A stretch of 64,000 nt of DNA from NCBI GenBank assembly GCA_001914405.1, contig MSDW01000001.1, forward strand, positions 1,429,169 through 1,493,168, given 5' to 3'. Below are positions 1-64,000 of the stretch, in pieces. Source of the DNA: Candidatus Methanohalarchaeum thermophilum. Its GTDB lineage: Archaea > Halobacteriota > Methanonatronarchaeia > Methanonatronarchaeales > Methanonatronarchaeaceae. The stretch's first letter is position 1. Every line of letters begins with the position of its first letter. The translations under genes were made by a program, and so were the position numbers. Under the pieces are notes generated by a model. It ran no database searches. It was not told the DNA's origin and worked only from the letters and a program-made list of their open reading frames with translations.

Positions 1-494
1 AGGTTCTTTAATTCTTTGCATAATTTGATTAATCTTTTGTCTCCTCCGTCCCATAGAATATCTTTTTTGATCTCTTGATCTGAGTTGTAGATTGACAGAG
101 CCATTTTTTTTAGAGCCGATGGACTCGAAAATGGGATTTCAAATATTACTTTGTAATAGTCTCCTTCTATTTTGCCGTAGGAAACAACTACATAACCTTC
201 TTTTTCGTATTTTTCTATCTTATCATATTTGAGTTCCATACTAATTTCATGTTCGGCGTTGTTATCGATTTCTGAAATATTGATTAAAGTCTTTGCTATC
301 AAGCTCCAGCTCGCATATTTGGAGAATGTTAGTTCTATTTTTCCTGTGGTTGAAGAGATCTTGTTTTCTCCGTTAACTAGAATTACCTTGGATATATTTA
401 GGTTGGTGAGATTCTTAACTTCCGTTATTAGTTTCTTAATCTCTTTAAATGATACTTTGCTTTTGTCTAGATTCAGTTTTTCACTAGAACTCAT
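1..494 (-). CDS. Hypothetical protein, 3' part cut by window edge
   Basis: The minus strand is open without stops from an ATG at 494 to the first base of the window, giving at least 164 residues of an incomplete protein. It is Lys/Glu-rich with alternating hydrophobic stretches and no motif I recognise. Its composition matches the neighbouring real genes, and the overlapping plus-strand frame looks like a shadow. The start lies 27 bp beyond the stop of the downstream-facing reductase gene, which reads in the same direction, so the two may be co-transcribed. The C-terminus and function are unknown. Confidence 0.7.
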   Translation of the reverse strand, partial: MSSSEKLNLDKSKVSFKEIKKLITEVKNLTNLNISKVILVNGENKISSTTGKIELTFSKYASWSLIAKTLINISEIDNNAEHEISMELKYDKIEKYEKEGYVVVSYGKIEGDYYKVIFEIPFSSPSALKKMALSIYNSDQEIKKDILWDGGDKRLIKLCKELKN

Positions 495-520
495 TAAGTA
501 TTAATTCACTAGAAGAGGGA

Positions 521-1165
521 TTATAATCCTTTGGGATGAGGTAACTCCCAAAAAAGTAGAAGTCCTTCACCTAGTTTTTCAACATTCTTCAATTTTAGCT
601 CAATAGCATCCTGTTTTTCCTTCACCCCTTCTCCATCTACAAAAGTGGGGGCGTCTTTCCCTCCAAAAATTAGATTTGATATATAAACACATACTTCGTC
701 CGCGTACCTATTTTTTAGAAATGACCAGTTAACTGTTCCTCCTCCTTCTACTAGGAGTTTTTTTATTCCTTTTTCCCTTAACTTTTTCAATAAATTTTTT
801 AAATCAACCTTTGAGCCTTTAAATTTTATTACTTCAGCTTTTTCCTCTATTCTTTTGACTCTACTTAATGGAGCTTTTTCGGTTATTGCGACTAAAACGG
901 GTAGCTCGTCTTCCAATAGATTGGAATCTAAGGGGATTCTCCCCCTGCTATCTAGGACGATCCTTAATGTGTTTTCCACATTTAGTTTAGGGTCATCAGC
1001 TAGAACTGTTCCTATACCGACTAAGATCCCATCAAATCTTTTTCTCAGTTTCTTAACTCTTATAAAATCCTCTTTTGAAGATATTTTAATTTTTTTCCTT
1101 TTTTTAGTAGAGATTTTTCCGTCTAGGGTTAAAGCAGAATTAATTAATATGTAAGGTTTCTTCAT
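521..1165 (-). CDS. arfC: 2,5-diamino-6-ribosylamino-pyrimidinone 5'-phosphate reductase (RibD C-terminal family)
   Basis: This is the archaeal riboflavin and F420 precursor enzyme that reduces the ribosyl side chain of the diaminopyrimidinone phosphate using NAD(P)H. Family marks are the N-terminal PYILINSALTLDGKIS segment, GIGTVLADDPKLN near residue 55, and LLVEGGGTVNWSFL near residue 140. The length of about 214 residues is usual for the stand-alone archaeal reductase without a deaminase domain. I chose the ATG at 1165 because it gives the usual MKxPY start; a GTG at 1174 is also in frame. A TATA-like stretch at 1197-1205 would give a nearly leaderless transcript. Confidence 0.85.
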   Translation of the reverse strand: MKKPYILINSALTLDGKISTKKRKKIKISSKEDFIRVKKLRKRFDGILVGIGTVLADDPKLNVENTLRIVLDSRGRIPLDSNLLEDELPVLVAITEKAPLSRVKRIEEKAEVIKFKGSKVDLKNLLKKLREKGIKKLLVEGGGTVNWSFLKNRYADEVCVYISNLIFGGKDAPTFVDGEGVKEKQDAIELKLKNVEKLGEGLLLFWELPHPKGL

Positions 1166-1196
1166 GTTTTTCACTAATTATCTCTTAAAATTTTTT

Positions 1197-1205
1197 TTAT
1201 ATAAC
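1197..1205 (-). promoter_or_regulatory. TATA-like promoter of the riboflavin reductase gene
   Basis: Read on the minus strand, this is a TATATAA-type stretch about 25-30 nt upstream of the GTG (1174) and ATG (1165) candidates, the spacing expected for an archaeal leaderless transcript. The other side of this 84-bp divergent gap must hold the promoter of the OB-fold protein gene. Confidence 0.4.
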
Positions 1206-1249
1206 ATCTAAAAAATATTAAGGTTCTATCCCTAAGTAAAAAGTGAAAA

Positions 1250-2062
1250 ATGAGACGAGAAGTTGCTTGGAGGATATTTGCAGAGGAGTTTAGTAGATCA
1301 GATCTAAAGATAGAATCCGAAGGAGAGATGGAACCAAATTACTTGATCACTGAAACGGGAGCAAAGTGTAATAGAATTTTTGTGGTCGGGGTTTTAACGG
1401 ATATAGAAGTCGTGAATGAAGATTCTGTTAAGGGCAGGTTATCGGATCCTACAGGGATATTTAATTTATTTGCGGGCAGATACAATCCGAAATCAAGAGA
1501 TAAGTTAAGTAAAATGGATCCACCTAAATACCTAGCTATTACAGGGAAGATAAATGTATTTGAAACGAATTCAGGGGATATTTATAACTCTATAAGACCA
1601 GAGAATGTAAATGAGATAGATGAAAAATCTCGGACCAATTGGACATTATCTACAGCAGAAAGGACTAGTGAAAGAATTAAATACTTAAGCAAGGCTGTTG
1701 AATCTGACTTAGAGTCTGATGAATTGGTTAATTATCTCTTAGATCAGGGTGCAAGAGAAGATTTGGCAAATGGAATAAAACTATCGCTAGAACATTATGA
1801 TTTAGATTTAAATAAACTTAAAGATATTGTCAAGAAATCATTGGGTTCATTTACGGATAAAATAAGTGAAGAAAAAAATGATTCACCAAAAAAAGTAATA
1901 AAAGATGTAATAGATAAATTAGATAATCCTGAATACTCTAAGGTACTTGAGGAAGCTTCAAAATCAGATTTTAGTGAAGATGAATTAGAAGATGCTATAA
2001 ATGAATTGATGGAAGAAGGAAAATGTTACGAACCTGAGATAGGTGTTTTAAGACTAGTTTAA
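1250..2062 (+). CDS. RPA-associated OB-fold protein (COG3390-like)
   Basis: The 270-residue protein has an OB-fold-like N-terminal half (about residues 25-125, including VVGVLTDIEVVN and KYLAITGKINVFET), then an acidic helical C-terminal half. The start MRREVAWRIFAEEF and overall layout match the RPA-associated proteins encoded next to archaeal single-strand DNA-binding protein genes. It heads an operon with a metallophosphoesterase and an Lhr helicase. In haloarchaea the equivalent operon also contains an RPA gene; none is visible here between this gene and the divergent neighbour. A role in single-stranded DNA handling during repair or replication is inferred from family and context. Confidence 0.72.
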   Translation: MRREVAWRIFAEEFSRSDLKIESEGEMEPNYLITETGAKCNRIFVVGVLTDIEVVNEDSVKGRLSDPTGIFNLFAGRYNPKSRDKLSKMDPPKYLAITGKINVFETNSGDIYNSIRPENVNEIDEKSRTNWTLSTAERTSERIKYLSKAVESDLESDELVNYLLDQGAREDLANGIKLSLEHYDLDLNKLKDIVKKSLGSFTDKISEEKNDSPKKVIKDVIDKLDNPEYSKVLEEASKSDFSEDELEDAINELMEEGKCYEPEIGVLRLV

Positions 2063-2091
2063 TCGATAAGAAATTGGGAAAAATTAGAGAG

Positions 2092-2880
2092 ATGAGATAC
2101 ATAAAGCCAGTTGCTGAAAAACCTGTCTCTATTCTAGATGAGAAATTAATTATATCAGATTTACACTTGGGCATTGAGAGGTCTTTGGAGGAGGAAGGCA
2201 TAAGAGTTCCAAATCAAACAGATAGGTTAAAGAAGAGAATAAATAAAATTATTGAAGAGATTAAACCAGAGGAAATAATTTTACTAGGGGACGTTAAAAA
2301 CCAAGTTCCTGGACTCTCTTGGCAAGAGAGAAAGGAAATACCGCTATTACTTAAGTTTTTAAGTGAAAAGGTCAATAAAATCAGGATTACACCAGGGAAT
2401 CACGATGGAAAAATAGGTGGTTTGGTACCTGATGAACTTAATGAAAAAGTATGTATAGAGGATACTAGAGGACTGATTCTGGATAAGGCAGCTTTTTTGC
2501 ATGGGCACACTTGGCCTAAAAAGAATGTCTTTAAAAAAGAAGAAATTTTAATTGGCCATAATCATCCAGTGGTAAGTTTTGAAGATGAATTTGAAAGAAT
2601 AATAGATGAGAGATGTTGGATAGAGGCAAAATTAAAGAAAAAACCTATTAGAGAGAAATATGGTGAGATAGATTGGAATAGCCCTAGTTTAATTATTCAA
2701 CCGGCTTTTAACGATTTAACAGGAGGTATTTCTTTTAATAGTCCTAGTGATTCCTTTTTAGGTCCTTTTTTTAACTCTGGATCCGTTTCTTTAAAAGAAT
2801 CCAAGATATATCTGCTTGATGGAACCTACCTAGGAAAATTAGGTCAATTAAACAAACCTGAAAGAAAATGCGAAAGGTAA
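2092..2880 (+). CDS. Calcineurin-like metallophosphoesterase (COG1407 / Rpe-like)
   Basis: Metal-binding motifs of the calcineurin-like fold occur in order: ISDLHLG, GD (in LLGDVKN), GNHDG, HGHTWP and GHNHP. The length of about 262 residues fits the archaeal ICC-like family. I chose the ATG at 2092; an in-frame TTG at 2074 would add six residues. It lies 29 bp after the OB-fold gene and 4 bp before the helicase gene. The same trio occurs in haloarchaeal RPA operons, where the phosphoesterase is linked to DNA repair genetically rather than by a defined substrate. The substrate is unknown. Confidence 0.8.
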   Translation: MRYIKPVAEKPVSILDEKLIISDLHLGIERSLEEEGIRVPNQTDRLKKRINKIIEEIKPEEIILLGDVKNQVPGLSWQERKEIPLLLKFLSEKVNKIRITPGNHDGKIGGLVPDELNEKVCIEDTRGLILDKAAFLHGHTWPKKNVFKKEEILIGHNHPVVSFEDEFERIIDERCWIEAKLKKKPIREKYGEIDWNSPSLIIQPAFNDLTGGISFNSPSDSFLGPFFNSGSVSLKESKIYLLDGTYLGKLGQLNKPERKCER

Positions 2881-2884
2881 TCTA

Positions 2885-5662
2885 ATGTCAGCTTTTGATC
2901 ATCTAAATAACCAAATTCAGAAAACCTTAAGAAAAAAAGGATTTAGTTCAACAACTAGTCCTCAGGAGAAAGCTATTCCAGAGGTTATAGATGGAAAAAA
3001 CCTACTTTTGGTTAGTCCTACTGGAACTGGTAAAACCGAAGCCGTGGTCTTACCTATATTTAACCTAATAAAGGAGAAAGAAGAAAAGGCTATCTCTTCG
3101 CTTTATATAACACCACTTAGAGCTCTTAATAGAGATATAGTGGACAGATTGAAATGGTGGGGGAAAAGGCTGGATATAGATGTACAGGTTAGACATGGGG
3201 ACACCGGTTCTACTAAAAGAAGAAAACAGGCTAAAAATCCACCCGATTTATTGGTTACTACACCTGAAACATTACAAGCTATATTACCTGGTTCTCGGAT
3301 GATAAAACATCTATCAAATGTTAAACATGTTGTAATCGATGAAATACATGACTTAGCAGAGTCAAAAAGAGGTATACAACTATCATTAGGTCTTGAAAGA
3401 TTAACAGAAGCTGCTGGAGACTTTCAGAGAATAGGACTATCAGCTACCGTGGGAAACCCAAATGAGATATCTGATTTTTTAACTGGTGAAAGAAAGTGTA
3501 ATGTAATAAACTCAGGTGCATCCGGTTCATACGATTTTTCGATAAATATGCCAGATAAAGATAAAACAGCAGTCGAGGAGATTCAGAAAAAAACTATGTT
3601 AGATAAAAAAATAAGCTCACATATCTTTGAGATTAATGAATTGGTTAAACAAAATAAATCGGTTCTAATTTTCGTTAACACGCGAGAAGCAGCTGAAACA
3701 CTATCCTCAAGATTTAACCTAATCGATTCTAATATTGGGGTACATCATGGGTCTTTATCAAAACAAAAGAGAATAGAGATAGAAAAAGAATTTAAGGAAG
3801 GTAAGATAGACGGTTTAATCTGTACTTCTTCAATGGAACTCGGTATAGACATCGGAGATGTGGATCTCGTAATACAATATAACTCTCCAAGACAGGTTTT
3901 TAGGTTGGTTCAAAGAGTTGGTAGATCTGGACATGAAAATACTGAAACATCTAGAGGCCAAATAATAACATCTACTTTTGATGACATACTAGAATCTATT
4001 ACAATAACCTCTAAAGCCCAAAATAATAGTTTAGAAGATATTAAAGTAAGAGAAAATTGCTTTGATGTATTATCAAACCAAATTTGTGGATTAAACCTAA
4101 ATAAAGATAATCTGAGTTTTAATGGACTCTATAACATAGTTACTAGAGCTTATCCTTTTTTGAAATTAACCGAAGAAAAACTAAGAACTGTTCTAAGTAA
4201 TATGGATGAATATAACCTAATCCACTATGATGAGGAAGAGGACATTATACACAAAATTGGGAGAACTTGGAAGTATTATTATAGTAATCTGAGTATGATT
4301 CCAGACGAAAAAAACTACAGTGTTAAGGATCTTACGAGTGGACAAACTCTAGCTAGCTTAGACGAGAGTTTTGTAGCTAGTTTTGCTGAAGAAGGAGCAG
4401 TTTTTATAGCACAAGGTAAGATGTGGAAAATAATCACCATTCAAGATGATGAGATCGAAGTAGAGGAGATAAAGGATCCTCAAGGAACAATACCAAACTG
4501 GGTGGGAGAGGAAATCCCCGTTCCCTATGATGTAGCAATAAAAGTAGGTAAAATAAGAAAAAATTTAACTAATAAGATAGATGACATAGACTACGATAAT
4601 CTATTAGAAGAAATAGATATAAACAAAAAAGCTTTAGAAAAAGTATTTAGATTAATAAAGAAGCAAAAAGATAGTGAATATCCAGTTCCTACTAATGATA
4701 GAATTTTAATAGAAAAAGGAAACGATGAGGTAATAATAAATAGTTGCTTTGGATTGAAGGTAAATAAAACTATCGGCCAAGCTATTACGTCACTTTTAAC
4801 CTCTAAACTAGGATCTACTGTTGGCTTGGAAGTAGATCCATACAGAATAAAGCTGGATCTTCCTAAAGAAATAACGATCAGATCTCTTAGGGAAGTTTTT
4901 CCAATAAAACCCAATCAGTTAAGGTCAATACTGGAACTATCTCTTAAAAACACTTCTCTGTTCAAGTGGGAATTAGTTAAAGTTGGTAAAAAATTTGGAT
5001 CCATTGATAAAGACATAGACCACTCTACTTTTAGTATTGAAAGGTTAATGGAAGCTTACAAGGATACTCCAATATATGAAGAGGCTATGAAGGAAATACT
5101 AAATCATAAACTGGATATAGAAAGAGCTAGACAAGTTCTTGAACGAATTGAAAATAAAGACATCGAATTGGTTTACTTAAATGAAAAGACTCCTATTGGA
5201 AAAGCTGGAAGAAAGAGTTCCCCCGACCTAATATCCCCGGATAGAGCGGATAAATCTATATTGGATACTCTAAGAAACAGATTACTAAATGAGAAGACTC
5301 TGCTATTTTGCCTTCATTGCAAGGATTGGAATATTAAAAAAAGAGTTAAAAGAGTAAAAGATAAACCCAAATGCCCTAAATGTAATTCAAAGCTAATTGC
5401 ATCTCTTAATCCATGGGAAGAGGATAAAATAACTAATATAAATAATTTAAGCAAAGAAGAACTAAAAAGATTACATAAAAATGCAAATATGGTATTAAGT
5501 CATGGAAAAAAATCCGTAATTGCTCTTTCAGGCAATGGTATAGGTCCAAGAGCTGCATCAAGAATATTTAAGAACTTACCGGAAGACCAAGAGTTCTACA
5601 AAAAGATACTAGAAGAAGAAAGAAAGTACGCTAGAACCAAAATGTTCTGGGACGAAACCTAA
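2885..5662 (+). CDS. lhr: Lhr-like superfamily 2 DNA helicase
   Basis: The 925-residue ATPase has Walker A SPTGTGKTE near residue 44, the DEIH box near 152, motif III SATVGNP, and motif VI QRVGRSGH. It is followed by the long Lhr-specific winged-helix and core region. A C-terminal zinc-ribbon-like pair (CLHC near residue 807, CPKC near 828) precedes a final helical tail. Lhr proteins translocate 3' to 5' on single-stranded DNA and act in repair and recombination. The start is the ATG 4 bp after the phosphoesterase stop, so the three genes form one operon. Homologues vary in length; this one looks complete. Confidence 0.88.
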   Translation: MSAFDHLNNQIQKTLRKKGFSSTTSPQEKAIPEVIDGKNLLLVSPTGTGKTEAVVLPIFNLIKEKEEKAISSLYITPLRALNRDIVDRLKWWGKRLDIDVQVRHGDTGSTKRRKQAKNPPDLLVTTPETLQAILPGSRMIKHLSNVKHVVIDEIHDLAESKRGIQLSLGLERLTEAAGDFQRIGLSATVGNPNEISDFLTGERKCNVINSGASGSYDFSINMPDKDKTAVEEIQKKTMLDKKISSHIFEINELVKQNKSVLIFVNTREAAETLSSRFNLIDSNIGVHHGSLSKQKRIEIEKEFKEGKIDGLICTSSMELGIDIGDVDLVIQYNSPRQVFRLVQRVGRSGHENTETSRGQIITSTFDDILESITITSKAQNNSLEDIKVRENCFDVLSNQICGLNLNKDNLSFNGLYNIVTRAYPFLKLTEEKLRTVLSNMDEYNLIHYDEEEDIIHKIGRTWKYYYSNLSMIPDEKNYSVKDLTSGQTLASLDESFVASFAEEGAVFIAQGKMWKIITIQDDEIEVEEIKDPQGTIPNWVGEEIPVPYDVAIKVGKIRKNLTNKIDDIDYDNLLEEIDINKKALEKVFRLIKKQKDSEYPVPTNDRILIEKGNDEVIINSCFGLKVNKTIGQAITSLLTSKLGSTVGLEVDPYRIKLDLPKEITIRSLREVFPIKPNQLRSILELSLKNTSLFKWELVKVGKKFGSIDKDIDHSTFSIERLMEAYKDTPIYEEAMKEILNHKLDIERARQVLERIENKDIELVYLNEKTPIGKAGRKSSPDLISPDRADKSILDTLRNRLLNEKTLLFCLHCKDWNIKKRVKRVKDKPKCPKCNSKLIASLNPWEEDKITNINNLSKEELKRLHKNANMVLSHGKKSVIALSGNGIGPRAASRIFKNLPEDQEFYKKILEEERKYARTKMFWDET

Positions 5663-5747
5663 AAAACTCCTTTTTTCATAAAAATTCATAATAAATCTTA
5701 ATTCTTCTTAAATAGACTTTTATTGATGTAACAGAGATTAAAATCTG

Positions 5748-6632
5748 ATGTGCGGAATAGCTGGAATTTATTCAACCAAAAATATTTCAATTGACGATAA
5801 AATACTCCAAATGCTAGAAAAACTCCAACATAGAGGCGAAGACTCTGCAGGAGTAGCTCTATATGGTATCTTAGATCTTGAAGACAACGAATACTTCATT
5901 GAAATTGAATCTGGAAAAAACCAAGAAAAAATCGAAGAAATCCTAGGTAATAAAATCCAAATAGAGATAGATACCGAGCCCCCAATATACTCGTCAATAT
6001 ACAGAGGAAAATACGAGATTTTAAGAAAAAAAGTTTCCAGAATAAGTCAGTTAAACGAATGCAAGGTCATAAACGCTGGAAAAGCATACACAATCAAGGA
6101 TAAAGGAAAGGTTAAAAAGTTATCCAATTACCTAGATGAAAAAAATATAAAAGGAACCCATGGAATTGGCCACACTAGGTTTTCAACTGAAAGTGAGGTT
6201 AACAGATACCACGCTCATCCCTTCCAGAGTTTTGCTAGACCCGATGTTAATGTAGTTCACAATGGCCAAATAACAAACTATCGTGAAATTAGAGAAAACC
6301 TCGAAAGCGATGGATTAATCTTTGATACCCAAAATGACACTGAATGCATAGCTCACTACATAGCAAACCAACTAAATAAAGGAGATACACTAGAAAAAGC
6401 TCTAAAAAATTCAATAAATGACATGGATGGCCCTTTCTCTTTTATTATAGCTATAGAAAATGGAATAGGAGTAGCTAGAGATTCTCTAGGATTAAGGCCT
6501 ACAATTTTAGCTCAAAATAATGAAATATTTGCAATAGCATCAGAAGAAATAGCAATAAGAGAATCTATGGCAGAAATAGAGGAAATTAAACATTTGAAGC
6601 CAGGAGAAGTAGCTACTATGACTGGAGGATAA
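5748..6632 (+). CDS. Class II glutamine amidotransferase subunit (GltB domain 1 / GlxB / MgsA type)
   Basis: The N-terminal nucleophile is present as MCGIAGIYS, with Cys2 exposed after methionine removal. GTHGIGHTRFST, HNGQITNY and the LGLRPTILA region complete the class II amidotransferase fold. At 294 residues it is a stand-alone glutaminase that would supply ammonia to a partner synthase. The GXGXG subunit gene starts 2 bp after its stop. In many archaea such split genes make glutamate synthase; in methylotrophic bacteria the same three-part layout makes N-methylglutamate synthase. The sequence alone does not settle which reaction is carried out. Confidence 0.85.
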   Translation: MCGIAGIYSTKNISIDDKILQMLEKLQHRGEDSAGVALYGILDLEDNEYFIEIESGKNQEKIEEILGNKIQIEIDTEPPIYSSIYRGKYEILRKKVSRISQLNECKVINAGKAYTIKDKGKVKKLSNYLDEKNIKGTHGIGHTRFSTESEVNRYHAHPFQSFARPDVNVVHNGQITNYREIRENLESDGLIFDTQNDTECIAHYIANQLNKGDTLEKALKNSINDMDGPFSFIIAIENGIGVARDSLGLRPTILAQNNEIFAIASEEIAIRESMAEIEEIKHLKPGEVATMTGG

Positions 6633-6633
6633 A

Positions 6634-7287
6634 ATGAAAGAGATAAATGTAGATCAATTAGAACCAAGAGAAATAAACAACAAGATTAAGAGAACTAAAG
6701 AGACAAAAATAAAATTAAAAAACATGAATGCAGATCATTTTATCTGTGCAGGTATAACAAAAGATATCAATGTAAAAATAGAGGGTAGCGTTGGATATTA
6801 TGCAGGAACAATGTTAGAAGAAGCAGAAATAGATATAGAAGGTAATGCAGGCAATCAAATAGGAGAAAATATGCACTCAGGTAAAATTAAACTAAAAGGC
6901 AGTGCCGGGGATGGAGCTGGACAAGGAATGTACGGAGGAACACTAATAATCAATGAAACAGCTGGATCAAGGACTGGAGGAATAATGAAAGATGGAGAAA
7001 TTATAGTAAAAAAATACAGCGACTTAATGACAGGAGTATACATGATGGGAGGAAAAATAATAGTCACAGGAGATCTAGGAGACTCAATTGGAGAGTCAAT
7101 GATAGGCGGAACAATATACTTTTCAGGTAAGATAGAAGGATTAGGTAAAAATGCAGAAATATCCGAAACAAATGATAAAGACCAAAAATACCTACAAGAT
7201 CTAATAAGAGAACACGAATTAGATACAAAGTCAAGCAAATTTAAAAAAATAACCCCCAAAAACAAAAGACCACATTATGGAGATTAA
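6634..7287 (+). CDS. GXGXG-domain subunit (GltB domain 3 / GlxC / MgsB type)
   Basis: The 217-residue protein is built of repeated G-x-G-x-G/beta-helix turns (for example GSVGYYAGTMLEEAEI, GNAGNQIGENMHSG, GSAGDGAGQGMYGG, GSRTGGIMKDG), the hallmark of glutamate synthase domain 3. FwdC of formylmethanofuran dehydrogenase shares the fold. It has a structural, non-catalytic role between the amidotransferase and FMN domains. It follows the amidotransferase gene by 2 bp. A 191-bp gap with a possible TATA near 7348 separates it from the FMN subunit gene, so that gene may also have its own promoter. Confidence 0.85.
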   Translation: MKEINVDQLEPREINNKIKRTKETKIKLKNMNADHFICAGITKDINVKIEGSVGYYAGTMLEEAEIDIEGNAGNQIGENMHSGKIKLKGSAGDGAGQGMYGGTLIINETAGSRTGGIMKDGEIIVKKYSDLMTGVYMMGGKIIVTGDLGDSIGESMIGGTIYFSGKIEGLGKNAEISETNDKDQKYLQDLIREHELDTKSSKFKKITPKNKRPHYGD

Positions 7288-7478
7288 AATACTACAAACA
7301 GTGCAGGACCAATCTAAGAAATATTAAATTAAAGAAATCAAAAAATAGAATAATATAAATGATTTTAAGGAATTTTTGTGAAAATAACGAGATCTATTAA
7401 GGTTTAATGTATGAATATAATTTTGAAGTTAATGAACCTGTTTTAATAGAAAAATAATTTAATTAAGAGGTTGTAAAA

Positions 7479-8714
7479 TTGACTGATTCAAGTTTTTATG
7501 AAAGTAAAGGGACATGGTCCAATAAAACAATAGAAAAAATTCAGAAAAAATCTCAAAGTGGCAGATATGAAGTCAGAGGAGGCTCCTCTAAAAGAGATTT
7601 ACCTGACTTCGATGACTTAACGATTTTACCTGCTCAGGTTTCACGACCTCCAGTGGATAAATACCGGGAGCCCTGTAAAACAAAGGTTGAACTAGGAACT
7701 AGATTCTCAAAAAACCCATTAGAGATCGATATCCCGATTATGATACCAGCAATGAGTTTTGGTGCTTGTTCTATTGAAGCCAAAAAAGCTTTTGCAAAAG
7801 CAGCTACCAAACTAGGAACTGCAACAAACACTGGAGAAGGAGGTATGCATCCAGATGAAAGAGAAGAAGCAGAAAAATTGATAGCACAATATGCGTCAGG
7901 CAGATTTGGCGTATCTAAAGACTATCTAATGAACAGTGAAGCAATTGAAATCAAGATTGGACAAGGAGCAAAGGCCGGTATGGGGGGGCATCTTCTAGGA
8001 GAAAAGGTTACAGAAGAAATAGCTAAAATACGAAAAATACCACCAGGAACTGATGCACTAAGCCCTTCAAGACACCTGGATATAGTAGGACCAGAAGACT
8101 TAAAGATGAAAATAAGACAACTAAGAGAGATAACAGATTGGAAAAAACCAATATTCGTAAAATACAGTGCCGGTAGAGTAAAAAATGATGTAAAGATAGC
8201 AGCTAAAGCAGGAGCAGATGCAGTAGTCGTGGACGGGATGCAAGGAGGAACGGGAGCAGGCCCTGAATCAGTTTTAGAACACGCAGGTATACCTACCCTA
8301 AAGGCAACAGTAGAAGCATCAGAAGCTTTAAAAGAAATAAATTTAAAAAAAGATGTTTCCCTCATTGTTGGAGGAGGAATTAGAAAAGGCGCAGATATCG
8401 CTAAGGCCTTAGCTCTAGGAGCAGACGCCTGTTACATTGGAACAGGAACGATGATGGCAGCAGGATGTACCCAATGTGGAAACTGTTCATCAGGGAAATG
8501 TCCAAAAGGAATAACAACACAGGATCCCAAATTAAGAAAAAATCTGAAACCAGATAAAGCATCCGAAAAAATCATAAATTACTTTAAAGCTATAACCGAA
8601 GAAGTAAAACTATTAGTTCAACAAGCAGGAAACACAGATATAAACAAGATCGAAAAATCCTCTCTATACCCAATCACCAACATGGCATCTAAAATAACTG
8701 GAATAGAAATTTGA
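7479..8714 (+). CDS. FMN-binding glutamate synthase-like subunit (GltB domain 2 / GlxD / MgsC type)
   Basis: The 411-residue TIM-barrel protein carries the glutamate synthase FMN-domain signatures: IPAMSFGACS, GEGGMHPDE, KYSAGR, DGMQGGTGAGPES, GGGIRKGADIAKALALGAD and a CTQCGNCSSGKCPKG iron-sulfur motif. It lacks the N-terminal ferredoxin domains of the ~500-residue archaeal form, so its size is nearer to GlxD/MgsC. The start is TTG at 7479 with an AAGAGG ribosome site. It completes the three-part enzyme with the two upstream genes. The TGA stop lies inside the TTGAT sequence directly abutting a mobile element. Confidence 0.85.
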   Translation: MTDSSFYESKGTWSNKTIEKIQKKSQSGRYEVRGGSSKRDLPDFDDLTILPAQVSRPPVDKYREPCKTKVELGTRFSKNPLEIDIPIMIPAMSFGACSIEAKKAFAKAATKLGTATNTGEGGMHPDEREEAEKLIAQYASGRFGVSKDYLMNSEAIEIKIGQGAKAGMGGHLLGEKVTEEIAKIRKIPPGTDALSPSRHLDIVGPEDLKMKIRQLREITDWKKPIFVKYSAGRVKNDVKIAAKAGADAVVVDGMQGGTGAGPESVLEHAGIPTLKATVEASEALKEINLKKDVSLIVGGGIRKGADIAKALALGADACYIGTGTMMAAGCTQCGNCSSGKCPKGITTQDPKLRKNLKPDKASEKIINYFKAITEEVKLLVQQAGNTDINKIEKSSLYPITNMASKITGIEI

Positions 8715-8715
8715 T

Positions 8716-9249
8716 ATGAATGGTACTGAGCTGCCAATTTTTCTTCTTTAGGGGGGGTTGGGTATGGTGTTATATCTTTTCTTTTTTTTTGGGGGTTGGT
8801 GTTTCTTTTTTTATTTAGAGGATGTGTTGTTGGGGATATAATTTTTTTCTGTCCATTTGTTTTCTTTCTTTTTGGTGTTTGGGTGGGTATGTGGGTGGTT
8901 GAGAAGTTTTCTTTGGGAGGTGTTTTTGGGTATTTGGTCTGTGACTGTAATTTTCTTGGAATCAACTTTTCTGGGTAGTGAAGGTTGGTGGAGAGGGAGG
9001 GAAAGGCCAGCCACTAAATGTGGCTGGCAGAGGGGTGGTACCGTGAATTGATAGGGTTGGGGTGACTCCGCCTAGGAGGGGGGTGTCTGTGAGGGCTTTT
9101 AAAACCCCTAATCTCGCAAGTTTTCCTATCCTGGCAGTTTCCTGAGAAAGAGAAGGGAGCCGAGGGAGCGGCCTCGTAGCAATACAAGTCGCTGGAGTAG
9201 TGAACAAACGAGAAGCCCTCTCTCTCTTTAGAGAGGGAGAGGAGGTCAC
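8716..9249 (+). mobile_element. Non-coding IS200/IS605-derived element, copy 1
   Basis: About 490 bp are nearly identical to 43741-44240, differing by a 2-bp indel near the start, one C indel and one substitution. The first 270 bp are extremely G/T-rich on the plus strand. The rest is foldable, including a 9-bp perfect hairpin GCCAGCCAC-taaat-GTGGCTGGC at 9006-9028. The 3' end (9211-9249) is a GAAGCCCTC palindrome ending GGAGGTCAC, typical of archaeal IS1341-type right ends. It directly follows TTGAT, the last part of which is the stop codon of the FMN subunit gene. No credible protein is encoded. It is probably a non-autonomous element mobilised in trans. Confidence 0.75.
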
Positions 9250-9752
9250 AAACCTTGTTAAGAAATTAAAGTAGGTTTATTTTTTCTTTATTTTGCTATT
9301 AAGTTTGTCATCTTCTAGAAAACTAACTATTTTAAGGACTAAAGAGATAAAAAAATGGGATTAGAATATATGGAGAAATCTTTTTAGGTAAATAGAGTGT
9401 TCAGGTGTAATAGTATAGATTAAGAGCTTATTTAATTCATTATCGTAGATTAAAGCTTTTAAAGGTTAAGGATGTCAATTAAACAGGTTTGAGGGTGAGA
9501 AAGTTTAGTTAAGATTATGGCTTCGGAAGGATTTTTTGGAAGTTGTTGTTGTTGAATCAAAAATTGATCCTGATTGATTAAAATGTTGATTTAAGGTTTT
9601 TATTTGGTGAAATAATTTTTAATAATGTTTTTTTGATTTTTGGCTTAGTCTTAGTTTTAAGAGCTTATAAGAGTGGATTATAGTAGATTGTTTTTTCTAG
9701 TTTCTGCTTTGGGTATGTAATGTAGCGAGTTTTGACAACCTACATAAAGACC
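9250..9752. other. AT-rich intergenic DNA, nothing recognised
   Basis: About 500 bp between the mobile element and the peptide promoter. I see scattered short direct matches but no open frame, tRNA or clear insertion-element end. Confidence 0.5.
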
Positions 9753-9783
9753 TACAGGCGCACCTGTAAAATTGCTTTATAAG
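9753..9783 (+). promoter_or_regulatory. Palindromic operator plus TATA box for the peptide-prenyltransferase operon
   Basis: The 16-bp inverted repeat TACAGGCGCACCTGTA (9753-9768) lies directly upstream of a GCTTTATAAG TATA element (9774-9783). A start of transcription near 9803-9808 would leave a short leader before the peptide gene. A GGCACCT (9789-9795) / AGGTGCC (9821-9827) pair could also fold over the peptide start region. An operator position overlapping the TFB recognition element is inferred. Confidence 0.55.
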
Positions 9784-9816
9784 TGGATGGCACCTATTTT
9801 GAGTTAAGAAGAAATA

Positions 9817-9909
9817 ATGGAGGTGCCTAAGTTGGAAGAAAAGGAAAAGGAAGAGGAAATAGCAGAGGAAATATTTGAAGAAGAAAGCACGACATATACA
9901 CTTTGGTGA
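9817..9909 (+). CDS. Small acidic peptide, candidate precursor of a modified peptide
   Basis: A 30-codon frame runs from ATG 9817 to TGA 9909. An alternative TTG start at 9832 has an excellent GGAGGTG site 6 nt upstream and would give 25 residues. The N-terminal part is almost wholly Glu/Lys/Ile (leader-like) and the last seven residues, STTYTLW, are hydroxyl and aromatic residues ending in Trp. The stop is 14 bp before the UbiA-type prenyltransferase start, and a palindrome-TATA promoter precedes it. I do not recognise the peptide family. A precursor modified at the C-terminal Tyr or Trp by the neighbouring membrane enzyme is inferred from layout only. Confidence 0.55.
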   Translation: MEVPKLEEKEKEEEIAEEIFEEESTTYTLW

Positions 9910-9923
9910 GGAACGAGGTTTAG

Positions 9924-10862
9924 ATGTATAATAGAAAAATCGATAAGATTAAGGGATTTTTGGAATTATCGATTATTCCTCCACATGTTTATTTTCCAAT
10001 CTTAATTCTTTATTTTTTTATATTTATATTAACTGAGGGTATACCTAGTAATGTACTTGGAAGGTTTTTAATAGTTTTTTTATTTGGTTTAATTAATTCT
10101 ATGTCTATAACTTTTTTTAATAATGTTAGTGATTACGAGGAGGACAAAATTAAAGGAAAAAGAAATCTTGTTACTGAAGAAATTTTGTCTATAGATGTTG
10201 GGATTTATTTGTCAATGTTTTTGTATCTGATTGGACTCGTATTCTCAGTTGTTTTATCTTGTTCTATAGATTATTTTATTATAGTTCCTTATGTTGTGTT
10301 CTCTTTTTTTACTTGGTGGTATTCAGATCGTTTCTTTTTAGGGAATTTTTTTGGGTTTAGGTTGAAGGAAAATTACTTGACGGAATTGATTACTTATCTG
10401 GTCACATTTCCTTGTTTTTCTCTCTCGGGTTGGCTGATAATGACTGATTTAGACATGAAGGTATTTTTGATTGTATTTTTGTTTACTACTTTAGTGATTT
10501 CTTTTATGTTATTAAAGGATATTAAGGATTTATCTTCTGATAAAAAATCTGGAATATCTTCATTTGCTGTTGTATATGATATTAGTACATTATTGAAAAC
10601 TTCAAGCTATTTAAATATAGTTTTCTATTTTGGGTTAATTTACCTTGGGCTTAGAAACTACTTAAGTTGGGGCGTTTTTTTTATTTTGTTGCCTCTAGCT
10701 TTCTTCTTGAAAGAAGTCTACTATCCATTAAGGTCTAAAAAGTGGAAGATAAGTATGGAGATGAGAGGAATTGTAAAAAAATACTATTTAAATATATATT
10801 TTACTTTTTTGATTTTGATTTTAGGTTTAATTGTAGATAATTTTTTGATATTCAGATTTTAA
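9924..10862 (+). CDS. UbiA-family membrane prenyltransferase
   Basis: The 312-residue protein is very hydrophobic, with about eight or nine membrane segments. Both UbiA aspartate-rich motifs are present: NNVSDYEED (residues 66-74) and DIKDLSSDKKSG (199-210), which bind the prenyl diphosphate through magnesium. These enzymes move isoprenyl chains onto aromatic or glycerol acceptors in the membrane. It is divergent from the archaeal lipid enzyme DGGGP synthase in its N-terminal region, and no quinone or heme genes are nearby. The coupling to a tiny acidic peptide gene suggests an unusual acceptor. Its last 11 bp overlap the convergent FIST gene. Confidence 0.8.
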   Translation: MYNRKIDKIKGFLELSIIPPHVYFPILILYFFIFILTEGIPSNVLGRFLIVFLFGLINSMSITFFNNVSDYEEDKIKGKRNLVTEEILSIDVGIYLSMFLYLIGLVFSVVLSCSIDYFIIVPYVVFSFFTWWYSDRFFLGNFFGFRLKENYLTELITYLVTFPCFSLSGWLIMTDLDMKVFLIVFLFTTLVISFMLLKDIKDLSSDKKSGISSFAVVYDISTLLKTSSYLNIVFYFGLIYLGLRNYLSWGVFFILLPLAFFLKEVYYPLRSKKWKISMEMRGIVKKYYLNIYFTFLILILGLIVDNFLIFRF

Positions 10863-12210
10863 ATGTTAGGTTAGTTCCTCCACCGGAGAAAAATATTTCC
10901 CTGTCAACTTCGGTCAAATAATCTTGATTTTGTTGGTTCTCTGGCAAGTAAGCTGCTGGAGGATATGTAAATATGGCTAAATAATTTTCTTCTAATTTTT
11001 CCTCAAAATGTTTTCTATATTTCATTAGTTTCTCGCCAAAAGTTGCTACAGTTGAAAGATCAATCGAAGTTAATTTAAATCTATTTTTATCTTTTACTTT
11101 ATTTATAGAAGAAATATATTTTAGAAGTTTTCCCCTTGATGGCTCGTATCCAAGTATAGCTTCTTTTGAAAAATTTGATAGGTCGATATATGTTGGATAA
11201 AGGCTGAAGGGGAAGGAATTTTTGATACCTATCTGGGTTCCTCCATATGTTTCTTCATTAAATAGAAATAATATGTACGGTGTTTCTGATGAAACCTTTC
11301 CTTTCTCAAAATCTTCTTTTAGTTCTTGATCTTCAATCTTAGAACTGGAATCTATTTCGTTAACGACATCTTTTACTGTTTGATTGTTTATCTTAGTGAT
11401 AATATTTTGAATGCATTCAATCTCAATTTCCTTAATCGGTTCTATTTCTTTTTTTACGATTTCTTTATTTTTCTTAAGATCATCAGTCTTTGAGGGATAT
11501 ATATCATCATAAATAGGTTTAGATCCATTTTTTTCAATTAAAAGTATTGATAAATCACCTTTAATATTTCTATAGTTAGAAAATACATTAGGAGAGTCTA
11601 AACCTAAGTTAGAGTGCCCTAGGTTTATGTTTACTACCGGCGTAGATTCTTGGTTTGAAAATTTCTCTAGGACCTTGTTAGGAGGCCTGACATTTCCTTT
11701 TTTGTATAAATGATCTGAAAAACCTTTAATTAAGTCTTTATTATTTTTCGTTATTTTAGGCCTGATATCATAGTACTTGGCCTTTGCTAGAGTTTTAAAT
11801 AAATCTCTCCGATTCCTAAAGTAAATTATAGGTGAGTGTATTACAGCTAAATCCTTTTCTTTTATATCTAGTTCTTTAATCAGGTCTTTACCGGATTCGT
11901 TAAATTTACTGTATTTAAATGACTTTACTCTAAATCTAGCTTTTTTATCTTCTATTAAAGTTAAAAAAACCCCATCTGTTCTCAATTCACCCCTAAATAA
12001 TGCCCCATCAATGGTACCACCTGTTTGAGGAATATTACCGAACTCTTTTTCTATGATTTTGAGGATATCTTGATAGTTGCCACTATACCTTTTTGTTGAA
12101 TAAATTAACGCTAGATCAGGTTTCATCTCCTTTTTTTTGGCCTTATTAACAACATTCGAAGCTGCCTTAATTGGTTCATTTTCGTTACTAAAGAATGTAC
12201 AAGATCTCAT
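10852..12210 (-). CDS. FIST-domain sensory protein
   Basis: The 452-residue soluble protein begins MRSCTFFSNENEPIKAASN, and the pattern DLALIYSTKRY ... GGTIDGALFRGE ... GVFLTLI matches the FIST N domain. The C-terminal part (YILFLFNEETYGGTQIGIKN, then AIFTYPPAAYLP) fits the FIST C domain. FIST domains are predicted small-ligand sensors, perhaps for amino acids. A Lys/Glu-rich linker lies between. It is the last gene of a KaiC-like / roadblock / FIST operon, 9 bp after the roadblock gene. The ligand is unknown. Confidence 0.7.
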   Translation of the reverse strand: MRSCTFFSNENEPIKAASNVVNKAKKKEMKPDLALIYSTKRYSGNYQDILKIIEKEFGNIPQTGGTIDGALFRGELRTDGVFLTLIEDKKARFRVKSFKYSKFNESGKDLIKELDIKEKDLAVIHSPIIYFRNRRDLFKTLAKAKYYDIRPKITKNNKDLIKGFSDHLYKKGNVRPPNKVLEKFSNQESTPVVNINLGHSNLGLDSPNVFSNYRNIKGDLSILLIEKNGSKPIYDDIYPSKTDDLKKNKEIVKKEIEPIKEIEIECIQNIITKINNQTVKDVVNEIDSSSKIEDQELKEDFEKGKVSSETPYILFLFNEETYGGTQIGIKNSFPFSLYPTYIDLSNFSKEAILGYEPSRGKLLKYISSINKVKDKNRFKLTSIDLSTVATFGEKLMKYRKHFEEKLEENYLAIFTYPPAAYLPENQQNQDYLTEVDREIFFSGGGTNLTFKI

Positions 12211-12219
12211 TTTAGGTTC

Positions 12220-12576
12220 TTAGGTTATTATTTTATTTACTTTGTCTCTAGTACCTATAGCCTCCATCTTTATTAAATCACGATGCGCTTCTTCTTCTGT
12301 AACCACAGCCAGAACTGTTGATTGGGATGACGGATAAAAAACCACCTGAAGTTCATCAAACGAAAAGTCCACACTGTCAAGATTTTTTTTCTTAATCTCG
12401 TTTATAACATATTTAACTTGGTTTTTCATCCATTTCATCAACTTGATTATTTCATTCTTATCTCCCGGTATCCTTACTTGTATTATTTCACCATCTAATC
12501 TGTATAGAATACAGGCTTTTACTCCAGGGATATTCGATAATTCCCTTAATTCCTTATTTAATTTATCTACCTTCAT
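12220..12576 (-). CDS. Roadblock/LC7-like domain protein
   Basis: The 118-residue protein has the short alpha-beta layout of the roadblock/LC7 (MglB-like) fold: IPGVKACILYRLDGEIIQ, then helices, then LQVVFYPSSQSTVLAVVT. Such proteins dimerise and regulate small GTPases or other NTPases. Its ATG overlaps the stop of the KaiC-like ATPase gene by 4 bp, implying translational coupling and possibly a complex. Assignment rests on fold pattern and context. Confidence 0.6.
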   Translation of the reverse strand: MKVDKLNKELRELSNIPGVKACILYRLDGEIIQVRIPGDKNEIIKLMKWMKNQVKYVINEIKKKNLDSVDFSFDELQVVFYPSSQSTVLAVVTEEEAHRDLIKMEAIGTRDKVNKIIT

Positions 12577-13451
12577 TCTTCCTTCTCAGTCCTTAAAACT
12601 TCTTCAATTACCTTGTCAGGCTTTTCATCTCTAGTCCAATTATTTCTCAAAATCTCCAATCTATTTAAGATGCTCTCTTGGACTTCTCCATCTAATTTAC
12701 TCTTTACTTCTTTTTTGGCCTCAACAAACTTTTCATCATATCTTTTATGAGATCTGATATCTTTTAATTGATCTTCGGATGCCTCTACTACTAATCCTAG
12801 CCCAGAAAGAATATCAATAGGATAAACGCCTTCACCATGATTAGTTCCTCTATTTTTAATGATCTTAAGTGTTCTATCATACATTTCTCCAAATCCTAGG
12901 TTTTCTAGATGTACAACGCTGTCAGCAAGATATAAAGGAGTTGAGCTGTCTTCATCATTAGAGAGCCCTCTTTCTTCAAGAGTTATTACAGCTGTTGAGA
13001 TATTTCTCAGTCCCTCAAAAAATTTACTAAGAGCCTTTCTTTCGTTTTTACTTCTTAAAGAAAAGGTTAAATGGGTTAATGGATCTATAATAACTCTAGA
13101 TGCCCTAGATCTCTTATCTTTTCCTCTTATTTTTTTTAATAGATCTTTTGAAAGAAATAGAACATCTTCTCCAAATTCATGGATAATTTCAAGTTGATTA
13201 TTCTCAAGGTATTTAGTTATTTCATCCCAACCCATATCCTTGCATTCCTTCACGATCTGTTTCTTAGTCATCTCAAAGGAGACATAAGTAACCTTTTCTC
13301 CTCTATTTAGTCCGTATAGTGCATATTGAAGGCCAAAAGTAGTTTTTCCAACACCTGTTTTACCATAAACTAAATTAACCGTTCCTTCCCTGTACCCTCC
13401 TCCTAATATTGGATCAAGACCGTACACTCCAGTTTTAATTTTATCACTCAT
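12573..13451 (-). CDS. KaiC/RadA-like RecA-superfamily ATPase
   Basis: A single KaiC-type ATPase domain: GVYGLDPILGGGYREG, Walker A YGKTGVGKTTFG near residue 31, and a Walker B-like SRVIIDPLTHL strand. It has about 292 residues, half the length of two-domain KaiC, as in archaeal KaiC-like signalling ATPases. The start is the ATG at 13451; a TTG at 13457 is also possible. It is the first gene of the operon with roadblock and FIST genes. A signal-relay role, with the FIST protein as sensor and the roadblock protein as regulator, is inferred. Confidence 0.8.
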   Translation of the reverse strand: MSDKIKTGVYGLDPILGGGYREGTVNLVYGKTGVGKTTFGLQYALYGLNRGEKVTYVSFEMTKKQIVKECKDMGWDEITKYLENNQLEIIHEFGEDVLFLSKDLLKKIRGKDKRSRASRVIIDPLTHLTFSLRSKNERKALSKFFEGLRNISTAVITLEERGLSNDEDSSTPLYLADSVVHLENLGFGEMYDRTLKIIKNRGTNHGEGVYPIDILSGLGLVVEASEDQLKDIRSHKRYDEKFVEAKKEVKSKLDGEVQESILNRLEILRNNWTRDEKPDKVIEEVLRTEKEE

Positions 13452-13573
13452 AATCAAAACCTGAAATTAATTTGTTTTTAAATATTGGATATGGAATATT
13501 AAAACCTAAACCCAAATTACCTCTAACCTAAATTACCTATTACATTTCGAATAAATGAAATAATTTCTATTTT

Positions 13574-13990
13574 AACTTATTTGGTGAGAAATCCCCCTCC
13601 TAGATCTTTGGTTTAGGTGGGGATGAGTCAGCACTAAGATGTTTGTATTGGGGAATCGAATAGGGTTTTGTTGAGAGGTTTCGAGCATATGGGCTGAGTT
13701 TGAGCAGCCGAGTGCCTCGGGAATTTAGGTTCTTCCGCAAAGGGATACGTGGAAGACCTCGGAACGGAGCCCCAGTAATCGGACTGGGCCCCGTAACTGG
13801 GGCATATGATAGTGATGGATATAGGGGATGTTCTGGGAAAACAGTTTAAGTCCTTGTAACCTGCTAACTAGACCCGAGCCGAGCTCGGCATACACCCCCT
13901 GGTAGGGAGCTATGAGCCTCGGAACCTGAAGAACTCTAAATAGGTGGAAGCACATTCCTAATCTTTGAGTTAGGCAGATGAGGAGGTCAC
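13574..13990 (+). mobile_element. Non-coding IS200/IS605-derived element with structured interior
   Basis: The left end (13574-13630) and right end (13945-13990, ending GGAGGTCAC) are palindromic ends of the family seen throughout the window. The interior is far more GC-rich than the surroundings and has strong hairpins, such as GCCCC-GTAACT-GGGGC and CCGAG/CTCGG. No protein frame is credible. An omega-RNA-like transcript or other structured RNA is possible. Confidence 0.6.
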
Positions 13991-14106
13991 AAGCAATGAA
14001 TCGTAAAACCTAGGTTCCTTTAGGGAAAAGGAACGAGTGCATTTCTATCCTGATAAAAAATTTAGGTGCACAAGGAAAAATGTGTTTTTTGATAGAAACT
14101 GCCAGT

Positions 14107-14446
14107 TTATCTTATCAGTCGGCTGAAGACCTCTTTCAAAATCAGAGATTTTTGGAAGATGGCCTCCAGGGCCTAAGGAGGTTTACTTCTTGCCACCGTC
14201 AAATCATCTCAGTCCAGGGCCAAGGGTATCCAAGAAGCTTTATTCGGGGAGATTCTCTGGCCCAAGCCAGCGAACTTGGTAACCAGAACTCTCAATCTGT
14301 CCACGGGCTCTAGCCTTCGGCCACAACCCCTGCCTACAGCCAAAACCTAAGACACGAAGCCATTTAAGCCTTATAGGTTGATTCATCTCTCTATCAAAAT
14401 CAAAGATCTTGGAAAGAGGCCTCCTCAACCATTAAGATAAGGAGTT
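14107..14446. mobile_element. Fragment flanked by inverted left ends
   Basis: A left end facing right (TTTATCTTATCAG..GAAGACCTC, 14107-14168) and a left end facing left (14383-14446) enclose about 215 bp of GC-rich DNA. The arrangement differs from the usual left-end/right-end pair and looks like a rearranged or nested insertion. No coding frame is credible. Confidence 0.5.
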
Positions 14447-14982
14447 AGAATCTTTTTGGGTTAGGATATAACTCAAACTGAGCATAATTTTGACTTCTTC
14501 GTTGATTTTTTTAACTTCCGTGAGAGTTTGAGAGAGCGACATAGTCCCGGTTCTTTAGGATGGGAACTATGCTGCTTTGTCATTGTCAGCCGAAAGGTTC
14601 ATAAAGCTACTTATTTGATGTGCTAGTGACTGGTTCATGGTTAGCTCCGAGGCCCCAAGTTGTGTGGAAGGGTTAGGATATGAGGGAATGAATTCTTTCA
14701 TGCATTACGCCTTCTACTGTGAACAGGAGTCCTTGTGACAGGGCAGGGCAGGGCAGAGCAGGGCAGAGCAGGGCAGGGCCCGGGAAGCCACTACCGGTGG
14801 ACTCAGCCTCTGTGCTGGTGCTCCAGTAAAAAGTTAGCGAAGATAAGTAGGTATGTAGGTAACTGTTTAGGATGTCTATGAAGAGAGTGTTTCTCTTCAT
14901 GCTACTTCTTTTGGTGCCCCGAAAGCAGATGGCATGAGTAGATGGATGGAATCCTTTTCCTTTAGGAAAAGGGGGATGTCAC
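14447..14982 (+). mobile_element. Non-coding IS-derived element related to 16195-16633
   Basis: The right end is a clear palindrome (CCTTTTCC-tttag-GAAAAGGGGGATGTCAC, 14951-14982). The interior motif GGAAGCCACTACC followed by a GCCT-TGTG and an AGGTAGGTA/GTAAC stretch recurs at 16430-16480, so the two are relatives. The left boundary is uncertain. It holds a GGGCA microrepeat. No protein is encoded. Confidence 0.55.
14741..14780 (+). repeat. GGGCA pentanucleotide tandem repeat
   Basis: Eight 5-bp units of GGGCA or GAGCA run together inside the non-coding element, the last ending in GGGCC. Slippage is the likely origin. Confidence 0.85.
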
Positions 14983-15023
14983 GGCAGAGGTAGTTCAAAT
15001 TAATTTATGTTGGAGGTTCTATT

Positions 15024-15992
15024 TTAGAGGTTTATACCTAGCTTTTTGACTAGTTCCTTGTATCTGTTTCTTATTGTGACTTTTGTGACGGAGGCTATTT
15101 CTGCAATTTCTTTTTGGGTTTTCTTTTCTCCGCATTCGATTGAAGCTATATAAATGGAGGATGCTGCAATTCCTGTGGGGCCTTTTCCGCTTAGTATGTT
15201 TTTTTCTTCAGCTTTGTGGATGATTTTTTTAGCTTTTTCTTTTACTTTTTCTGATAAGTTTAGTTTAGAGCAAAATCTGGGAATAAAGTCTCTTGGACTT
15301 ACAATATTTAGATCTAAATTTAATTTTCTTGATATAAATCTAAATGTTCTTCCTATTTCCTTTTTAGATATTCTAGAAACTTCTGCTATTTCTTCTAATG
15401 TTCTTGGTACATCAAGCTTTCTACATGAGGCATAGAGGGATGCTGCACTAACTCCTTCAATACTTCTGCCTTGGATCAGGTTTTCGTCTACAGCTTTTCT
15501 ATATATGAGAGCTGCTGTTTCTCTTAAATTTTTGGGTAAATTTAACTGTGAGGACATTCTGTCGAGTTCTCCAAGAGCAAAAAGAAGGTTTCTTTCGGTA
15601 GAGTCCTTTACTCTGGCTCTTTTTTGCCATTTTCTTAGTCTGTAAAGTTTTGTTTTTTTATTTGATGGTATTTTACTTCCATAAGAATCCTTATTTTTTG
15701 TATCGATCATTGTTGATAGTCCTTTATCGTGTAAAGTGTATGTCATTGGGGATCCTACTCTGCTTTTGTTTTCTCTTTCTTTTTCATCGAATGCTCTCCA
15801 TTCTGGTCCTGGATCGATAAAGCTATCTTCAACGACTAAACCGCATTCCTCACAGATCAATTCAGCCCTCTCTGAATCTAGATAAAGTTTACTTCCGCAT
15901 TCAGGGCATTTTCCTATTTTTTCATATCCACCTATAGATTCGGGAATAAACTCTCCTTTAATCCTCTCTTCTTTAGATATATTGCCAGTCAA
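15024..15992 (-). CDS. tfb: Transcription initiation factor B (TFB, TFIIB homologue)
   Basis: The 322-residue factor has an N-terminal zinc ribbon (C29-x2-C32 ... C47-x2-C50), a B-finger/linker containing [13 protein letters not shown], and two cyclin-like repeats ending in a helix-turn-helix ([20 protein letters not shown]). It recruits RNA polymerase to TATA-bound TBP and contacts the BRE. The start is TTG at 15992 preceded by GAGGT. It is monocistronic, with insertion-element remnants on both sides. Confidence 0.93.
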
Positions 15993-16194
15993 ATTTTTAC
16001 CTCAGAGATTCGAGTTTGAAGAATACAGTTATTTGGTTTTTAGGTTAACTGCCCTACATTTTAACAAATAGTTTGTCATTCCTATTAAAGAATTTGAAAA
16101 CCCCAAGTACAACAGCAGTAGTTAAAAAGTAAGAATAATCTTCTATCAGAAAAGCAGACCTACATCATAGTAATGAATTCTAAATGTTAGCTTA

Positions 16195-16633
16195 ACCTTT
16201 GGCCCAGGAGGTCGACTTCCTGAGTTTTTGGTTTGGGTGGTGGTGTGTTGGGTAGGGTAGGATATGATTTGAGAGGTAATTTGATGATATATGGGATGTT
16301 GGGTTGGATAGCTCTCTAGTTTTTTGATCTGGTGGGGGGTGTTAGGGGGTAAAGGGGGTATGAATAGTTTTTCTGAACGAAGAAGTTTTCTTCTGACATC
16401 AGGGGCACTGTTGCCGGTGTCCGGAAGCCACTACCATTGACCTGGGCCTTTGTGTATCAAGCTAGGCAAAGGTAGGTAGGTAACCACAAAACAAGATAGG
16501 TGGATGTTCCATCTCTGGCAGGACGTTTCTGTAAAAAACTCCGTTAGGTAATCAGAAAACCAGATTATACGACACGAATGAATAGGACGGAAGCACTTTT
16601 CCCTAATAACAGGTTAGGTGGGGAGGAGGTCAC
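16195..16633 (+). mobile_element. Non-coding IS-derived element
   Basis: The left part (16195-16255) has a degenerate palindrome. The right end (16589-16633) is GGAAGCACTTTTCCC ... GGAGGAGGTCAC. The interior shares the GGAAGCCACTACC and AGGTAGGTAGGTAACC modules with 14447-14982. The first half is G/T-rich like the 534-bp element. No protein is encoded. Confidence 0.6.
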
Positions 16634-16674
16634 TGTAGTGGAAAATTATTAGCCATAATAGAACTTGAATTGGA

Positions 16675-17334
16675 TCAGTCACTAAAATCGATAAATTTAA
16701 CAGAAGGGTCTTCTAATTCGTTTCTAATTGATAAGTTAATTAGGAGAGGAGTTAGGGACTCACATAATTTAGAAACTGAAAGTGGTCCTCCATTTAGGCA
16801 TCTTACTCCTTTAATTTCTTCAGCTAGGGATTTTACAGTACTTTTAGAGTTTTCATCGTCTCCACAAACTACGACATCACAATTTAAATTTTTTTCGGTA
16901 TCTTTTAAATGAGAAGCCGGAACGCTGTGAAATGCGGAAACCACTTTGGTAGATGAAGGTAATATATCTTGGATCTTTAAAGCAGCACACGTATTTTTAC
17001 ATTTAAATACATTATCGGATTTATATAAAGGAGCTACTGGAGAAACTACTATTTCATTTCTAAAATGTTTTTTGAGGTCTTCAAGTGCTTTTTTGATCAC
17101 TTTAGCAGGTAGAGAAATTACAACTAATTCACTCTCTAAGATTGCATCTTTATTTAATCCGTAATTTAGCTTATCTTTGTAGCCTTTACCTAGTTTTTTA
17201 TTATATTTTTTAAATGCTCTTTTAGCTTTTTCCTTGTTTCTTGAACCAATAAAGATCTCGTGTCCTTTTTTTGCCCATCTAAGCGATAATCCCTCGCCGA
17301 TATATCCAGTTCCTCCGACGAATCCGATTTTCAT
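16675..17334 (-). CDS. npdG: Reduced-F420:NADP oxidoreductase
   Basis: It transfers hydride between coenzyme F420 and NADP, giving NADPH in methanogens and other F420 users. The N-terminal MKIGFVGGTGYIGEGLSLRWAKKGHEI is the family's Rossmann loop, followed by GSR for NADP phosphate binding; later VISLPAKV and AFHSVPA match the family. The start at 17334 is set by GGAGG 7 nt upstream; a longer frame exists but lacks such a site. About 219 residues, the usual length. It is divergent from carA with a 138-bp gap. Confidence 0.85.
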   Translation of the reverse strand: MKIGFVGGTGYIGEGLSLRWAKKGHEIFIGSRNKEKAKRAFKKYNKKLGKGYKDKLNYGLNKDAILESELVVISLPAKVIKKALEDLKKHFRNEIVVSPVAPLYKSDNVFKCKNTCAALKIQDILPSSTKVVSAFHSVPASHLKDTEKNLNCDVVVCGDDENSKSTVKSLAEEIKGVRCLNGGPLSVSKLCESLTPLLINLSIRNELEDPSVKFIDFSD

Positions 17335-17472
17335 TGATTTACCTCCAAAAATCAAAAACCGTATCCTATTATTTCTCAACTATTGTTTTTTTATTGTAAA
17401 AAAACTTTTTAAGCTTTAGACTCATTAGAGGTAGGAAAAATATAGATGTAAGCATAATTTTGAGGTTCTTTA

Positions 17473-18549
17473 ATGAAGGACGCAGTTTTAGCTTTAGAGG
17501 ATGGAACGGTATTTGAAGGAAAAGGAATAGGAGTTGAGGGAGTTTCAAAAGGTGAACTAGTTTTTGCAACTCCATACACTGGATATGAGGAAGCTCTCAC
17601 GGATCCTTCATACAAAGGTCAAGTCTTAATGTTTACCTATCCTTTAATCGGAAATTATGGTATTAGTTACAAAAATATGCAATCTGATTCAATGAAAGCA
17701 GATGGGTTAGTTGTTAGAGAGGCTTGTCTTAACCCCTCCCACAGGAACGCAGAATCTGATATAGATGAGTTTTTGAAAGAAAACGATGCTTGTGGGATTA
17801 GTGGAATAGACACTAGGTTATTAACAACTAGAACAAGAAAAGAAGGAACTGTTAAATCAGCTATAATGGTTGGAGAAGCTGACAAAGAAAAAGCACTAGA
17901 GGAAGCTAAAAATCTACCGGAGATCACTGAAAGAGACTTAGTCGAAAAGGTTTCACCGAATTCGCCATATAGAATCAAAAACGATGGACCAAAGATGGCT
18001 ATTTTGGATACTGGGATGAAGAAAAATATCTTAAATAATTTGAAAAAAAGGGAGTTTGACATAAAAGTATTTCCGTCTGATACTGGGATAAAGGAAATCG
18101 AAAAATTTGAACCAGATACTCTATTTGTCTCGAACGGTCCAGGAGATCCTAGGAGAGCAAGAAGTGCTATAAATGTAGTTAAACACTTTGTAGATGAATT
18201 ACCGATATTTGGTATCTGTTTTGGGATACAGATAATAGCCTTAGCTCTTGGTGGTCAAACCTACAAGATGAAATTTGGGCACAGAGGAGGTAACCAGCCA
18301 GTAAAAGACCACGAAACTGGTGTTGTTCATATTACCAGCCAAAATCATGGCTTTGCAGTAGATGAGTCTTCGTTAAGTGGAACAGGCCTAGAAGTAACTC
18401 AGACAAACCCCAATGATGACACTGTTGAAGCAATAAGACACAGGAAAAAACCGATAGAAGCTGTTCAATATCACCCTGAAGCTTGTCCAGGGCCAAGGGA
18501 TACTGAAGAGTTGTTCTTTGATAGAGTGAGAAAAATAGCTGGAGGATAA
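17473..18549 (+). CDS. carA: Carbamoyl-phosphate synthase small subunit
   Basis: The 358-residue glutaminase has the class I amidotransferase triad: Cys in GICFGIQ near residue 249 and the His/Glu of QYHPEACPGP. The N-terminal half carries ALEDGTVFEGKGIG and TGYEEALTDPSYKGQ. It feeds ammonia to CarB for carbamoyl phosphate used in arginine and pyrimidine synthesis. A GAGGT site precedes the ATG, and carB begins 3 bp after its stop. Confidence 0.95.
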   Translation: MKDAVLALEDGTVFEGKGIGVEGVSKGELVFATPYTGYEEALTDPSYKGQVLMFTYPLIGNYGISYKNMQSDSMKADGLVVREACLNPSHRNAESDIDEFLKENDACGISGIDTRLLTTRTRKEGTVKSAIMVGEADKEKALEEAKNLPEITERDLVEKVSPNSPYRIKNDGPKMAILDTGMKKNILNNLKKREFDIKVFPSDTGIKEIEKFEPDTLFVSNGPGDPRRARSAINVVKHFVDELPIFGICFGIQIIALALGGQTYKMKFGHRGGNQPVKDHETGVVHITSQNHGFAVDESSLSGTGLEVTQTNPNDDTVEAIRHRKKPIEAVQYHPEACPGPRDTEELFFDRVRKIAGG

Positions 18550-18552
18550 AGA

Positions 18553-21500
18553 ATGCCTAAAAGACAGGATGTAAATAAGGTTTTATTGGTTGGGAGCGGT
18601 CCAATAGAGATTGGACAGGCAGCCGAATTCGATTATTCAGGTTCACAAGCATGTAGAGCACTTAGGGAAGAAGGAGTTGAAGTTGTACTTGTTAACTCAA
18701 ATCCAGCAACAATAATGACGGATCCAGAGATGGCGGATTCCGTTTATATTGAACCATTAACAACTGAATCTCTTACTGAAATAATAAAAAAAGAGAGACC
18801 TGACGGAATAGCCGCTGGATTAGGAGGTCAGACAGGACTAAATGTAACGGCCGAGCTATCAGAAGAGGGTGTACTAGATAATTACGATGTAGAGGTACTT
18901 GGAACGCCAATAGAAACAATATATGATACAGAAGATAGGGATAGATTTAGAAGTATGATGCACGATTTAGGAGAAGAAGTCGCTAGAAGTCAGGCAGTAG
19001 AATCAATATCAGAGGCTAAAGAGGTATCAAAAGAACTAGGGCTTCCAGTCATAATAAGACCTGCCTATACATTAGGCGGAGCAGGAGGAGGAGTCGCTGA
19101 AAGCTACGAAGAACTCGAAGAGATAGCAGAAAGAGGACTAAAATTCTCAAGAATAAACCAGGTTTTAATAGAAGAAAGCGTACTTGGCTGGAAAGAATTT
19201 GAATACGAAGTAATGAGAGACGGTAACGATACCTGTATTACCGTAGTAAATATGGAAAATTTTGACCCAATGGGAATTCATACAGGTGAATCAATAGTAA
19301 CGGCACCATCCCAGACCCTATCAGATCAAGACCACCAGATGCTCAGAACGGCAGCTATAAATATAATTAGAGAACTAGGAGTTGAAGGCGGTTGTAACAT
19401 TCAATTCGCTTTTAATTCAGAAACGGGAGAGTACAAAGTAGTAGAAGTTAACCCTAGGGTTTCTAGATCTTCTGCCCTTGCATCAAAGGCCACGGGCTAC
19501 CCAATAGCTAGGGTTGCAGCAAAAATATCGATCGGAATGAACCTAGATGAAATACCAAACGATGTAACAAAAGAAACTCCTGCATCTTTTGAACCTACCG
19601 TAGACTACACAGTAGTAAAAATACCAAGATGGCCTTTTGACAAGTTCCAAGATGTAGATAGGACATTGACCACTCAGATGAAATCAACTGGAGAAGTAAT
19701 GGCTATAGGGAGAACACTAGAGGAATCATTCCAAAAAGCCATCCGTTCATTGGATATAGGAGAAATAGGATTCAAACCCAACAGGAGAAATAAATTCAAC
19801 GAAGAAGAGATCCAGGAACACTTAACGAAACCTACTGACATGAGAGTATTTGCTATCTATGATGCACTTAAAGGAGAATACACTATAGAAGAGATATCAG
19901 AGATAACGGGAATTGATAAATTCATGCTCCAAAAAATAAAGAACATATTAAAGACTGAAAGAAAGATAGAAGAAGACTGGAGAAATAACCTCAGAGAAGC
20001 AAAGAGAAATGGGTTTACAGATACACAGGTCTCAAATATATCTGAGGCATCTATTGAAGAAGTAAGAGATGAAAGAAGGAATCAATTAGATACTACTTAC
20101 AAGATGGTTGACACATGTGCAGCAGAATTTAAAGCCGAGACACCGTACTATTACTCGGCATTTGAACAGGAAGAATCTGAAGTAGAGCAAAAAGAAGGAA
20201 AAAACGATGAAGAAAAGGTATTAATCCTTGGTGCAGGACCAATAAGGATAGGCCAAGGAATTGAATTTGACTATTGTTGTGTCCACGCAGTAAACGCATT
20301 GGAAGAAGAAGACATAGAGACATTAATAATGAATAACAACCCAGAAACGGTTTCAACTGATTATGATACCTCAGATAAACTATTTTTTGATCCCTTGACC
20401 ATAGACGATGTAATGAATGTTATAGAGAAAGAAAAACCAGATGGAGTCATGGTTCAGTTTGGAGGGCAGACCTCAGTTAATTTGGCTGTTCCGTTGAAGG
20501 AAGAATTAGAAAAAAGAGATGATTTAGATACAGAAATATATGGGACAGATCCGGAAATGATGGATATGGCGGAGGACAGAGATAGATTTAGCGAATTTTT
20601 AAGTAATTTAGATATTCAACAGCCAGAAAGTGGTTTTGCATCTTCGAAAGAAGAAGCTAAACAGGTGGCTGACGAAATTGGTTTTCCAGTGCTTGTAAGA
20701 CCATCTTATGTTCTTGGTGGAAGAGCTATGGAAATAGTACACGATGAAGAAGAATTAGAGGGATATATAGAGGAAGCAGTGAGAGTAAGTCCTGATCACC
20801 CTATTTTGATAGATGAGTTTATAGAGAGCGGGATTGAATTAGATGTAGATGCGGTAAGTGATGGAGAAAATGTATTGATTGGGGGTATTATGGAACATAT
20901 AGAACAGGCAGGAGTACATTCAGGGGATTCTGCCTGTGTGATACCGCCGCAATCCGTTTCTGAAGAAAGAATAGAAGAAGTTAAAGAGTATGTCAAAAAA
21001 ATTGCTCTAGGATTAAACACTAAGGGATTGATAAATATACAAATGGCTTTAAAAGACGGAAAAATTTATATACTGGAAGCTAATCCTCGTTCAAGCAGAA
21101 CAATTCCATATGTAAGTAAATCAACTGGAGTACCACTGGCAAAGTTAGCTGCGAAAACTATGGTAGGTAAAAAACTAGATGAATTAGGTTACGATGAGTC
21201 TCCTGAAATTGATCATGTTGCGGTAAAGGAGGTCGTTCTCCCATTTGATAAACTTCCGGGAGTTGATCCTCTCTTAGGGCCAGAGATGAAGTCTACTGGA
21301 GAAGTTATGGGAATAGACTACGATTTTGGAACGGCATTCTATAAAGCAGAAATGGCAGCAGAAAATGAAATACCAACGGAAGGTAATGTAGTCTTAAGTA
21401 TAAGAGATGAAGACAAACCAAAGATTGTGGATGTAGCTAAAGAATTGAAGGAACAAGGATTAAATCTAATGGGGACAGAGGGAACACAAAAATACTTATC

Positions 21501-21798
21501 TGATAAGGGAATAAAAGTTGAAAAAGTAAACAAAGTAAGTGAAGGTTCTCCACATATAATAGATAAGATTAGAGATGAAGAAATAGATCTTATTATTAAC
21601 ACCCCAACTTCGGGAAAGCAACCTAAGAGGGATGGATATAAAATAAGAAGAGCAGCAGTAAACCTTAAAGTCCCATATATAACAAATATACAAGCAGCAA
21701 AAGCAGCTGCAAGTGCAATTAAGTCATTTAAGGAAGGAAAAATTACGACTAAATCAATAAATGAATTTCAACACGAAATAGGTGAAAAAAATGAGTAA
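18553..21798 (+). CDS. carB: Carbamoyl-phosphate synthase large subunit
   Basis: The 1081-residue protein is full length, with two ATP-grasp halves (LLVGSGPIEIGQAAEFDYSG at the start; LILGAGPIRIGQGIEFDY near residue 558) and a C-terminal MGS-like regulatory domain from about 950. It makes carbamoyl phosphate from bicarbonate, ammonia and two ATP. It overlaps the argG start by 8 bp. A visible shift in codon style occurs near 20.45 kb, A/C-rich before and more G/T-rich after, without any break in the frame. Confidence 0.96.
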   Translation: MPKRQDVNKVLLVGSGPIEIGQAAEFDYSGSQACRALREEGVEVVLVNSNPATIMTDPEMADSVYIEPLTTESLTEIIKKERPDGIAAGLGGQTGLNVTAELSEEGVLDNYDVEVLGTPIETIYDTEDRDRFRSMMHDLGEEVARSQAVESISEAKEVSKELGLPVIIRPAYTLGGAGGGVAESYEELEEIAERGLKFSRINQVLIEESVLGWKEFEYEVMRDGNDTCITVVNMENFDPMGIHTGESIVTAPSQTLSDQDHQMLRTAAINIIRELGVEGGCNIQFAFNSETGEYKVVEVNPRVSRSSALASKATGYPIARVAAKISIGMNLDEIPNDVTKETPASFEPTVDYTVVKIPRWPFDKFQDVDRTLTTQMKSTGEVMAIGRTLEESFQKAIRSLDIGEIGFKPNRRNKFNEEEIQEHLTKPTDMRVFAIYDALKGEYTIEEISEITGIDKFMLQKIKNILKTERKIEEDWRNNLREAKRNGFTDTQVSNISEASIEEVRDERRNQLDTTYKMVDTCAAEFKAETPYYYSAFEQEESEVEQKEGKNDEEKVLILGAGPIRIGQGIEFDYCCVHAVNALEEEDIETLIMNNNPETVSTDYDTSDKLFFDPLTIDDVMNVIEKEKPDGVMVQFGGQTSVNLAVPLKEELEKRDDLDTEIYGTDPEMMDMAEDRDRFSEFLSNLDIQQPESGFASSKEEAKQVADEIGFPVLVRPSYVLGGRAMEIVHDEEELEGYIEEAVRVSPDHPILIDEFIESGIELDVDAVSDGENVLIGGIMEHIEQAGVHSGDSACVIPPQSVSEERIEEVKEYVKKIALGLNTKGLINIQMALKDGKIYILEANPRSSRTIPYVSKSTGVPLAKLAAKTMVGKKLDELGYDESPEIDHVAVKEVVLPFDKLPGVDPLLGPEMKSTGEVMGIDYDFGTAFYKAEMAAENEIPTEGNVVLSIRDEDKPKIVDVAKELKEQGLNLMGTEGTQKYLSDKGIKVEKVNKVSEGSPHIIDKIRDEEIDLIINTPTSGKQPKRDGYKIRRAAVNLKVPYITNIQAAKAAASAIKSFKEGKITTKSINEFQHEIGEKNE

Positions 21799-22957
21799 AA
21801 TAATTTTAGCATTCTCCGGGGGCCTCGATACCTCAGTCAGCGTGCCAATTCTAAAAGAGAAATATGAATACGATGAAGTAATAGCGGCAACAGTAGATGT
21901 AGGACAGCCTAAACAAGGAATAAAAGAAGCAAAAAAATCAGCTAAAGAAATAGGGATCGAACACCATGTAATAGATGCGAAAGAAGAATTCATCGAGGAC
22001 TACATATATGAATTAATAAAAGCCAATGGCGAATACGAAGGATACCTACTAGGACATGCAATAGCGAGACCTCTAATCGCAAAAAAGATATGCGAACTAT
22101 CAGATCAAAAGAATGCAGATGCCGTTGCCCATGGATGCACAGGTAAAGGAAACGATCAATTCAGATTTGAAGCTACATTCAGATCCGAATGCCCAGAAAG
22201 AGACATAGTTGCACCAATTAGAGAATTAAACTTAACTAGAGAAGAAGAAAAAGAATACGCAAGAGAAAAAGGAATAAAAATAGGTTCAGAAGAAGAAAAG
22301 TGGAGTATAGATGAAAACTTATGGAGCAGAAGCATAGAAGGAAGCAAACTTGAAGACCCAAATTACCAGCCTCCAGAAGAGATATACAGCTGGACCCAGA
22401 ACCCAGAAAAAGCACCAAACGAACCTGAATACCTAGAAATAGATTTTAAAGAAGGAATACCATATAAAATAGATGGAAAAAAATACAAGCCAATTAAATT
22501 AGTGTCGAAACTAAATGAGAAAGTAGGTAGACATGGAGTAGGACGCGTAGACATGATAGAAGACAGGATATTAGGCTTAAAAGCAAGAGAAAACTACGAA
22601 CATCCAGCAGCAACAGCACTACTAGAGGCTCATAGAGATCTTGAAAACCTAGTTCTAAGCAGGAAAGAAATAAAATTCAAAAGAATTGTTGAAAATGAAT
22701 GGAGCGAACTAGTATACAATGGACTGCTAAACGAACCATTATTTGAAGACCTCAATGAATTCATCCAAAAAACACAAGGAAAAGTAAATGGAAAAGTTAA
22801 ATTAAAACTATACAAGGGAGGCATTAAAGTAGTTTCAAGAAAATCGAAGGATGCATTATATTCTGAAGACCTAGTTTCCTTCGATGACAAAACCCTAGAC
22901 CAAAGAGATTCAAAAGGCGCAGTTAAATATCATGGTCTTCAATCAAGATTAGAATAA
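21791..22957 (+). CDS. argG: Argininosuccinate synthase
   Basis: The N-terminal P-loop-like AFSGGLDTSVSVPIL is diagnostic, with HGCTGKGNDQFRFE and SIDENLWSRSIEG following. It joins citrulline and aspartate with ATP. The start is the ATG at 21791 inside the end of carB; a GTG at 21782 is also open. With carA and carB it forms an arginine-oriented operon continuing into the eS8 gene 15 bp downstream. Confidence 0.95.
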   Translation: MSKIILAFSGGLDTSVSVPILKEKYEYDEVIAATVDVGQPKQGIKEAKKSAKEIGIEHHVIDAKEEFIEDYIYELIKANGEYEGYLLGHAIARPLIAKKICELSDQKNADAVAHGCTGKGNDQFRFEATFRSECPERDIVAPIRELNLTREEEKEYAREKGIKIGSEEEKWSIDENLWSRSIEGSKLEDPNYQPPEEIYSWTQNPEKAPNEPEYLEIDFKEGIPYKIDGKKYKPIKLVSKLNEKVGRHGVGRVDMIEDRILGLKARENYEHPAATALLEAHRDLENLVLSRKEIKFKRIVENEWSELVYNGLLNEPLFEDLNEFIQKTQGKVNGKVKLKLYKGGIKVVSRKSKDALYSEDLVSFDDKTLDQRDSKGAVKYHGLQSRLE

Positions 22958-22972
22958 AAAGAGGTTGATACT

Positions 22973-23356
22973 ATGGCAAAATATCATGGTAAATCTAAAA
23001 GAACAAAAACTGGTGGAAGAAGAAAGCCTAAAAGGAAAAAAAGAAAAAGCGAACTAGGAAGAGAATTCTTAGAACCAAAAATAGGAGAAGAAACAAAGAA
23101 AAAACTCAGGACAATGGGGGGAAACGGAAAAACAAGGCTACTAAGAACCAATAAAGTAAACCTAACAGATCCTGACTCAGGAGAAACTGAAAAAATTGAT
23201 ATAGAAAATGTCGTCGAAAACGAAGCAAACCCTCACTATGTAAGAAGAAACATCATTACAAAGGGAGCGATAATCGAAACAGAAAAAGGAAAAGCAAAAG
23301 TAAAAAATCGCCCAGGACAAGAAGGTACAGTTAACGCAGTATTAATAAACGAATAA
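22973..23356 (+). CDS. rps8e: Ribosomal protein eS8
   Basis: The 127-residue, strongly basic N-terminus [20 protein letters not shown] and the C-terminal [30 protein letters not shown] match archaeal eS8 of the small subunit. GAGGT precedes the ATG. It is the last gene of the carA-carB-argG run and converges with hypB. Confidence 0.93.
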   Translation: [127 protein letters not shown]

Positions 23357-23399
23357 ATGACAAAAAACCTAAAGTACAAAATAAAAAAGAGATCAGAAA

Positions 23400-24032
23400 T
23401 TAAATCAATTCAATAAAATCACTTAAACCAACACCCTCTTTTATACTCATTTTTATAACCTCAATACCCGGATTAATCCTATTTGCATCTTTTACCATTC
23501 TACTAACATCAGCATCAACGGCATCAGCAATATCAATCTTATTAATTACACAAACACCTGACTTCTTGAATAAAAGAGGATGCTTATTCACTACATCATC
23601 TCCTTCAGTTACACTAACAACTACTATTCTTTCATCTGCTCCAACGGGAAAATCCACTGGACAAACAAGGTTACCCACATTCTCAATAAATAAATAATCT
23701 AAATCTTCCAGATTTAATTCCTTAATAGCATCCTTAACTAAGTTAGCGTCTAAATGACACTCCTTTCCAGTATTTAAATTAACAACAGGTACACCAGCTT
23801 CATTTAAAACATCATAGTCATCTTTACCTGAAACATCACCAACTATAGCTCCAACACCACTTAGATCCTTGCTTAATTCCTTTATCAAGGAAGTTTTTCC
23901 AGAACCAATGCTTCCAACAAGATTAAAAGACTTAATGTTGTGCTCTCTTAAAAAATTATTTACCTCATTTGCAACCTCTTGGTTTTCCTCAATCAAATTT
24001 TTTTCTAAATCAATTTCACTTACATCATGCAA
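23400..24032 (-). CDS. hypB: HypB, hydrogenase nickel insertion GTPase
   Basis: The 210-residue SIMIBI GTPase has Walker A GSIGSGKTS near residue 40, the GDVSGKDD switch, the metal-site Cys-His in GKECHLDA, a VCPVDF cysteine, and NKIDIAD for guanine. It delivers nickel to [NiFe] hydrogenase with HypA. The His-rich N-terminal store found in some bacteria is absent, as is normal in archaea. No hypA or hydrogenase gene is adjacent. Confidence 0.93.
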   Translation of the reverse strand: MHDVSEIDLEKNLIEENQEVANEVNNFLREHNIKSFNLVGSIGSGKTSLIKELSKDLSGVGAIVGDVSGKDDYDVLNEAGVPVVNLNTGKECHLDANLVKDAIKELNLEDLDYLFIENVGNLVCPVDFPVGADERIVVVSVTEGDDVVNKHPLLFKKSGVCVINKIDIADAVDADVSRMVKDANRINPGIEVIKMSIKEGVGLSDFIELI

Positions 24033-24118
24033 TTTTGATCACACTCATATATAATACTCCTAGAGAAATAAAAAAATCACACCTACCAAAAGACACATCT
24101 CCCATGAAATAATACAAA

Positions 24119-24571
24119 GTCAACTAATTCTACCTAATCAAAGATTAGGAAGGGGGTTGCATATGGTACGACCAGGATATAGGGGCAATTTAATTGTCGG
24201 TTGACTTAGGGGACTTACCATGTTTAAGTAGAAGGTTTCCACTCATCCGCCACCGGCTCCGAAGGGCCAGTTGACTGTGACCCGTCTACCCCTAGGAACT
24301 AGACATGGTCAGTTGTCCCGTCTCTCCTCACGAAGGAAGTGTTTGCCCGAGACGGAGAGATTCAGAGCCTCAGATGCAACAGCGTCACCTCGGCGAAGCA
24401 GTTTTCTCAACCCAACTAGACTGAATACCTTTAGTCGGGAGCTTGTTGCCTTTGGCTCCATTGACTTTGGCTAAAGATATGTCCCTCAACCATTTAAGGT
24501 TTACATTTAACTCAATTCCTCTCCTACCTAAACCAGAGACTTTGGAGAGAGGTCTCTTTGGAGGCGATAAG
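24119..24571 (-). mobile_element. Non-coding IS-derived element, reverse orientation
   Basis: The right end is at 24119-24160 (GTCAACTAATTC, with a TACCTAATC / GATTAGGAA palindrome) and the left end at 24510-24571. The interior is GC-rich for this genome and foldable. No protein frame is credible. It has the same end grammar as the other elements but a distinct interior. Confidence 0.6.
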
Positions 24572-24758
24572 ATGAATTTGTTAGTAACCCGAGATAGTAA
24601 TATTACAGTTTCGAAAAATAAAAAATGCTTTTAAGGAATTTCATTGATGTGTTCTAGGTTTTAAGTCGAGTTAATAGCTAAGTATACAAAAAAGATTACT
24701 GACTCTCTTATAGCTATTACAGGTAGCTTCAGATGAAAAAGATAATGAATGGTTTCTA

Positions 24759-24823
24759 CTTTATCTTAATGGTTGAAAAGACCCTTTCTAAGGTCTTTGG
24801 TTTTGTTAGGAGGGTGAATTAAC
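24759..24823 (+). repeat. Solo left-end palindrome
   Basis: TTTATCTTAATGGTTGAAAAGACC, a palindromic core and GGGTGAATTAAC match the left-end consensus. No matching right end follows; the next element begins 2 bp later in reverse orientation, suggesting nested insertion. Confidence 0.65.
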
Positions 24824-24824
24824 T

Positions 24825-25289
24825 AAGTGAAGTGACCCCTACCTTACCTCACATTCGTTCGGTGAGGAAGGGGCTTCCCTGTGAGCATTATCCAAAGAGG
24901 AGTTTGCTTTTCCACGGTACTTGTCTCATACACACCGTCAACAGGGAACTTGCGCTCTGAGTGAAGAATTGGATTAGGGCACAAAGCCCCTATATTAGCT
25001 ACACAATGGCTCCCTTATTCACTTTCGGTTGCTCCACACAACCACTACACCCTACTCCCGAAGTTTCGGGCTTACCTATTTTTTTTCAACTCGTTACTTG
25101 ACTCGTTTCCAAGTCAGTCCACGGACACGCTCCGTGTAGGCAACGGGATTGCTTTTTGATGAGGCAGACTCCCAACCAACTGCCAGTTACTCTTAATTAG
25201 TCTCAAAAACACTTAAACCCTTCCTAGTTGATTCATCCCCTACCAAAATCAAAGATTTTGGAAGGGGTCTTCTCAACATTTAAGATAAA
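24825..25289 (-). mobile_element. Non-coding IS-derived element, subfamily with conserved GCAATCCC core
   Basis: The right end (24825-24882) has the hairpin CCTCAC-attcgttcg-GTGAGG beside GGGGCTTCCCTGTGAG. The left end lies at 25227-25289. The interior shares modules with 44290-44787 and partly with 50151-50460 and 33335-33757: GAACTTGCGCT, GAATTGGATTAG, ATATTAGCTACACAATGGC, GGGATTGCTTTTTG and CCAACTGCCAGTT. Non-coding; conserved, foldable interior. Confidence 0.7.
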
Positions 25290-25316
25290 CTAAGAACTAC
25301 TTAGACAATAAAGCTA

Positions 25317-26238
25317 TAAATGGGTGTGGGATGAGTATTCAATCGCTCTTGTACAGGTATGAGGCCGACCTGGCTGAAGAGAGTAGGGAGCAACTATAAA
25401 AGCACTTTGAGATACACAAAAGCATCTACGACAAGGTGTTACAAATTTTAAATGGTTCAGATGGTTGGATAGGGAGATATGAGGTGTATAGTAGGTTGCA
25501 GGAGTGGAAAAAGACATTGAATCCCGAGCCAGAATTTGTGCTTGAAGGCTGGTTAGCAGGGAATTGGAAGAGTGTATGATGCAGTCAAGGTCTTGAGTAC
25601 AAAAAAAGGGGAGGGAGAAAAGGTTGGATAGACTGCGGTGTAAGAATTAGATTAGTAGCATTGAGTATAATCAGTTAGGGTTTAAGATAGACCAAGAAAT
25701 CGAAATCATATACCTATCAAAGGTAGGGAGGGATGTCTGTGAACTTCCATAGGCCAATCCCTAAAGACGCTAGGGCCAAAGGCTTAGTAATGAAGGGATA
25801 TGGTTGTGGTGCTGGAAGGTCCTCCTCCAGCTAGAGTTGCCAAAACCCGACAAACAATCGATTATGGAGGATAGTGTTGTAGTAGGAATGGATCTAAATG
25901 TATCTAATTTCTTAGTCGACAGCGAAGGCAGAGAAATACAGAACCTAAAGACTATACTGACAAGGAAGGACTTGAAGACTATGTTGGTGAGCAAGTTTGT
26001 AGAGGTAGAGTTAAGGAATACTACTAGGAGTTGCTCAAATCTAGGTTGTGGTAATGAGGTGGATAAGGAGCTATTGAGTAGGGTGTACGAGTGTAGGGAA
26101 TGTGGTTTGGAGATTGACCGAGATTTGAATGCAGCCACAAATATTGTGAGTAGGGGGTATATAGGTAGGGCTTGTCTGAAGTCAGAGCCCTTGTACACAT
26201 TGGCCTCTGCTGGAACTAGTTATGTTCCAGTAAGTTGA
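25317..26238 (+). pseudogene. tnpB: Broken tnpB (IS200/IS605 OrfB, TnpB family)
   Basis: The C-terminal part (about 25858-26238) is clear: GMDLNVSNFLVDSEGREI resembles the RuvC-I strand, the zinc-finger Cys pairs occur as SCSNLGCG and YECRECGLEID, and the RuvC-III DRDLNAATNIV motif is intact. The segment between RuvC-I and the zinc finger is far shorter than normal. Upstream, 25317-25690 reads as TnpB N-terminal-like sequence with in-frame stops (MSIQSLLYRYEADLAEES...). No tnpA is present. The gene cannot make an active RNA-guided nuclease. Confidence 0.8.
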
Positions 26239-26248
26239 GTGGTTGAAC

Positions 26249-26294
26249 AGGGAAGCCCCTTCCAAAATCTCTGATTTTGGTAGAGGTAGTTCAC
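26249..26294 (+). repeat. Right end of the broken tnpB element
   Basis: GGGAAGCCCC, a TTCCAAAATC / GATTTTGG palindrome, and GAGGTAGTTCAC follow the tnpB stop by 10 bp. This copy defines the right-end consensus used for the other elements. Confidence 0.8.
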
Positions 26295-26337
26295 GTGTAA
26301 TGGTGGAAATTTTAATTGTGGACAATAATCTTATTAT

Positions 26338-26628
26338 ATGGAAGAAATGCCTAGGAAAAAGATAGTTATATGGCCAGCGTATGTTGACAAAGAGAAGACG
26401 AGATCTGAGGGTAGGAGAGTTCCTAAGGGCTTGGCTGTGGTTTCTCCAACTGTTGATGAAATTAAAGAAGCGGCGGAAGAATTAGACTTAGAAACGGAAG
26501 TGCAGGAAGATAAATCGTATCCAAGAAATTGGTGGGAGAGTAAAGGAAGAGTTCTCGTATATAGGGATGATGAAAGTAAAGAAAGTTTAATAAAAAAGAT
26601 ATCTGAACTGGTTAAGAAAAATAGGTGA
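26338..26628 (+). CDS. srp19: Signal recognition particle 19 kDa protein
   Basis: The 96-residue basic protein has KIVIWPAYVDKEKTRSEGRRVP, the SRP19 signature for binding SRP RNA helices 6 and 8, and YPRNWWESKGRVLV near the C-terminus. It helps SRP54 assemble on 7S RNA for co-translational membrane targeting. ATGs at 26338 and 26347 are both possible. It stands alone after insertion-element debris; no SRP RNA gene was seen nearby. Confidence 0.92.
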   Translation: MEEMPRKKIVIWPAYVDKEKTRSEGRRVPKGLAVVSPTVDEIKEAAEELDLETEVQEDKSYPRNWWESKGRVLVYRDDESKESLIKKISELVKKNR

Positions 26629-26755
26629 TTATCTAAAGGGGATTAATTTTGGACATAGATTGATCACTGTAGGTTTATTCATTTTTGCTGTAATTGTCTT
26701 TTTTTTGCTTTCCGTAGTTTAGTTTCTGTTGTAATGCAGTAAGTCTGGGTCCTTA

Positions 26756-27169
26756 TTAAGGTTCTTTGTAGGATGTCATTGCTAGTTTACCGTGTTTTAC
26801 TCCCTTAGATTTTATTATCCTGTCTGATATGTCTCTTATTTCCTCTGCTTTACCTTTTATTGCAAGTATTTCCATGCAATATCTCTTATCTAGGTGTATA
26901 TGAAGGCTTGATAGTACATTTGCATGTTCTTCATGTTGAAGGTTGTTTAATTTATCTGAGATTCCTTTAACTTCGTGATCGTAAACTACGGTTAGTGATC
27001 CAATTACTTCACTGCTAGAATCTTCTAGTTCTTTTTGTATCAAGAAATCCCTGATTAGATCTCTGATTGCTTCCGATCTGTTTGTGTACATCTTTTCTTC
27101 TATTTTTTCATCAAATTTCTTTAGTAAATTTTTATCCAAGGAGACTCCTATTCTTTCTGTCTCGGTCAC
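26756..27169 (-). CDS. nikR: Nickel-responsive regulator NikR
   Basis: The 137-residue protein has a ribbon-helix-helix N-terminus ([17 protein letters not shown] ... [13 protein letters not shown]) and an ACT-like nickel domain. The nickel ligands H79, H90, H92 and C98 keep the 11-2-6 spacing of E. coli NikR (H76, H87, H89, C95). It represses nickel uptake genes when nickel is bound. It is divergent from a Gate-domain membrane protein gene across a 243-bp gap that holds a long inverted repeat. Confidence 0.93.
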
Positions 27170-27242
27170 TAAATCTCACTCTCCTTAATTTATTAAAAAT
27201 TTTAAAGTAAAAACTCTTGCTATTTATCTTATTAAAATGGAC

Positions 27243-27281
27243 GTATCTAAAGTATTTGTTTAAGGAACCAATTTTAGATAC
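27243..27281. promoter_or_regulatory. Inverted repeat between nikR and the membrane protein gene
   Basis: GTATCTAAA (27243-27251) and TTTAGATAC (27273-27281) form a perfect 9-bp dyad with a 21-bp spacer. Position between divergent genes, one a metal repressor, suggests a NikR operator. The spacing is longer than the E. coli GTATGA-N16-TCATAC site, so another regulator remains possible. Confidence 0.5.
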
Positions 27282-27412
27282 CTTTCCATTACTTTTTTAG
27301 ATCAGGGGATTGTGATGAAGTGGTATTCACATTTTTTGTCTAGGTACCTTGGTTTTTTTCTTTGATAGTTATTTTTATTGTGTTTTCGATAAAAAGAATT
27401 TTGTTATAAAAA

Positions 27413-28378
27413 ATGACTTTAGACATATTTTTTCAAGCTCTGGGAAATCTAGAGGTCTTGGTTTTCAGGATTTTACCTATTGTAGTTTTAGGTATTATTT
27501 TAGGGAATATAATATACGAATTAGGGTTAATAGATAAGATATCTGTTTTAAGTGCCCCAATTATTAAGTTTGCGAATTTACCAAAGGAATCAGGACTAAC
27601 TTTGGTTACTATGATTGCTAGTCCAGCTGCTTCTTACAGTATGTTATCAAATTTCTATGAGCGCGAGATATTAGATGAAAAACAAACTGTAGTTACTACA
27701 TTTACTAATACTTTTTTTGCTTACTTTAGACATGTTTTTACTTTTTATTTGCCTGTAGTTATTCCTATACTTGGATTAAAAACTGGATTAATTTATATCT
27801 TTGTTAGGATCATTATTTCACTATTTTCCACTCTGTTTGGTATGGCTGTAGGCCATTTCTATTTAAATTTAGAAGACTCTAGTTTAGAGTTTGAGGACAT
27901 TGGGGAAAATAGATCTAATGGAACGATAAAACAAAAAATAATTGAAGGATTTAAGAAATCTAAGCCTACATTAAGGAAAATTGTACCTAGATTGACTTTA
28001 GTTTATGTTTTAGTAGCTTTTGCATTGGTTTTAGATTTATTTGAACCAATAGGTAGGCTTGCGGATCCAATAACTACCCTAATTGGTTTGCCTGGAGAAG
28101 CTTCTACAGTAATTATTGCAAGGTTTGCCAATGTAACAGCTTCATTTGTTCTTGCAGGGAACCTACTAAATTCAGGTATTTTAGGATCTTATGAAGTAAT
28201 AGCCACATTACTTATTGGTAGCCTCTTTTCATTGTTTACTCATTTCCTAAAGACATCTCTTCCAAATAAAATTGCATACTTTGGCACCAATTTAGGGATT
28301 AAGGTAGCTTTGTATAACTGGGTGATAAGCACATCCTTTATACTGATAATAACCTTTTTTCTTTATTTCTTAATGTAA
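27413..28378 (+). CDS. Nucleoside-recognition (Gate) domain membrane protein
   Basis: The 321-residue protein has about eight membrane segments in two Gate-like halves (VFRILPIVVLGIILGNIIYELGL; a second half from about residue 190 with LIGLPGEASTVIIARFANVTASFVLAGNLL). Such proteins are related to nucleoside and spore-maturation family transporters; archaeal members are uncharacterised. Divergence from nikR makes a nickel-linked transport role worth testing, but this is inference. Confidence 0.7.
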   Translation: MTLDIFFQALGNLEVLVFRILPIVVLGIILGNIIYELGLIDKISVLSAPIIKFANLPKESGLTLVTMIASPAASYSMLSNFYEREILDEKQTVVTTFTNTFFAYFRHVFTFYLPVVIPILGLKTGLIYIFVRIIISLFSTLFGMAVGHFYLNLEDSSLEFEDIGENRSNGTIKQKIIEGFKKSKPTLRKIVPRLTLVYVLVAFALVLDLFEPIGRLADPITTLIGLPGEASTVIIARFANVTASFVLAGNLLNSGILGSYEVIATLLIGSLFSLFTHFLKTSLPNKIAYFGTNLGIKVALYNWVISTSFILIITFFLYFLM

Positions 28379-28445
28379 AAATACCCTTCATTACTATATT
28401 CTATGGTATAAATAAAAAAAGGACATAATCAAGCTATAAGATAAA

Positions 28446-29372
28446 TTATATATCTTTTAGATTTTCTATCTGGTCTTTAACTTCTTTTTCAGCTTCTTTC
28501 ATCTGTTCCATTTCTTCATCTGCCAGATCTAGTTCAATTACTTCTTTAACGCCATTTGATCCAATAATAGCTGGAACACCTAGACAAACATCTTTTATAT
28601 CGTATTCACCATTTAAATAAAATGAAACAGGAATTAATCTATTTTCATTAAATTTAATTGATTTGATTATTTCCAGTAAAGCTGAAGAAGGAGCATACTT
28701 GGCTGAACCATCTCCCAAGTAATTAACTACCCTTTCACCAGCCTTTTTAGTTGCATTTACCAATTCATTTATTCTACCTTTAGACAAAAACTCCTGAATA
28801 GGTATTCCTCTAATATATGTTCTCTTCTTCAGAGGAATCATCTTATTCGAGTGTGGCCCAATAACCAAAGTTTGAATATCCTTAGGTGAAAATCCCGTTT
28901 CTTTAGCTAAAAGGTACTTAAACCTAGCAGAATCCAAAGAACCAGCCATCCCCATTACTTTGTTCCTTTTAACATCCATTGTCTTATATGTTTTATAGAC
29001 CATTAGATCCAATGGATTTGTAACTACGACAACGATAGAATTAGGTGAAAACTCATTTATCTTACTAGAAATACTTTTAATTATTTTTCCATTTTGTTTC
29101 AACAGATCTGATCTATCCATCCCCTCCTTTCTACCTGCACCAGCTGTAATAACAATTAAATCAGAGTTAGATATATCTTCATAGGATTTACTTCCTCTTA
29201 CATCTATATTGCTTTCGCATAGAGGAGTGGAATGCTCTAGATCTAGGGAATATCCTTTGGCTAGTCCTTTTATCTTATCAACAAGCACAAGTTCATCAAC
29301 AAGATTTCCATCAATAACTCGTTGCGCTAGAGATGAACCGACACTGCCAGTTCCAATCACACTCAACTTCAT
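28446..29372 (-). CDS. mdh: Malate dehydrogenase (lactate/malate dehydrogenase family)
   Basis: The 308-residue protein starts with the Rossmann motif MKLSVIGTGSVGSSLA and ends strand 2 with LVLVDK, suggesting NAD preference. The active-site loop GRKEGMDRSDLLKQN has Arg at the substrate-specificity position, as in malate rather than lactate dehydrogenase. The catalytic His is in VIGPHSNKMIPL. It interconverts malate and oxaloacetate in the partial citric acid cycle. Monocistronic. Confidence 0.88.
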   Translation of the reverse strand: MKLSVIGTGSVGSSLAQRVIDGNLVDELVLVDKIKGLAKGYSLDLEHSTPLCESNIDVRGSKSYEDISNSDLIVITAGAGRKEGMDRSDLLKQNGKIIKSISSKINEFSPNSIVVVVTNPLDLMVYKTYKTMDVKRNKVMGMAGSLDSARFKYLLAKETGFSPKDIQTLVIGPHSNKMIPLKKRTYIRGIPIQEFLSKGRINELVNATKKAGERVVNYLGDGSAKYAPSSALLEIIKSIKFNENRLIPVSFYLNGEYDIKDVCLGVPAIIGSNGVKEVIELDLADEEMEQMKEAEKEVKDQIENLKDI

Positions 29373-29809
29373 TTTTGATCACCAAAATGAATTCTATTAA
29401 ATATCCGGATAGAAAACTCTTTTATACAAACCTACGTCAATTAGTTAATAAAATCAAACAACTATTATACTATTCTTTGATTATTAGATTTTTTGGAACA
29501 TCCATCTATTGTTTTTTCTAATAAATGAAGGGATACCTCCAATCTTGGATATCAAAATGAAAAATACTTGAGTAACTTATAACCTGTTTATTAATAAAAA
29601 TAATTTGATGTAATCTAGTAGGATCTTAATAAACAAATGAAGCTGTTATATTGGCAAACCTTGCAATAATTACTTTTATGTCCGGGTTTTTCAGTGTGAA
29701 ATTGTATTAAACTAGAAGTAAAGAAGAAAGTATCTTTTCTTTACATTAGAGGACACAACTAAATTTGAATAAATTAGTAATTTAAGATGATTGAACTTTC
29801 TTGATTTTT
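29373..29809. other. Intergenic region with a possible decayed element end
   Basis: No open frame is credible. A palindrome at 29718-29744 (GTAAAGAA / TTCTTTAC arms) followed by GAGGACAC resembles a degenerate right end of the insertion family. Confidence 0.4.
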
Positions 29810-30979
29810 CTAATTTAGGCTTTTTGTTATCTCGTGGGTTTTACTTAAATTTTCTTTATTGATTACTAGGTTTTCTCTGTTTTGTTTGATCGTTTTGAAG
29901 GCGTGGTCTATGATATCTTTGTAAAATTGGCAGTAAGGACTCTTTGAATTTAGCGTTTCTTCAGATTCGTAGACTTCTGCAGGGCAAGAAGCACCACATA
30001 GATGCCTGTATTCATAGTTCTTGCACTCTTTTATGTCCTCTGTTTTTCTACTAATTACATCTTGGAAAGCGTCATCGTTTAAAGCCTTATCTAAATCCGT
30101 TTTGAACTCTTCTATTCCTATAAATTCAGTACAGGGATAAATTCCATTTGATGTTATAGAAATAAATCTTCTTCCAGCTCCACATGGAGATATATCACAC
30201 TGTAGATCCCTCGAAGTAAGTGCTATAATTCCTAGTACTATATTTGCGTAATCTCCGATCGTGATTTTATTTCCATTCTCAGTTAATTCCATTGCTCTTT
30301 CAACTGCATTGAGGAAATTTTCGGTTAAATTATTTGGTCTTAATCTTCTTCCTACTTCTGTCGTTCCTCTAACTGGATTCATTAAAATTGTTTTGGTATA
30401 TTCTGAGAGTAATTTGACCATATCTACCAATAGGTGTTCGTTGAATTTGTTTATAGTTGTTATTATGTTTAAAGTATCGTAATCTTTGAATTCTTCTAAT
30501 ATAGATAAAGTATTTTCGAAATGTCCATTTACCCTTAAGTAGTCGTTCAATTTCTTTTTTGGAGCGTCAAGTGATACTCCAAAATTTACTTCTTTGGTTT
30601 TTAAGTACTCTATATCATCTTTTTCTAATTGTAAACCGTTTGTTTGGATACCGTAATTGAATTCTGGAAAATCTTCAATTCCCTCAAAGATTAGATTTTT
30701 TTCTATTAACGGTTCTACACCATGAAATAGTACTGTATTAACATTGTTTTCACTTAATTTATTTAAAACATCGTAAAATTCTTCTTTAGTGAAGGAATCT
30801 CCGTTTTTTCTTTTTTCCTCAGGTACATAACAGTAGGGACAGTTCGCGTTACATTTCTCCGTAATGTTAAAATATACATACTCGATGTCTTTTTCAAATC
30901 TATATCTTTCCAGAGCCTCTTCTAATTCCTTTTTCTCGCTTGAATAATCTGAAGCTTCTCTAAACCAGTAGAAACCCAA
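29810..30979 (-). CDS. Radical SAM/SPASM peptide-modifying enzyme (CbpB-like)
   Basis: The N-terminal radical SAM cluster motif is CNANCPYC (C43, C47, C50 from the TTG start at 30979). The C-terminal SPASM region is Cys-rich: CDISPCGAG, YPCTEF, ECKNYEYRHLCGASCPAE and SPYCQF, binding extra Fe-S clusters. The layout is that of RiPP maturases. The frame extends upstream without ATG to a stop; an ATT at 31015, 9 nt after GGAG, may be the true start and would add DTFYDPDLGFYW-type residues. A 19-residue peptide gene lies immediately upstream. From memory it resembles the CbpB (cobopeptide) family; that needs an HMM check. Confidence 0.85.
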   Translation of the reverse strand: MGFYWFREASDYSSEKKELEEALERYRFEKDIEYVYFNITEKCNANCPYCYVPEEKRKNGDSFTKEEFYDVLNKLSENNVNTVLFHGVEPLIEKNLIFEGIEDFPEFNYGIQTNGLQLEKDDIEYLKTKEVNFGVSLDAPKKKLNDYLRVNGHFENTLSILEEFKDYDTLNIITTINKFNEHLLVDMVKLLSEYTKTILMNPVRGTTEVGRRLRPNNLTENFLNAVERAMELTENGNKITIGDYANIVLGIIALTSRDLQCDISPCGAGRRFISITSNGIYPCTEFIGIEEFKTDLDKALNDDAFQDVISRKTEDIKECKNYEYRHLCGASCPAEVYESEETLNSKSPYCQFYKDIIDHAFKTIKQNRENLVINKENLSKTHEITKSLN

Positions 30980-31039
30980 ATCAGGATCGTAAAATGTATC
31001 TTCTTTTATCCAAATTCTTTTTTACTCCTTTAATGAATT

Positions 31040-31063
31040 AAAAGGGGAAGTTTTCCTCCTTTT
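31040..31063 (-). promoter_or_regulatory. Hairpin between peptide and radical SAM genes
   Basis: On the minus strand AAAAGGAGGAA pairs with TTCCCCTTTT to give about ten base pairs with a mismatch, beginning at the peptide stop codon. It would make the peptide more abundant than its enzyme by partial termination or by mRNA protection, as in other precursor-maturase operons. Confidence 0.45.
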
Positions 31064-31121
31064 ACACAAAGTGAGTTAATCCGCCTTTTTCTTGGTCACA
31101 GGTGTATCTTTCGTACTTCAT
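31062..31121 (-). CDS. 19-residue Cys-containing peptide, likely precursor of the radical SAM enzyme
   Basis: The frame reads MKYERYTCDQEKGGLTHFV and stops. A GGTG 6 nt before the ATG may serve as ribosome site, and a TATA-like ACATATAA lies about 65 nt upstream. The single Cys and the short length fit a precursor for the SPASM enzyme encoded about 50-80 bp downstream. I recall the CbpA (cobopeptide precursor) family as similarly short; this match is from memory. The next upstream genes are the corrinoid-type methionine synthase pair. Confidence 0.65.
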   Translation of the reverse strand: MKYERYTCDQEKGGLTHFV

Positions 31122-31260
31122 GGATAACACCAAATAAAAATATCTCACTAAACTCACTTAAAAACAAAATACCGTAAATTAATCGTTATATGTCTCTTTG
31201 TTTTTTTTAGATTGTGCCTAAAAATTAGCTTCTCAATGTAACCGACGAAATATAAGAAAC

Positions 31261-31282
31261 AGTTTATTCTATTTAATAAACT
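31261..31282. promoter_or_regulatory. Inverted repeat upstream of the peptide gene
   Basis: AGTTTATT-ctattt-AATAAACT is a perfect 8-bp dyad between the end of the methionine synthase gene and the peptide gene. T-rich tracts on the minus strand just before it probably terminate the methionine synthase transcript, so it may be an operator for the peptide operon or part of that terminator. Confidence 0.35.
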
Positions 31283-31338
31283 ATTAATGCAGAGAAAAAA
31301 GTTAAAGAATAAATTTAGAGAAAAAGATATAAAGGTTT

Positions 31339-32313
31339 TTAGTATTTTTCTCTAAGTTTACTTGCTGCTTTAACCATGTTACTTAACTTTTGGTACGCTT
31401 TCTCTCTAGGTAATAGTTTTAGACCACAGTCAGGGTTAACATATAAATTACTTGGTTCAACAATTTCCAGTCCTTTTTTGATGTTATTAACTATTTCTTG
31501 TACGCTTTCTACATTTGAATCGTGAACATCTACGCATCCCAATCCCAGTTCTCGCGTGAAATCGTATTCCTTGAAAACAGGTAAAAACTCGAAGTTATTA
31601 TTTACAAATTCCAATGAGAATTGATCAACATCGAAATTAAGTATATCAGGATATATCTTATCGAATTCACCGTAACAAGCATGCATGATTATCTTTTCCG
31701 CATTAACTCCTTTTACGACTTTTGAAGTAGCTTCTTTAACTAAATTAACTTCATTGACCTTGGTTGAAAGTGCTGGTTCATCAATTTGGATATATTCTGC
31801 ACCTGCGTCTACTAACCTCTTTAACTCTTTGTTTATTATCTCTGCTAGCTCCATCACTAACTCTTTTCTATCGTATATCTCGTTGAAAGACCAATCTGCA
31901 ATAGTGTAAGGACCAGTAATAGGGATCTTAACTTCCTTTTCGGGGGATTTTACATCTTTAATAAAATTAAATTCATCGACTAACATTGGGCCTGGATCCT
32001 TCAGTTCCTTAACCACACTTGGTTTGTTAAAATAGTTATTACCCCAGACTCTGACTGGGCCATAGAACTTGAATCCTGGTATTTTTTCAGCGAAGAACTC
32101 AACCATCTCTTCTCTTCTCATTTCTCCATCATTTAATATGTCAACACCTGCTCTTTCGTGTTCATCTACAATTAATCGAGATGCATCATCCAAAGCTTCA
32201 TTTAAATATTTTTTATCTAAATTTTCTTCTTTAAAGCTTTCTTTACTCTTATTAAGCCACTTAGGTTTAGGATAACTTCCTATGATCGTAGTTGGGAAAA
32301 GCTTATTCTTCAT
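31339..32313 (-). CDS. metE: Core cobalamin-type methionine synthase (MetE C-terminal family)
   Basis: About 324 residues, the catalytic MetE barrel without the folate-binding N-terminal half. Zinc ligands are visible: His and Cys in IIMHACYGE, a Glu in LEFVNNN, and Cys in [24 protein letters not shown] opens the domain. Characterised archaeal core enzymes take the methyl group from methylcobalamin or a corrinoid protein. I chose the ATG at 32313 (GAGGTG 9 nt upstream) over GTG 32325. It overlaps the upstream paralogue by 11 bp. Confidence 0.85.
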
Positions 32314-33265
32314 CGCCTTTGACACCTCTTTTTATTTCTCTTAAGAGATCAAGCTTTTTCTTCATCACATCCCAAGGTAAAAAATCTAAGCCGATATTGG
32401 AAGAAATAATAATTTCCTCAACTGATGATTCTTTTTCAATTTCGTCTATCTTACTTAAAACTTTATTTTTTTCTTCGATTTTGGTGTTCCAAGAGTCAAT
32501 AAGACCTAGTTGCAGTTTTTTTCCACCATACTCTTTTATAGCTTTCCAGTTACTACCTTGGTCTACTAAATCTAATCCAATCCAATCAAACAAGTCTAAT
32601 AAGATGGGATATCTCTCGTAGATGCTACCAAAATAAGTATTTAAAATTAATTCACAATCTGTCTTGGATGAAATCTCCTTATATATCTCAAGATATCGCT
32701 CTTCGTGTTTTTTAGTTAAGGAAGGTTCATCTAATTGCACAAATCGAACTCCATCTTCTTCAATTCGATTAATCTCATCTATCAAAATACTAGAGAAATC
32801 TTTCATCAACTCAATTCCGTTTTCGTAATATTTGTTATCTACCAAATCCAGAAAAGAAATAGGCCCAGGTAAAATAAACTTAAAATCACCTATGCTCCCA
32901 GTATCTATTATTTGGCTTGTAGAAACCAAGTCACCAGTTTTATTTAACTCACCCTCTATAACAGGTTTTCTATAAAATCTATTGGTTGAATAGTACCTAA
33001 TCAATCCATTCATCTCTACGCCACTCAATTGAGTGCATGGATAGGCCAATAAATCATCCCATGTCAACTGACCAGTTGTTAATAGATCTATATTAGCTTC
33101 CTTTTGTAAATTAATCACTTCCTCCCTAGCTCTATTTAACTCGTTTTTTACCTCCTCAATTTCTCCCATACTTTCTTTCTGGTGCCCAGTAACATCCTTT
33201 AATTTCTCTCTAAGATAAGATGGTCTAGGAAAAAATCCAGAGGTTGATGTTAACACTTTACTCAT
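32303..33265 (-). CDS. MetE-like paralogue lacking zinc ligands
   Basis: About 320 residues with the MetE barrel pattern ([38 protein letters not shown]). The zinc-binding His-x-Cys is replaced by LNTYFG and the last Cys region reads [10 protein letters not shown]. It therefore probably cannot activate homocysteine alone and may serve as a partner, analogous to the MetE N-terminal domain. The start is the ATG at 33265 with AGAGGG; a TTG lies at 33283. Translationally coupled to the catalytic gene. Confidence 0.75.
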
Positions 33266-33334
33266 ATTAATCCCTCTTATCAAATCATATTACATCAAAA
33301 TTAATTTTTTCATAAAATAAAAACGAAGTTAGAT

Positions 33335-33757
33335 TAGTGAAGTACCCTCACAGCAAAGCTGTGGGGCTTCCCTATAGGCAATTCTGCCTTTCCATCGGGC
33401 TTCTTTCATTTGGACCCCGGTGAGCAGAGAACTTGCGCTTTGGACGGGACTATCCTGCATGGGTGGCAGGTTAGTTTTGGTTGCCCCTGCATATCTAAGT
33501 GCTGTTACAGGTTCCCTGTAGCTTCACACTACTCGACGCCACCCCCTCCCAACCTCTCGATTTCTTGAGAAGTGGAGCATGCAAAGCACCCAAAAAAGTC
33601 ACTTCTGGGAGCAATAATAACAAGTATTATTATTTAAGTTTAAAGAGATTCACCCCCATGGCAAGCCGTGATGTTCTCTCCCTTATCCTATTATAGAACA
33701 TATAAAAGCAATGCAGGTAAACATTTTCCTTCACTGGAATCAAAAAAAATAAGGGAA
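33335..33757 (-). mobile_element. Decayed non-coding IS-derived element, reverse orientation
   Basis: The right end (33335-33376) and the neighbouring GGGGCTTCCCTATAGGCA and GAACTTGCGCTTTGGA match the subfamily at 24825-25289. The interior has hairpins but the distal end is lost. The right boundary is uncertain. Confidence 0.5.
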
Positions 33758-33822
33758 ATTTATCTTAGTGGCTGAGAAAACTCTCTTTCTAGTCTCTGAT
33801 TAGGTAAAGGAGGAAGTTAATA
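33758..33822 (+). repeat. Solo terminal palindrome
   Basis: TTTATCTTAGTGGCTGAGAAAAC, a palindromic core, then AAAGGAGGAAGTTAA match the terminal-repeat consensus. No element body follows; the next 220 bp up to the smc operon show nothing else. Confidence 0.6.
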
Positions 33823-34013
33823 GCTGTAATCTAACAAACCCGTTTTTTGAATGAGATAAGTTTATGCAGACATAAAATAAATTAAATAAAGTAATTTGAT
33901 TGGCAATTAGGTGAAAAGATTTGTACTTTGTTATTTATAATAATTTATATGGAGATATAATAGGTAATGGAATTCTAGTTAATTGTATGGCTTCTTGGTA
34001 GTAGGGTTAACCA

Positions 34014-34024
34014 TAAAATATAAG
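34014..34024 (+). promoter_or_regulatory. TATA box of the smc operon
   Basis: AAAATATAAG lies about 23 nt before the ATG at 34047, predicting a leaderless transcript. Confidence 0.45.
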
Positions 34025-34046
34025 TTTTTACCTTTTACATAACTGC

Positions 34047-34550
34047 ATGGAGGAGGATGGGATGGATGAGTCTACTTATTCTGAAGTAGTTGAAACAGTC
34101 GATAAGTTGGAAAAGAAAATAGCCGTTTTAAAAGAGAGAGTAGAGACTAAGGAAAGTGAGATCCGGAGATTAGAGGAAAAAAATGGTGAACTTAGAAAAA
34201 AGCTTAAAGAAAGTCAGAAGAACAAACCATCAGGCTTGGAAACTCAGGAAAGATCTGGAGACGAAGAGATATTAGATGAAAAATTTGAAAAAGATAAAGG
34301 CAAAGCTAAATGCGAGGAGAGCCAGAACCAAGGGAACGAGATTTTAGATAAAAATAAAGAAGATCATGAAAGTTCTAGGGAAAAGACAGATGATAGAAAA
34401 GATGAAAGCGTAATGATAGCAAGTTCAGCGGGAGAGAGAGATAAAAGTTCTTCAGGAGAATTAATTGTAGCTGATGAAAACTTAAATAATAGTGAGGATG
34501 ACAACGAGGAATGCGATGACATTATTGTTGTTGAGGGAGATGAAGAGTGA
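34047..34550 (+). CDS. Acidic coiled-coil protein coupled to smc
   Basis: The 167-residue protein has an N-terminal coiled coil (about residues 15-60, heptads in VDKLEKKIAVLKERVETK) and a long Glu/Asp/Ser-rich, probably disordered tail ending IIVVEGDEE. No known domain is recognised. Its stop TGA overlaps the GTG start of smc (GTGA), implying translational coupling and a likely function with condensin. Low-complexity composition makes homology hard to trace. Confidence 0.7.
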   Translation: MEEDGMDESTYSEVVETVDKLEKKIAVLKERVETKESEIRRLEEKNGELRKKLKESQKNKPSGLETQERSGDEEILDEKFEKDKGKAKCEESQNQGNEILDKNKEDHESSREKTDDRKDESVMIASSAGERDKSSSGELIVADENLNNSEDDNEECDDIIVVEGDEE

Positions 34551-37500
34551 AGATAAAGGAAATCAAATTAAAGAACTTCAAATCCTTTGCAAATAAAACT
34601 GTAATTCCTTTTAAAGAAGGCTTTAATGCTATTTCAGGGCCTAATGGTTCAGGTAAGTCAAATATCATTGATGCAATCTGTTTTGTCTTAGGGACAACTA
34701 CCACTAAGGGTATGAGGGCAGACGATTTAACGGACTTGATCCACGACTCTGAAAATGGAAAGAACCCGAATTATGCGAAGGTAACCCTAAAAATAAAAAA
34801 CGAAGGAGATTTGCCCTTAGATAGGGATGAAGTAACTTTTACACGTAAAGTAAAGGAAACTAAAAGCGGGCATTATAGCTATTTTTATCTTAACGGAGAC
34901 TCTGTTAATCTAGGGGATATACAGGATGTTATATCAAAGGCTGGGGTTTCAAGAGAGGGGTACAATGTAGTAATGCAGGGAGATGTCACAAGGATTATAG
35001 AAATGACGAGTAAGAGTAGAAGAGAAATTATTGATGAAATCGCTGGTATTTCTGAATTTGACGACAAAAAGGAAAGGGCAATGGATGAATTAGAGAAGGT
35101 AAAGGAAAAGATTGAAAGAGTGAATCTGATTATATCAGAGATCAAGGACAGGTTAGATGAACTAAAGAAAGAAAAAGAACAAGCAAAAAAGTTTAAAGAA
35201 CTAAAAGACAAGAAAAATGATCTAAAAAATTATTTAAAGATTTTAACTGCCAAAAAGATTGAAAAAGAAATAAAAAACCTTGATGATTTAATTGAAGAAA
35301 AAGAAATAGAAAAAGATAATTTTTCTCAAGAATTGACAGATATTAAGAAAAAAATTTCGGTCAGACAAGAGGATTTAGAGAAAATTAATTCAAGGATATC
35401 TGAAAAAGCAGAAGAAGAGAAAATAAAAGTGAAAAGACAAATTGAAGAGACTAAGGGAAAAATTTCGAAACAAAAAGACAAAATCTCTTTATTTAAAGAA
35501 AAAATTGATGAAAAAAAAGAAGAGAAAAATAAAAATTATAAGAAAAAAGAAAACCTAAAAAAAGAAATAGAGGACTTAAAAAAAGAAAAAAATAATAAAA
35601 AGATAAATAAGAAAAATATAGAAAACGAAATAAAGGAATTAACTGGCCAAAAAGAAGATTTAGAGCAGAAACTAAATGAAATAGACAATAAATCCCTTGA
35701 AACTAAAGAAAAAATATCAAATATCAAAGAAGAAAAAAATAAACTACAAGAAAGTAAAAACAAGCTTTTAAGAGAAAAAGATAGAATACTAGATTCCTTA
35801 AGAAGAAAAGAAGATCAAATAGAGGACATAAACGAATCAATAGAAAACCTAAAGCAAAGAAAATCAGATAATAAAGAGGAAATACAAAAATTAGAAGATG
35901 AGATATCGGATATTGTAAAGAAAAAAGAAAACCTAATAGAATCCAAAAAAGAACTGGATGAAGAACTAAGACAAAAAAAGAAAAAAATTGATAGCCTAAA
36001 AAAGGAAATAAAACAAAAAAAAGATAAACTAACAACGCTAAAAACAAAAGCCAAGGCAGCTAAAAAAATAAATAAAAGATTTTCTAGACCCGTAAAGGAA
36101 ATATTAAATCTTAAAAGAAAAAGTAAAAACGACTCTATTTTTGGAACAATATCTGATCTCGGTTCTGTTAAAGATAAATATTCAAAAGCTGTTTCTGCCG
36201 CAGCTGGTGGAGGAATGCAGTCTATAGTAGTAAAAAACGATGAAGTTGCTCAAGAATGCATTAATTTCCTCAAGAAAAATAACTACGGTAGAGCGACTTT
36301 CCTTCCCTTAAACAAAATTAACCCGAAACCTCCTCGGAGAAAAGCCGAAAAAGTACTAAAAAATGACGATGCAATAGATTTAGCTATTAATCTCATCGAT
36401 TTTAATAGTAAACTAAAACCAGCTTTTTGGTATGTATTTGGAGACACTGTAGTGATGAAGAACTTAGAATCAGCTAGAAAAGTGATGGGTGGAGTAAAGA
36501 TAACGACACTGGATGGAGACCTACTTTCATCAAGAGGAGCAATCTCGGGAGGATCAAATAAAAAACCTCGGTTCGAGTTTAGTGAAAAAAACGAGGAAAA
36601 AGTAGAAGAATTAGAGCAAGAACTCTCTAAATTAAAAAAACAGAAAGATGTTAAATTAAAAGATTTAAAAAATTTACAAGAAGCTTTAGATAGAGTTAAA
36701 TCTAAAATAGAAGATAAAAAGACTAAATTAGAACTAAATAAATCAAAGTTAGACGAATCAAGGAAAACGTTAGAGGATCACAAAAAGGAGATTAAAAATA
36801 AAAAAGAGAGAAAAGAAGCGATATTAAGTGAAAAAAAGGAGCAAAAATCTAGTATAAATGAAAAAGAACAAGAATTGAATAATTTAAATAGTGAAATTCA
36901 AGATAAGCAGAAAAAGATAGAAAAACTGGAAGAGAAGGTAAACGATGAAAAGGTTCCTAAGTTAATGAAGAATTTAGATAATATAAAAAAGAAAATAGAT
37001 AGATTTAAGGAGAGTAAAAAGGATCTTGAAGGAGAACTAGATAATATAGAAATGAAAACTAAATATAAGAAGGAAAAAATGACTGAACTAGATCAAAAAA
37101 GGAAAGATCTATCAGATGAAATAAAAGAACTCAAAGACAAACTTGAAGAAAAAAACAAGGAAATTAAAGAACTAAAAAACGAATTAGAGTCTAAAAAATC
37201 AAAAGATAATAGCCTAGATGATGAATTAAAAGAATTAAGAAACAAAAGAGACGATTTACTAAAAAAAATAAATGAATTAGAGGATAAACAAAGTTTAAAG
37301 GAAAAAAAGATCTCAGAAAAGGAAAATAGAATAAAAAAGCTACATGAAAAAATTAAAAACAAAAAACAAAAGATCGCAGAACTCAACATAGACGAAAAAG
37401 AAATCGATTTTTCAGAAGAATACGATTCAAAGAAACAAGTTAAAAAGCAAGTTAATAGATTAAACGAACAAATCGATGAACTAAAACCAGTTAATATGAG

Positions 37501-38080
37501 AGCAATAAAAGAATACGATAAAGTAAAAGAAAGAAAAGAATACCTAGGTGAAAGAGTCCAAACACTAAAAGAAGAAAGAGAAGGCATCATAGAAAGAATT
37601 GAGAAATACGAAAAAAGAAAAAAAGAAGTATTTATGCAAACCTTCAAGGATATAAACCAAAACTTCCAAGAAATCTTTGAAAAACTCTCTCCAGATGGAA
37701 AAGCAGAACTTGTTCTAGAAAACGAAGAAGACCCATTCGAAGAAGGATTAACTATAAAAGCAAGACCAGCTGGAAAAAATATACGAAAACTTAATGCAAT
37801 GTCTGGAGGAGAAAAAAGTTTAACAGCACTATCCTTCCTTTTCGCAATCCAAAGACACGATCCATCTCCATTTTACGCATTCGATGAAATAGATATGTTT
37901 TTAGACGGAGCAAATGTCGAACGAGTAGCTAACATGATAGAAAAACTTTCAGAAAGAGCTCAATACATAGTGGTTTCGTTGAGAGAACCAACAATCGAAT
38001 CAGCGGACCAAGTAGTTGGAATAACCATGCAAGAAGAAGGAATCTCAGAGGCCACTGGAGTTGATTTCAATGGCAATTAA
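34547..38080 (+). CDS. smc: Chromosome segregation ATPase SMC
   Basis: The 1177-residue protein has Walker A GPNGSGKSN near residue 33, two very Lys/Glu-rich coiled coils, a hinge around residues 520-650 (GTISDLGSVKDKY, GGVKITTLDGDLLSSRGAISGG), the signature SGGEKSLTALSFLFAI near 1085 and Walker B PFYAFDEIDMFLD near 1109. It is the core of archaeal condensin with ScpA and ScpB encoded next. The start is GTG at 34547. The length is normal for the family. Confidence 0.96.
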   Translation: MKIKEIKLKNFKSFANKTVIPFKEGFNAISGPNGSGKSNIIDAICFVLGTTTTKGMRADDLTDLIHDSENGKNPNYAKVTLKIKNEGDLPLDRDEVTFTRKVKETKSGHYSYFYLNGDSVNLGDIQDVISKAGVSREGYNVVMQGDVTRIIEMTSKSRREIIDEIAGISEFDDKKERAMDELEKVKEKIERVNLIISEIKDRLDELKKEKEQAKKFKELKDKKNDLKNYLKILTAKKIEKEIKNLDDLIEEKEIEKDNFSQELTDIKKKISVRQEDLEKINSRISEKAEEEKIKVKRQIEETKGKISKQKDKISLFKEKIDEKKEEKNKNYKKKENLKKEIEDLKKEKNNKKINKKNIENEIKELTGQKEDLEQKLNEIDNKSLETKEKISNIKEEKNKLQESKNKLLREKDRILDSLRRKEDQIEDINESIENLKQRKSDNKEEIQKLEDEISDIVKKKENLIESKKELDEELRQKKKKIDSLKKEIKQKKDKLTTLKTKAKAAKKINKRFSRPVKEILNLKRKSKNDSIFGTISDLGSVKDKYSKAVSAAAGGGMQSIVVKNDEVAQECINFLKKNNYGRATFLPLNKINPKPPRRKAEKVLKNDDAIDLAINLIDFNSKLKPAFWYVFGDTVVMKNLESARKVMGGVKITTLDGDLLSSRGAISGGSNKKPRFEFSEKNEEKVEELEQELSKLKKQKDVKLKDLKNLQEALDRVKSKIEDKKTKLELNKSKLDESRKTLEDHKKEIKNKKERKEAILSEKKEQKSSINEKEQELNNLNSEIQDKQKKIEKLEEKVNDEKVPKLMKNLDNIKKKIDRFKESKKDLEGELDNIEMKTKYKKEKMTELDQKRKDLSDEIKELKDKLEEKNKEIKELKNELESKKSKDNSLDDELKELRNKRDDLLKKINELEDKQSLKEKKISEKENRIKKLHEKIKNKKQKIAELNIDEKEIDFSEEYDSKKQVKKQVNRLNEQIDELKPVNMRAIKEYDKVKERKEYLGERVQTLKEEREGIIERIEKYEKRKKEVFMQTFKDINQNFQEIFEKLSPDGKAELVLENEEDPFEEGLTIKARPAGKNIRKLNAMSGGEKSLTALSFLFAIQRHDPSPFYAFDEIDMFLDGANVERVANMIEKLSERAQYIVVSLREPTIESADQVVGITMQEEGISEATGVDFNGN

Positions 38081-38846
38081 CGAAAAAAACCAAGACAGAA
38101 AAAGGGATAACAAATCGATTTTACTAGACGAAATAAAAGAAGGAAAAGAAGAAATAGAAGAAGAAATAAAAAAAGAAAACGCTCAGCCATTAGAGATCAT
38201 GTTAGAACTAGTGGATGAGGGAAAAGTAGATCCCTGGGACCTCGACATAATAAATGTAGCAGATAAATTCTTAAGCAAGGTAGAAAGATTAGAAAAAGAA
38301 GACCTCACAGTATCAGCTGACACCTTACTTTTCTCTTCCAAATTTCTCAAATTAAAAAGTGAAGCACTATTAGAAGAGGAAGAAGACGAAGATGAAGAAG
38401 AAAGGATGGAACCTCCTACATGGGATCCAGTAGTATTCAATCCCGAAAGAGAGAGTCCACCTAAAATAGAGCCACCTTGCCGAAGAGAGTCCAAAAGATC
38501 GGCAACCTTCGTTGAATTAGTTGAAGAACTAAAAAGCGCCATAAAAACAGATGAAAGAAGAAAAAACAGAAGAAAAAAAGAAAAAGAAAGAAAAAAAGAA
38601 AACCAAGAAGAAGTCAAGAACCTAGCTCATGAAGAAGCAATTGAAGAAAGAATAGAAAAACTAAAGGAAAACTTAAAAAATCTATTTCGAGAAAAAAACC
38701 AAGTCAACTTCACTCAGCTAATTAAACACAAAACAAAAAGCGAACTAATTAAAAAATTCATACCACTACTGTTTCTAGCAAATAGAAAAGAAATAAAGAT
38801 CGAACAGGAGGACATCTTTGATGAAATCAAAATTAAACCAAGATAA
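38070..38846 (+). CDS. scpA: Segregation and condensation protein A (kleisin)
   Basis: The 258-residue kleisin has the N-terminal PLEIMLELVDEGKVDPWDLDIINVADKFL motif, a charged linker and a C-terminal winged-helix. It bridges SMC heads. The start is the ATG at 38070, inside the end of smc. The stop lies 26 bp inside scpB, so smc, scpA and scpB are tightly coupled. Confidence 0.93.
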   Translation: MAINEKNQDRKRDNKSILLDEIKEGKEEIEEEIKKENAQPLEIMLELVDEGKVDPWDLDIINVADKFLSKVERLEKEDLTVSADTLLFSSKFLKLKSEALLEEEEDEDEEERMEPPTWDPVVFNPERESPPKIEPPCRRESKRSATFVELVEELKSAIKTDERRKNRRKKEKERKKENQEEVKNLAHEEAIEERIEKLKENLKNLFREKNQVNFTQLIKHKTKSELIKKFIPLLFLANRKEIKIEQEDIFDEIKIKPR

Positions 38847-39387
38847 AGAAAACGAAGAAGAAATTGAAGAGAAACTAATAGTAGAATCAGCCCTATTCAC
38901 AGCAGGAGAACCTCTATCTATAAATGAAATAACAGAATACACCTCATTAAACGAAGAAACCATATTAGATTCAATAAAAAAATTAAATAAAGAATATAAC
39001 CAAAGAGAAACCTCCATAGAGATAAAAGACGCAGGCAACAAGTATGTAATGCAGATATCACCAAAATACGCAAAATATGTAAGACAACTAGCACCTCGAG
39101 ACATCTCAACACCAATATTAAGAACACTATCCGTTATAGCCTTCAGACAACCAATAAGACAATCAAAAGTAGTAGATATAAGAGGAAACAAGGCATACGA
39201 ACATATAAAAAAACTAGAAGAGATGAAACTAACAAACTCAGAACCCCAAGGCCGAACCAAACTACTATACACCACAAAAGAATTTTCAGAGTACTTCGGA
39301 CTAGACGTCACCGATCCAGCAGAAGTGAGGAGAACACTACTCGAAAACTACGACACAGAAACCCTAGAAGACTTCCTAAACGAATAA
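38821..39387 (+). CDS. scpB: Segregation and condensation protein B
   Basis: About 188 residues with two winged-helix domains: VESALFTAGEPLSINEI and LSVIAFRQPIRQSKVVDIRG are family marks. AGGAGG at 38806-38811 precedes the ATG at 38821; a TTG at 38818 is also open. It completes the condensin set. Confidence 0.93.
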   Translation: MKSKLNQDKENEEEIEEKLIVESALFTAGEPLSINEITEYTSLNEETILDSIKKLNKEYNQRETSIEIKDAGNKYVMQISPKYAKYVRQLAPRDISTPILRTLSVIAFRQPIRQSKVVDIRGNKAYEHIKKLEEMKLTNSEPQGRTKLLYTTKEFSEYFGLDVTDPAEVRRTLLENYDTETLEDFLNE

Positions 39388-39545
39388 AAACACATAACCA
39401 AAATAATCAAAAACCAAACATAATTAAACCCAACTCCAATTAAGTTTCCAAAAAACTAATTAATCATCCACCAAACAAACAGAATTTTTCCTACCCCCTA
39501 ATATAGTAATAACAAGAAACGTATTATCTAATAGAGGCTGCTTAA

Positions 39546-39899
39546 ATGGAATTTAATAATAAGCGCCTAAAAATTACAACACTAACAGGAGCCCTTTTAG
39601 GGATATTTTGCATAATAGGGGTAGGACTAAGACTAGGTTTCAAAGGAAACGAATGGTACCTATTCGGAATGTGGTACAACAGAGTAGTGATGGGAATAAC
39701 AATAGGATTCGCAGAAAACTGGAAAATAATCCCAGGAAAAGAAAACCAAACCAAAAACGCTATAATAAGAGGCTTAATACTAGGAACAATAATAACCTCA
39801 GCAATACTATTCTCAACAAACTTCAAAGACATACCCAGCTGGGGAGCAGGCCTAGCATACGGAATAATAATAGACCTAATAGCAACCAAAAAAACATAA
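39546..39899 (+). CDS. Small membrane protein of unknown function
   Basis: The 117-residue protein has about three hydrophobic segments (LTGALLGIFCIIGVGLRL; GLILGTIITSAILF; AGLAYGIIIDLIA). No motif identifies a role. It is 158 bp after scpB and probably has its own promoter. Codons are strongly biased to A and C at third positions, like scpB. Confidence 0.65.
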   Translation: MEFNNKRLKITTLTGALLGIFCIIGVGLRLGFKGNEWYLFGMWYNRVVMGITIGFAENWKIIPGKENQTKNAIIRGLILGTIITSAILFSTNFKDIPSWGAGLAYGIIIDLIATKKT

Positions 39900-40014
39900 A
39901 CAAAACAAAATAAAAAATAAAAAATAAAACTTAAGTTTTTTAATCCCCTAATTATCCTACATGAGAGCTATCCTAATTTACTAAATATCCTCCAAGTCCT
40001 TTTAATATTATCCT

Positions 40015-41901
40015 TCAGGATTCTTCAGTTCTTTTAGTAGATTCAGCTTGGTTAGAGTTATTATCTGTTACAATTAGAGTGATCTCATATTTTTTTCCAT
40101 CACCTTCTGCATGTTTGTCTTTTACTGTTGTTATGTCTGAGGCTATGGATCCACTAATATCAATTGTTTCAGAGTCAACCACATTATCTGTATCATTCTC
40201 TACTAGTGTTATCTCTACGGTTTTTAGGTTTCCTCCATCATCTGAAACCTTCCAGTTAATCTCAAACTCAACATGTGGACTTGGTGAATTAACTTCTGTA
40301 ATACTGAAATTATCTATCTCTGGCGTATCTAGAGAAGGCTCTTCAACCTTTACTGTAGTATTTTCCGAGTTATCAGAGATTTCTGTTTCATTCTCTACAG
40401 GATCTATAGAAGCGTTTAATGTATGATTCGTTGTATCTTCTCCTGTGGTATCCCAAGTAAATTCGTAAGTTGTTGAATCTCCTGCGTCGAGTTCTATGCT
40501 TTTGTTTCCTATTTCTTCTTGGTCATGTTCATCTGTAAGTGTTATGTTTGAGTTTTCGAGGTAGGTTCCTTGGTTCTCTACTGTTACAATAATATTTGTT
40601 TCCTCTCCTTGAATAACCTCATTTGTTGTGTTGATAGCTGCTACTGCTATATCGTGTTTTTCTATTGGTTCAACATTGTTTATGGCATTAGTTGCATTAA
40701 TGATTCCTTCTCCTTGCAGATTTTCATTAATTCCTAAGTCATCTGCTGTTGAGTTCAATATTTCCCTAACATCATCGGCGGTATTTCCATCACCATCATA
40801 GTCTTCTACTCCAGCAGAGTAAACCAAAGCTGCAGTTCCGCTCACATGCGGACAGGCCATTGAAGTACCACTCAATTCATCATAATTTTTATCATACAGG
40901 GTCCATGGAGGCCCAGAAGAGGTCATTGATACATCATAAGTTGGCATAGTTGAGAGAATTTTAACCCCTGGAGCAACAACTTCTAAATAGGGCCCGGAGT
41001 TACTGAAGCTGGCTACATCATTGTTCTTATCTGTGGCTCCTACTGCTATGACACTATCGTATGCAGCTGGATACGACCACTCGTTTGTCGAAGCGTCTCC
41101 ATCCCCATTATTTCCTGCTGCTGCAATAGGAAGAGTTCCATTTTGATATGCTTTATTTACCGCATTTTTCAAGCTTTCATCTTCACTACTAGCTCCTAGG
41201 CTCATTGAAACAACCTCAGCATCATTTTCAATAGCCCATTCAATTCCAGCAACAATATCACTTATATACCCACTGCCTTCATCATCAAGAGCTTTTATTG
41301 AATATATTCCTACTTTGGGAGCTGCTCCTATAACTCCTTCAGTATTGTCTATTGCTGCTATGGTTCCAGCTACATGAGTTCCATGGCCATTATCGTCTTT
41401 AGGGTCATCATCGCCATTTACAAAGTCGTATCCATCGAGGTAATTTTCATCTAGATCTGGATGCGTGTAGTCTATCCCAGTATCTATGATAGCAACTTGG
41501 ACTCCACTTCCATTATTATTTTTTGTTACTTCTTTTGTTCCATCGCTGTCCCCCCAAACCTTTTCTGCGTCAATTCTGTCGATTCCCCAAGGAAGGGTCT
41601 CTCCTAGGGCTTCTACTTTGCGGTCTTTTTCAATGTATTCGATATTTGGGTTTTTCTTTAGTGCATTTTTTGCTTGTGCTGGGATCTTGGCTGAAACGGC
41701 TTTTATGAATTCAAATTTATGGGTTACTTCTCCATTTTGGTTTTTAATGGTTGAGGTCTTTATTTCGTTGTTGAATCCTATGATTACTTTTTCTTTTGAA
41801 TTATCCACATTAGATTGTAGTGGCATGGCATAAGCGGCGCCACTAGCTAGTAAAAAGACGGTGAATAGTGTTATAACTCCAATTAGTTGCTTATTCTTCA
41901 T
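40015..41901 (-). CDS. Secreted subtilisin-like serine protease (S8) with CARDB-type C-terminus
   Basis: The 628-residue preproprotein starts with a signal peptide (about residues 1-25, ending GAAYA). An I9 propeptide (about 36-98, KVIIGFNNEI ... NPNIEYIEKD) follows. The catalytic triad is Asp in AIIDTGIDYTHPD (about 139), His in NGHGTHVAGT (about 172) and Ser in SGTSMACPHVSG (about 346). The C-terminal 215 residues form CARDB-like and Ig-like beta domains. It is probably an exported protease, acidic in composition. Confidence 0.93.
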   Translation of the reverse strand: MKNKQLIGVITLFTVFLLASGAAYAMPLQSNVDNSKEKVIIGFNNEIKTSTIKNQNGEVTHKFEFIKAVSAKIPAQAKNALKKNPNIEYIEKDRKVEALGETLPWGIDRIDAEKVWGDSDGTKEVTKNNNGSGVQVAIIDTGIDYTHPDLDENYLDGYDFVNGDDDPKDDNGHGTHVAGTIAAIDNTEGVIGAAPKVGIYSIKALDDEGSGYISDIVAGIEWAIENDAEVVSMSLGASSEDESLKNAVNKAYQNGTLPIAAAGNNGDGDASTNEWSYPAAYDSVIAVGATDKNNDVASFSNSGPYLEVVAPGVKILSTMPTYDVSMTSSGPPWTLYDKNYDELSGTSMACPHVSGTAALVYSAGVEDYDGDGNTADDVREILNSTADDLGINENLQGEGIINATNAINNVEPIEKHDIAVAAINTTNEVIQGEETNIIVTVENQGTYLENSNITLTDEHDQEEIGNKSIELDAGDSTTYEFTWDTTGEDTTNHTLNASIDPVENETEISDNSENTTVKVEEPSLDTPEIDNFSITEVNSPSPHVEFEINWKVSDDGGNLKTVEITLVENDTDNVVDSETIDISGSIASDITTVKDKHAEGDGKKYEITLIVTDNNSNQAESTKRTEES

Positions 41902-42240
41902 ATTTTAAAAATAAAAAATATAGTATTAAAAAACCTTTCCTGTTTTAACCATATTCTAATAAAGATTTTGGATCTTTTTCAATATTGATAATATATCACA
42001 AATTTAGTGTGATAAAATTAGTTTTACTGCAATAATTTAGACCCCATTAATTTGGTTGGATACGTTTTTTAGTTTTAATTTTTATCTTTTGATTGAGAAG
42101 ACAACTTCCTAAATCTCTGATTTAAGTAGGGGTCACTTCACCTAATCTAGTCATCTTAAAGAAGTAAAAATAGAAGTAAAAGTAAAAATAGGAGAAAATT
42201 GTTTTATTTTTTTGTTTTAGGTTTTTTTATATTTTGTATT
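41902..42240. other. Intergenic region with a solo palindrome
   Basis: The first 170 bp are AT-rich, with the protease promoter region on the minus strand. A terminal palindrome sits at 42081-42141 (TTTATCTTTTGATTGAGAAGAC ... GGGGTCACTTCAC). Nothing else is recognised. Confidence 0.55.
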
Positions 42241-43635
42241 TTAGATTTCGTATTTTAGTTTTTTTGGCTTCATTTCCTTGCTTTTTGTGTCTTTTAGTAC
42301 TCCTAATGCGGCTAGTATACCGGAAACTCCTCCTCCTACTATTCCTCTGGATTTTCCTGCTCCGTCTCCTGCTACTCTTAGGTTTTCTATGTTTGTGCTT
42401 AGGTAATTTGAGGTAGGATAGACTGAGTCGTAGAATTTTATTTCTGGGCAGTAGAGTAGTGTGTGATCTTGGTTTACACCTGGTACGAGTTCTCCTAGTG
42501 TTTCGAGGCCATGTATTATGTCCATTACTATTCTTTGTGGTAGTGCTAGGGAGATATCTCCTGGAGTATATTCATTGAGTGTTGGTTTGAAGGGTAGGTT
42601 CTGTATTCTGCCCTCATCTGATCTTCTCCAGCTTTTTAGGTCTTTCAGTCTCTGTGCAACGGGTTTTCCTCCTCCTATTTTATTGGCTAGTTCGGCTATT
42701 TTTCTTCCATATGCTTTAGTGTCTTCAACTGGTTTTGTTAAATGTATTCGGGTTAGGAGGGCGAAGTTCGTTAGGTTTGATTTGGATTTTTTCATTGCAT
42801 GTCCGTTCACGAGAACTAGGTCCTCGTAGAACTCTGTTGAAACATAGCCCTCGGGATTCGTGCAGAAGGTTCTTACCATGTCGTCATATCCCTTGCTTCT
42901 CCATCTAAATTTAGGGTCGTAGATTACATCGGTTACATCTGCGAAGACTTCTTTTGGTAATTCTACTCTAACTCCAACATCTATGGGACCGTATGAAACC
43001 TCTATATCGAGTTTATTGGCTTGCTCTCTAAACCAGTTGGCTCCGCTTCTACCTGGAGCTGCGATTAAATGATCGCAAGTTATTTCTGATTGATCTGATT
43101 GAAGATGAAATCTGTTTTCTTGAATATCTATTTCTTTGATTTCGGTCTGAGTTAAAAAATCAATACCTGATTCTTTCAATCTCTTCATCAAGTTATCCAT
43201 TACTTTTGGGAGATTGTCTGAGCCTATATGCTTCTGAGGCCCATAAACTAAATTAACACCGTTTGAGGCTGCTCTTCTCTTAAGTTCTTCTATTTTTTGT
43301 TTTCTTTCAGGGTTTTGAGATCCATAATAATCTTCACCAGCTCCTGCCTCCATAAAAACTTCATCAACAAAATCTATGAGTTTTTTTGCTTCCTTTTTAC
43401 TTATTCCTAATTCTTGTGTCTCCATTCCAATTTCAGGAGTCAAATTCAGTTTTCCATCGGACAGACCACCTGCCCCACCTATACCATATAAAACATCCTT
43501 AGAATCTATTCTATCTAATGGTTTTTTTCCTTTATCAACCAAACAAACATCTAAATTGGAATCTGAAAGAGTAACTGCTGAGAATAGACCTGCTGGACCT
43601 CCACCAAGAATACAGACATCGACATCCATTTCCAT
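42241..43635 (-). CDS. FAD-dependent dehydrogenase (COG2509-like)
   Basis: The 464-residue flavoprotein has the dinucleotide-binding [15 protein letters not shown] at its N-terminus, [15 protein letters not shown], and a C-terminal FAD motif [21 protein letters not shown]. The layout fits an uncharacterised FAD-dependent dehydrogenase family common in archaea. The electron acceptor and substrate are unknown. A GGTGA site precedes the ATG at 43635. The neighbours give no hint of pathway. Confidence 0.82.
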
Positions 43636-43740
43636 TTTAACTCACCAAATTAACCGGCAATAAATAGTTTTCTCTTCATTAAAATATTTCGTTTAATACC
43701 AGTATCTAAAAAAGCTCAGATATTAGACCTACTAAATGAT

Positions 43741-44273
43741 ATGAAAATGGTACTGAGCTGCCAATTTTTCTTCTTTAGGGGGGGTTGGGTATGGTGTTAT
43801 ATCTTTTCTTTTTTTTTGGGGGTTGGTGTTTCTTTTTTTATTTAGAGGATGTGTTGTTGGGGATATAATTTTTTTCTGTCCATTTGTTTTCTTTCTTTTT
43901 GGTGTTTGGGTGGGTATGTGGGTGGTTGAGAAGTTTTCTTTGGGAGGTGTTTTTGGGTATTTGGTCTGTGACTGTAATTTTCTTGGAATCAACTTTTCTG
44001 GGTAGTGAAGGTTGGTGGAGAGGGAGGGAAAGGCCAGCCACTAAATGTGGCTGGCAGAGGGGTGGTACCGTGAATTGATAGGGTTGGGGTGACTCCGCCT
44101 AGGAGGGGGGTGTCTGTGAGGGCTTTTAAAACCCCTAATCTCGCAAGTTTTCCTATCCTGGCAGTTTCTGAGAAAGAGAAGGGAGCCGAGGGAGCGGCCT
44201 CGTAGCAATACAAGTCGCTGGAGCAGTGAACAAACGAGAAGCCCTCCCCCTTTAAGGAGAGGGAAGAGATCAC
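43741..44273 (+). mobile_element. Non-coding IS200/IS605-derived element, copy 2
   Basis: Near-identical to 8716-9249 over about 490 bp, with the same G/T-rich half and the same GCCAGCCAC hairpin (44033-44055). It directly follows ATGAT. The right-end palindrome (44237-44273, GCCCTCCCCCTTTAAGGAGAGGG ending GATCAC) differs from copy 1 although the body is conserved. It is adjacent to another element in reverse orientation. Confidence 0.75.
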
Positions 44274-44289
44274 ATAGTACCTTAACCGA

Positions 44290-44787
44290 GGAATGAAGTG
44301 ACACATACCTAAATCAAGGATTTAGGAAGTGGGCTTCCCTGTGAGGCCTTATCTATGGGAGGAATTTGCTTTATTTGCTGGTTTTGTCTATATGCATATA
44401 GCCAACAGATGAACTTATGCTTTGAGGGAAGAATTGGATTAGAGCAAAAACAAGAACCCGTATATTAGCTACACAATGGCTTTTTTCTTATTCCTCAGCA
44501 GCTGCCCCGCACCAGCCACCTAGACCTCCTACTGATGTTTGTGGGCTTATTTATTTTGGTTAATTCAAAACGCTTAGCTCTTACACCTCTCGATGCTGGT
44601 CATAGGGTGTTTAGCCTGTTTTCCCAATGAGGGTATGGGATTGCTTTTTGGTTAAAAAAAGGAGGACAAATCCAACCAATTGCCAACCTTTAACTGGTGA
44701 TGGAGCTATTTATGCCTTATAAATTGATTCATGCTTCTCCAAAATCAAAGACCTTGGAAGAGGTCTTCCCAACCACTAAAAATAAAG
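44290..44787 (-). mobile_element. Non-coding IS-derived element, GCAATCCC subfamily
   Basis: The right end is at 44293-44340 (ACCTAAATC / GATTTAGG palindrome beside GGGCTTCCCTGTGAG) and the left end at 44723-44787. The interior shares ATATTAGCTACACAATGGC, GAATTGGATTAGAGC, GGGATTGCTTTTTGG and CCAACCAATTGCCA with 24825-25289. Non-coding. Confidence 0.7.
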
Positions 44788-45124
44788 AAAAAATAGAACT
44801 TCAGATTTAACCTCCTTATCCTAAGAGAAATTTGCTTTAAACATCCAGAACTCTCTCCCACCACACCCAAATTCAACACCTGATAACTATGTACACCCTG
44901 AGAAAAGATTAAACTAGGAAACAAGAAATGTCATATATAAACCCTTAATGGTTCCGCTTATGTTCTCTCCTAGCCAAATCTACACAGCAACAAAGAGTCT
45001 ACTCCCCAAAAATTTAGAACTCACCAAAACACCTATTCAATGGTAGTCTGTGGATTTAGATCCTCCTCAAGGCATGAGATCGCTTTTTGATTATATAATA
45101 GGCAGACTTCCATTTAACTGCTAG

Positions 45125-45183
45125 TTATCTATTTGACTGAGAAGACACCTTCCTAATCTTTTGATTAGGTAGGGGTAGTTCAC
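45125..45183 (+). repeat. Terminal palindrome, right-end type
   Basis: GAAGACACCTTCCTAATC / GATTAGGTAGG palindrome ending GTAGTTCAC. The 340 bp to its left (44788-45124) hold only degenerate fragments, such as GAGATCGCTTTTTGATTA and AACTGCTAGTTATC, of the same family. Confidence 0.65.
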
Positions 45184-45316
45184 ACCTTAATTAACTCATT
45201 CAAAAATTAAATGCTAACTTTAATTCTTTTACAAACCTAAAAAAAATATAGGAAAAATATGGTTTTTTAACCTCTAATATAAATTTTAGTTTGTTTTAAT
45301 CTAGTTGTTTCCATTT

Positions 45317-45379
45317 TTTATCCTAATGGTTGGGAAGACCTCTTCCAAGGTCTTTGATTTTGGTGAAGGAGGAAGTCAC
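45317..45379 (+). repeat. Solo terminal palindrome
   Basis: TTTATCCTAATGGTTGGGAAGACC followed by a TTCCAAGG / TTTGGTGAA palindrome and GGAGGAAGTCAC. Lies 30 bp past the end of the EamA gene. Confidence 0.65.
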
Positions 45380-45411
45380 TGTTAAGATAAGTGAGTTAGA
45401 TAGAGGGTGTT

Positions 45412-46275
45412 TTACCGGTACTTGAGGCTTAAGTAGATTCCGATTAAGGTTATTATTCCTCCTGTTATTGTGTATTTAGTTGGTATTTCGAGTAGTATGA
45501 TCATAGCTAGTAATGAAGCTACTATTGGTTCTCCAAGTAAGCTTAAAGAGACTAGATCTGGTTTTAGGTAACCAAGGGACCAGTTGTAGATTGAGTGGCC
45601 TATTAGGGTAGGAATTAATGCTAGTCCTATGAATATGAAGTATTCTTTAATTGGAAAGACTTTAAATATATTTCCCAGCTTTAGGGAAAATATAAATAGG
45701 GTGATAGAGGCCACAAGATATACTAAGGTTATATATGTTCTTGCTGATACTCTTTTTCTGGTTCTTCTTCCATTTATTAAGTAACCAGCCATGCTGATCA
45801 TTCCAAGGATTGCTAAAAGATCTCCGATTATTTTTGTTTTACTCATTCTGATTTCTGGTAGGGTCATTATGGATATTCCTATAATTGCGGTTAAGATGGC
45901 TATGTAGATCTTTTTGTCAAATTTTGTTTCTGTATGTTTTTTTGTGTAGTAGGTTACTAGGAGTGGATGAGATGTAACTAGGACTACGGAGGAAGCTACG
46001 GTTGTAAATTTGAGTGAAGTAACCCAAAAACCAAAATGCAGCCCCAAGAAAAGACCGGAAAGAATTATATTGAGGTAGTCTTTTCTAATTAATCTATTAA
46101 TTTCTATTTTTTTGTAGGGTATAAGGGCTATAAGGAAAATGGAAGCAATAAAAGTTCTATAGAAGGCTATTGTAATTCCATTAGCATTAGATAATTTGAT
46201 CAATATTGAAGCTGTTGAAACGGCTAAGATCGCGGTTGGAAGCCCTAGAAACTTTGCAATATGTTTTTTGTTCAT
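45412..46275 (-). CDS. EamA/DMT-family membrane transporter
   Basis: The 287-residue protein has ten hydrophobic segments arranged as two EamA repeats. FYRTFIASIFLIALIPYKK in the first half and GHSIYNWSLGYLKPDLVSLSLLGEPIVASLLAMIIL in the second are typical. It is a drug/metabolite transporter superfamily exporter, substrate unknown. Monocistronic between insertion-element debris and the DUF5828-like gene. Confidence 0.88.
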   Translation of the reverse strand: MNKKHIAKFLGLPTAILAVSTASILIKLSNANGITIAFYRTFIASIFLIALIPYKKIEINRLIRKDYLNIILSGLFLGLHFGFWVTSLKFTTVASSVVLVTSHPLLVTYYTKKHTETKFDKKIYIAILTAIIGISIMTLPEIRMSKTKIIGDLLAILGMISMAGYLINGRRTRKRVSARTYITLVYLVASITLFIFSLKLGNIFKVFPIKEYFIFIGLALIPTLIGHSIYNWSLGYLKPDLVSLSLLGEPIVASLLAMIILLEIPTKYTITGGIITLIGIYLSLKYR

Positions 46276-46431
46276 CTTTTAAACCAAATTTGTCTCGAAG
46301 AAAGTAATTTTTCCTATCCAGATGAACCGTGGCCCCTGGTCAAAATACTCTATTCTCATAACTTATGTTGAAGCGATGGTTGAGTTTACAATGAGATTTA
46401 GAGCAATTAGGTTAGTTCTTAACACAAAAGA

Positions 46432-46440
46432 TTTATATAA
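46432..46440 (+). promoter_or_regulatory. TATA box upstream of the DUF5828-like gene
   Basis: TTTATATAA lies about 45 nt before the ATG at 46485, with AGGTG as ribosome site 10 nt upstream of the start. Confidence 0.55.
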
Positions 46441-46484
46441 GACACAAACAAGGAAATACAATTACATCTAAGGTGTATATATAG

Positions 46485-47051
46485 ATGCAGGAAACAATTT
46501 CAGGAGTTAAATTAGAAGGAAGTTGGGATGAGGTCTGTGAAGAAACAAAGGTAATGACAGAAGTACTGGAAAAAGCAGGTCACGAAGAAGACCTTACTCA
46601 ATGGGAGAAATGGAGACCAGAAGAAAACGAAAGCTACCACGATGAAGTAAGAGAAAGAACAGTAAAAATGGCATCGATAAAAAAGAAATCAATAGAAGAA
46701 AGTGAAGAACCTATTAGATCCAAAATAAAACAATCAATAGTAGAGATAACAAAGTCACTAAGCTTCAGAGATAAAACAGAAAGAAGCACCGAAAAAATAA
46801 AAGAAAGTATCAAAAACCTCCTTACAGCAACATATATAGGATCAAGAAAACTGATCCGACAAGTAGAAACAACAATCTACAAACACATCATGTCACGGAC
46901 AAACCCCCAATACTTTGACACCAAATCAGTTTCAGCGAGCCTAAATCAAAAAAAGAAATTCTTAAAAAAAGATAAATCAGAATATGTTATAAAAATAAAT
47001 GTAAATGACGATAAACTATGTAAACAAGTACAAGAAGAATTTAAAAAATAA
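46485..47051 (+). CDS. DUF5828-like protein
   Basis: The 188-residue acidic then basic helical protein starts MQETISGVKLEGSWDEVCEE and contains LTQWEKWRPEENESYHDEVRERT. From memory this opening matches a family of unknown function (DUF5828) known mainly from haloarchaea. A clear TATA box precedes it. It is monocistronic, flanked by repeats. Function unknown. Confidence 0.65.
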   Translation: MQETISGVKLEGSWDEVCEETKVMTEVLEKAGHEEDLTQWEKWRPEENESYHDEVRERTVKMASIKKKSIEESEEPIRSKIKQSIVEITKSLSFRDKTERSTEKIKESIKNLLTATYIGSRKLIRQVETTIYKHIMSRTNPQYFDTKSVSASLNQKKKFLKKDKSEYVIKINVNDDKLCKQVQEEFKK

Positions 47052-47654
47052 AAACAAAAAACCTACCAGAACAAAATATATGTGACCCTAACCTCTTTTA
47101 TTTCACAGTAGAACAGCAGTATATATAATAAAGGCCAACTCAAAACTTAAGCATACACAACTCTACCCCTGGCTTTAGGGCATTAACTAGATTAAATTTT
47201 TTTACCAAATTTCGCCAGAAACCCCACCTACTTTAGTAGTGAGATGCAAGGTGAAATACTAACAGACAGCAACATTAAATCTATGTTTAGGTTTTTATGT
47301 AAACTCCAAAATTCCTTCGTCTCGTAACGAAAGCACTGGGAAGGAAAAAAGATTGAATATCCTTTCTCTTGGAGTCAAAGCTTCTATTCGGGAATTAAGG
47401 ATGATACTAATGATAGTGTTCTGAACCCCAAACTGTTAAACTGACACTTCTCTGAACCTCGAATTGGTTTTTAGGTTAGGTATCTTAGGGGGCCTGCAAC
47501 AAAAGGAGTCTTTAACTCCGCAATACTCACCAATACCACCTAACCTTGATCCGAGATCAAAAGGATGAAAAGAGGGTAAGAACCTAGTAACTTCAATCAC
47601 TTGGGAATGTCAGTTCTACAAATGACAGCGAAAACTAGATTTTTTAACTTAATA
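47052..47654. other. Long intergenic region, degraded element interior
   Basis: About 600 bp without credible frames. Moderately GC-rich blocks with short palindromes (GTGAGATGCAAGG; AAGGAGTCTTTAACTCC) lead into a right-end palindrome at 47655, so it is probably the decayed body of an element. I cannot identify its left end. Confidence 0.45.
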
Positions 47655-47706
47655 GGTGAAGAAAGTCCTTTTCCTAAATTTTTGATTTAGGTAGGTTAGG
47701 ATGTCA
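47655..47706 (+). repeat. Terminal palindrome, right-end type
   Basis: GAAGAAAGTCCTTTTCCTAAA / TTTAGGTAGG palindrome ending AGGATGTCAC, the right-end consensus. Confidence 0.65.
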
Positions 47707-47736
47707 CTAGTGTTTGTTTTATTTTAGGTGTTGGTT

Positions 47737-47795
47737 TTATCTATTTGACTGGGAAGACATCTTTCTAAATTTTTGATTTGGGTAGGTGCTGGTTT
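47737..47795 (+). repeat. Left end of the second broken tnpB element
   Basis: TTTATCTATTTGACTGGGAAGAC and a TTTCTAAATT / GATTTGGG palindrome match the left-end consensus. The tnpB remnant begins about 50 bp downstream. Confidence 0.6.
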
Positions 47796-47843
47796 AGTCT
47801 TCTGGAAAACCTTTAGATATAATAGTAAATAATTCTAAAGAAG

Positions 47844-48507
47844 ATGTGTCATAATTCTAAGGACCTCTATGATGAAGTGCTCTACGAAAAGAGACAATAC
47901 TTTTTGACAATGGAGAATACCTTAACTACTACAATACCTATAAAAGACTGAAAGATGAAAGCGAGAACTATAGAGTTTTATTCTCACAGGCCGCACAGCA
48001 AACGATGAAGCATGTAGATAAAGCATTTCAATCTTTTTTTAAGTTAATATAGAGAAAAAAAGAAAAGAGAAGGCAATATACGATGGCGAAACAAGTCCGC
48101 CTAGTTACTTAGATAAAGATGGGCACTTTTCATTAATATTTCCGAGTCAAAGCTTCCAACTCAAAGAAGACCATATACGAGTTGGTGTCCCAAGAAGTTT
48201 CAGGGAAAAATATGAGTATGATAAAAGAGAAGTCCAGATTGATTTCTCTTATGAGAAACTAAAACAGAGCTACACCGATATTAAGCAATTACATGTTGTT
48301 TTGAGAGTAAAAGCACAGTATTTTGAGTATAGGGTTGTTTATGAGGAGGAGAAGGAACCAGTTAAGACAGAAGAGGGTTCTTGGTTAGGTATTGATTTGG
48401 GGTTAGATAACCTCGCCGCTTGTGTTGACCACTTTGGACGCTCATTTATTTTGGATGGGCGATTACTCAAATCGTATAACAGGTGGTTTAATAAAGAGGA
48501 AGACTAG
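47844..48507 (+). pseudogene. tnpB: Broken tnpB (N-terminal half through RuvC-I)
   Basis: Translation across several frames gives a TnpB N-terminal half: [53 protein letters not shown] and [14 protein letters not shown]. RuvC-I follows as [20 protein letters not shown], then [11 protein letters not shown]. At least two frameshifts or stops interrupt it. The following 400 bp, G/T-rich with scattered TnpB-like words, are probably its decayed C-terminal half. Not functional. Confidence 0.8.
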
Positions 48508-48948
48508 GTTGTGTATGATACTTGATAGGTTCAGGTTAAAAACTTAAACACAATTTAGAGTATTATGGAATGGGTTTTGGATTGATGTATTGAGAGTTAT
48601 GGGGATAGATGTAGTTGCATTGGATTAGGAACGTGGAGATGGATTTAATACATGTTAGGGGTGTGGAATAAGTTTGGTTTTTAGGGCAAATTTTTGGGGT
48701 TTTAATTAGTGTTAATATGGATGTTGGTTAAGATAGTGTTTGAGGAGGTTATCTTGGGATTGATGTTGGTTAGTGGTGTAGGTGCTATTAAGAAGAATGG
48801 TAAGATGTTTGTGTTTGTGTTTTATTTTTCTTTTTTAGTTTCTTCTTTTTGTGTGTGAGGTGAATAAGGGTAGGGTATGGGGGTTTGTTGATTTTTAATT
48901 GGAAAGTTTAGTTGTATTTGAGGTTTGTTTACTAGGTTGAGTGAAAAT

Positions 48949-50154
48949 ATGGAGGAGGATGATTCAATTAGGTTTCAGGAATCTAGGGAGTTGGAAAATA
49001 AGAGAATTATTTTGGGTGTAACTGGTAGTATAGCTTCTATTATGTCAATTAAGTTGTCTAGGGAGTTGATTAGGAGAGGAGCAGATGTAGTTGCGGTTTT
49101 GTCTGATTCTGCTAAGAATATGATTGATTCATCTACTTTGGAGTATGCTACAGGTAATGATGTTGTTGATGAGGTAGGTGGAGGAGTACAACATGTTAGG
49201 GAGTTAGGTAAAGGAGGGGATGCTGACCTTTTTTTAATAGCTCCGGCGACTGCTAACACTATAAATAAGCTTGCTAATGGAGTTTGTGATACTCCGGTAA
49301 CATTATTTGGTATTACTGCTATTTCTAATGACAAAAAAGTATCGATTGCACCGGCTATGCATGAGAGTATGCTTAAAAATGAGATAACAGAGAGTAATGT
49401 GGATAAATTAAGCGACCTAGGTGTTAATATAATTGAACCTAGGTTTGAGTCTGGTAAGGCTAAGTTAAGTGATCTTTCTAGGATAATTTTTGAAGTTAAG
49501 AGACAGCTTGAGCCTGAAAGCCTAGGAAATCGTAGGTTATTGATAACGGCTGGATCAACTAAGGAAGAAATAGATGATGTTAGATTTTTGACTAATAGTG
49601 GTTCAGGAAGAATGGGAGCGTATTTGGCGGAAGAAGCTGCTATTAGAGGAGCTGAAGTTACCCTTATATTGGGAGAAAACGATTTAGATAGATTGCCTTG
49701 TATTTCAAACATCATAAATGTTAGTTCTTACGAGGAGATGAGGGATAGGGTCCAGGAACAAATTGAGAAAAACAAACCTAGTGTGTTTATTTCGACTGCA
49801 GCTGTAAGCGATTTTAAGGTCGATAAAAAAGAAGGAAAGCTATCATCTAGTCGGGAAATAGAACTAAGTTTAAGGCCTAGAGAGAAAATTATAGATAAGG
49901 TATTAGATAAATCTCCGGAAATTAGTGTATTTTCATTTAAGCTTGAAAAGGAAATAGAAGAAGCTAAAGAAGAAGCTCTAGATATAGTGGAAGATAAAGA
50001 AATTAAATTAGTTGTTGCAAATGGAGTGAAGTCTATGGGTACAGAAAATATGGAATGTTACATGGTTTCTAATGAATTTGTAAATAAAAGAAAAGGTAAG
50101 AAAAGAAATGTGGCAAAGGATATCTTGGATTATTTGGAGCGCATGGATAGGTGA
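48949..50154 (+). CDS. coaBC: Bifunctional phosphopantothenoylcysteine decarboxylase / phosphopantothenate-cysteine ligase
   Basis: The N-terminal flavoprotein domain (ILGVTGSIASIMSIKLSREL, IAPATANTINKLANGVCDTP) is followed by the ligase domain (LLITAGSTKEEIDDVRFLTNSGSGRMG, STAAVSDFKV). It makes phosphopantetheine in CoA synthesis. About 401 residues from the ATG at 48949; a TTG at 48925 is in frame. Its TGA stop (50152-50154) lies within the terminal GTGAAC of an abutting mobile element. Pantoate kinase and phosphopantothenate synthetase follow. Confidence 0.93.
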   Translation: MEEDDSIRFQESRELENKRIILGVTGSIASIMSIKLSRELIRRGADVVAVLSDSAKNMIDSSTLEYATGNDVVDEVGGGVQHVRELGKGGDADLFLIAPATANTINKLANGVCDTPVTLFGITAISNDKKVSIAPAMHESMLKNEITESNVDKLSDLGVNIIEPRFESGKAKLSDLSRIIFEVKRQLEPESLGNRRLLITAGSTKEEIDDVRFLTNSGSGRMGAYLAEEAAIRGAEVTLILGENDLDRLPCISNIINVSSYEEMRDRVQEQIEKNKPSVFISTAAVSDFKVDKKEGKLSSSREIELSLRPREKIIDKVLDKSPEISVFSFKLEKEIEEAKEEALDIVEDKEIKLVVANGVKSMGTENMECYMVSNEFVNKRKGKKRNVAKDILDYLERMDR

Positions 50155-50460
50155 ACTACCTCTATCTAATCAAATGATTAGAAGAGGGCTTCAGGAGAAG
50201 TTTGAAGCTTAAATGGCTTCCTTATTCTTCTTGGCGTGTCCACAACGCCACTAGACCCTACTCCAGAGCTGTTTCGGGCTTACCTAGGAGATTTTTGGCC
50301 GAATTGGACGAGTTTGGGTGGCTTCGTAATTTGATGAGGCAGAACGCCTAACTGCCAAAACTTAATTGGTCTTAGAACCATTTAGACCTCATGGGTTGAT
50401 TTATCTCTCTAACCAAATCAGAGATTTTGGAGGAGGTCTTCTCAATCACCAAGATAAATT
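50151..50460 (-). mobile_element. Non-coding IS-derived element, reverse orientation
   Basis: The right end (50151-50192) starts GTGAACTACCTCTATC with a TCTAATC / GATTAGAAGAGG palindrome. The left end (50395-50460) matches the consensus. The interior shares GATGAGGCAGA, CTAACTGCC, GGCTTACCTA and CTAGACCCTACTCC-GAG with 24825-25289, but it is shorter (310 bp) and lacks the GAACTTGCGCT module. Non-coding. Confidence 0.7.
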
Positions 50461-50570
50461 GATTGTATTGATTAGGTCAAAGGGGAGTTCTTTAAATTAG
50501 ATTAAATTAATTTGGTCTTTTTTTTGGTTAAATTTGATAGGTTGATTTAATCTCTGTGGTGGGTGTTTAA

Positions 50571-51416
50571 GTGTCTGAAGGTAAAGCCTGGGTTCCTACC
50601 AATGTAACCGGTTTTTTTGAAGTTATATTAAGAGAGGATCCGATTAAGACTGGATCTAAGGGTGTAGGGCTAAACCTAAGTAAAGGTGTTTATGTAAAAG
50701 TTGAGGTTGAGAGAGCTGATAAAATATCTGTCAACTCTAATGGAGTTTCTAAGGAACTTTTGAGAGGTTTCTTGGAGCGTCGAGGACTATGTTATCATGT
50801 TGATGTAGATTTTGATTACGAGCTTCCGCCTGGGTTCGGGTTTGGTGTTAGTGGAGCCGAATCGCTTGGGTCTCTGCTAGCTTTGGGGGATGCTCTTTCT
50901 CTGAAAGTGGATAAAGAAAAGTTAGCAAGGTTAGCTCATATTAACGAGGTCAAGAATAGATCTGGTTTGGGTGATGTGATTTCACAGATTGAAGGAGGAG
51001 GGATTATAAGAGTTAAAGAGGGTGCTCCAGGTTTTGGTTTAACCGAGAGTTTCTCAATAGATAGTAAAAAAGATCTCTATGTAACTACATTAAGTGAGAT
51101 AAGTACTTCAAGCATACTTGAAGATAAAATGAAGGTTAGGGAAATAAATAAATCAGCGGAACCTAAACTCAGTAAAATGAGAGAAGAGCCAAATCTCAAT
51201 AATTTTTTTGATCTTTCGAAGAAATTTACGATGGAAACGAAATTAGGTCCTGAAAAGGTTGTAGAGATAATAAAGGAAGTTAACGAGGAAGGAAGTAAGG
51301 CTACTATGGTACAACTTGGTGCATCTGTGATCTCGATGGGTAAACCTGGTTTACTTAAAAAATATGGAGATGTAAAAAAGGTCAATGTTTCCGAAGTAGG
51401 AGCAAAGATAATTTAA
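50571..51416 (+). CDS. Pantoate kinase (archaeal GHMP kinase)
   Basis: The 281-residue GHMP-type kinase has AWVPTNVTGFFEV and the ATP loop PPGFGFGVSGAESLGSLLALG, with KNRSGLGDVISQIEGG following. It phosphorylates pantoate in the archaeal CoA route. The start is GTG at 50571. It precedes phosphopantothenate synthetase by about 30 bp, the usual archaeal pairing. Confidence 0.88.
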   Translation: MSEGKAWVPTNVTGFFEVILREDPIKTGSKGVGLNLSKGVYVKVEVERADKISVNSNGVSKELLRGFLERRGLCYHVDVDFDYELPPGFGFGVSGAESLGSLLALGDALSLKVDKEKLARLAHINEVKNRSGLGDVISQIEGGGIIRVKEGAPGFGLTESFSIDSKKDLYVTTLSEISTSSILEDKMKVREINKSAEPKLSKMREEPNLNNFFDLSKKFTMETKLGPEKVVEIIKEVNEEGSKATMVQLGASVISMGKPGLLKKYGDVKKVNVSEVGAKII

Positions 51417-51446
51417 GTAAATAAAAATTCTATGAAGGGAACTGCA

Positions 51447-52172
51447 ATGGATATACCAGATGATCATCCACGAGCTAGGTCACTTGAAATTAGAGAAAAA
51501 CTTGAGGAAGGATATAAAAGTGGTTTAGTAACTGAGATGGGTCTAATTGCTCATGGTAGAGGAGAGGCCTTTGATTACCTAATAGATGAGAAAACAATTA
51601 AAGAATCAGTTTATGCTATTAAAGTAGCATCAAAGATATTAAATGATTCACAGAATCCAGTTATTTCAGTAAATGGAAATACAGCTGCTCTTGTTCCGAA
51701 AGTGATCTCTGATTTTACGAATGAAACAGGGATTAATGTAGAAGTTAATCTATTTCATAGGACGGAAGATAGGGTTAGGAAAATTATTAAATTTCTAAAG
51801 GAACATGGAGCAGGCAAGGTGCTCGGAAGAAACCCAGGTAAGAGGATACCCGATCTTTCTCACAAAAGAGCATTAGTTACGAAGGAAGGTATTTACGAGG
51901 CAGATACTGTAGTTGTTCCATTAGAAGACGGGGATAGGACAGAAAAATTAATAGAGATGGGTAAAAAGGTTATTTCAATTGATTTGAATCCGCGATCAAG
52001 GACGGCTCAAGAATCTTCTGTAACCATAGTAGATAATGTAGTTAGGGCGATGCCGAAGCTATTTGAATTTTATAAAGAAGAACCTGATGTAGATATCGAT
52101 GAATTTGATAACGAAAAAAATTTAGAACAAATAGAAGCTAAGATACGGAGGAATAAATTTGGAAAAGATTGA
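51447..52172 (+). CDS. 4-phosphopantoate-beta-alanine ligase (phosphopantothenate synthetase)
   Basis: The protein starts MDIPDDHPRARSLEIREKL and has GLVTEMGLIAHGRGEAFDYLI, then VLGRNPGKRIPDLSHKRALV and IDLNPRSRTAQ, the marks of the archaeal synthetase family. It joins phosphopantoate and beta-alanine with ATP. I chose the ATG at 51447 (AGGG upstream); an ATG at 51432 is also open. It overlaps hisD by 14 bp. Confidence 0.88.
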   Translation: MDIPDDHPRARSLEIREKLEEGYKSGLVTEMGLIAHGRGEAFDYLIDEKTIKESVYAIKVASKILNDSQNPVISVNGNTAALVPKVISDFTNETGINVEVNLFHRTEDRVRKIIKFLKEHGAGKVLGRNPGKRIPDLSHKRALVTKEGIYEADTVVVPLEDGDRTEKLIEMGKKVISIDLNPRSRTAQESSVTIVDNVVRAMPKLFEFYKEEPDVDIDEFDNEKNLEQIEAKIRRNKFGKD

Positions 52173-53448
52173 TTTATCTCAGTTAGACTACGACGAAATT
52201 AAAGATATCTCTAAGAAACAGATGGAAGATGTTTTTGACAAAAAGCAAGCAGCTAGACCTATACTTAATGAAATAAATGAAAGAGGAGATAAAGCTTTAA
52301 TTAAATATACAAAGAAATTTGATGGAGTAGAACTTGAATCAGATAATATCAAAGTTTCTGATAAAAGAATAAAAAATTCTTATGAGAACTTATCCGAAAG
52401 AGAGATCCAAGCTCTAGAACAAGCACGAGATAACATAATTGATTATCACGAAACTCAGTTACCAAAAAAGATTGAATTAGATGAATTCGAAGAAGGGATC
52501 ACCTTAGGTTCATTGTTTAATCCTTTGGAGAAGATTGGAGCATATGTTCCTGGAGGAAAAGCATCCTATCCCTCTTCTGCCTTGATGACATTATTGCCAG
52601 CATATGTTGCAGGCGTAAATGAAAAAATTATTTGCACTCCTCCTAGCAAAGATGGAAGAATAAACGATATGACATTAGCTGCAGCAGATATAGCTGGAGC
52701 TGATAAGGTTTTTAGAGTTGGAGGAGTCCAAGCTATAGGGGCAATGGCTTATGGGACAAAAACTATAGATAAAGTCCAAAAGATAGTTGGACCGGGCAAT
52801 TCCTATGTAACTGCAGCCAAGATGTTGGTAAGAGGGAAAGTTGAAATAGAGTTCCCAGCAGGCCCGTCTGAACTAGTTATTCTAGCTGATTCCAGTTGTG
52901 ACCCAGGTTATGTGGCTTCAGATCTATTAGCACAGGCTGAACATGGCCCGGATTCCTTGGTTATATTATTAACAACATCATCCGAAGTACTAGACTCAGT
53001 AAAAGAAGAAATAAAAGAAAGAACAAATAGCTTAAACCGGTCCGAGATAATTAAAAATTCATTAAAAAGAGCAAAATTGGTTTTAGGAGAACAAGAAGAA
53101 TTGATTAACTTACTAAATGATGTTGCACCTGAACACCTTGAGTTAATGATACAAAATCCAATGAGCATATTAAACGAGATCAAGAATGCAGGTGCAATAT
53201 TTGTAGGTAACTTCTCTCCCACTGCCGTTGGTGACTATGCTACGGGCTGCAATCATGTCCTGCCCACGGGAGGTATGGCCAAAATACATTCGGGTTTAAA
53301 TGTTTACGATTTCATGAAAAGGAGTAGTCTCCAATTTTTGTCTAAAAAGGGATTAAGAAATTTAAGAGAAATAACAGAAATTATATCCGAAATAGAGGGA
53401 TTAGAAGCTCATTCTAACTCTATAAAAGAAAGATTTAAGGAGGAATAA
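52159..53448 (+). CDS. hisD: Histidinol dehydrogenase
   Basis: The 429-residue enzyme has [59 protein letters not shown], the zinc/substrate region [11 protein letters not shown] and the C-terminal [18 protein letters not shown]. It oxidises histidinol to histidine with two NAD. The start is TTG at 52159 after CGGAGG. It sits between CoA genes and aspS; no other his genes are nearby. Confidence 0.95.
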
Positions 53449-53450
53449 AA

Positions 53451-54764
53451 ATGGAGGATGATTTAGGAAACTGGAGAAGAACCCATTATAGTGAAGAATT
53501 GAACGCTGACATTGAAGAAGATGTTACAATAGCCGGATGGGTTCACGAGATAAGAGACCTAGGCGGAGTCATGTTCTTAATAATTAGAGATAGAAAAGGA
53601 AAAGTACAGGTTACTCTCCCTGAAAAAAAAGTAAAAGACAAATTAATGGACAAAATAAGCGAAATAAGTAAAGAAAGCGTTTTAATGGTCCAAGGACAAG
53701 TAAAGGAAGATGAAAGAGCTCCAGGTGGATTAGAGGTTTTACCAAAAGAAATTAAGGTTCTTTCTGACGCCGAAACTCCTTTGCCAATAGATGTTGCAGG
53801 AGAAGTAAACACAGAATTAGACAACAGACTAAACTCCAGGTTCTTGGATCTAAGAAACCCAGAAACGTTATCGGTATTCAAAATTAGGGATAAAACATTC
53901 ACTGAAGTTAGAAAGTTCCTGGAAAAAGAAGGATTTATTGAGATGACTTCTCCAAAGATGGTAGCTACGGCCACCGAAGGAGGAACTGAGCTTTTTCCTA
54001 TATCTTACTTTGAAAAAGAAGCATTTCTAAACCAAAGCCCCCAACTCTTTAAACAAATAATGATGGCCAGCGGATTAGACAAGGTCTACGAAATAGGGCC
54101 GATTTTCAGGGCAGAAGAACATGATACTAGAAGACATCTAAATGAAACTACATCAATCGACATAGAAATGGCTTTCTCTGATCACACCGATGTAATGGGG
54201 ATCCTAGAAAGACTTATAAACTATGTATACGAAAAAATAGAACAAGAATGTAGTGAAGAACTTAAAAAACTAGATAAAGACCTTAAACCTCCAGAATTAC
54301 CATTTGAGAGAATTAAATACGATGAAGCAGTAGACATATGTAATAAAAAAGGAATAGAAATAACCTGGGGAGAGGACTTTCCAACTCCAGGAGAAAAGGC
54401 AATAGGAGAAGAAATAGGTGACTACTATTTTATAGTAGATTGGCCCTCTGAAATAAAGCCATTTTATGCACAACCTAAAGAAGAAAAAGAAATCAGCAAA
54501 GCCTTCGATTTGATGCATCCAGAATTCGAGTTATCCTCGGGAGCCCAAAGAGTTCACAGCATAGAACTCCTTAAGAAAAGAATGATCAATCAAGACTTAG
54601 AACCAAGCGAATTCAAATTTTACCTAGACGCATTTAAATACGGTATGCCTCCACATTCTGGATGGGGACTAGGTGCAGAAAGACTACTAATGGCAATAAC
54701 AGGAAAACCAAACATCAGAGAAGTAGTATTATTCCCAAGAGATAGAAAAAGACTGATTCCATAA
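53451..54764 (+). CDS. aspS: Aspartyl-tRNA synthetase (archaeal type)
   Basis: The 437-residue class II synthetase has an N-terminal OB domain ([26 protein letters not shown]), motif 2 [21 protein letters not shown] and motif 3 [15 protein letters not shown]. The short archaeal form lacks the bacterial insertion. AAGGAGG precedes the ATG 2 bp after hisD. Whether it also charges tRNA-Asn is not visible. Confidence 0.95.
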
Positions 54765-54930
54765 ATTAACCACCAATCACCAAAAAAGACGGCAACAATC
54801 GATAAACACTACCTCAGACCCCACTCTGATCTAGGACACCTAAAAATATCCACTCATTTCAACAACCCACAACCTCAAGACAGCTAGAGATATAAATCCA
54901 ATAAATATTAAACTAGAAAACCTCTTCTAT

Positions 54931-55413
54931 TTTTATTTTAGTGGTTGAACAGACTTTTTTCTCTAAGTCTTTGTTTTTAAGATAGGAGATAAATTAACAG
55001 TAGCCCTTAAATTGCTCAAGTAAGTAAATTAGAGGAATAATTGACAGTTATTTGAATCTTTCTTATCTTCTTTATCAAAAAACGATCTAATTACCTTTCC
55101 CTAATTTGCTAACCCTTGAGCCCGGTATTGAATAACTCTGTGAAAAATCTCGAAGCATTTAGGGAGTAGGTGACTAAAAGTTAGGTTAGTGCAGAGCTAC
55201 AGGCAGAGAAAAGAGAAAAACTGTCCTAAGGTTATAAAATGCTTTGTGTCTTGATCTATGTCTTTTCTCAAGGGAAGCGCATTTTTCCTGTTTTTGTAGA
55301 GTAAAATTAGACAAAGCTTTAGATATCTAGGCAACTCTTCTCAGAGGATAGTGGCTATATCGGGGGCGTTTTTATTTCAGGAGCGAAGAACGAGTAAGGG
55401 GAAGTTCTTTCAC
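54931..55413 (+). mobile_element. Decayed non-coding IS-derived element
   Basis: A left end (54931-54999, ending AAATTAACAG) is followed by about 400 bp sharing a TTTGTGTC-TTGATC-ATGTCTTTTC stretch and TCTAGGCAA with the element at 60889-61210. A weak right end GGGGAAGTTCTTTCAC lies at 55398-55413. The remaining ~150 bp before thiL hold no other feature. Confidence 0.5.
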
Positions 55414-55561
55414 TTTTTAAAATTTTCTGGTGGTTAATTTTGATTAAAAACCAAAAACATTTAAAGCTGTTTTTGTATAAGAAAATGTGTTGGTCATCTT
55501 TTCTCTTCCCTAAAAATAGGTCTAAGGCCAACTAATAATAGAGAATCTTTTTGGGTATAAT

Positions 55562-56506
55562 ATGAGGAAACTTTCAGATATAGGGGAATTTGGTTTAGTA
55601 GATATCATCTCAGAGGAGTTTGAGGAATGTGGTGGCTCAATTACTAGATTAGGTGAGGATGACTGTGCTGTTTTAAAGTTAAATGGTGATTACTTGGCGA
55701 TTACGAGTGACTTATTGACTCGTAGGACTCATTTACCTGATTTTATGTCCTTTGAAGATATTGGTTGGAGGTCAGTAGCTGTTAATCTGTCGGATCTGGC
55801 TTCGGTGGGATGTAAGCCACTATGGTTTAATTTAAGTATGGCGTTACCTGACCTTAAAGAAAGAGAATTTAAAAACCTAATTAGAGGAGTAAGAACCTGT
55901 TTAGACAAATATGATACATGTTATATTGGTGGAGATTTAAGTGAGGGGAGTCAAATTTTTTTAAGTGGAACTGCTGTGGGTAGAAACCTGTATAAAAATC
56001 CACTCTTGAGATCTGGATCCAAGGTAGGGGATTTTGTCTGCTTAACCAATGAAATAGGGTTTTCTGGGGTTTGTCTGGAGTATATGAAAAATAATATAAC
56101 CTTGGAGGATGAGGAAAAGCAAAAGGTTTTTGAAGAATTTTCAAGGCCTCAGCCTAGGTTGGAACAAGGAATCGAGATATCAAGGGATGGAGGACACTCT
56201 GCAATTGATTTGAGTGATGGATTAGTATTTTCACTTCATCAGTTGGCGGAGGCAGGGGATGTAGGTTTTGAGATTTCTATGAATAAGATACCAATCAATA
56301 GGAGGGTACTGGAGATCTCAGAAAGGGAGAACTTGGATCTTATGTCATTATTAAGAAGCGGAGAAGAGTATGAACTGCTTTTTACAACATCTAACGAAGA
56401 TTTAATAGACAAAATTGAAGCAAAGGTAATTGGAAGAGTAGTGGAAGAACCCAATGTATATTTGGATGGAAAAAAGATTAAAAAAGCAGGATTTACGCAT
56501 TTTTAA
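55562..56506 (+). CDS. thiL: Thiamine-monophosphate kinase
   Basis: The 314-residue PurM-like kinase has GEDDCAVLKLNGDYLAITSDLL, the magnesium/ATP region NLSDLASVGCKPLWF, SGTAVGR and SAIDLSDGLVFSLHQLAEAG. It phosphorylates thiamine monophosphate to the diphosphate. The start is the ATG at 55562. It is upstream of psmB by 112 bp with a TATA-like GATATATTTTAG between. Confidence 0.92.
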   Translation: MRKLSDIGEFGLVDIISEEFEECGGSITRLGEDDCAVLKLNGDYLAITSDLLTRRTHLPDFMSFEDIGWRSVAVNLSDLASVGCKPLWFNLSMALPDLKEREFKNLIRGVRTCLDKYDTCYIGGDLSEGSQIFLSGTAVGRNLYKNPLLRSGSKVGDFVCLTNEIGFSGVCLEYMKNNITLEDEEKQKVFEEFSRPQPRLEQGIEISRDGGHSAIDLSDGLVFSLHQLAEAGDVGFEISMNKIPINRRVLEISERENLDLMSLLRSGEEYELLFTTSNEDLIDKIEAKVIGRVVEEPNVYLDGKKIKKAGFTHF

Positions 56507-56618
56507 GATAAAAAAAGGGTATACTATGCAATAAGTTTTAAGTAAACGGCGATATATTTTAGAAGTAGAAGTTAGTTTAAACACTTATTTTTTATTTAGT
56601 TCTATTTAGGTGCTATAT

Positions 56619-57245
56619 ATGGAAAGCGGTGAGGAATTTAAAGGTACAACAACTGTAGGAATTGTTTGTAAGGACGGAGTAGTGCTGGGAACAGAGAGAA
56701 GAGCAAGCATGTCCAATTTAGTGGCCAGTAAGAGAGCTAAAAAGGTTTTTCAGGTGCATGATAGACTTGGTTTGACGATGGCCGGTTCCGTTGGTGACGC
56801 CCAACAACTAGTGAGAACAATATCAGCTGAAGCTAATCTGTATCAGTTAAAGAGAGAAAAGGAGATGAGCGTAAAAGCAGCATCAACGATGATGTCAAAT
56901 ATACTTCGAGGAGGAGCTTTGCCTTACTATGTACAGTTAATTTTAGGTGGATTTGACAAGGAAGGACCTAGAATATTTGTTCTAGACCCAACTGGAGGAA
57001 ACCTTGAAGAAAAGATGGTTTCAACTGGCTCAGGATCTCCAATAGCTTACGGTGTATTAGAAGATAGGTATGATGAAGAAATGTCCATTGAAGACGGTAT
57101 TAATTTAGTTATCAGGGCTATTACCTCAGCTATGAAAAGGGATACGGCTTCAGGAGATGGAATAGATGTAGCTAAGATCACAGAAGAGGGCTTTGAGATA
57201 CTAGATGATGAAAAAGTAAAGGGCATCCGTGAAGAGTACACCTAA
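56619..57245 (+). CDS. psmB: Proteasome beta subunit
   Basis: A short propeptide ends before the catalytic Thr in [57 protein letters not shown] and [15 protein letters not shown] are family marks. About 208 residues. The ATG at 56619 is preferred over GTG 56610. Cleavage after Gly leaves the N-terminal Thr nucleophile of the 20S core. Confidence 0.95.
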
Positions 57246-57272
57246 TTATATTTTATTTAACTAGAAAGTAGA

Positions 57273-59183
57273 ATGACTATTGAAGAAAAATTAGATGAAA
57301 TTAGGGACCAGGTAGTTGAGGAAGTCCCTAATCAAGTAGAAATAACTAACGTAGATTTTGAAGGACCAGAGGTTGTAATATATACTAGGGATCCAAGGGA
57401 ATTCGCGCAAAACGGTGATATGGTTAGGGAACTAGCTAAAAAACTACAGAAGAGAGTTACAGTTAGACCTGACTCAAATGTCTTATCAGATCCAGAAAAA
57501 GCAGATAAAAAAATAAAGGAGATAGTTCCCGATGATGCGGGTATCACAGGAATATATTTTGACTCCGAATTTGGAGAAGCTACCGTAGAAGCACATAAAC
57601 CAGGACTAGTAATAGGAAAATACGGTTCGACATTAAGAGAAATAACTAAGCATATAGGTTGGAGTATAGAAGTAATAAGGACTCCACCAATAGAGTCAAA
57701 GATAATAGAAAGTCTCAGGGAATACAATAGGTCTCATAGTGAAGAAAGAAAAAAAATATTAAAAAGAATAGGTAAAGAAATCCACCGAGACCCTTCTTCA
57801 AAAGAAGAATGGGTCAGAACAACCTTCCTAGGCGGATCAAGAGAAGTAGGGAGATCTTCTTATCTACTTTCAACTCCAAATTCAAAGATACTTATCGATT
57901 GTGGAGTTAAACCAGGATCAAATAGCGACGGAACACCTTATCTCTATGTCCCTGAAGTAACTCCAATAGATGACCTAGACGCAGTTGTATTAACACATTC
58001 TCATCTAGATCACAGTGGATTGATTCCATTGCTATACAAATATGGATACGATGGCCCAGTTTACTGTACTGCACCTACTAGAGACCTAATGGCTCTTTTA
58101 CAATTAGATTACATTGATATAGCAGCAAGAGATGATAGAAAAGTACCATACAACTCAAAGATGGTTAGAGAGGTAGTGAAACATGCAATAACATTAGAAT
58201 ATGGAGAAGTCACAGATATCTCTCCAGATATCAAATTAACACTACACAACGCTGGACATATTCTAGGCTCAAGTATGGCTCACTTCCATGTAGGGGAAGG
58301 CCTGTACAATGTAACATTTACAGGTGACTTCAATTTCGGCAAATCCAGGTTATTTGATTCGGCTTCAAGAGACTTTCCAAGAGTAGAAACATTAATTACG
58401 GAATCAACATATGGAGGATCCAAAGACTATCAACCATCCAGAAAAGAAGCTGAGAATAAACTAAAGAAAGCAGTTCAAAATACAATCAATCGAGGAGGAA
58501 AAGCCCTAATCCCAGCATTTGCAGTAGGCAGATCCCAAGAAGTGATGCTGGTCTTAGAGGAACAAATACGCCATAATAAAATCGATGAAGTCCCAGTTTA
58601 TCTTGACGGAATGATATGGGATGCAACAGCAATACATACCGCATATCCAGAATATCTAAATGAAAAAATAAAAAGCAGGATCTTCCATAAAGAAAAGAAC
58701 CCTTTCTTAGCAGATATATTCAAAAAAGTAGATAGCCAACAAATGAGAGAAAAAGTAATGGAAGGCGACCCCTGCGTTATACTATCCACTTCAGGTATGT
58801 TAAGTGGAGGACCTATCCTAGAATATTTAAGATATCTAGGCCCCGAAAAAGAAAATTCATTAACCTTTGTAGGATACCAAGCTGAAGGCACTCTCGGGAG
58901 AAGAATTGAAAAAGGATGGGACGAAGTTTCATTGCCAGGAAGTAATGAAAAAACCAATAGTGTGAAAATAAACTTAAATGTGAACAGCATTGAAGGTTTT
59001 TCTGGGCACTCAGACAGAAAAGATTTAGTTAAATTTATTAGAAAAATGAAGTCTAATCCGGAAAGAATATTAACAATACATGGTGATGAACAGAAATGCA
59101 TAGATTTAGCATCTACCTTATACAAAAAGTTCCATGTAGATACAAGAGCTCCTAAAAACTTAGAAACCATTAGATTCCTGTAA
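57273..59183 (+). CDS. fttA: aCPSF1/FttA, KH-domain beta-CASP ribonuclease
   Basis: The 636-residue protein has N-terminal KH domains (about 1-175, [20 protein letters not shown]), a metallo-beta-lactamase core with [26 protein letters not shown] and [10 protein letters not shown], and a beta-CASP insert ending [15 protein letters not shown]. It cleaves nascent RNA 3' ends and terminates transcription at U-rich sites in archaea. It follows psmB by 27 bp, as in many euryarchaea. Confidence 0.95.
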
Positions 59184-59217
59184 TTAATAAATAATCTAAG
59201 TTATTAATAGGTTAAAT

Positions 59218-60504
59218 CTAATTTTCATCCAGTTTTTTATTTCCTCCTTTTTTATCTTTTTCTTTTTCTTCGGTTTCTTCTTCCTCTTGTGTCTCTTCCT
59301 CTTCTTTTTCTCTTTGTTTTTTGGAGACAGGGGTAATTTTGTGGATGCATAAGTCATTTGAGGGTACTCCTAGGCACATTTCTTCTGAGCCATGGTATTT
59401 TTCGTTTTCCATGGTTGAAACGATACCTGCGAAAAAACCTGAGTTGAAGAAGCAGATCTTTTTATCTAAGTCCAATCCGGAACAGAGGGCACATTCTTTA
59501 ACTTCTGCTCTGTATCCTGTTTCGGTTTCTCTGAATCTTAGTAATCCGAGTCCAAGTCTTTCATATAATTTCTCTAAGATATTTCTTAGGCTCATTTCCT
59601 CTTCAAAGCCTATACCAGATAACATTTTGCCTAGCCTTTTTCCCTGTTCGAAACCTGCTCCATATAAAATTTCGCTTCCTCTTTCAAAGTCTTCAATAAA
59701 AAAAGCTAGATAAAACTGTTGTAGAGTCTTAATGTTGATTTTAGTTCCTAGTTGTGGCCTAGTATAGCTTTTTAGGTCTTTCATTAAGTAAAGCACGTAG
59801 TTTGCCATTTCTTCTAAGATTGGTGAATAATCTTTTTTCCTCGCTGATTCTGATAACATGTTGGTGATTTCTCCTCTCAAGGTTAGAGATCCTCTGGTCG
59901 GTAAATCTAGGAAACTTCTAATCTGTCTTATGATATGTTCTTGTGGAGCAAGGATGAATTCACAGTAACTGTCACCATTAGCAAGACAACTTTTTTCGAA
60001 ACAATCCCAGCCATCGAACCTTGCATTTATTTCTCCTGCTAGGATCCCAGTGACGTTATAACATATTGGGTGGCCAATATTAGACGATTTATAGGCTTCT
60101 ACACATTCATCAACTCTTATTTTTATTTGGTTTTCTTGAATTTCGGTTATATCAATAGATCCTAATCCAAATCTCTTAAAAATCTCATTTTGATGTTCCT
60201 CGAAGATACTTTTTATGAGATCTTCCTTTTCATATTTTTCCAGTTCTTTAAATTCTTCTTCATAGAAATTACTCAGACCTCTTTTGCTTATCCACTTTTT
60301 AGAACTATCACCGACAATTGATTTAATTATTGAATAATTTTTAGGTAAAAAGGAAGGATCAAATAACAATATACTACTTTGAATTTGTCTCAGGGAGAAA
60401 TAATCAACATTGTCACCTAACTCCTTCCTGGAAACTTCTTCGCTTCCATTCCAAAGCTTAGGTTCATGTTCCCAAAGCTTTTCTAATACCTTTTTTATCT
60501 CCAA
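59218..60504 (-). CDS. Tandem V4R-domain sensory protein
   Basis: The 428-residue protein has two V4R-like domains with conserved Cys/His sets: GWDCFEKSCLANGDSYCEFIL near residues 180-200, and ECALCSGLDLDKKICFFNSGFFAG then EEMCLGVPSNDLCIHK in the C-terminal half. These domains bind zinc and small hydrophobic ligands. The last 45 residues are an almost pure Glu/Lys tail. The start is TTG at 60504 after an AGGGGGA site. It follows a small membrane protein gene by 11 bp. Ligand unknown. Confidence 0.75.
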   Translation of the reverse strand: MEIKKVLEKLWEHEPKLWNGSEEVSRKELGDNVDYFSLRQIQSSILLFDPSFLPKNYSIIKSIVGDSSKKWISKRGLSNFYEEEFKELEKYEKEDLIKSIFEEHQNEIFKRFGLGSIDITEIQENQIKIRVDECVEAYKSSNIGHPICYNVTGILAGEINARFDGWDCFEKSCLANGDSYCEFILAPQEHIIRQIRSFLDLPTRGSLTLRGEITNMLSESARKKDYSPILEEMANYVLYLMKDLKSYTRPQLGTKINIKTLQQFYLAFFIEDFERGSEILYGAGFEQGKRLGKMLSGIGFEEEMSLRNILEKLYERLGLGLLRFRETETGYRAEVKECALCSGLDLDKKICFFNSGFFAGIVSTMENEKYHGSEEMCLGVPSNDLCIHKITPVSKKQREKEEEETQEEEETEEKEKDKKGGNKKLDEN

Positions 60505-60515
60505 CTTTAATCCCC

Positions 60516-60794
60516 CTAGAGACCTAATTTCTTCCTAAACCAAGTTAAAATAATTACTCCAGTAAAAATAAATATATACCCGATATTAATAACTACTAAA
60601 CTATTTTTTTCGTTAATTAATCCATAAAAATTGGAAACCCGTTCTAAACTCACTAATAAAAACCCTATTCCTACAAGGCTAATCCCTCTTCTGTAATACT
60701 TGACTTGCGAAACCTTGCTACCATAAAAAGCTAATAAAGTTATTGAAAACGGAAGAACGATCTCTAATATTTTTAGATATTTTTCAATCATCAT
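60516..60794 (-). CDS. Small membrane protein in the V4R operon
   Basis: About 92 residues with three hydrophobic segments (IVLPFSITLLAFYGS, GISLVGIGFLLVSLERV, LVVINIGYIFIFTGVIIL). The ATG at 60794 is preferred; TTG 60815 is also open. Gene order with the V4R sensor suggests a membrane partner. No family recognised. Confidence 0.6.
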   Translation of the reverse strand: MMIEKYLKILEIVLPFSITLLAFYGSKVSQVKYYRRGISLVGIGFLLVSLERVSNFYGLINEKNSLVVINIGYIFIFTGVIILTWFRKKLGL

Positions 60795-60888
60795 CAAACA
60801 AAAAATCAGTATCAATGTTATTAAATTTTGAGTAAATTCAAAGAAGTGAAAAATCCTATAGACTTCGCCAGATTACGCTCAAACAAAT

Positions 60889-61210
60889 CTTTATCTTAGT
60901 GGTTGGATAAGACCTCTTTTCTTTAGAGAGGAGATACATCTAATATCTAAATTTAAAAGTAACTGGCAGTTTAGTTGGCTTTATCGGCCTTATCAGAAAA
61001 GGAATCTTGTACTTTTGAATTGCTGGTCAAAGTCTCAGATTCTGCATTGAGAGATATCGGGTAAACTTTAATTATTACGGAATAGGCATTTAGTGGTTGT
61101 TGTGAAGCTGCTTAGAGAGAGAATAAGTGAAACACTTAGTAGGTATATGGTATTTTTGTGTCCTGGTCCATTGTCTTTTCCTAGGGAGAATATAGTTCTC
61201 TAATGTTGAT
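60889..61210 (+). mobile_element. Decayed non-coding IS-derived element
   Basis: The left end at 60889-60944 (TTTATCTTAGTGGTTGGATAAGACC, CTCTTTTCTTTAGAGAGGAG hairpin) is followed by AACTGGCAGTTTAGTTGG, the interior word shared with 24825-25289, and by GTGTCCTGGTCCATTGTCTTTTC shared with 54931-55413. No right end is visible; the boundary is a guess. The next 290 bp to ftsZ hold nothing recognised. Confidence 0.5.
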
Positions 61211-61503
61211 TTGAATGTGGTGATATAAGCTCATTGTCTAGGCAAATTTCTATTTAAATAATGCTCATATTAAAAGCTTTTTCTTATACTAGGAGGATAC
61301 ATTACTTCAATTTATCATATCGCTTACTTTTGTTAGGCCTGAGGGTATTAGGTCTTGTTTATTTGCTTTTTGGTTAGATATAGTCTTTTTCTAGACTAGG
61401 GATGTTGAAAATATATTGTGGGGATCTTGGAGTAGTTATGTGAAGCCATCCCAAAGGTATTTAATCTTTGGTTTGCAAATTTTAATAAAAAACTCTGGAG
61501 GGG

Positions 61504-62607
<1,104 letters not shown>

Positions 62608-63082
62608 AAAAAATAACTAAAAAATACATAAAAACTAAAAAGTAAAAACCCTTACTTTTATATTTTTATAAAAAAGGAACCAATTTTCATAGAAATTAAC
62701 TAAGTTTAGGGCTTTTTATAATTAATAAAGCAGAAAATCCATGTCCCTTTAAAGCTATGGAATAAATCGACCACAGGATATTTGTAGTTTTAGTCCTCAT
62801 GCTTTTTTTGGCAGCTGAAAGTTCTTCTTTATTAAACTATAATAGCTGCCTCTGTTTATTTGACCCAAAAATCTTTTATAAAGAAGTTTAACTTCTCTAA
62901 GTAGTAAGTCACCTTATCTCTGATAGATTTTTATTAAAACTTCTTTTTGAATCTTGTGGCTAAATAAATTTGTTAATTAGATATATAAGAGGATACTTTG
63001 ATCGTGCTTGAGATACGGGTTTAACTTTTTAAGAAAAATCTTTTTGGACTGATTTATCCTGTCGAGGTATCGAGAAGAGGTT
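62608..63082. other. Intergenic region after ftsZ
   Basis: T-rich tracts just after ftsZ may terminate its transcript. A degenerate right-end palindrome AGAAGTTTAACTTCT followed by GTAGTAAGTCAC lies at 62880-62912. No open frame is credible. Confidence 0.5.
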
Positions 63083-63997
63083 TTAATTTAGGTTTTCTAT
63101 TAGTTTGCATGCTTGGCATTTTTGGTTATTTGTTGGTTCTCCACATCTGAGGCATTTCTGTAGTTTAGCGTTTTCTTCTTTCGTTAAGTTTTTAGATATT
63201 CTATCAACTCCTCTAAGTACGGAGTATTTTGTTCCTGGGTGTTTTTCTTCGTACCAGTTTAACATGTCTCTGACATCTCCTCTGAGAGCCCAGTCCGAAT
63301 AAGGACATTCATCAAAGTGGGAGGAAACTTCTTCTTTCACCTTGGCGTACAGACCAATCTCTTTTTCGGGGACTTCTCTCAATGGTTTTATTCTTGGAAT
63401 AAAGCCGTCCTTTTTTGATGGCCCAGCAGCGACTCTATTTAATCGGAAATTTTCTCCACTTAAGAAATTCATCAGGGCACTCTGGCTTTCGTCGTCTAAA
63501 TTGTGGCCAACTGCGAGCTTGTCTACGTTCTTTTTTTTGGTTTTTTTATTTAATAGCCATCTTCGGAGTATTCCACAGTATCGGCATGTTCTTTCTTTTC
63601 CAACTACATCACTAATTTCATCTAGGGAGTATCCTATTTCTTCTTTAAAACTGTATATGTATTGTTTTATATCAAGGAATTCGCATAAGCTCTTAGAATA
63701 TTCTATTGCTTCATCTCTATAGTTTTCTATTCCTTCATCTATTGTAATAGAGATTATGTCTAAATTTGGCCATTCTCCAAATATCTTGTCGATTAAATAT
63801 AGTAAAACGCAACTATCTTTTCCGCCGCTGAGTGCGACACATAATTTTTCTTCGTTTCCTATGTCGATATGTTTTCTGATGTATTTCATGACCTTGCTTT
63901 CAACGCTTTCAATAAAATGTTTTTTGCATAGATGTAGACCCGAATAACTTTGATATATTATGGAATCTTCTGAACATTTATCGCATTTTGGATTCAT
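63083..63997 (-). CDS. tRNA 2-thiolation enzyme of the TtuA/Ncs6 (CTU1) family
   Basis: The 304-residue protein has an N-terminal zinc site (CDKCSED ... HLCKKHF), the PP-loop [15 protein letters not shown] near residue 55, the central [13 protein letters not shown] cysteines for the Fe-S cluster, [11 protein letters not shown], and a C-terminal zinc site [16 protein letters not shown]. It adds sulfur to tRNA uridine (position 34 or 54). The start ATG at 63997 is 3 bp from the window edge. Confidence 0.9.
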
Positions 63998-64000
63998 TTG

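Follow-up and report, generated by a model that had tools for sequence, protein, structure and literature searches.

A CbpA/CbpB-type peptide and radical SAM enzyme pair in Candidatus Methanohalarchaeum thermophilum with three unusual changes

The 64-kb stretch of the Candidatus Methanohalarchaeum thermophilum genome analysed here (the window) encodes a CbpA-like peptide and, immediately downstream on the same strand, a radical SAM/SPASM enzyme of the CbpB family. Like other CbpB enzymes, this one passes the curated family cut-off and adjoins a CbpA-type peptide; unlike them, it lacks a canonical start codon at the aligned position, carries tyrosine in place of one SPASM cysteine, and sits on the longest branch of its tree. 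The peptide, in turn, is cut short by an in-frame stop codon. We lean towards the reading that this copy was taken up by the host, probably a halophilic methanogen, from an Archaeoglobi-like donor, was functional for a long time, and is now eroding.

The peptide, the enzyme and their relatives

The peptide gene (31062-31121, minus strand) encodes the 19 residues MKYERYTCDQEKGGLTHFV in a coding span of 31065-31121, followed by a TAA stop at 31062-31064. The enzyme gene (29810-31015, minus strand) comprises 401 codons, counted from an ATT, and a stop, and these codons contain no internal stop or frameshift. The original prediction of a 19-residue Cys peptide directly upstream of a SPASM-type radical SAM enzyme is thus borne out by the coordinates and by the match of the enzyme to TIGR04163 (CbpB), which reaches 397.1 bits against a cut-off of 375 when scored from the TTG at 30979. 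The kinship with CbpA and CbpB also holds for the peptide: in the profile comparison proposed as a check, its sole match in NCBIfam is TIGR04164 (CbpA), though its 16.9 bits lie below the cut-off of 35. This cut-off is a weak test of CbpA membership because most homologous peptides scored also fall short of it: five of six lie below, and the sixth scores exactly 35 bits. When 41 genomes, many of them without CbpB, were searched with the TIGR04164 profile, one gave a match over the cut-off. The Methanohalarchaeum peptide is called CbpA-like here, not a member of TIGR04164. In the host genome, a TIGR04164 search at E up to 10 returned one match, the 19-residue peptide itself, and no second CbpB over the TIGR04163 cut-off was found. 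The score of the enzyme, together with this sole CbpA match, indicates that the pair is genuine.

Like CbpA, the peptide lies upstream of CbpB and contains the core Cys...GL[T/S]H[Y/F] present in archaeal and bacterial relatives, here in the form Y-T-C-x5-G-L-T-H-F. Scanning near the enzyme start with the expression C(x)3-8[GAN]L[TS]H[YFM] recovered the core on the same strand in 107 of 120 loci, a set in which certain genomes appear twice. Since the expression demands the Cys and L-[TS]-H, their invariance in these loci is by construction; position, strand and distribution across phyla are the independent signs of a core-motif peptide. The pairing of peptide and enzyme is beyond chance, because the peptide is the sole TIGR04164 match in its genome and the core recurs beside the enzyme at this frequency. 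The conservation of the small frame near orthologous enzymes, on which the original prediction had staked itself, is therefore observed.

Among the 13 loci without a core in the scan, the sequence ends close upstream in L092, L106, L109 and L113, that of L102 contains N, and the core is present on closer reading in L128 and L137. In L084, L125 and L131 the core was not found in the stretch read. L084 and L131 are Thermodesulfobacteriota CbpB loci without a CbpA core within 450 bases before the frame start, and their precursor may lie elsewhere or be of a different type. In the draft genomes of L057 and of L019/L060 (apparently one locus), a frameshift breaks cbpA in two, and the enzyme frame of L057 is likewise incomplete; the split precursor frames may represent decay or assembly error.

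The tails that follow the core differ by group: they end in ...SPF in most archaea and ...ALF in ANME-1, take the form VMYGDVPKKKMPL and its kin in Nitrospirota and Omnitrophota, and have basic ends in Thermodesulfobacteriota and their neighbours. In a phylum sample, 40 of 392 genomes contain CbpB at E up to 1e-60, 39 of them over the cut-off. Named genomes yielded 463 stretches with a relative in a tblastn scan (E up to 1e-3), not necessarily all CbpB, and the best 80 of these come from Archaeoglobi, ANME-1 (Methanophagales), Methanolliviera, Hydrothermarchaeota, a Bathyarchaeote, Omnitrophota, Nitrospirota, Thermodesulfobacteriota and other groups. No CbpB relative was found in the two other genomes of the same class that were examined (93% and 78% complete), and none of seven pattern matches in viral contigs is a relative.

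The radical SAM CxxxCxxC motif of the enzyme (Cys55, 59 and 62) is kept in all 96 aligned sequences. A structure predicted with AlphaFold2 from a 28-sequence alignment reaches pLDDT 87.4 and pTM 0.88. Its closest solved fold is CteB (5why; Z 31.7, rmsd 3.4 over 342 residues, 22% identity), followed by anSME (4k38, Z 30.9) and ChlB, all above Z 30 and nearly tied, so that the predicted fold supports a peptide- or protein-modifying SPASM enzyme. Like the ranthipeptide (thioether) maturases CteB and PapB, CbpB is paired with a Cys-containing peptide as its putative substrate. Unlike them, it has only ~45 residues before the radical SAM core, its archaeal CbpA substrate is almost leaderless, and its chemistry is a predicted one. 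PapB (NF047865) is the second-best NCBIfam model for CbpB, at 92 bits far below the cut-off of 340. With anSME, CbpB shares the SPASM domain and, in alignment, the same Cys spacing (EECKKC...C...C), whereas anSME is known to modify sulfatases and not a small peptide.

Anatomy of the three changes

The first change concerns the length of the precursor. Relatives have ~25 residues or more, which makes the 19-residue peptide abnormally short. Across 86 distinct precursors, the core is followed by 7-16 residues in 85 and by a single residue in the Methanohalarchaeum copy, which, unlike CbpA, is without the C-terminal tail. The in-frame TAA (31062-31064) stands at a codon that is ATG (Met) in the closest homologue (L053/L058). 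Past it, and still in frame, lies a tail relic (31038-31061, minus strand) that reads KEENFPF and then TAA. Taken together, V, the first TAA codon and KEENFPF make nine positions, a tail length found in 32 of the 86 precursors and more often than any other, and the relic has the PF end of most archaeal tails. In 39 distinct PF-ending tails, the last three codons vary synonymously (e.g. CCC 22, CCA 10, CCG 5, CCT 2), which argues that the tail end is kept as protein in the relatives. Because the relatives all have a tail, and its PF end is conserved as protein, the in-frame TAA is a derived state.

The hairpin that had been noticed between peptide and enzyme is present at 31039-31064 (minus strand). 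It has the terminator-like form TAAAAGG(A)GGAA-AAC-TTCCCCTTTTA, then AATT, with a predicted -9.9 kcal/mol and z -2.6 against 200 base shuffles. A consensus terminator scan also picks it, with one site against 0.6 expected, which is not above chance. The junction of L053 holds a stronger hairpin (-16.3, z -3.9). A template switch that copied the right hairpin arm onto the left could have replaced the Met codon by TAA in a single step. The idea that an RNA hairpin is generally conserved at the cbpA-cbpB junction was considered and rejected, since folding clearly better than that of shuffles was seen in only some of the archaeal relatives. An Rfam search of the window at gathering scores gave no match. 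In a larger predicted fold (31004-31090, minus strand), the LTHF codons of cbpA pair with the GGAG before cbpB (-17.2 kcal/mol, z -1.79, 10 of 200 shuffles equally good), and the matching fold at the L058 junction has z 0.14. This pairing is weak evidence for a possible translational coupling of cbpA and cbpB.

The second change affects the enzyme start. The reading frame is open from 31021 to 29813 on the minus strand, and the putative start is an ATT (31013-31015) preceded at 9 nt by a GGAG (31025-31028), the likely ribosome-binding site. The ATT aligns with the ATG of ATG-TGG-ATT in L058, which begins ATG-TGG-ATT-GAA where the Methanohalarchaeum copy reads ATT-TGG-ATA-AAA. In the 28-enzyme alignment, the other 27 all have a canonical start there or nearby. 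Within its initial 70 codons, the frame offers a single ATG, GTG or TTG, the TTG at 30979; starting from it would lose a nearly invariant D-P pair, and inspection found no ribosome-binding site before it. Family-matched genes elsewhere in the window have canonical starts near their profile starts, with the exception of a TnpB-like fragment. This frame of 144 residues (25804-26238, plus strand) carries a TnpB/Cas12f1-like C-terminal domain (PF07282) and is apparently incomplete.

The third change lies in the SPASM domain, where a TAT codon (30014-30016, minus strand) places Tyr334 at the second Cys of the C-x2-C found elsewhere. Of eleven Cys columns across 96 enzymes, ten are complete in every sequence, and Cys334 is present in 95, with Tyr in the Methanohalarchaeum copy alone, which consequently has less than the full set of family SPASM cysteines. 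In a profile alignment, Tyr334 corresponds to the second Cys of the C-x2-C-x5-C-x3-C motif in both CteB and anSME; the matching residue of anSME, Cys320, is a ligand of the second auxiliary cluster. The replacement makes 'CbpB homologue' the fitting label for the protein, rather than 'working CbpB'. Passages of PMC8326336 describe an open site near the substrate on one auxiliary cluster of CteB and auxiliary clusters essential for modification in several such enzymes; by analogy, the loss of a Cys ligand in the Methanohalarchaeum CbpB could matter.

The substitution is not the only one at a conserved position. In the 28-sequence alignment, drawn from the 40 enzymes first identified, the Methanohalarchaeum copy departs at four columns that are invariant in the other 27, namely G162V, P266L, V325T and C334Y, and the other enzymes show 0-3 such departures. 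In the 96-sequence alignment, which omits L057 and any sequence identical over its last 200 residues to one already included, it departs in five of 63 near-invariant columns and the others in at most two. Only P266L and C334Y among these five are unique to it; W16Y and F256Y are common to L058, and P343S to two other enzymes. The original prediction was right in layout, assignment and kinship but missed the truncation, the missing canonical start and the lost SPASM cysteine, and in view of these three changes a working precursor and maturase are not to be assumed for this copy.

History and present state of the Methanohalarchaeum copy

The closest homologue of the enzyme is L058, from Archaeoglobus sp. 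JdFR-37 and on the same contig as L053. A maximum likelihood tree (quick search, LG+G4, midpoint root), in which rows with long branches are placed unsurely, makes the Methanohalarchaeum CbpB the sister of L058 (SH-aLRT 100) among Archaeoglobi, on the longest end branch of 96 (0.67 vs a median of 0.13). Differences along this branch at codon positions 1, 2 and 3 amount to 0.188, 0.125 and 0.587, and the matching test on L058 gives 0.112, 0.065 and 0.527. This pattern indicates purifying selection on cbpB for most of the branch; third positions appear near saturation, which makes a mild relaxation of selection undatable, and 401 codons without stop or frameshift imply that any decay is recent. 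Purifying selection and the position within Archaeoglobi together suggest that the enzyme was probably acquired, worked, and is recently eroding or has been remodelled. Dating the transfer by composition was rejected because the measures are uninformative: the GC3 of cbpB (0.27) and its acidic content do not stand out in the window, and the closest Archaeoglobus homologue is just as acidic. The lack of stops in the other genes of this comparison is by construction, since open frames were selected for it.

Several observations stand against erosion. The enzyme scores over the family cut-off, is free of stops and frameshifts, keeps its CxxxCxxC motif and yields a good model (pLDDT 87.4), and the peptide core, the part common to all groups, is intact. 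Adaptation to high salt could explain both the long branch and the unusual residues, which arose in part before the split from L058. The judgement of decay comes from one assembly of one strain.

The reading that we place after erosion, as possible but clearly less probable, is a working, streamlined variant in which the 19-residue peptide is sufficient, the tail is a dispensable follower, and the enzyme is made from the ATT with an auxiliary cluster that is open or ligated by Tyr. The features common to all groups precede the TAA and the tails vary between groups, and the TIGR04164 match covers profile positions 5-19, ending at 19 in five of six homologues scored as well. The purifying selection along the cbpB branch and the hairpin kept around the TAA are compatible with it, and low, coupled expression would be in keeping with the pairing of LTHF and the ribosome-binding site (-17.2, z -1.79). 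However, each of the 85 other distinct precursors carries a tail, whose PF end is conserved as protein in 39 of them, and the loss of a Cys held by the 95 other enzymes, alongside G162V, P266L and V325T, resembles relaxed constraint. The erosion of a once functional pair remains the reading ranked most likely.

It is unlikely that sequencing or assembly errors hide a true gene in which the stop is a sense codon, the start an ATG and residue 334 a Cys. The sequence comes from a single assembly, ATT and TAT are each one base from the expected codon, and the two other draft-genome loci with frame-split precursors are possibly errors of this kind. Against errors, the TAA shares no base with the ATG that the closest homologue has there, although L052 has at that position a Leu TTA, one base from TAA. 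All three changes are substitutions and none is an indel, and family-matched neighbour genes cover their profiles, except for the TnpB-like fragment.

Readthrough or recoding of the TAA into a full 27-residue peptide is very unlikely, even though the tail is in frame with its own stop and two PylS genes of the host score over the cut-off (two PylRS in HMET1 are described in a passage of PMC9071458), because the single tRNA-Pyl found, beside one PylS, has the anticodon CTA and reads TAG, so that TAA should act as a genuine stop. No tRNA-Pyl was found by the other PylS, UAA decoding in the experiments covered by that passage required an anticodon changed by its authors (PMC9071458), adding X and the tail brings the TIGR04164 score to 15.9 vs 16.9 bits, no gain, and the hairpin alone could account for the kept CCCTTT part.

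Cobalamin and cobalt neighbourhoods and the possible role of the family

Genomic neighbourhoods place the bacterial pairs among genes for cobalt uptake and cobalamin synthesis. Two gene orders recur, cbiM-cbiN-cbiQ-cbiO-cbpA-cbpB-cbiD and cobS/cobD/cbiP/cbiB-cbpA-cbpB-cbiA, in which neighbour clusters are named from one NCBIfam representative each, some of them (e.g. cbiG-like) below curated cut-offs, and the cbiN label is our own, given to a small frame beside CbiM that was clustered with CbiM. A same-strand cobalamin or cobalt gene adjoins the pair, no more than 1.5 kb upstream or 0.6 kb downstream, in 37 of 48 loci from bacteria and in 4 of 32 from archaea, all four of them cobT, with loci assigned to bacteria or archaea by us from sequence names. 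A looser count of cobalamin clusters within ~6 kb (47 of 81 loci) is an upper bound. Members of clusters 1 and 2 by L062, L065, L066 and L071 are doubtful, and the one by L065 has no NCBIfam match at E up to 1e-12. As background, none of 27 MoaA loci in such bacterial genomes has a cobalamin or cobalt gene within ~1.5 kb; this is the sole fair figure from the control, since its 30 genomes were all picked from loci with cobalamin genes and the corresponding CbpB figure (29/30) is biased. The cbi and cob neighbours suggest the origin of the family name 'cobopeptide'.

The B12 link is thus strong in bacteria, weak by archaeal copies and absent by the Methanohalarchaeum copy, beside which no cobalamin genes were found. 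Upstream of this pair are two MetE-type genes; downstream are a malate/lactate dehydrogenase, a Gate-domain protein, NikR and, further on, HypB. The host encodes CbiM (281.9 bits, over the cut-off), a CbiD-like protein (106.9 bits, below the cut-off of 200) and CbiX elsewhere, all more than 500 kb from cbpA-cbpB, which makes it a probable cobalamin producer. The MetE-type methionine synthase genes adjoin one another (31339-33283, minus strand) and form a split MetE, an arrangement that part of PMC7857596 describes in Methanonatronarchaeum and Methanohalarchaeum.

In L078, L093, L098 and L119, a divergent protein of ~300 residues faces cbpA-cbpB-cobT, and a fifth member occurs in L073; it is found in ANME-1, Methanolliviera and a related archaeon. 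An identification as NikR was rejected, as the representative has no NCBIfam match at E up to 1e-12. Its N-terminus has, by eye, a ribbon-helix-helix look, making it a candidate regulator.

For the intact family, we infer a radical-modified peptide that serves cobalt or cobalamin supply in anaerobes. In the proposed mechanism, CbpB would bind SAM at its CxxxCxxC cluster and generate a 5'-deoxyadenosyl radical, which would abstract a hydrogen from the GL[TS]H[YF] motif of CbpA or from a nearby position. The conserved single Cys of CbpA, perhaps bound to an auxiliary cluster, could then close a thioether cross-link to a residue of this motif. With its His and sulfur ligand, the modified peptide would lend itself to holding cobalt or nickel on the way from importer to chelatase, or might instead report cobalt status. 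A possible functional analogue is CobW, the cobalt metallochaperone of late-insertion B12 synthesis, which likewise would deliver cobalt near the chelatase step. Unlike CbpA and CbpB, CobW is a GTPase, and it has no sequence relation to either. PMC10206600, moreover, describes the early-insertion route, as tested with CbiK, as independent of any such metallochaperone; this argues that the CbiK system can do without a carrier, and a role as buffer or sensor is just as open.

A combined reading would make CbpB-matured, cross-linked CbpA a cobalt-handling peptide (carrier, buffer or sensor ligand) of early-insertion anaerobic B12 synthesis, with the 19-residue form and the Cys-ligand-less maturase showing tail and ligand to be dispensable; we regard it as rather unlikely.

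The statement of the original prediction that product and function are not established agrees with literature searches by family and model names (TIGR04163, TIGR04164, cobopeptide), which, with partial coverage, found no paper on the pair. The family, already modelled by NCBI, is widespread and little studied, and the present analysis adds a comparison of the core motif across phyla, the B12/cobalt neighbours and the anatomy of an aberrant copy. As a natural mutant, the Methanohalarchaeum copy points to the tail, the start codon and one SPASM Cys as testable features. Bacterial pairs often sit between cobalt-importer and corrin-ring genes, and if the pair handles cobalt, it would be an extra step in the feed of cobalt to B12 in anaerobes.
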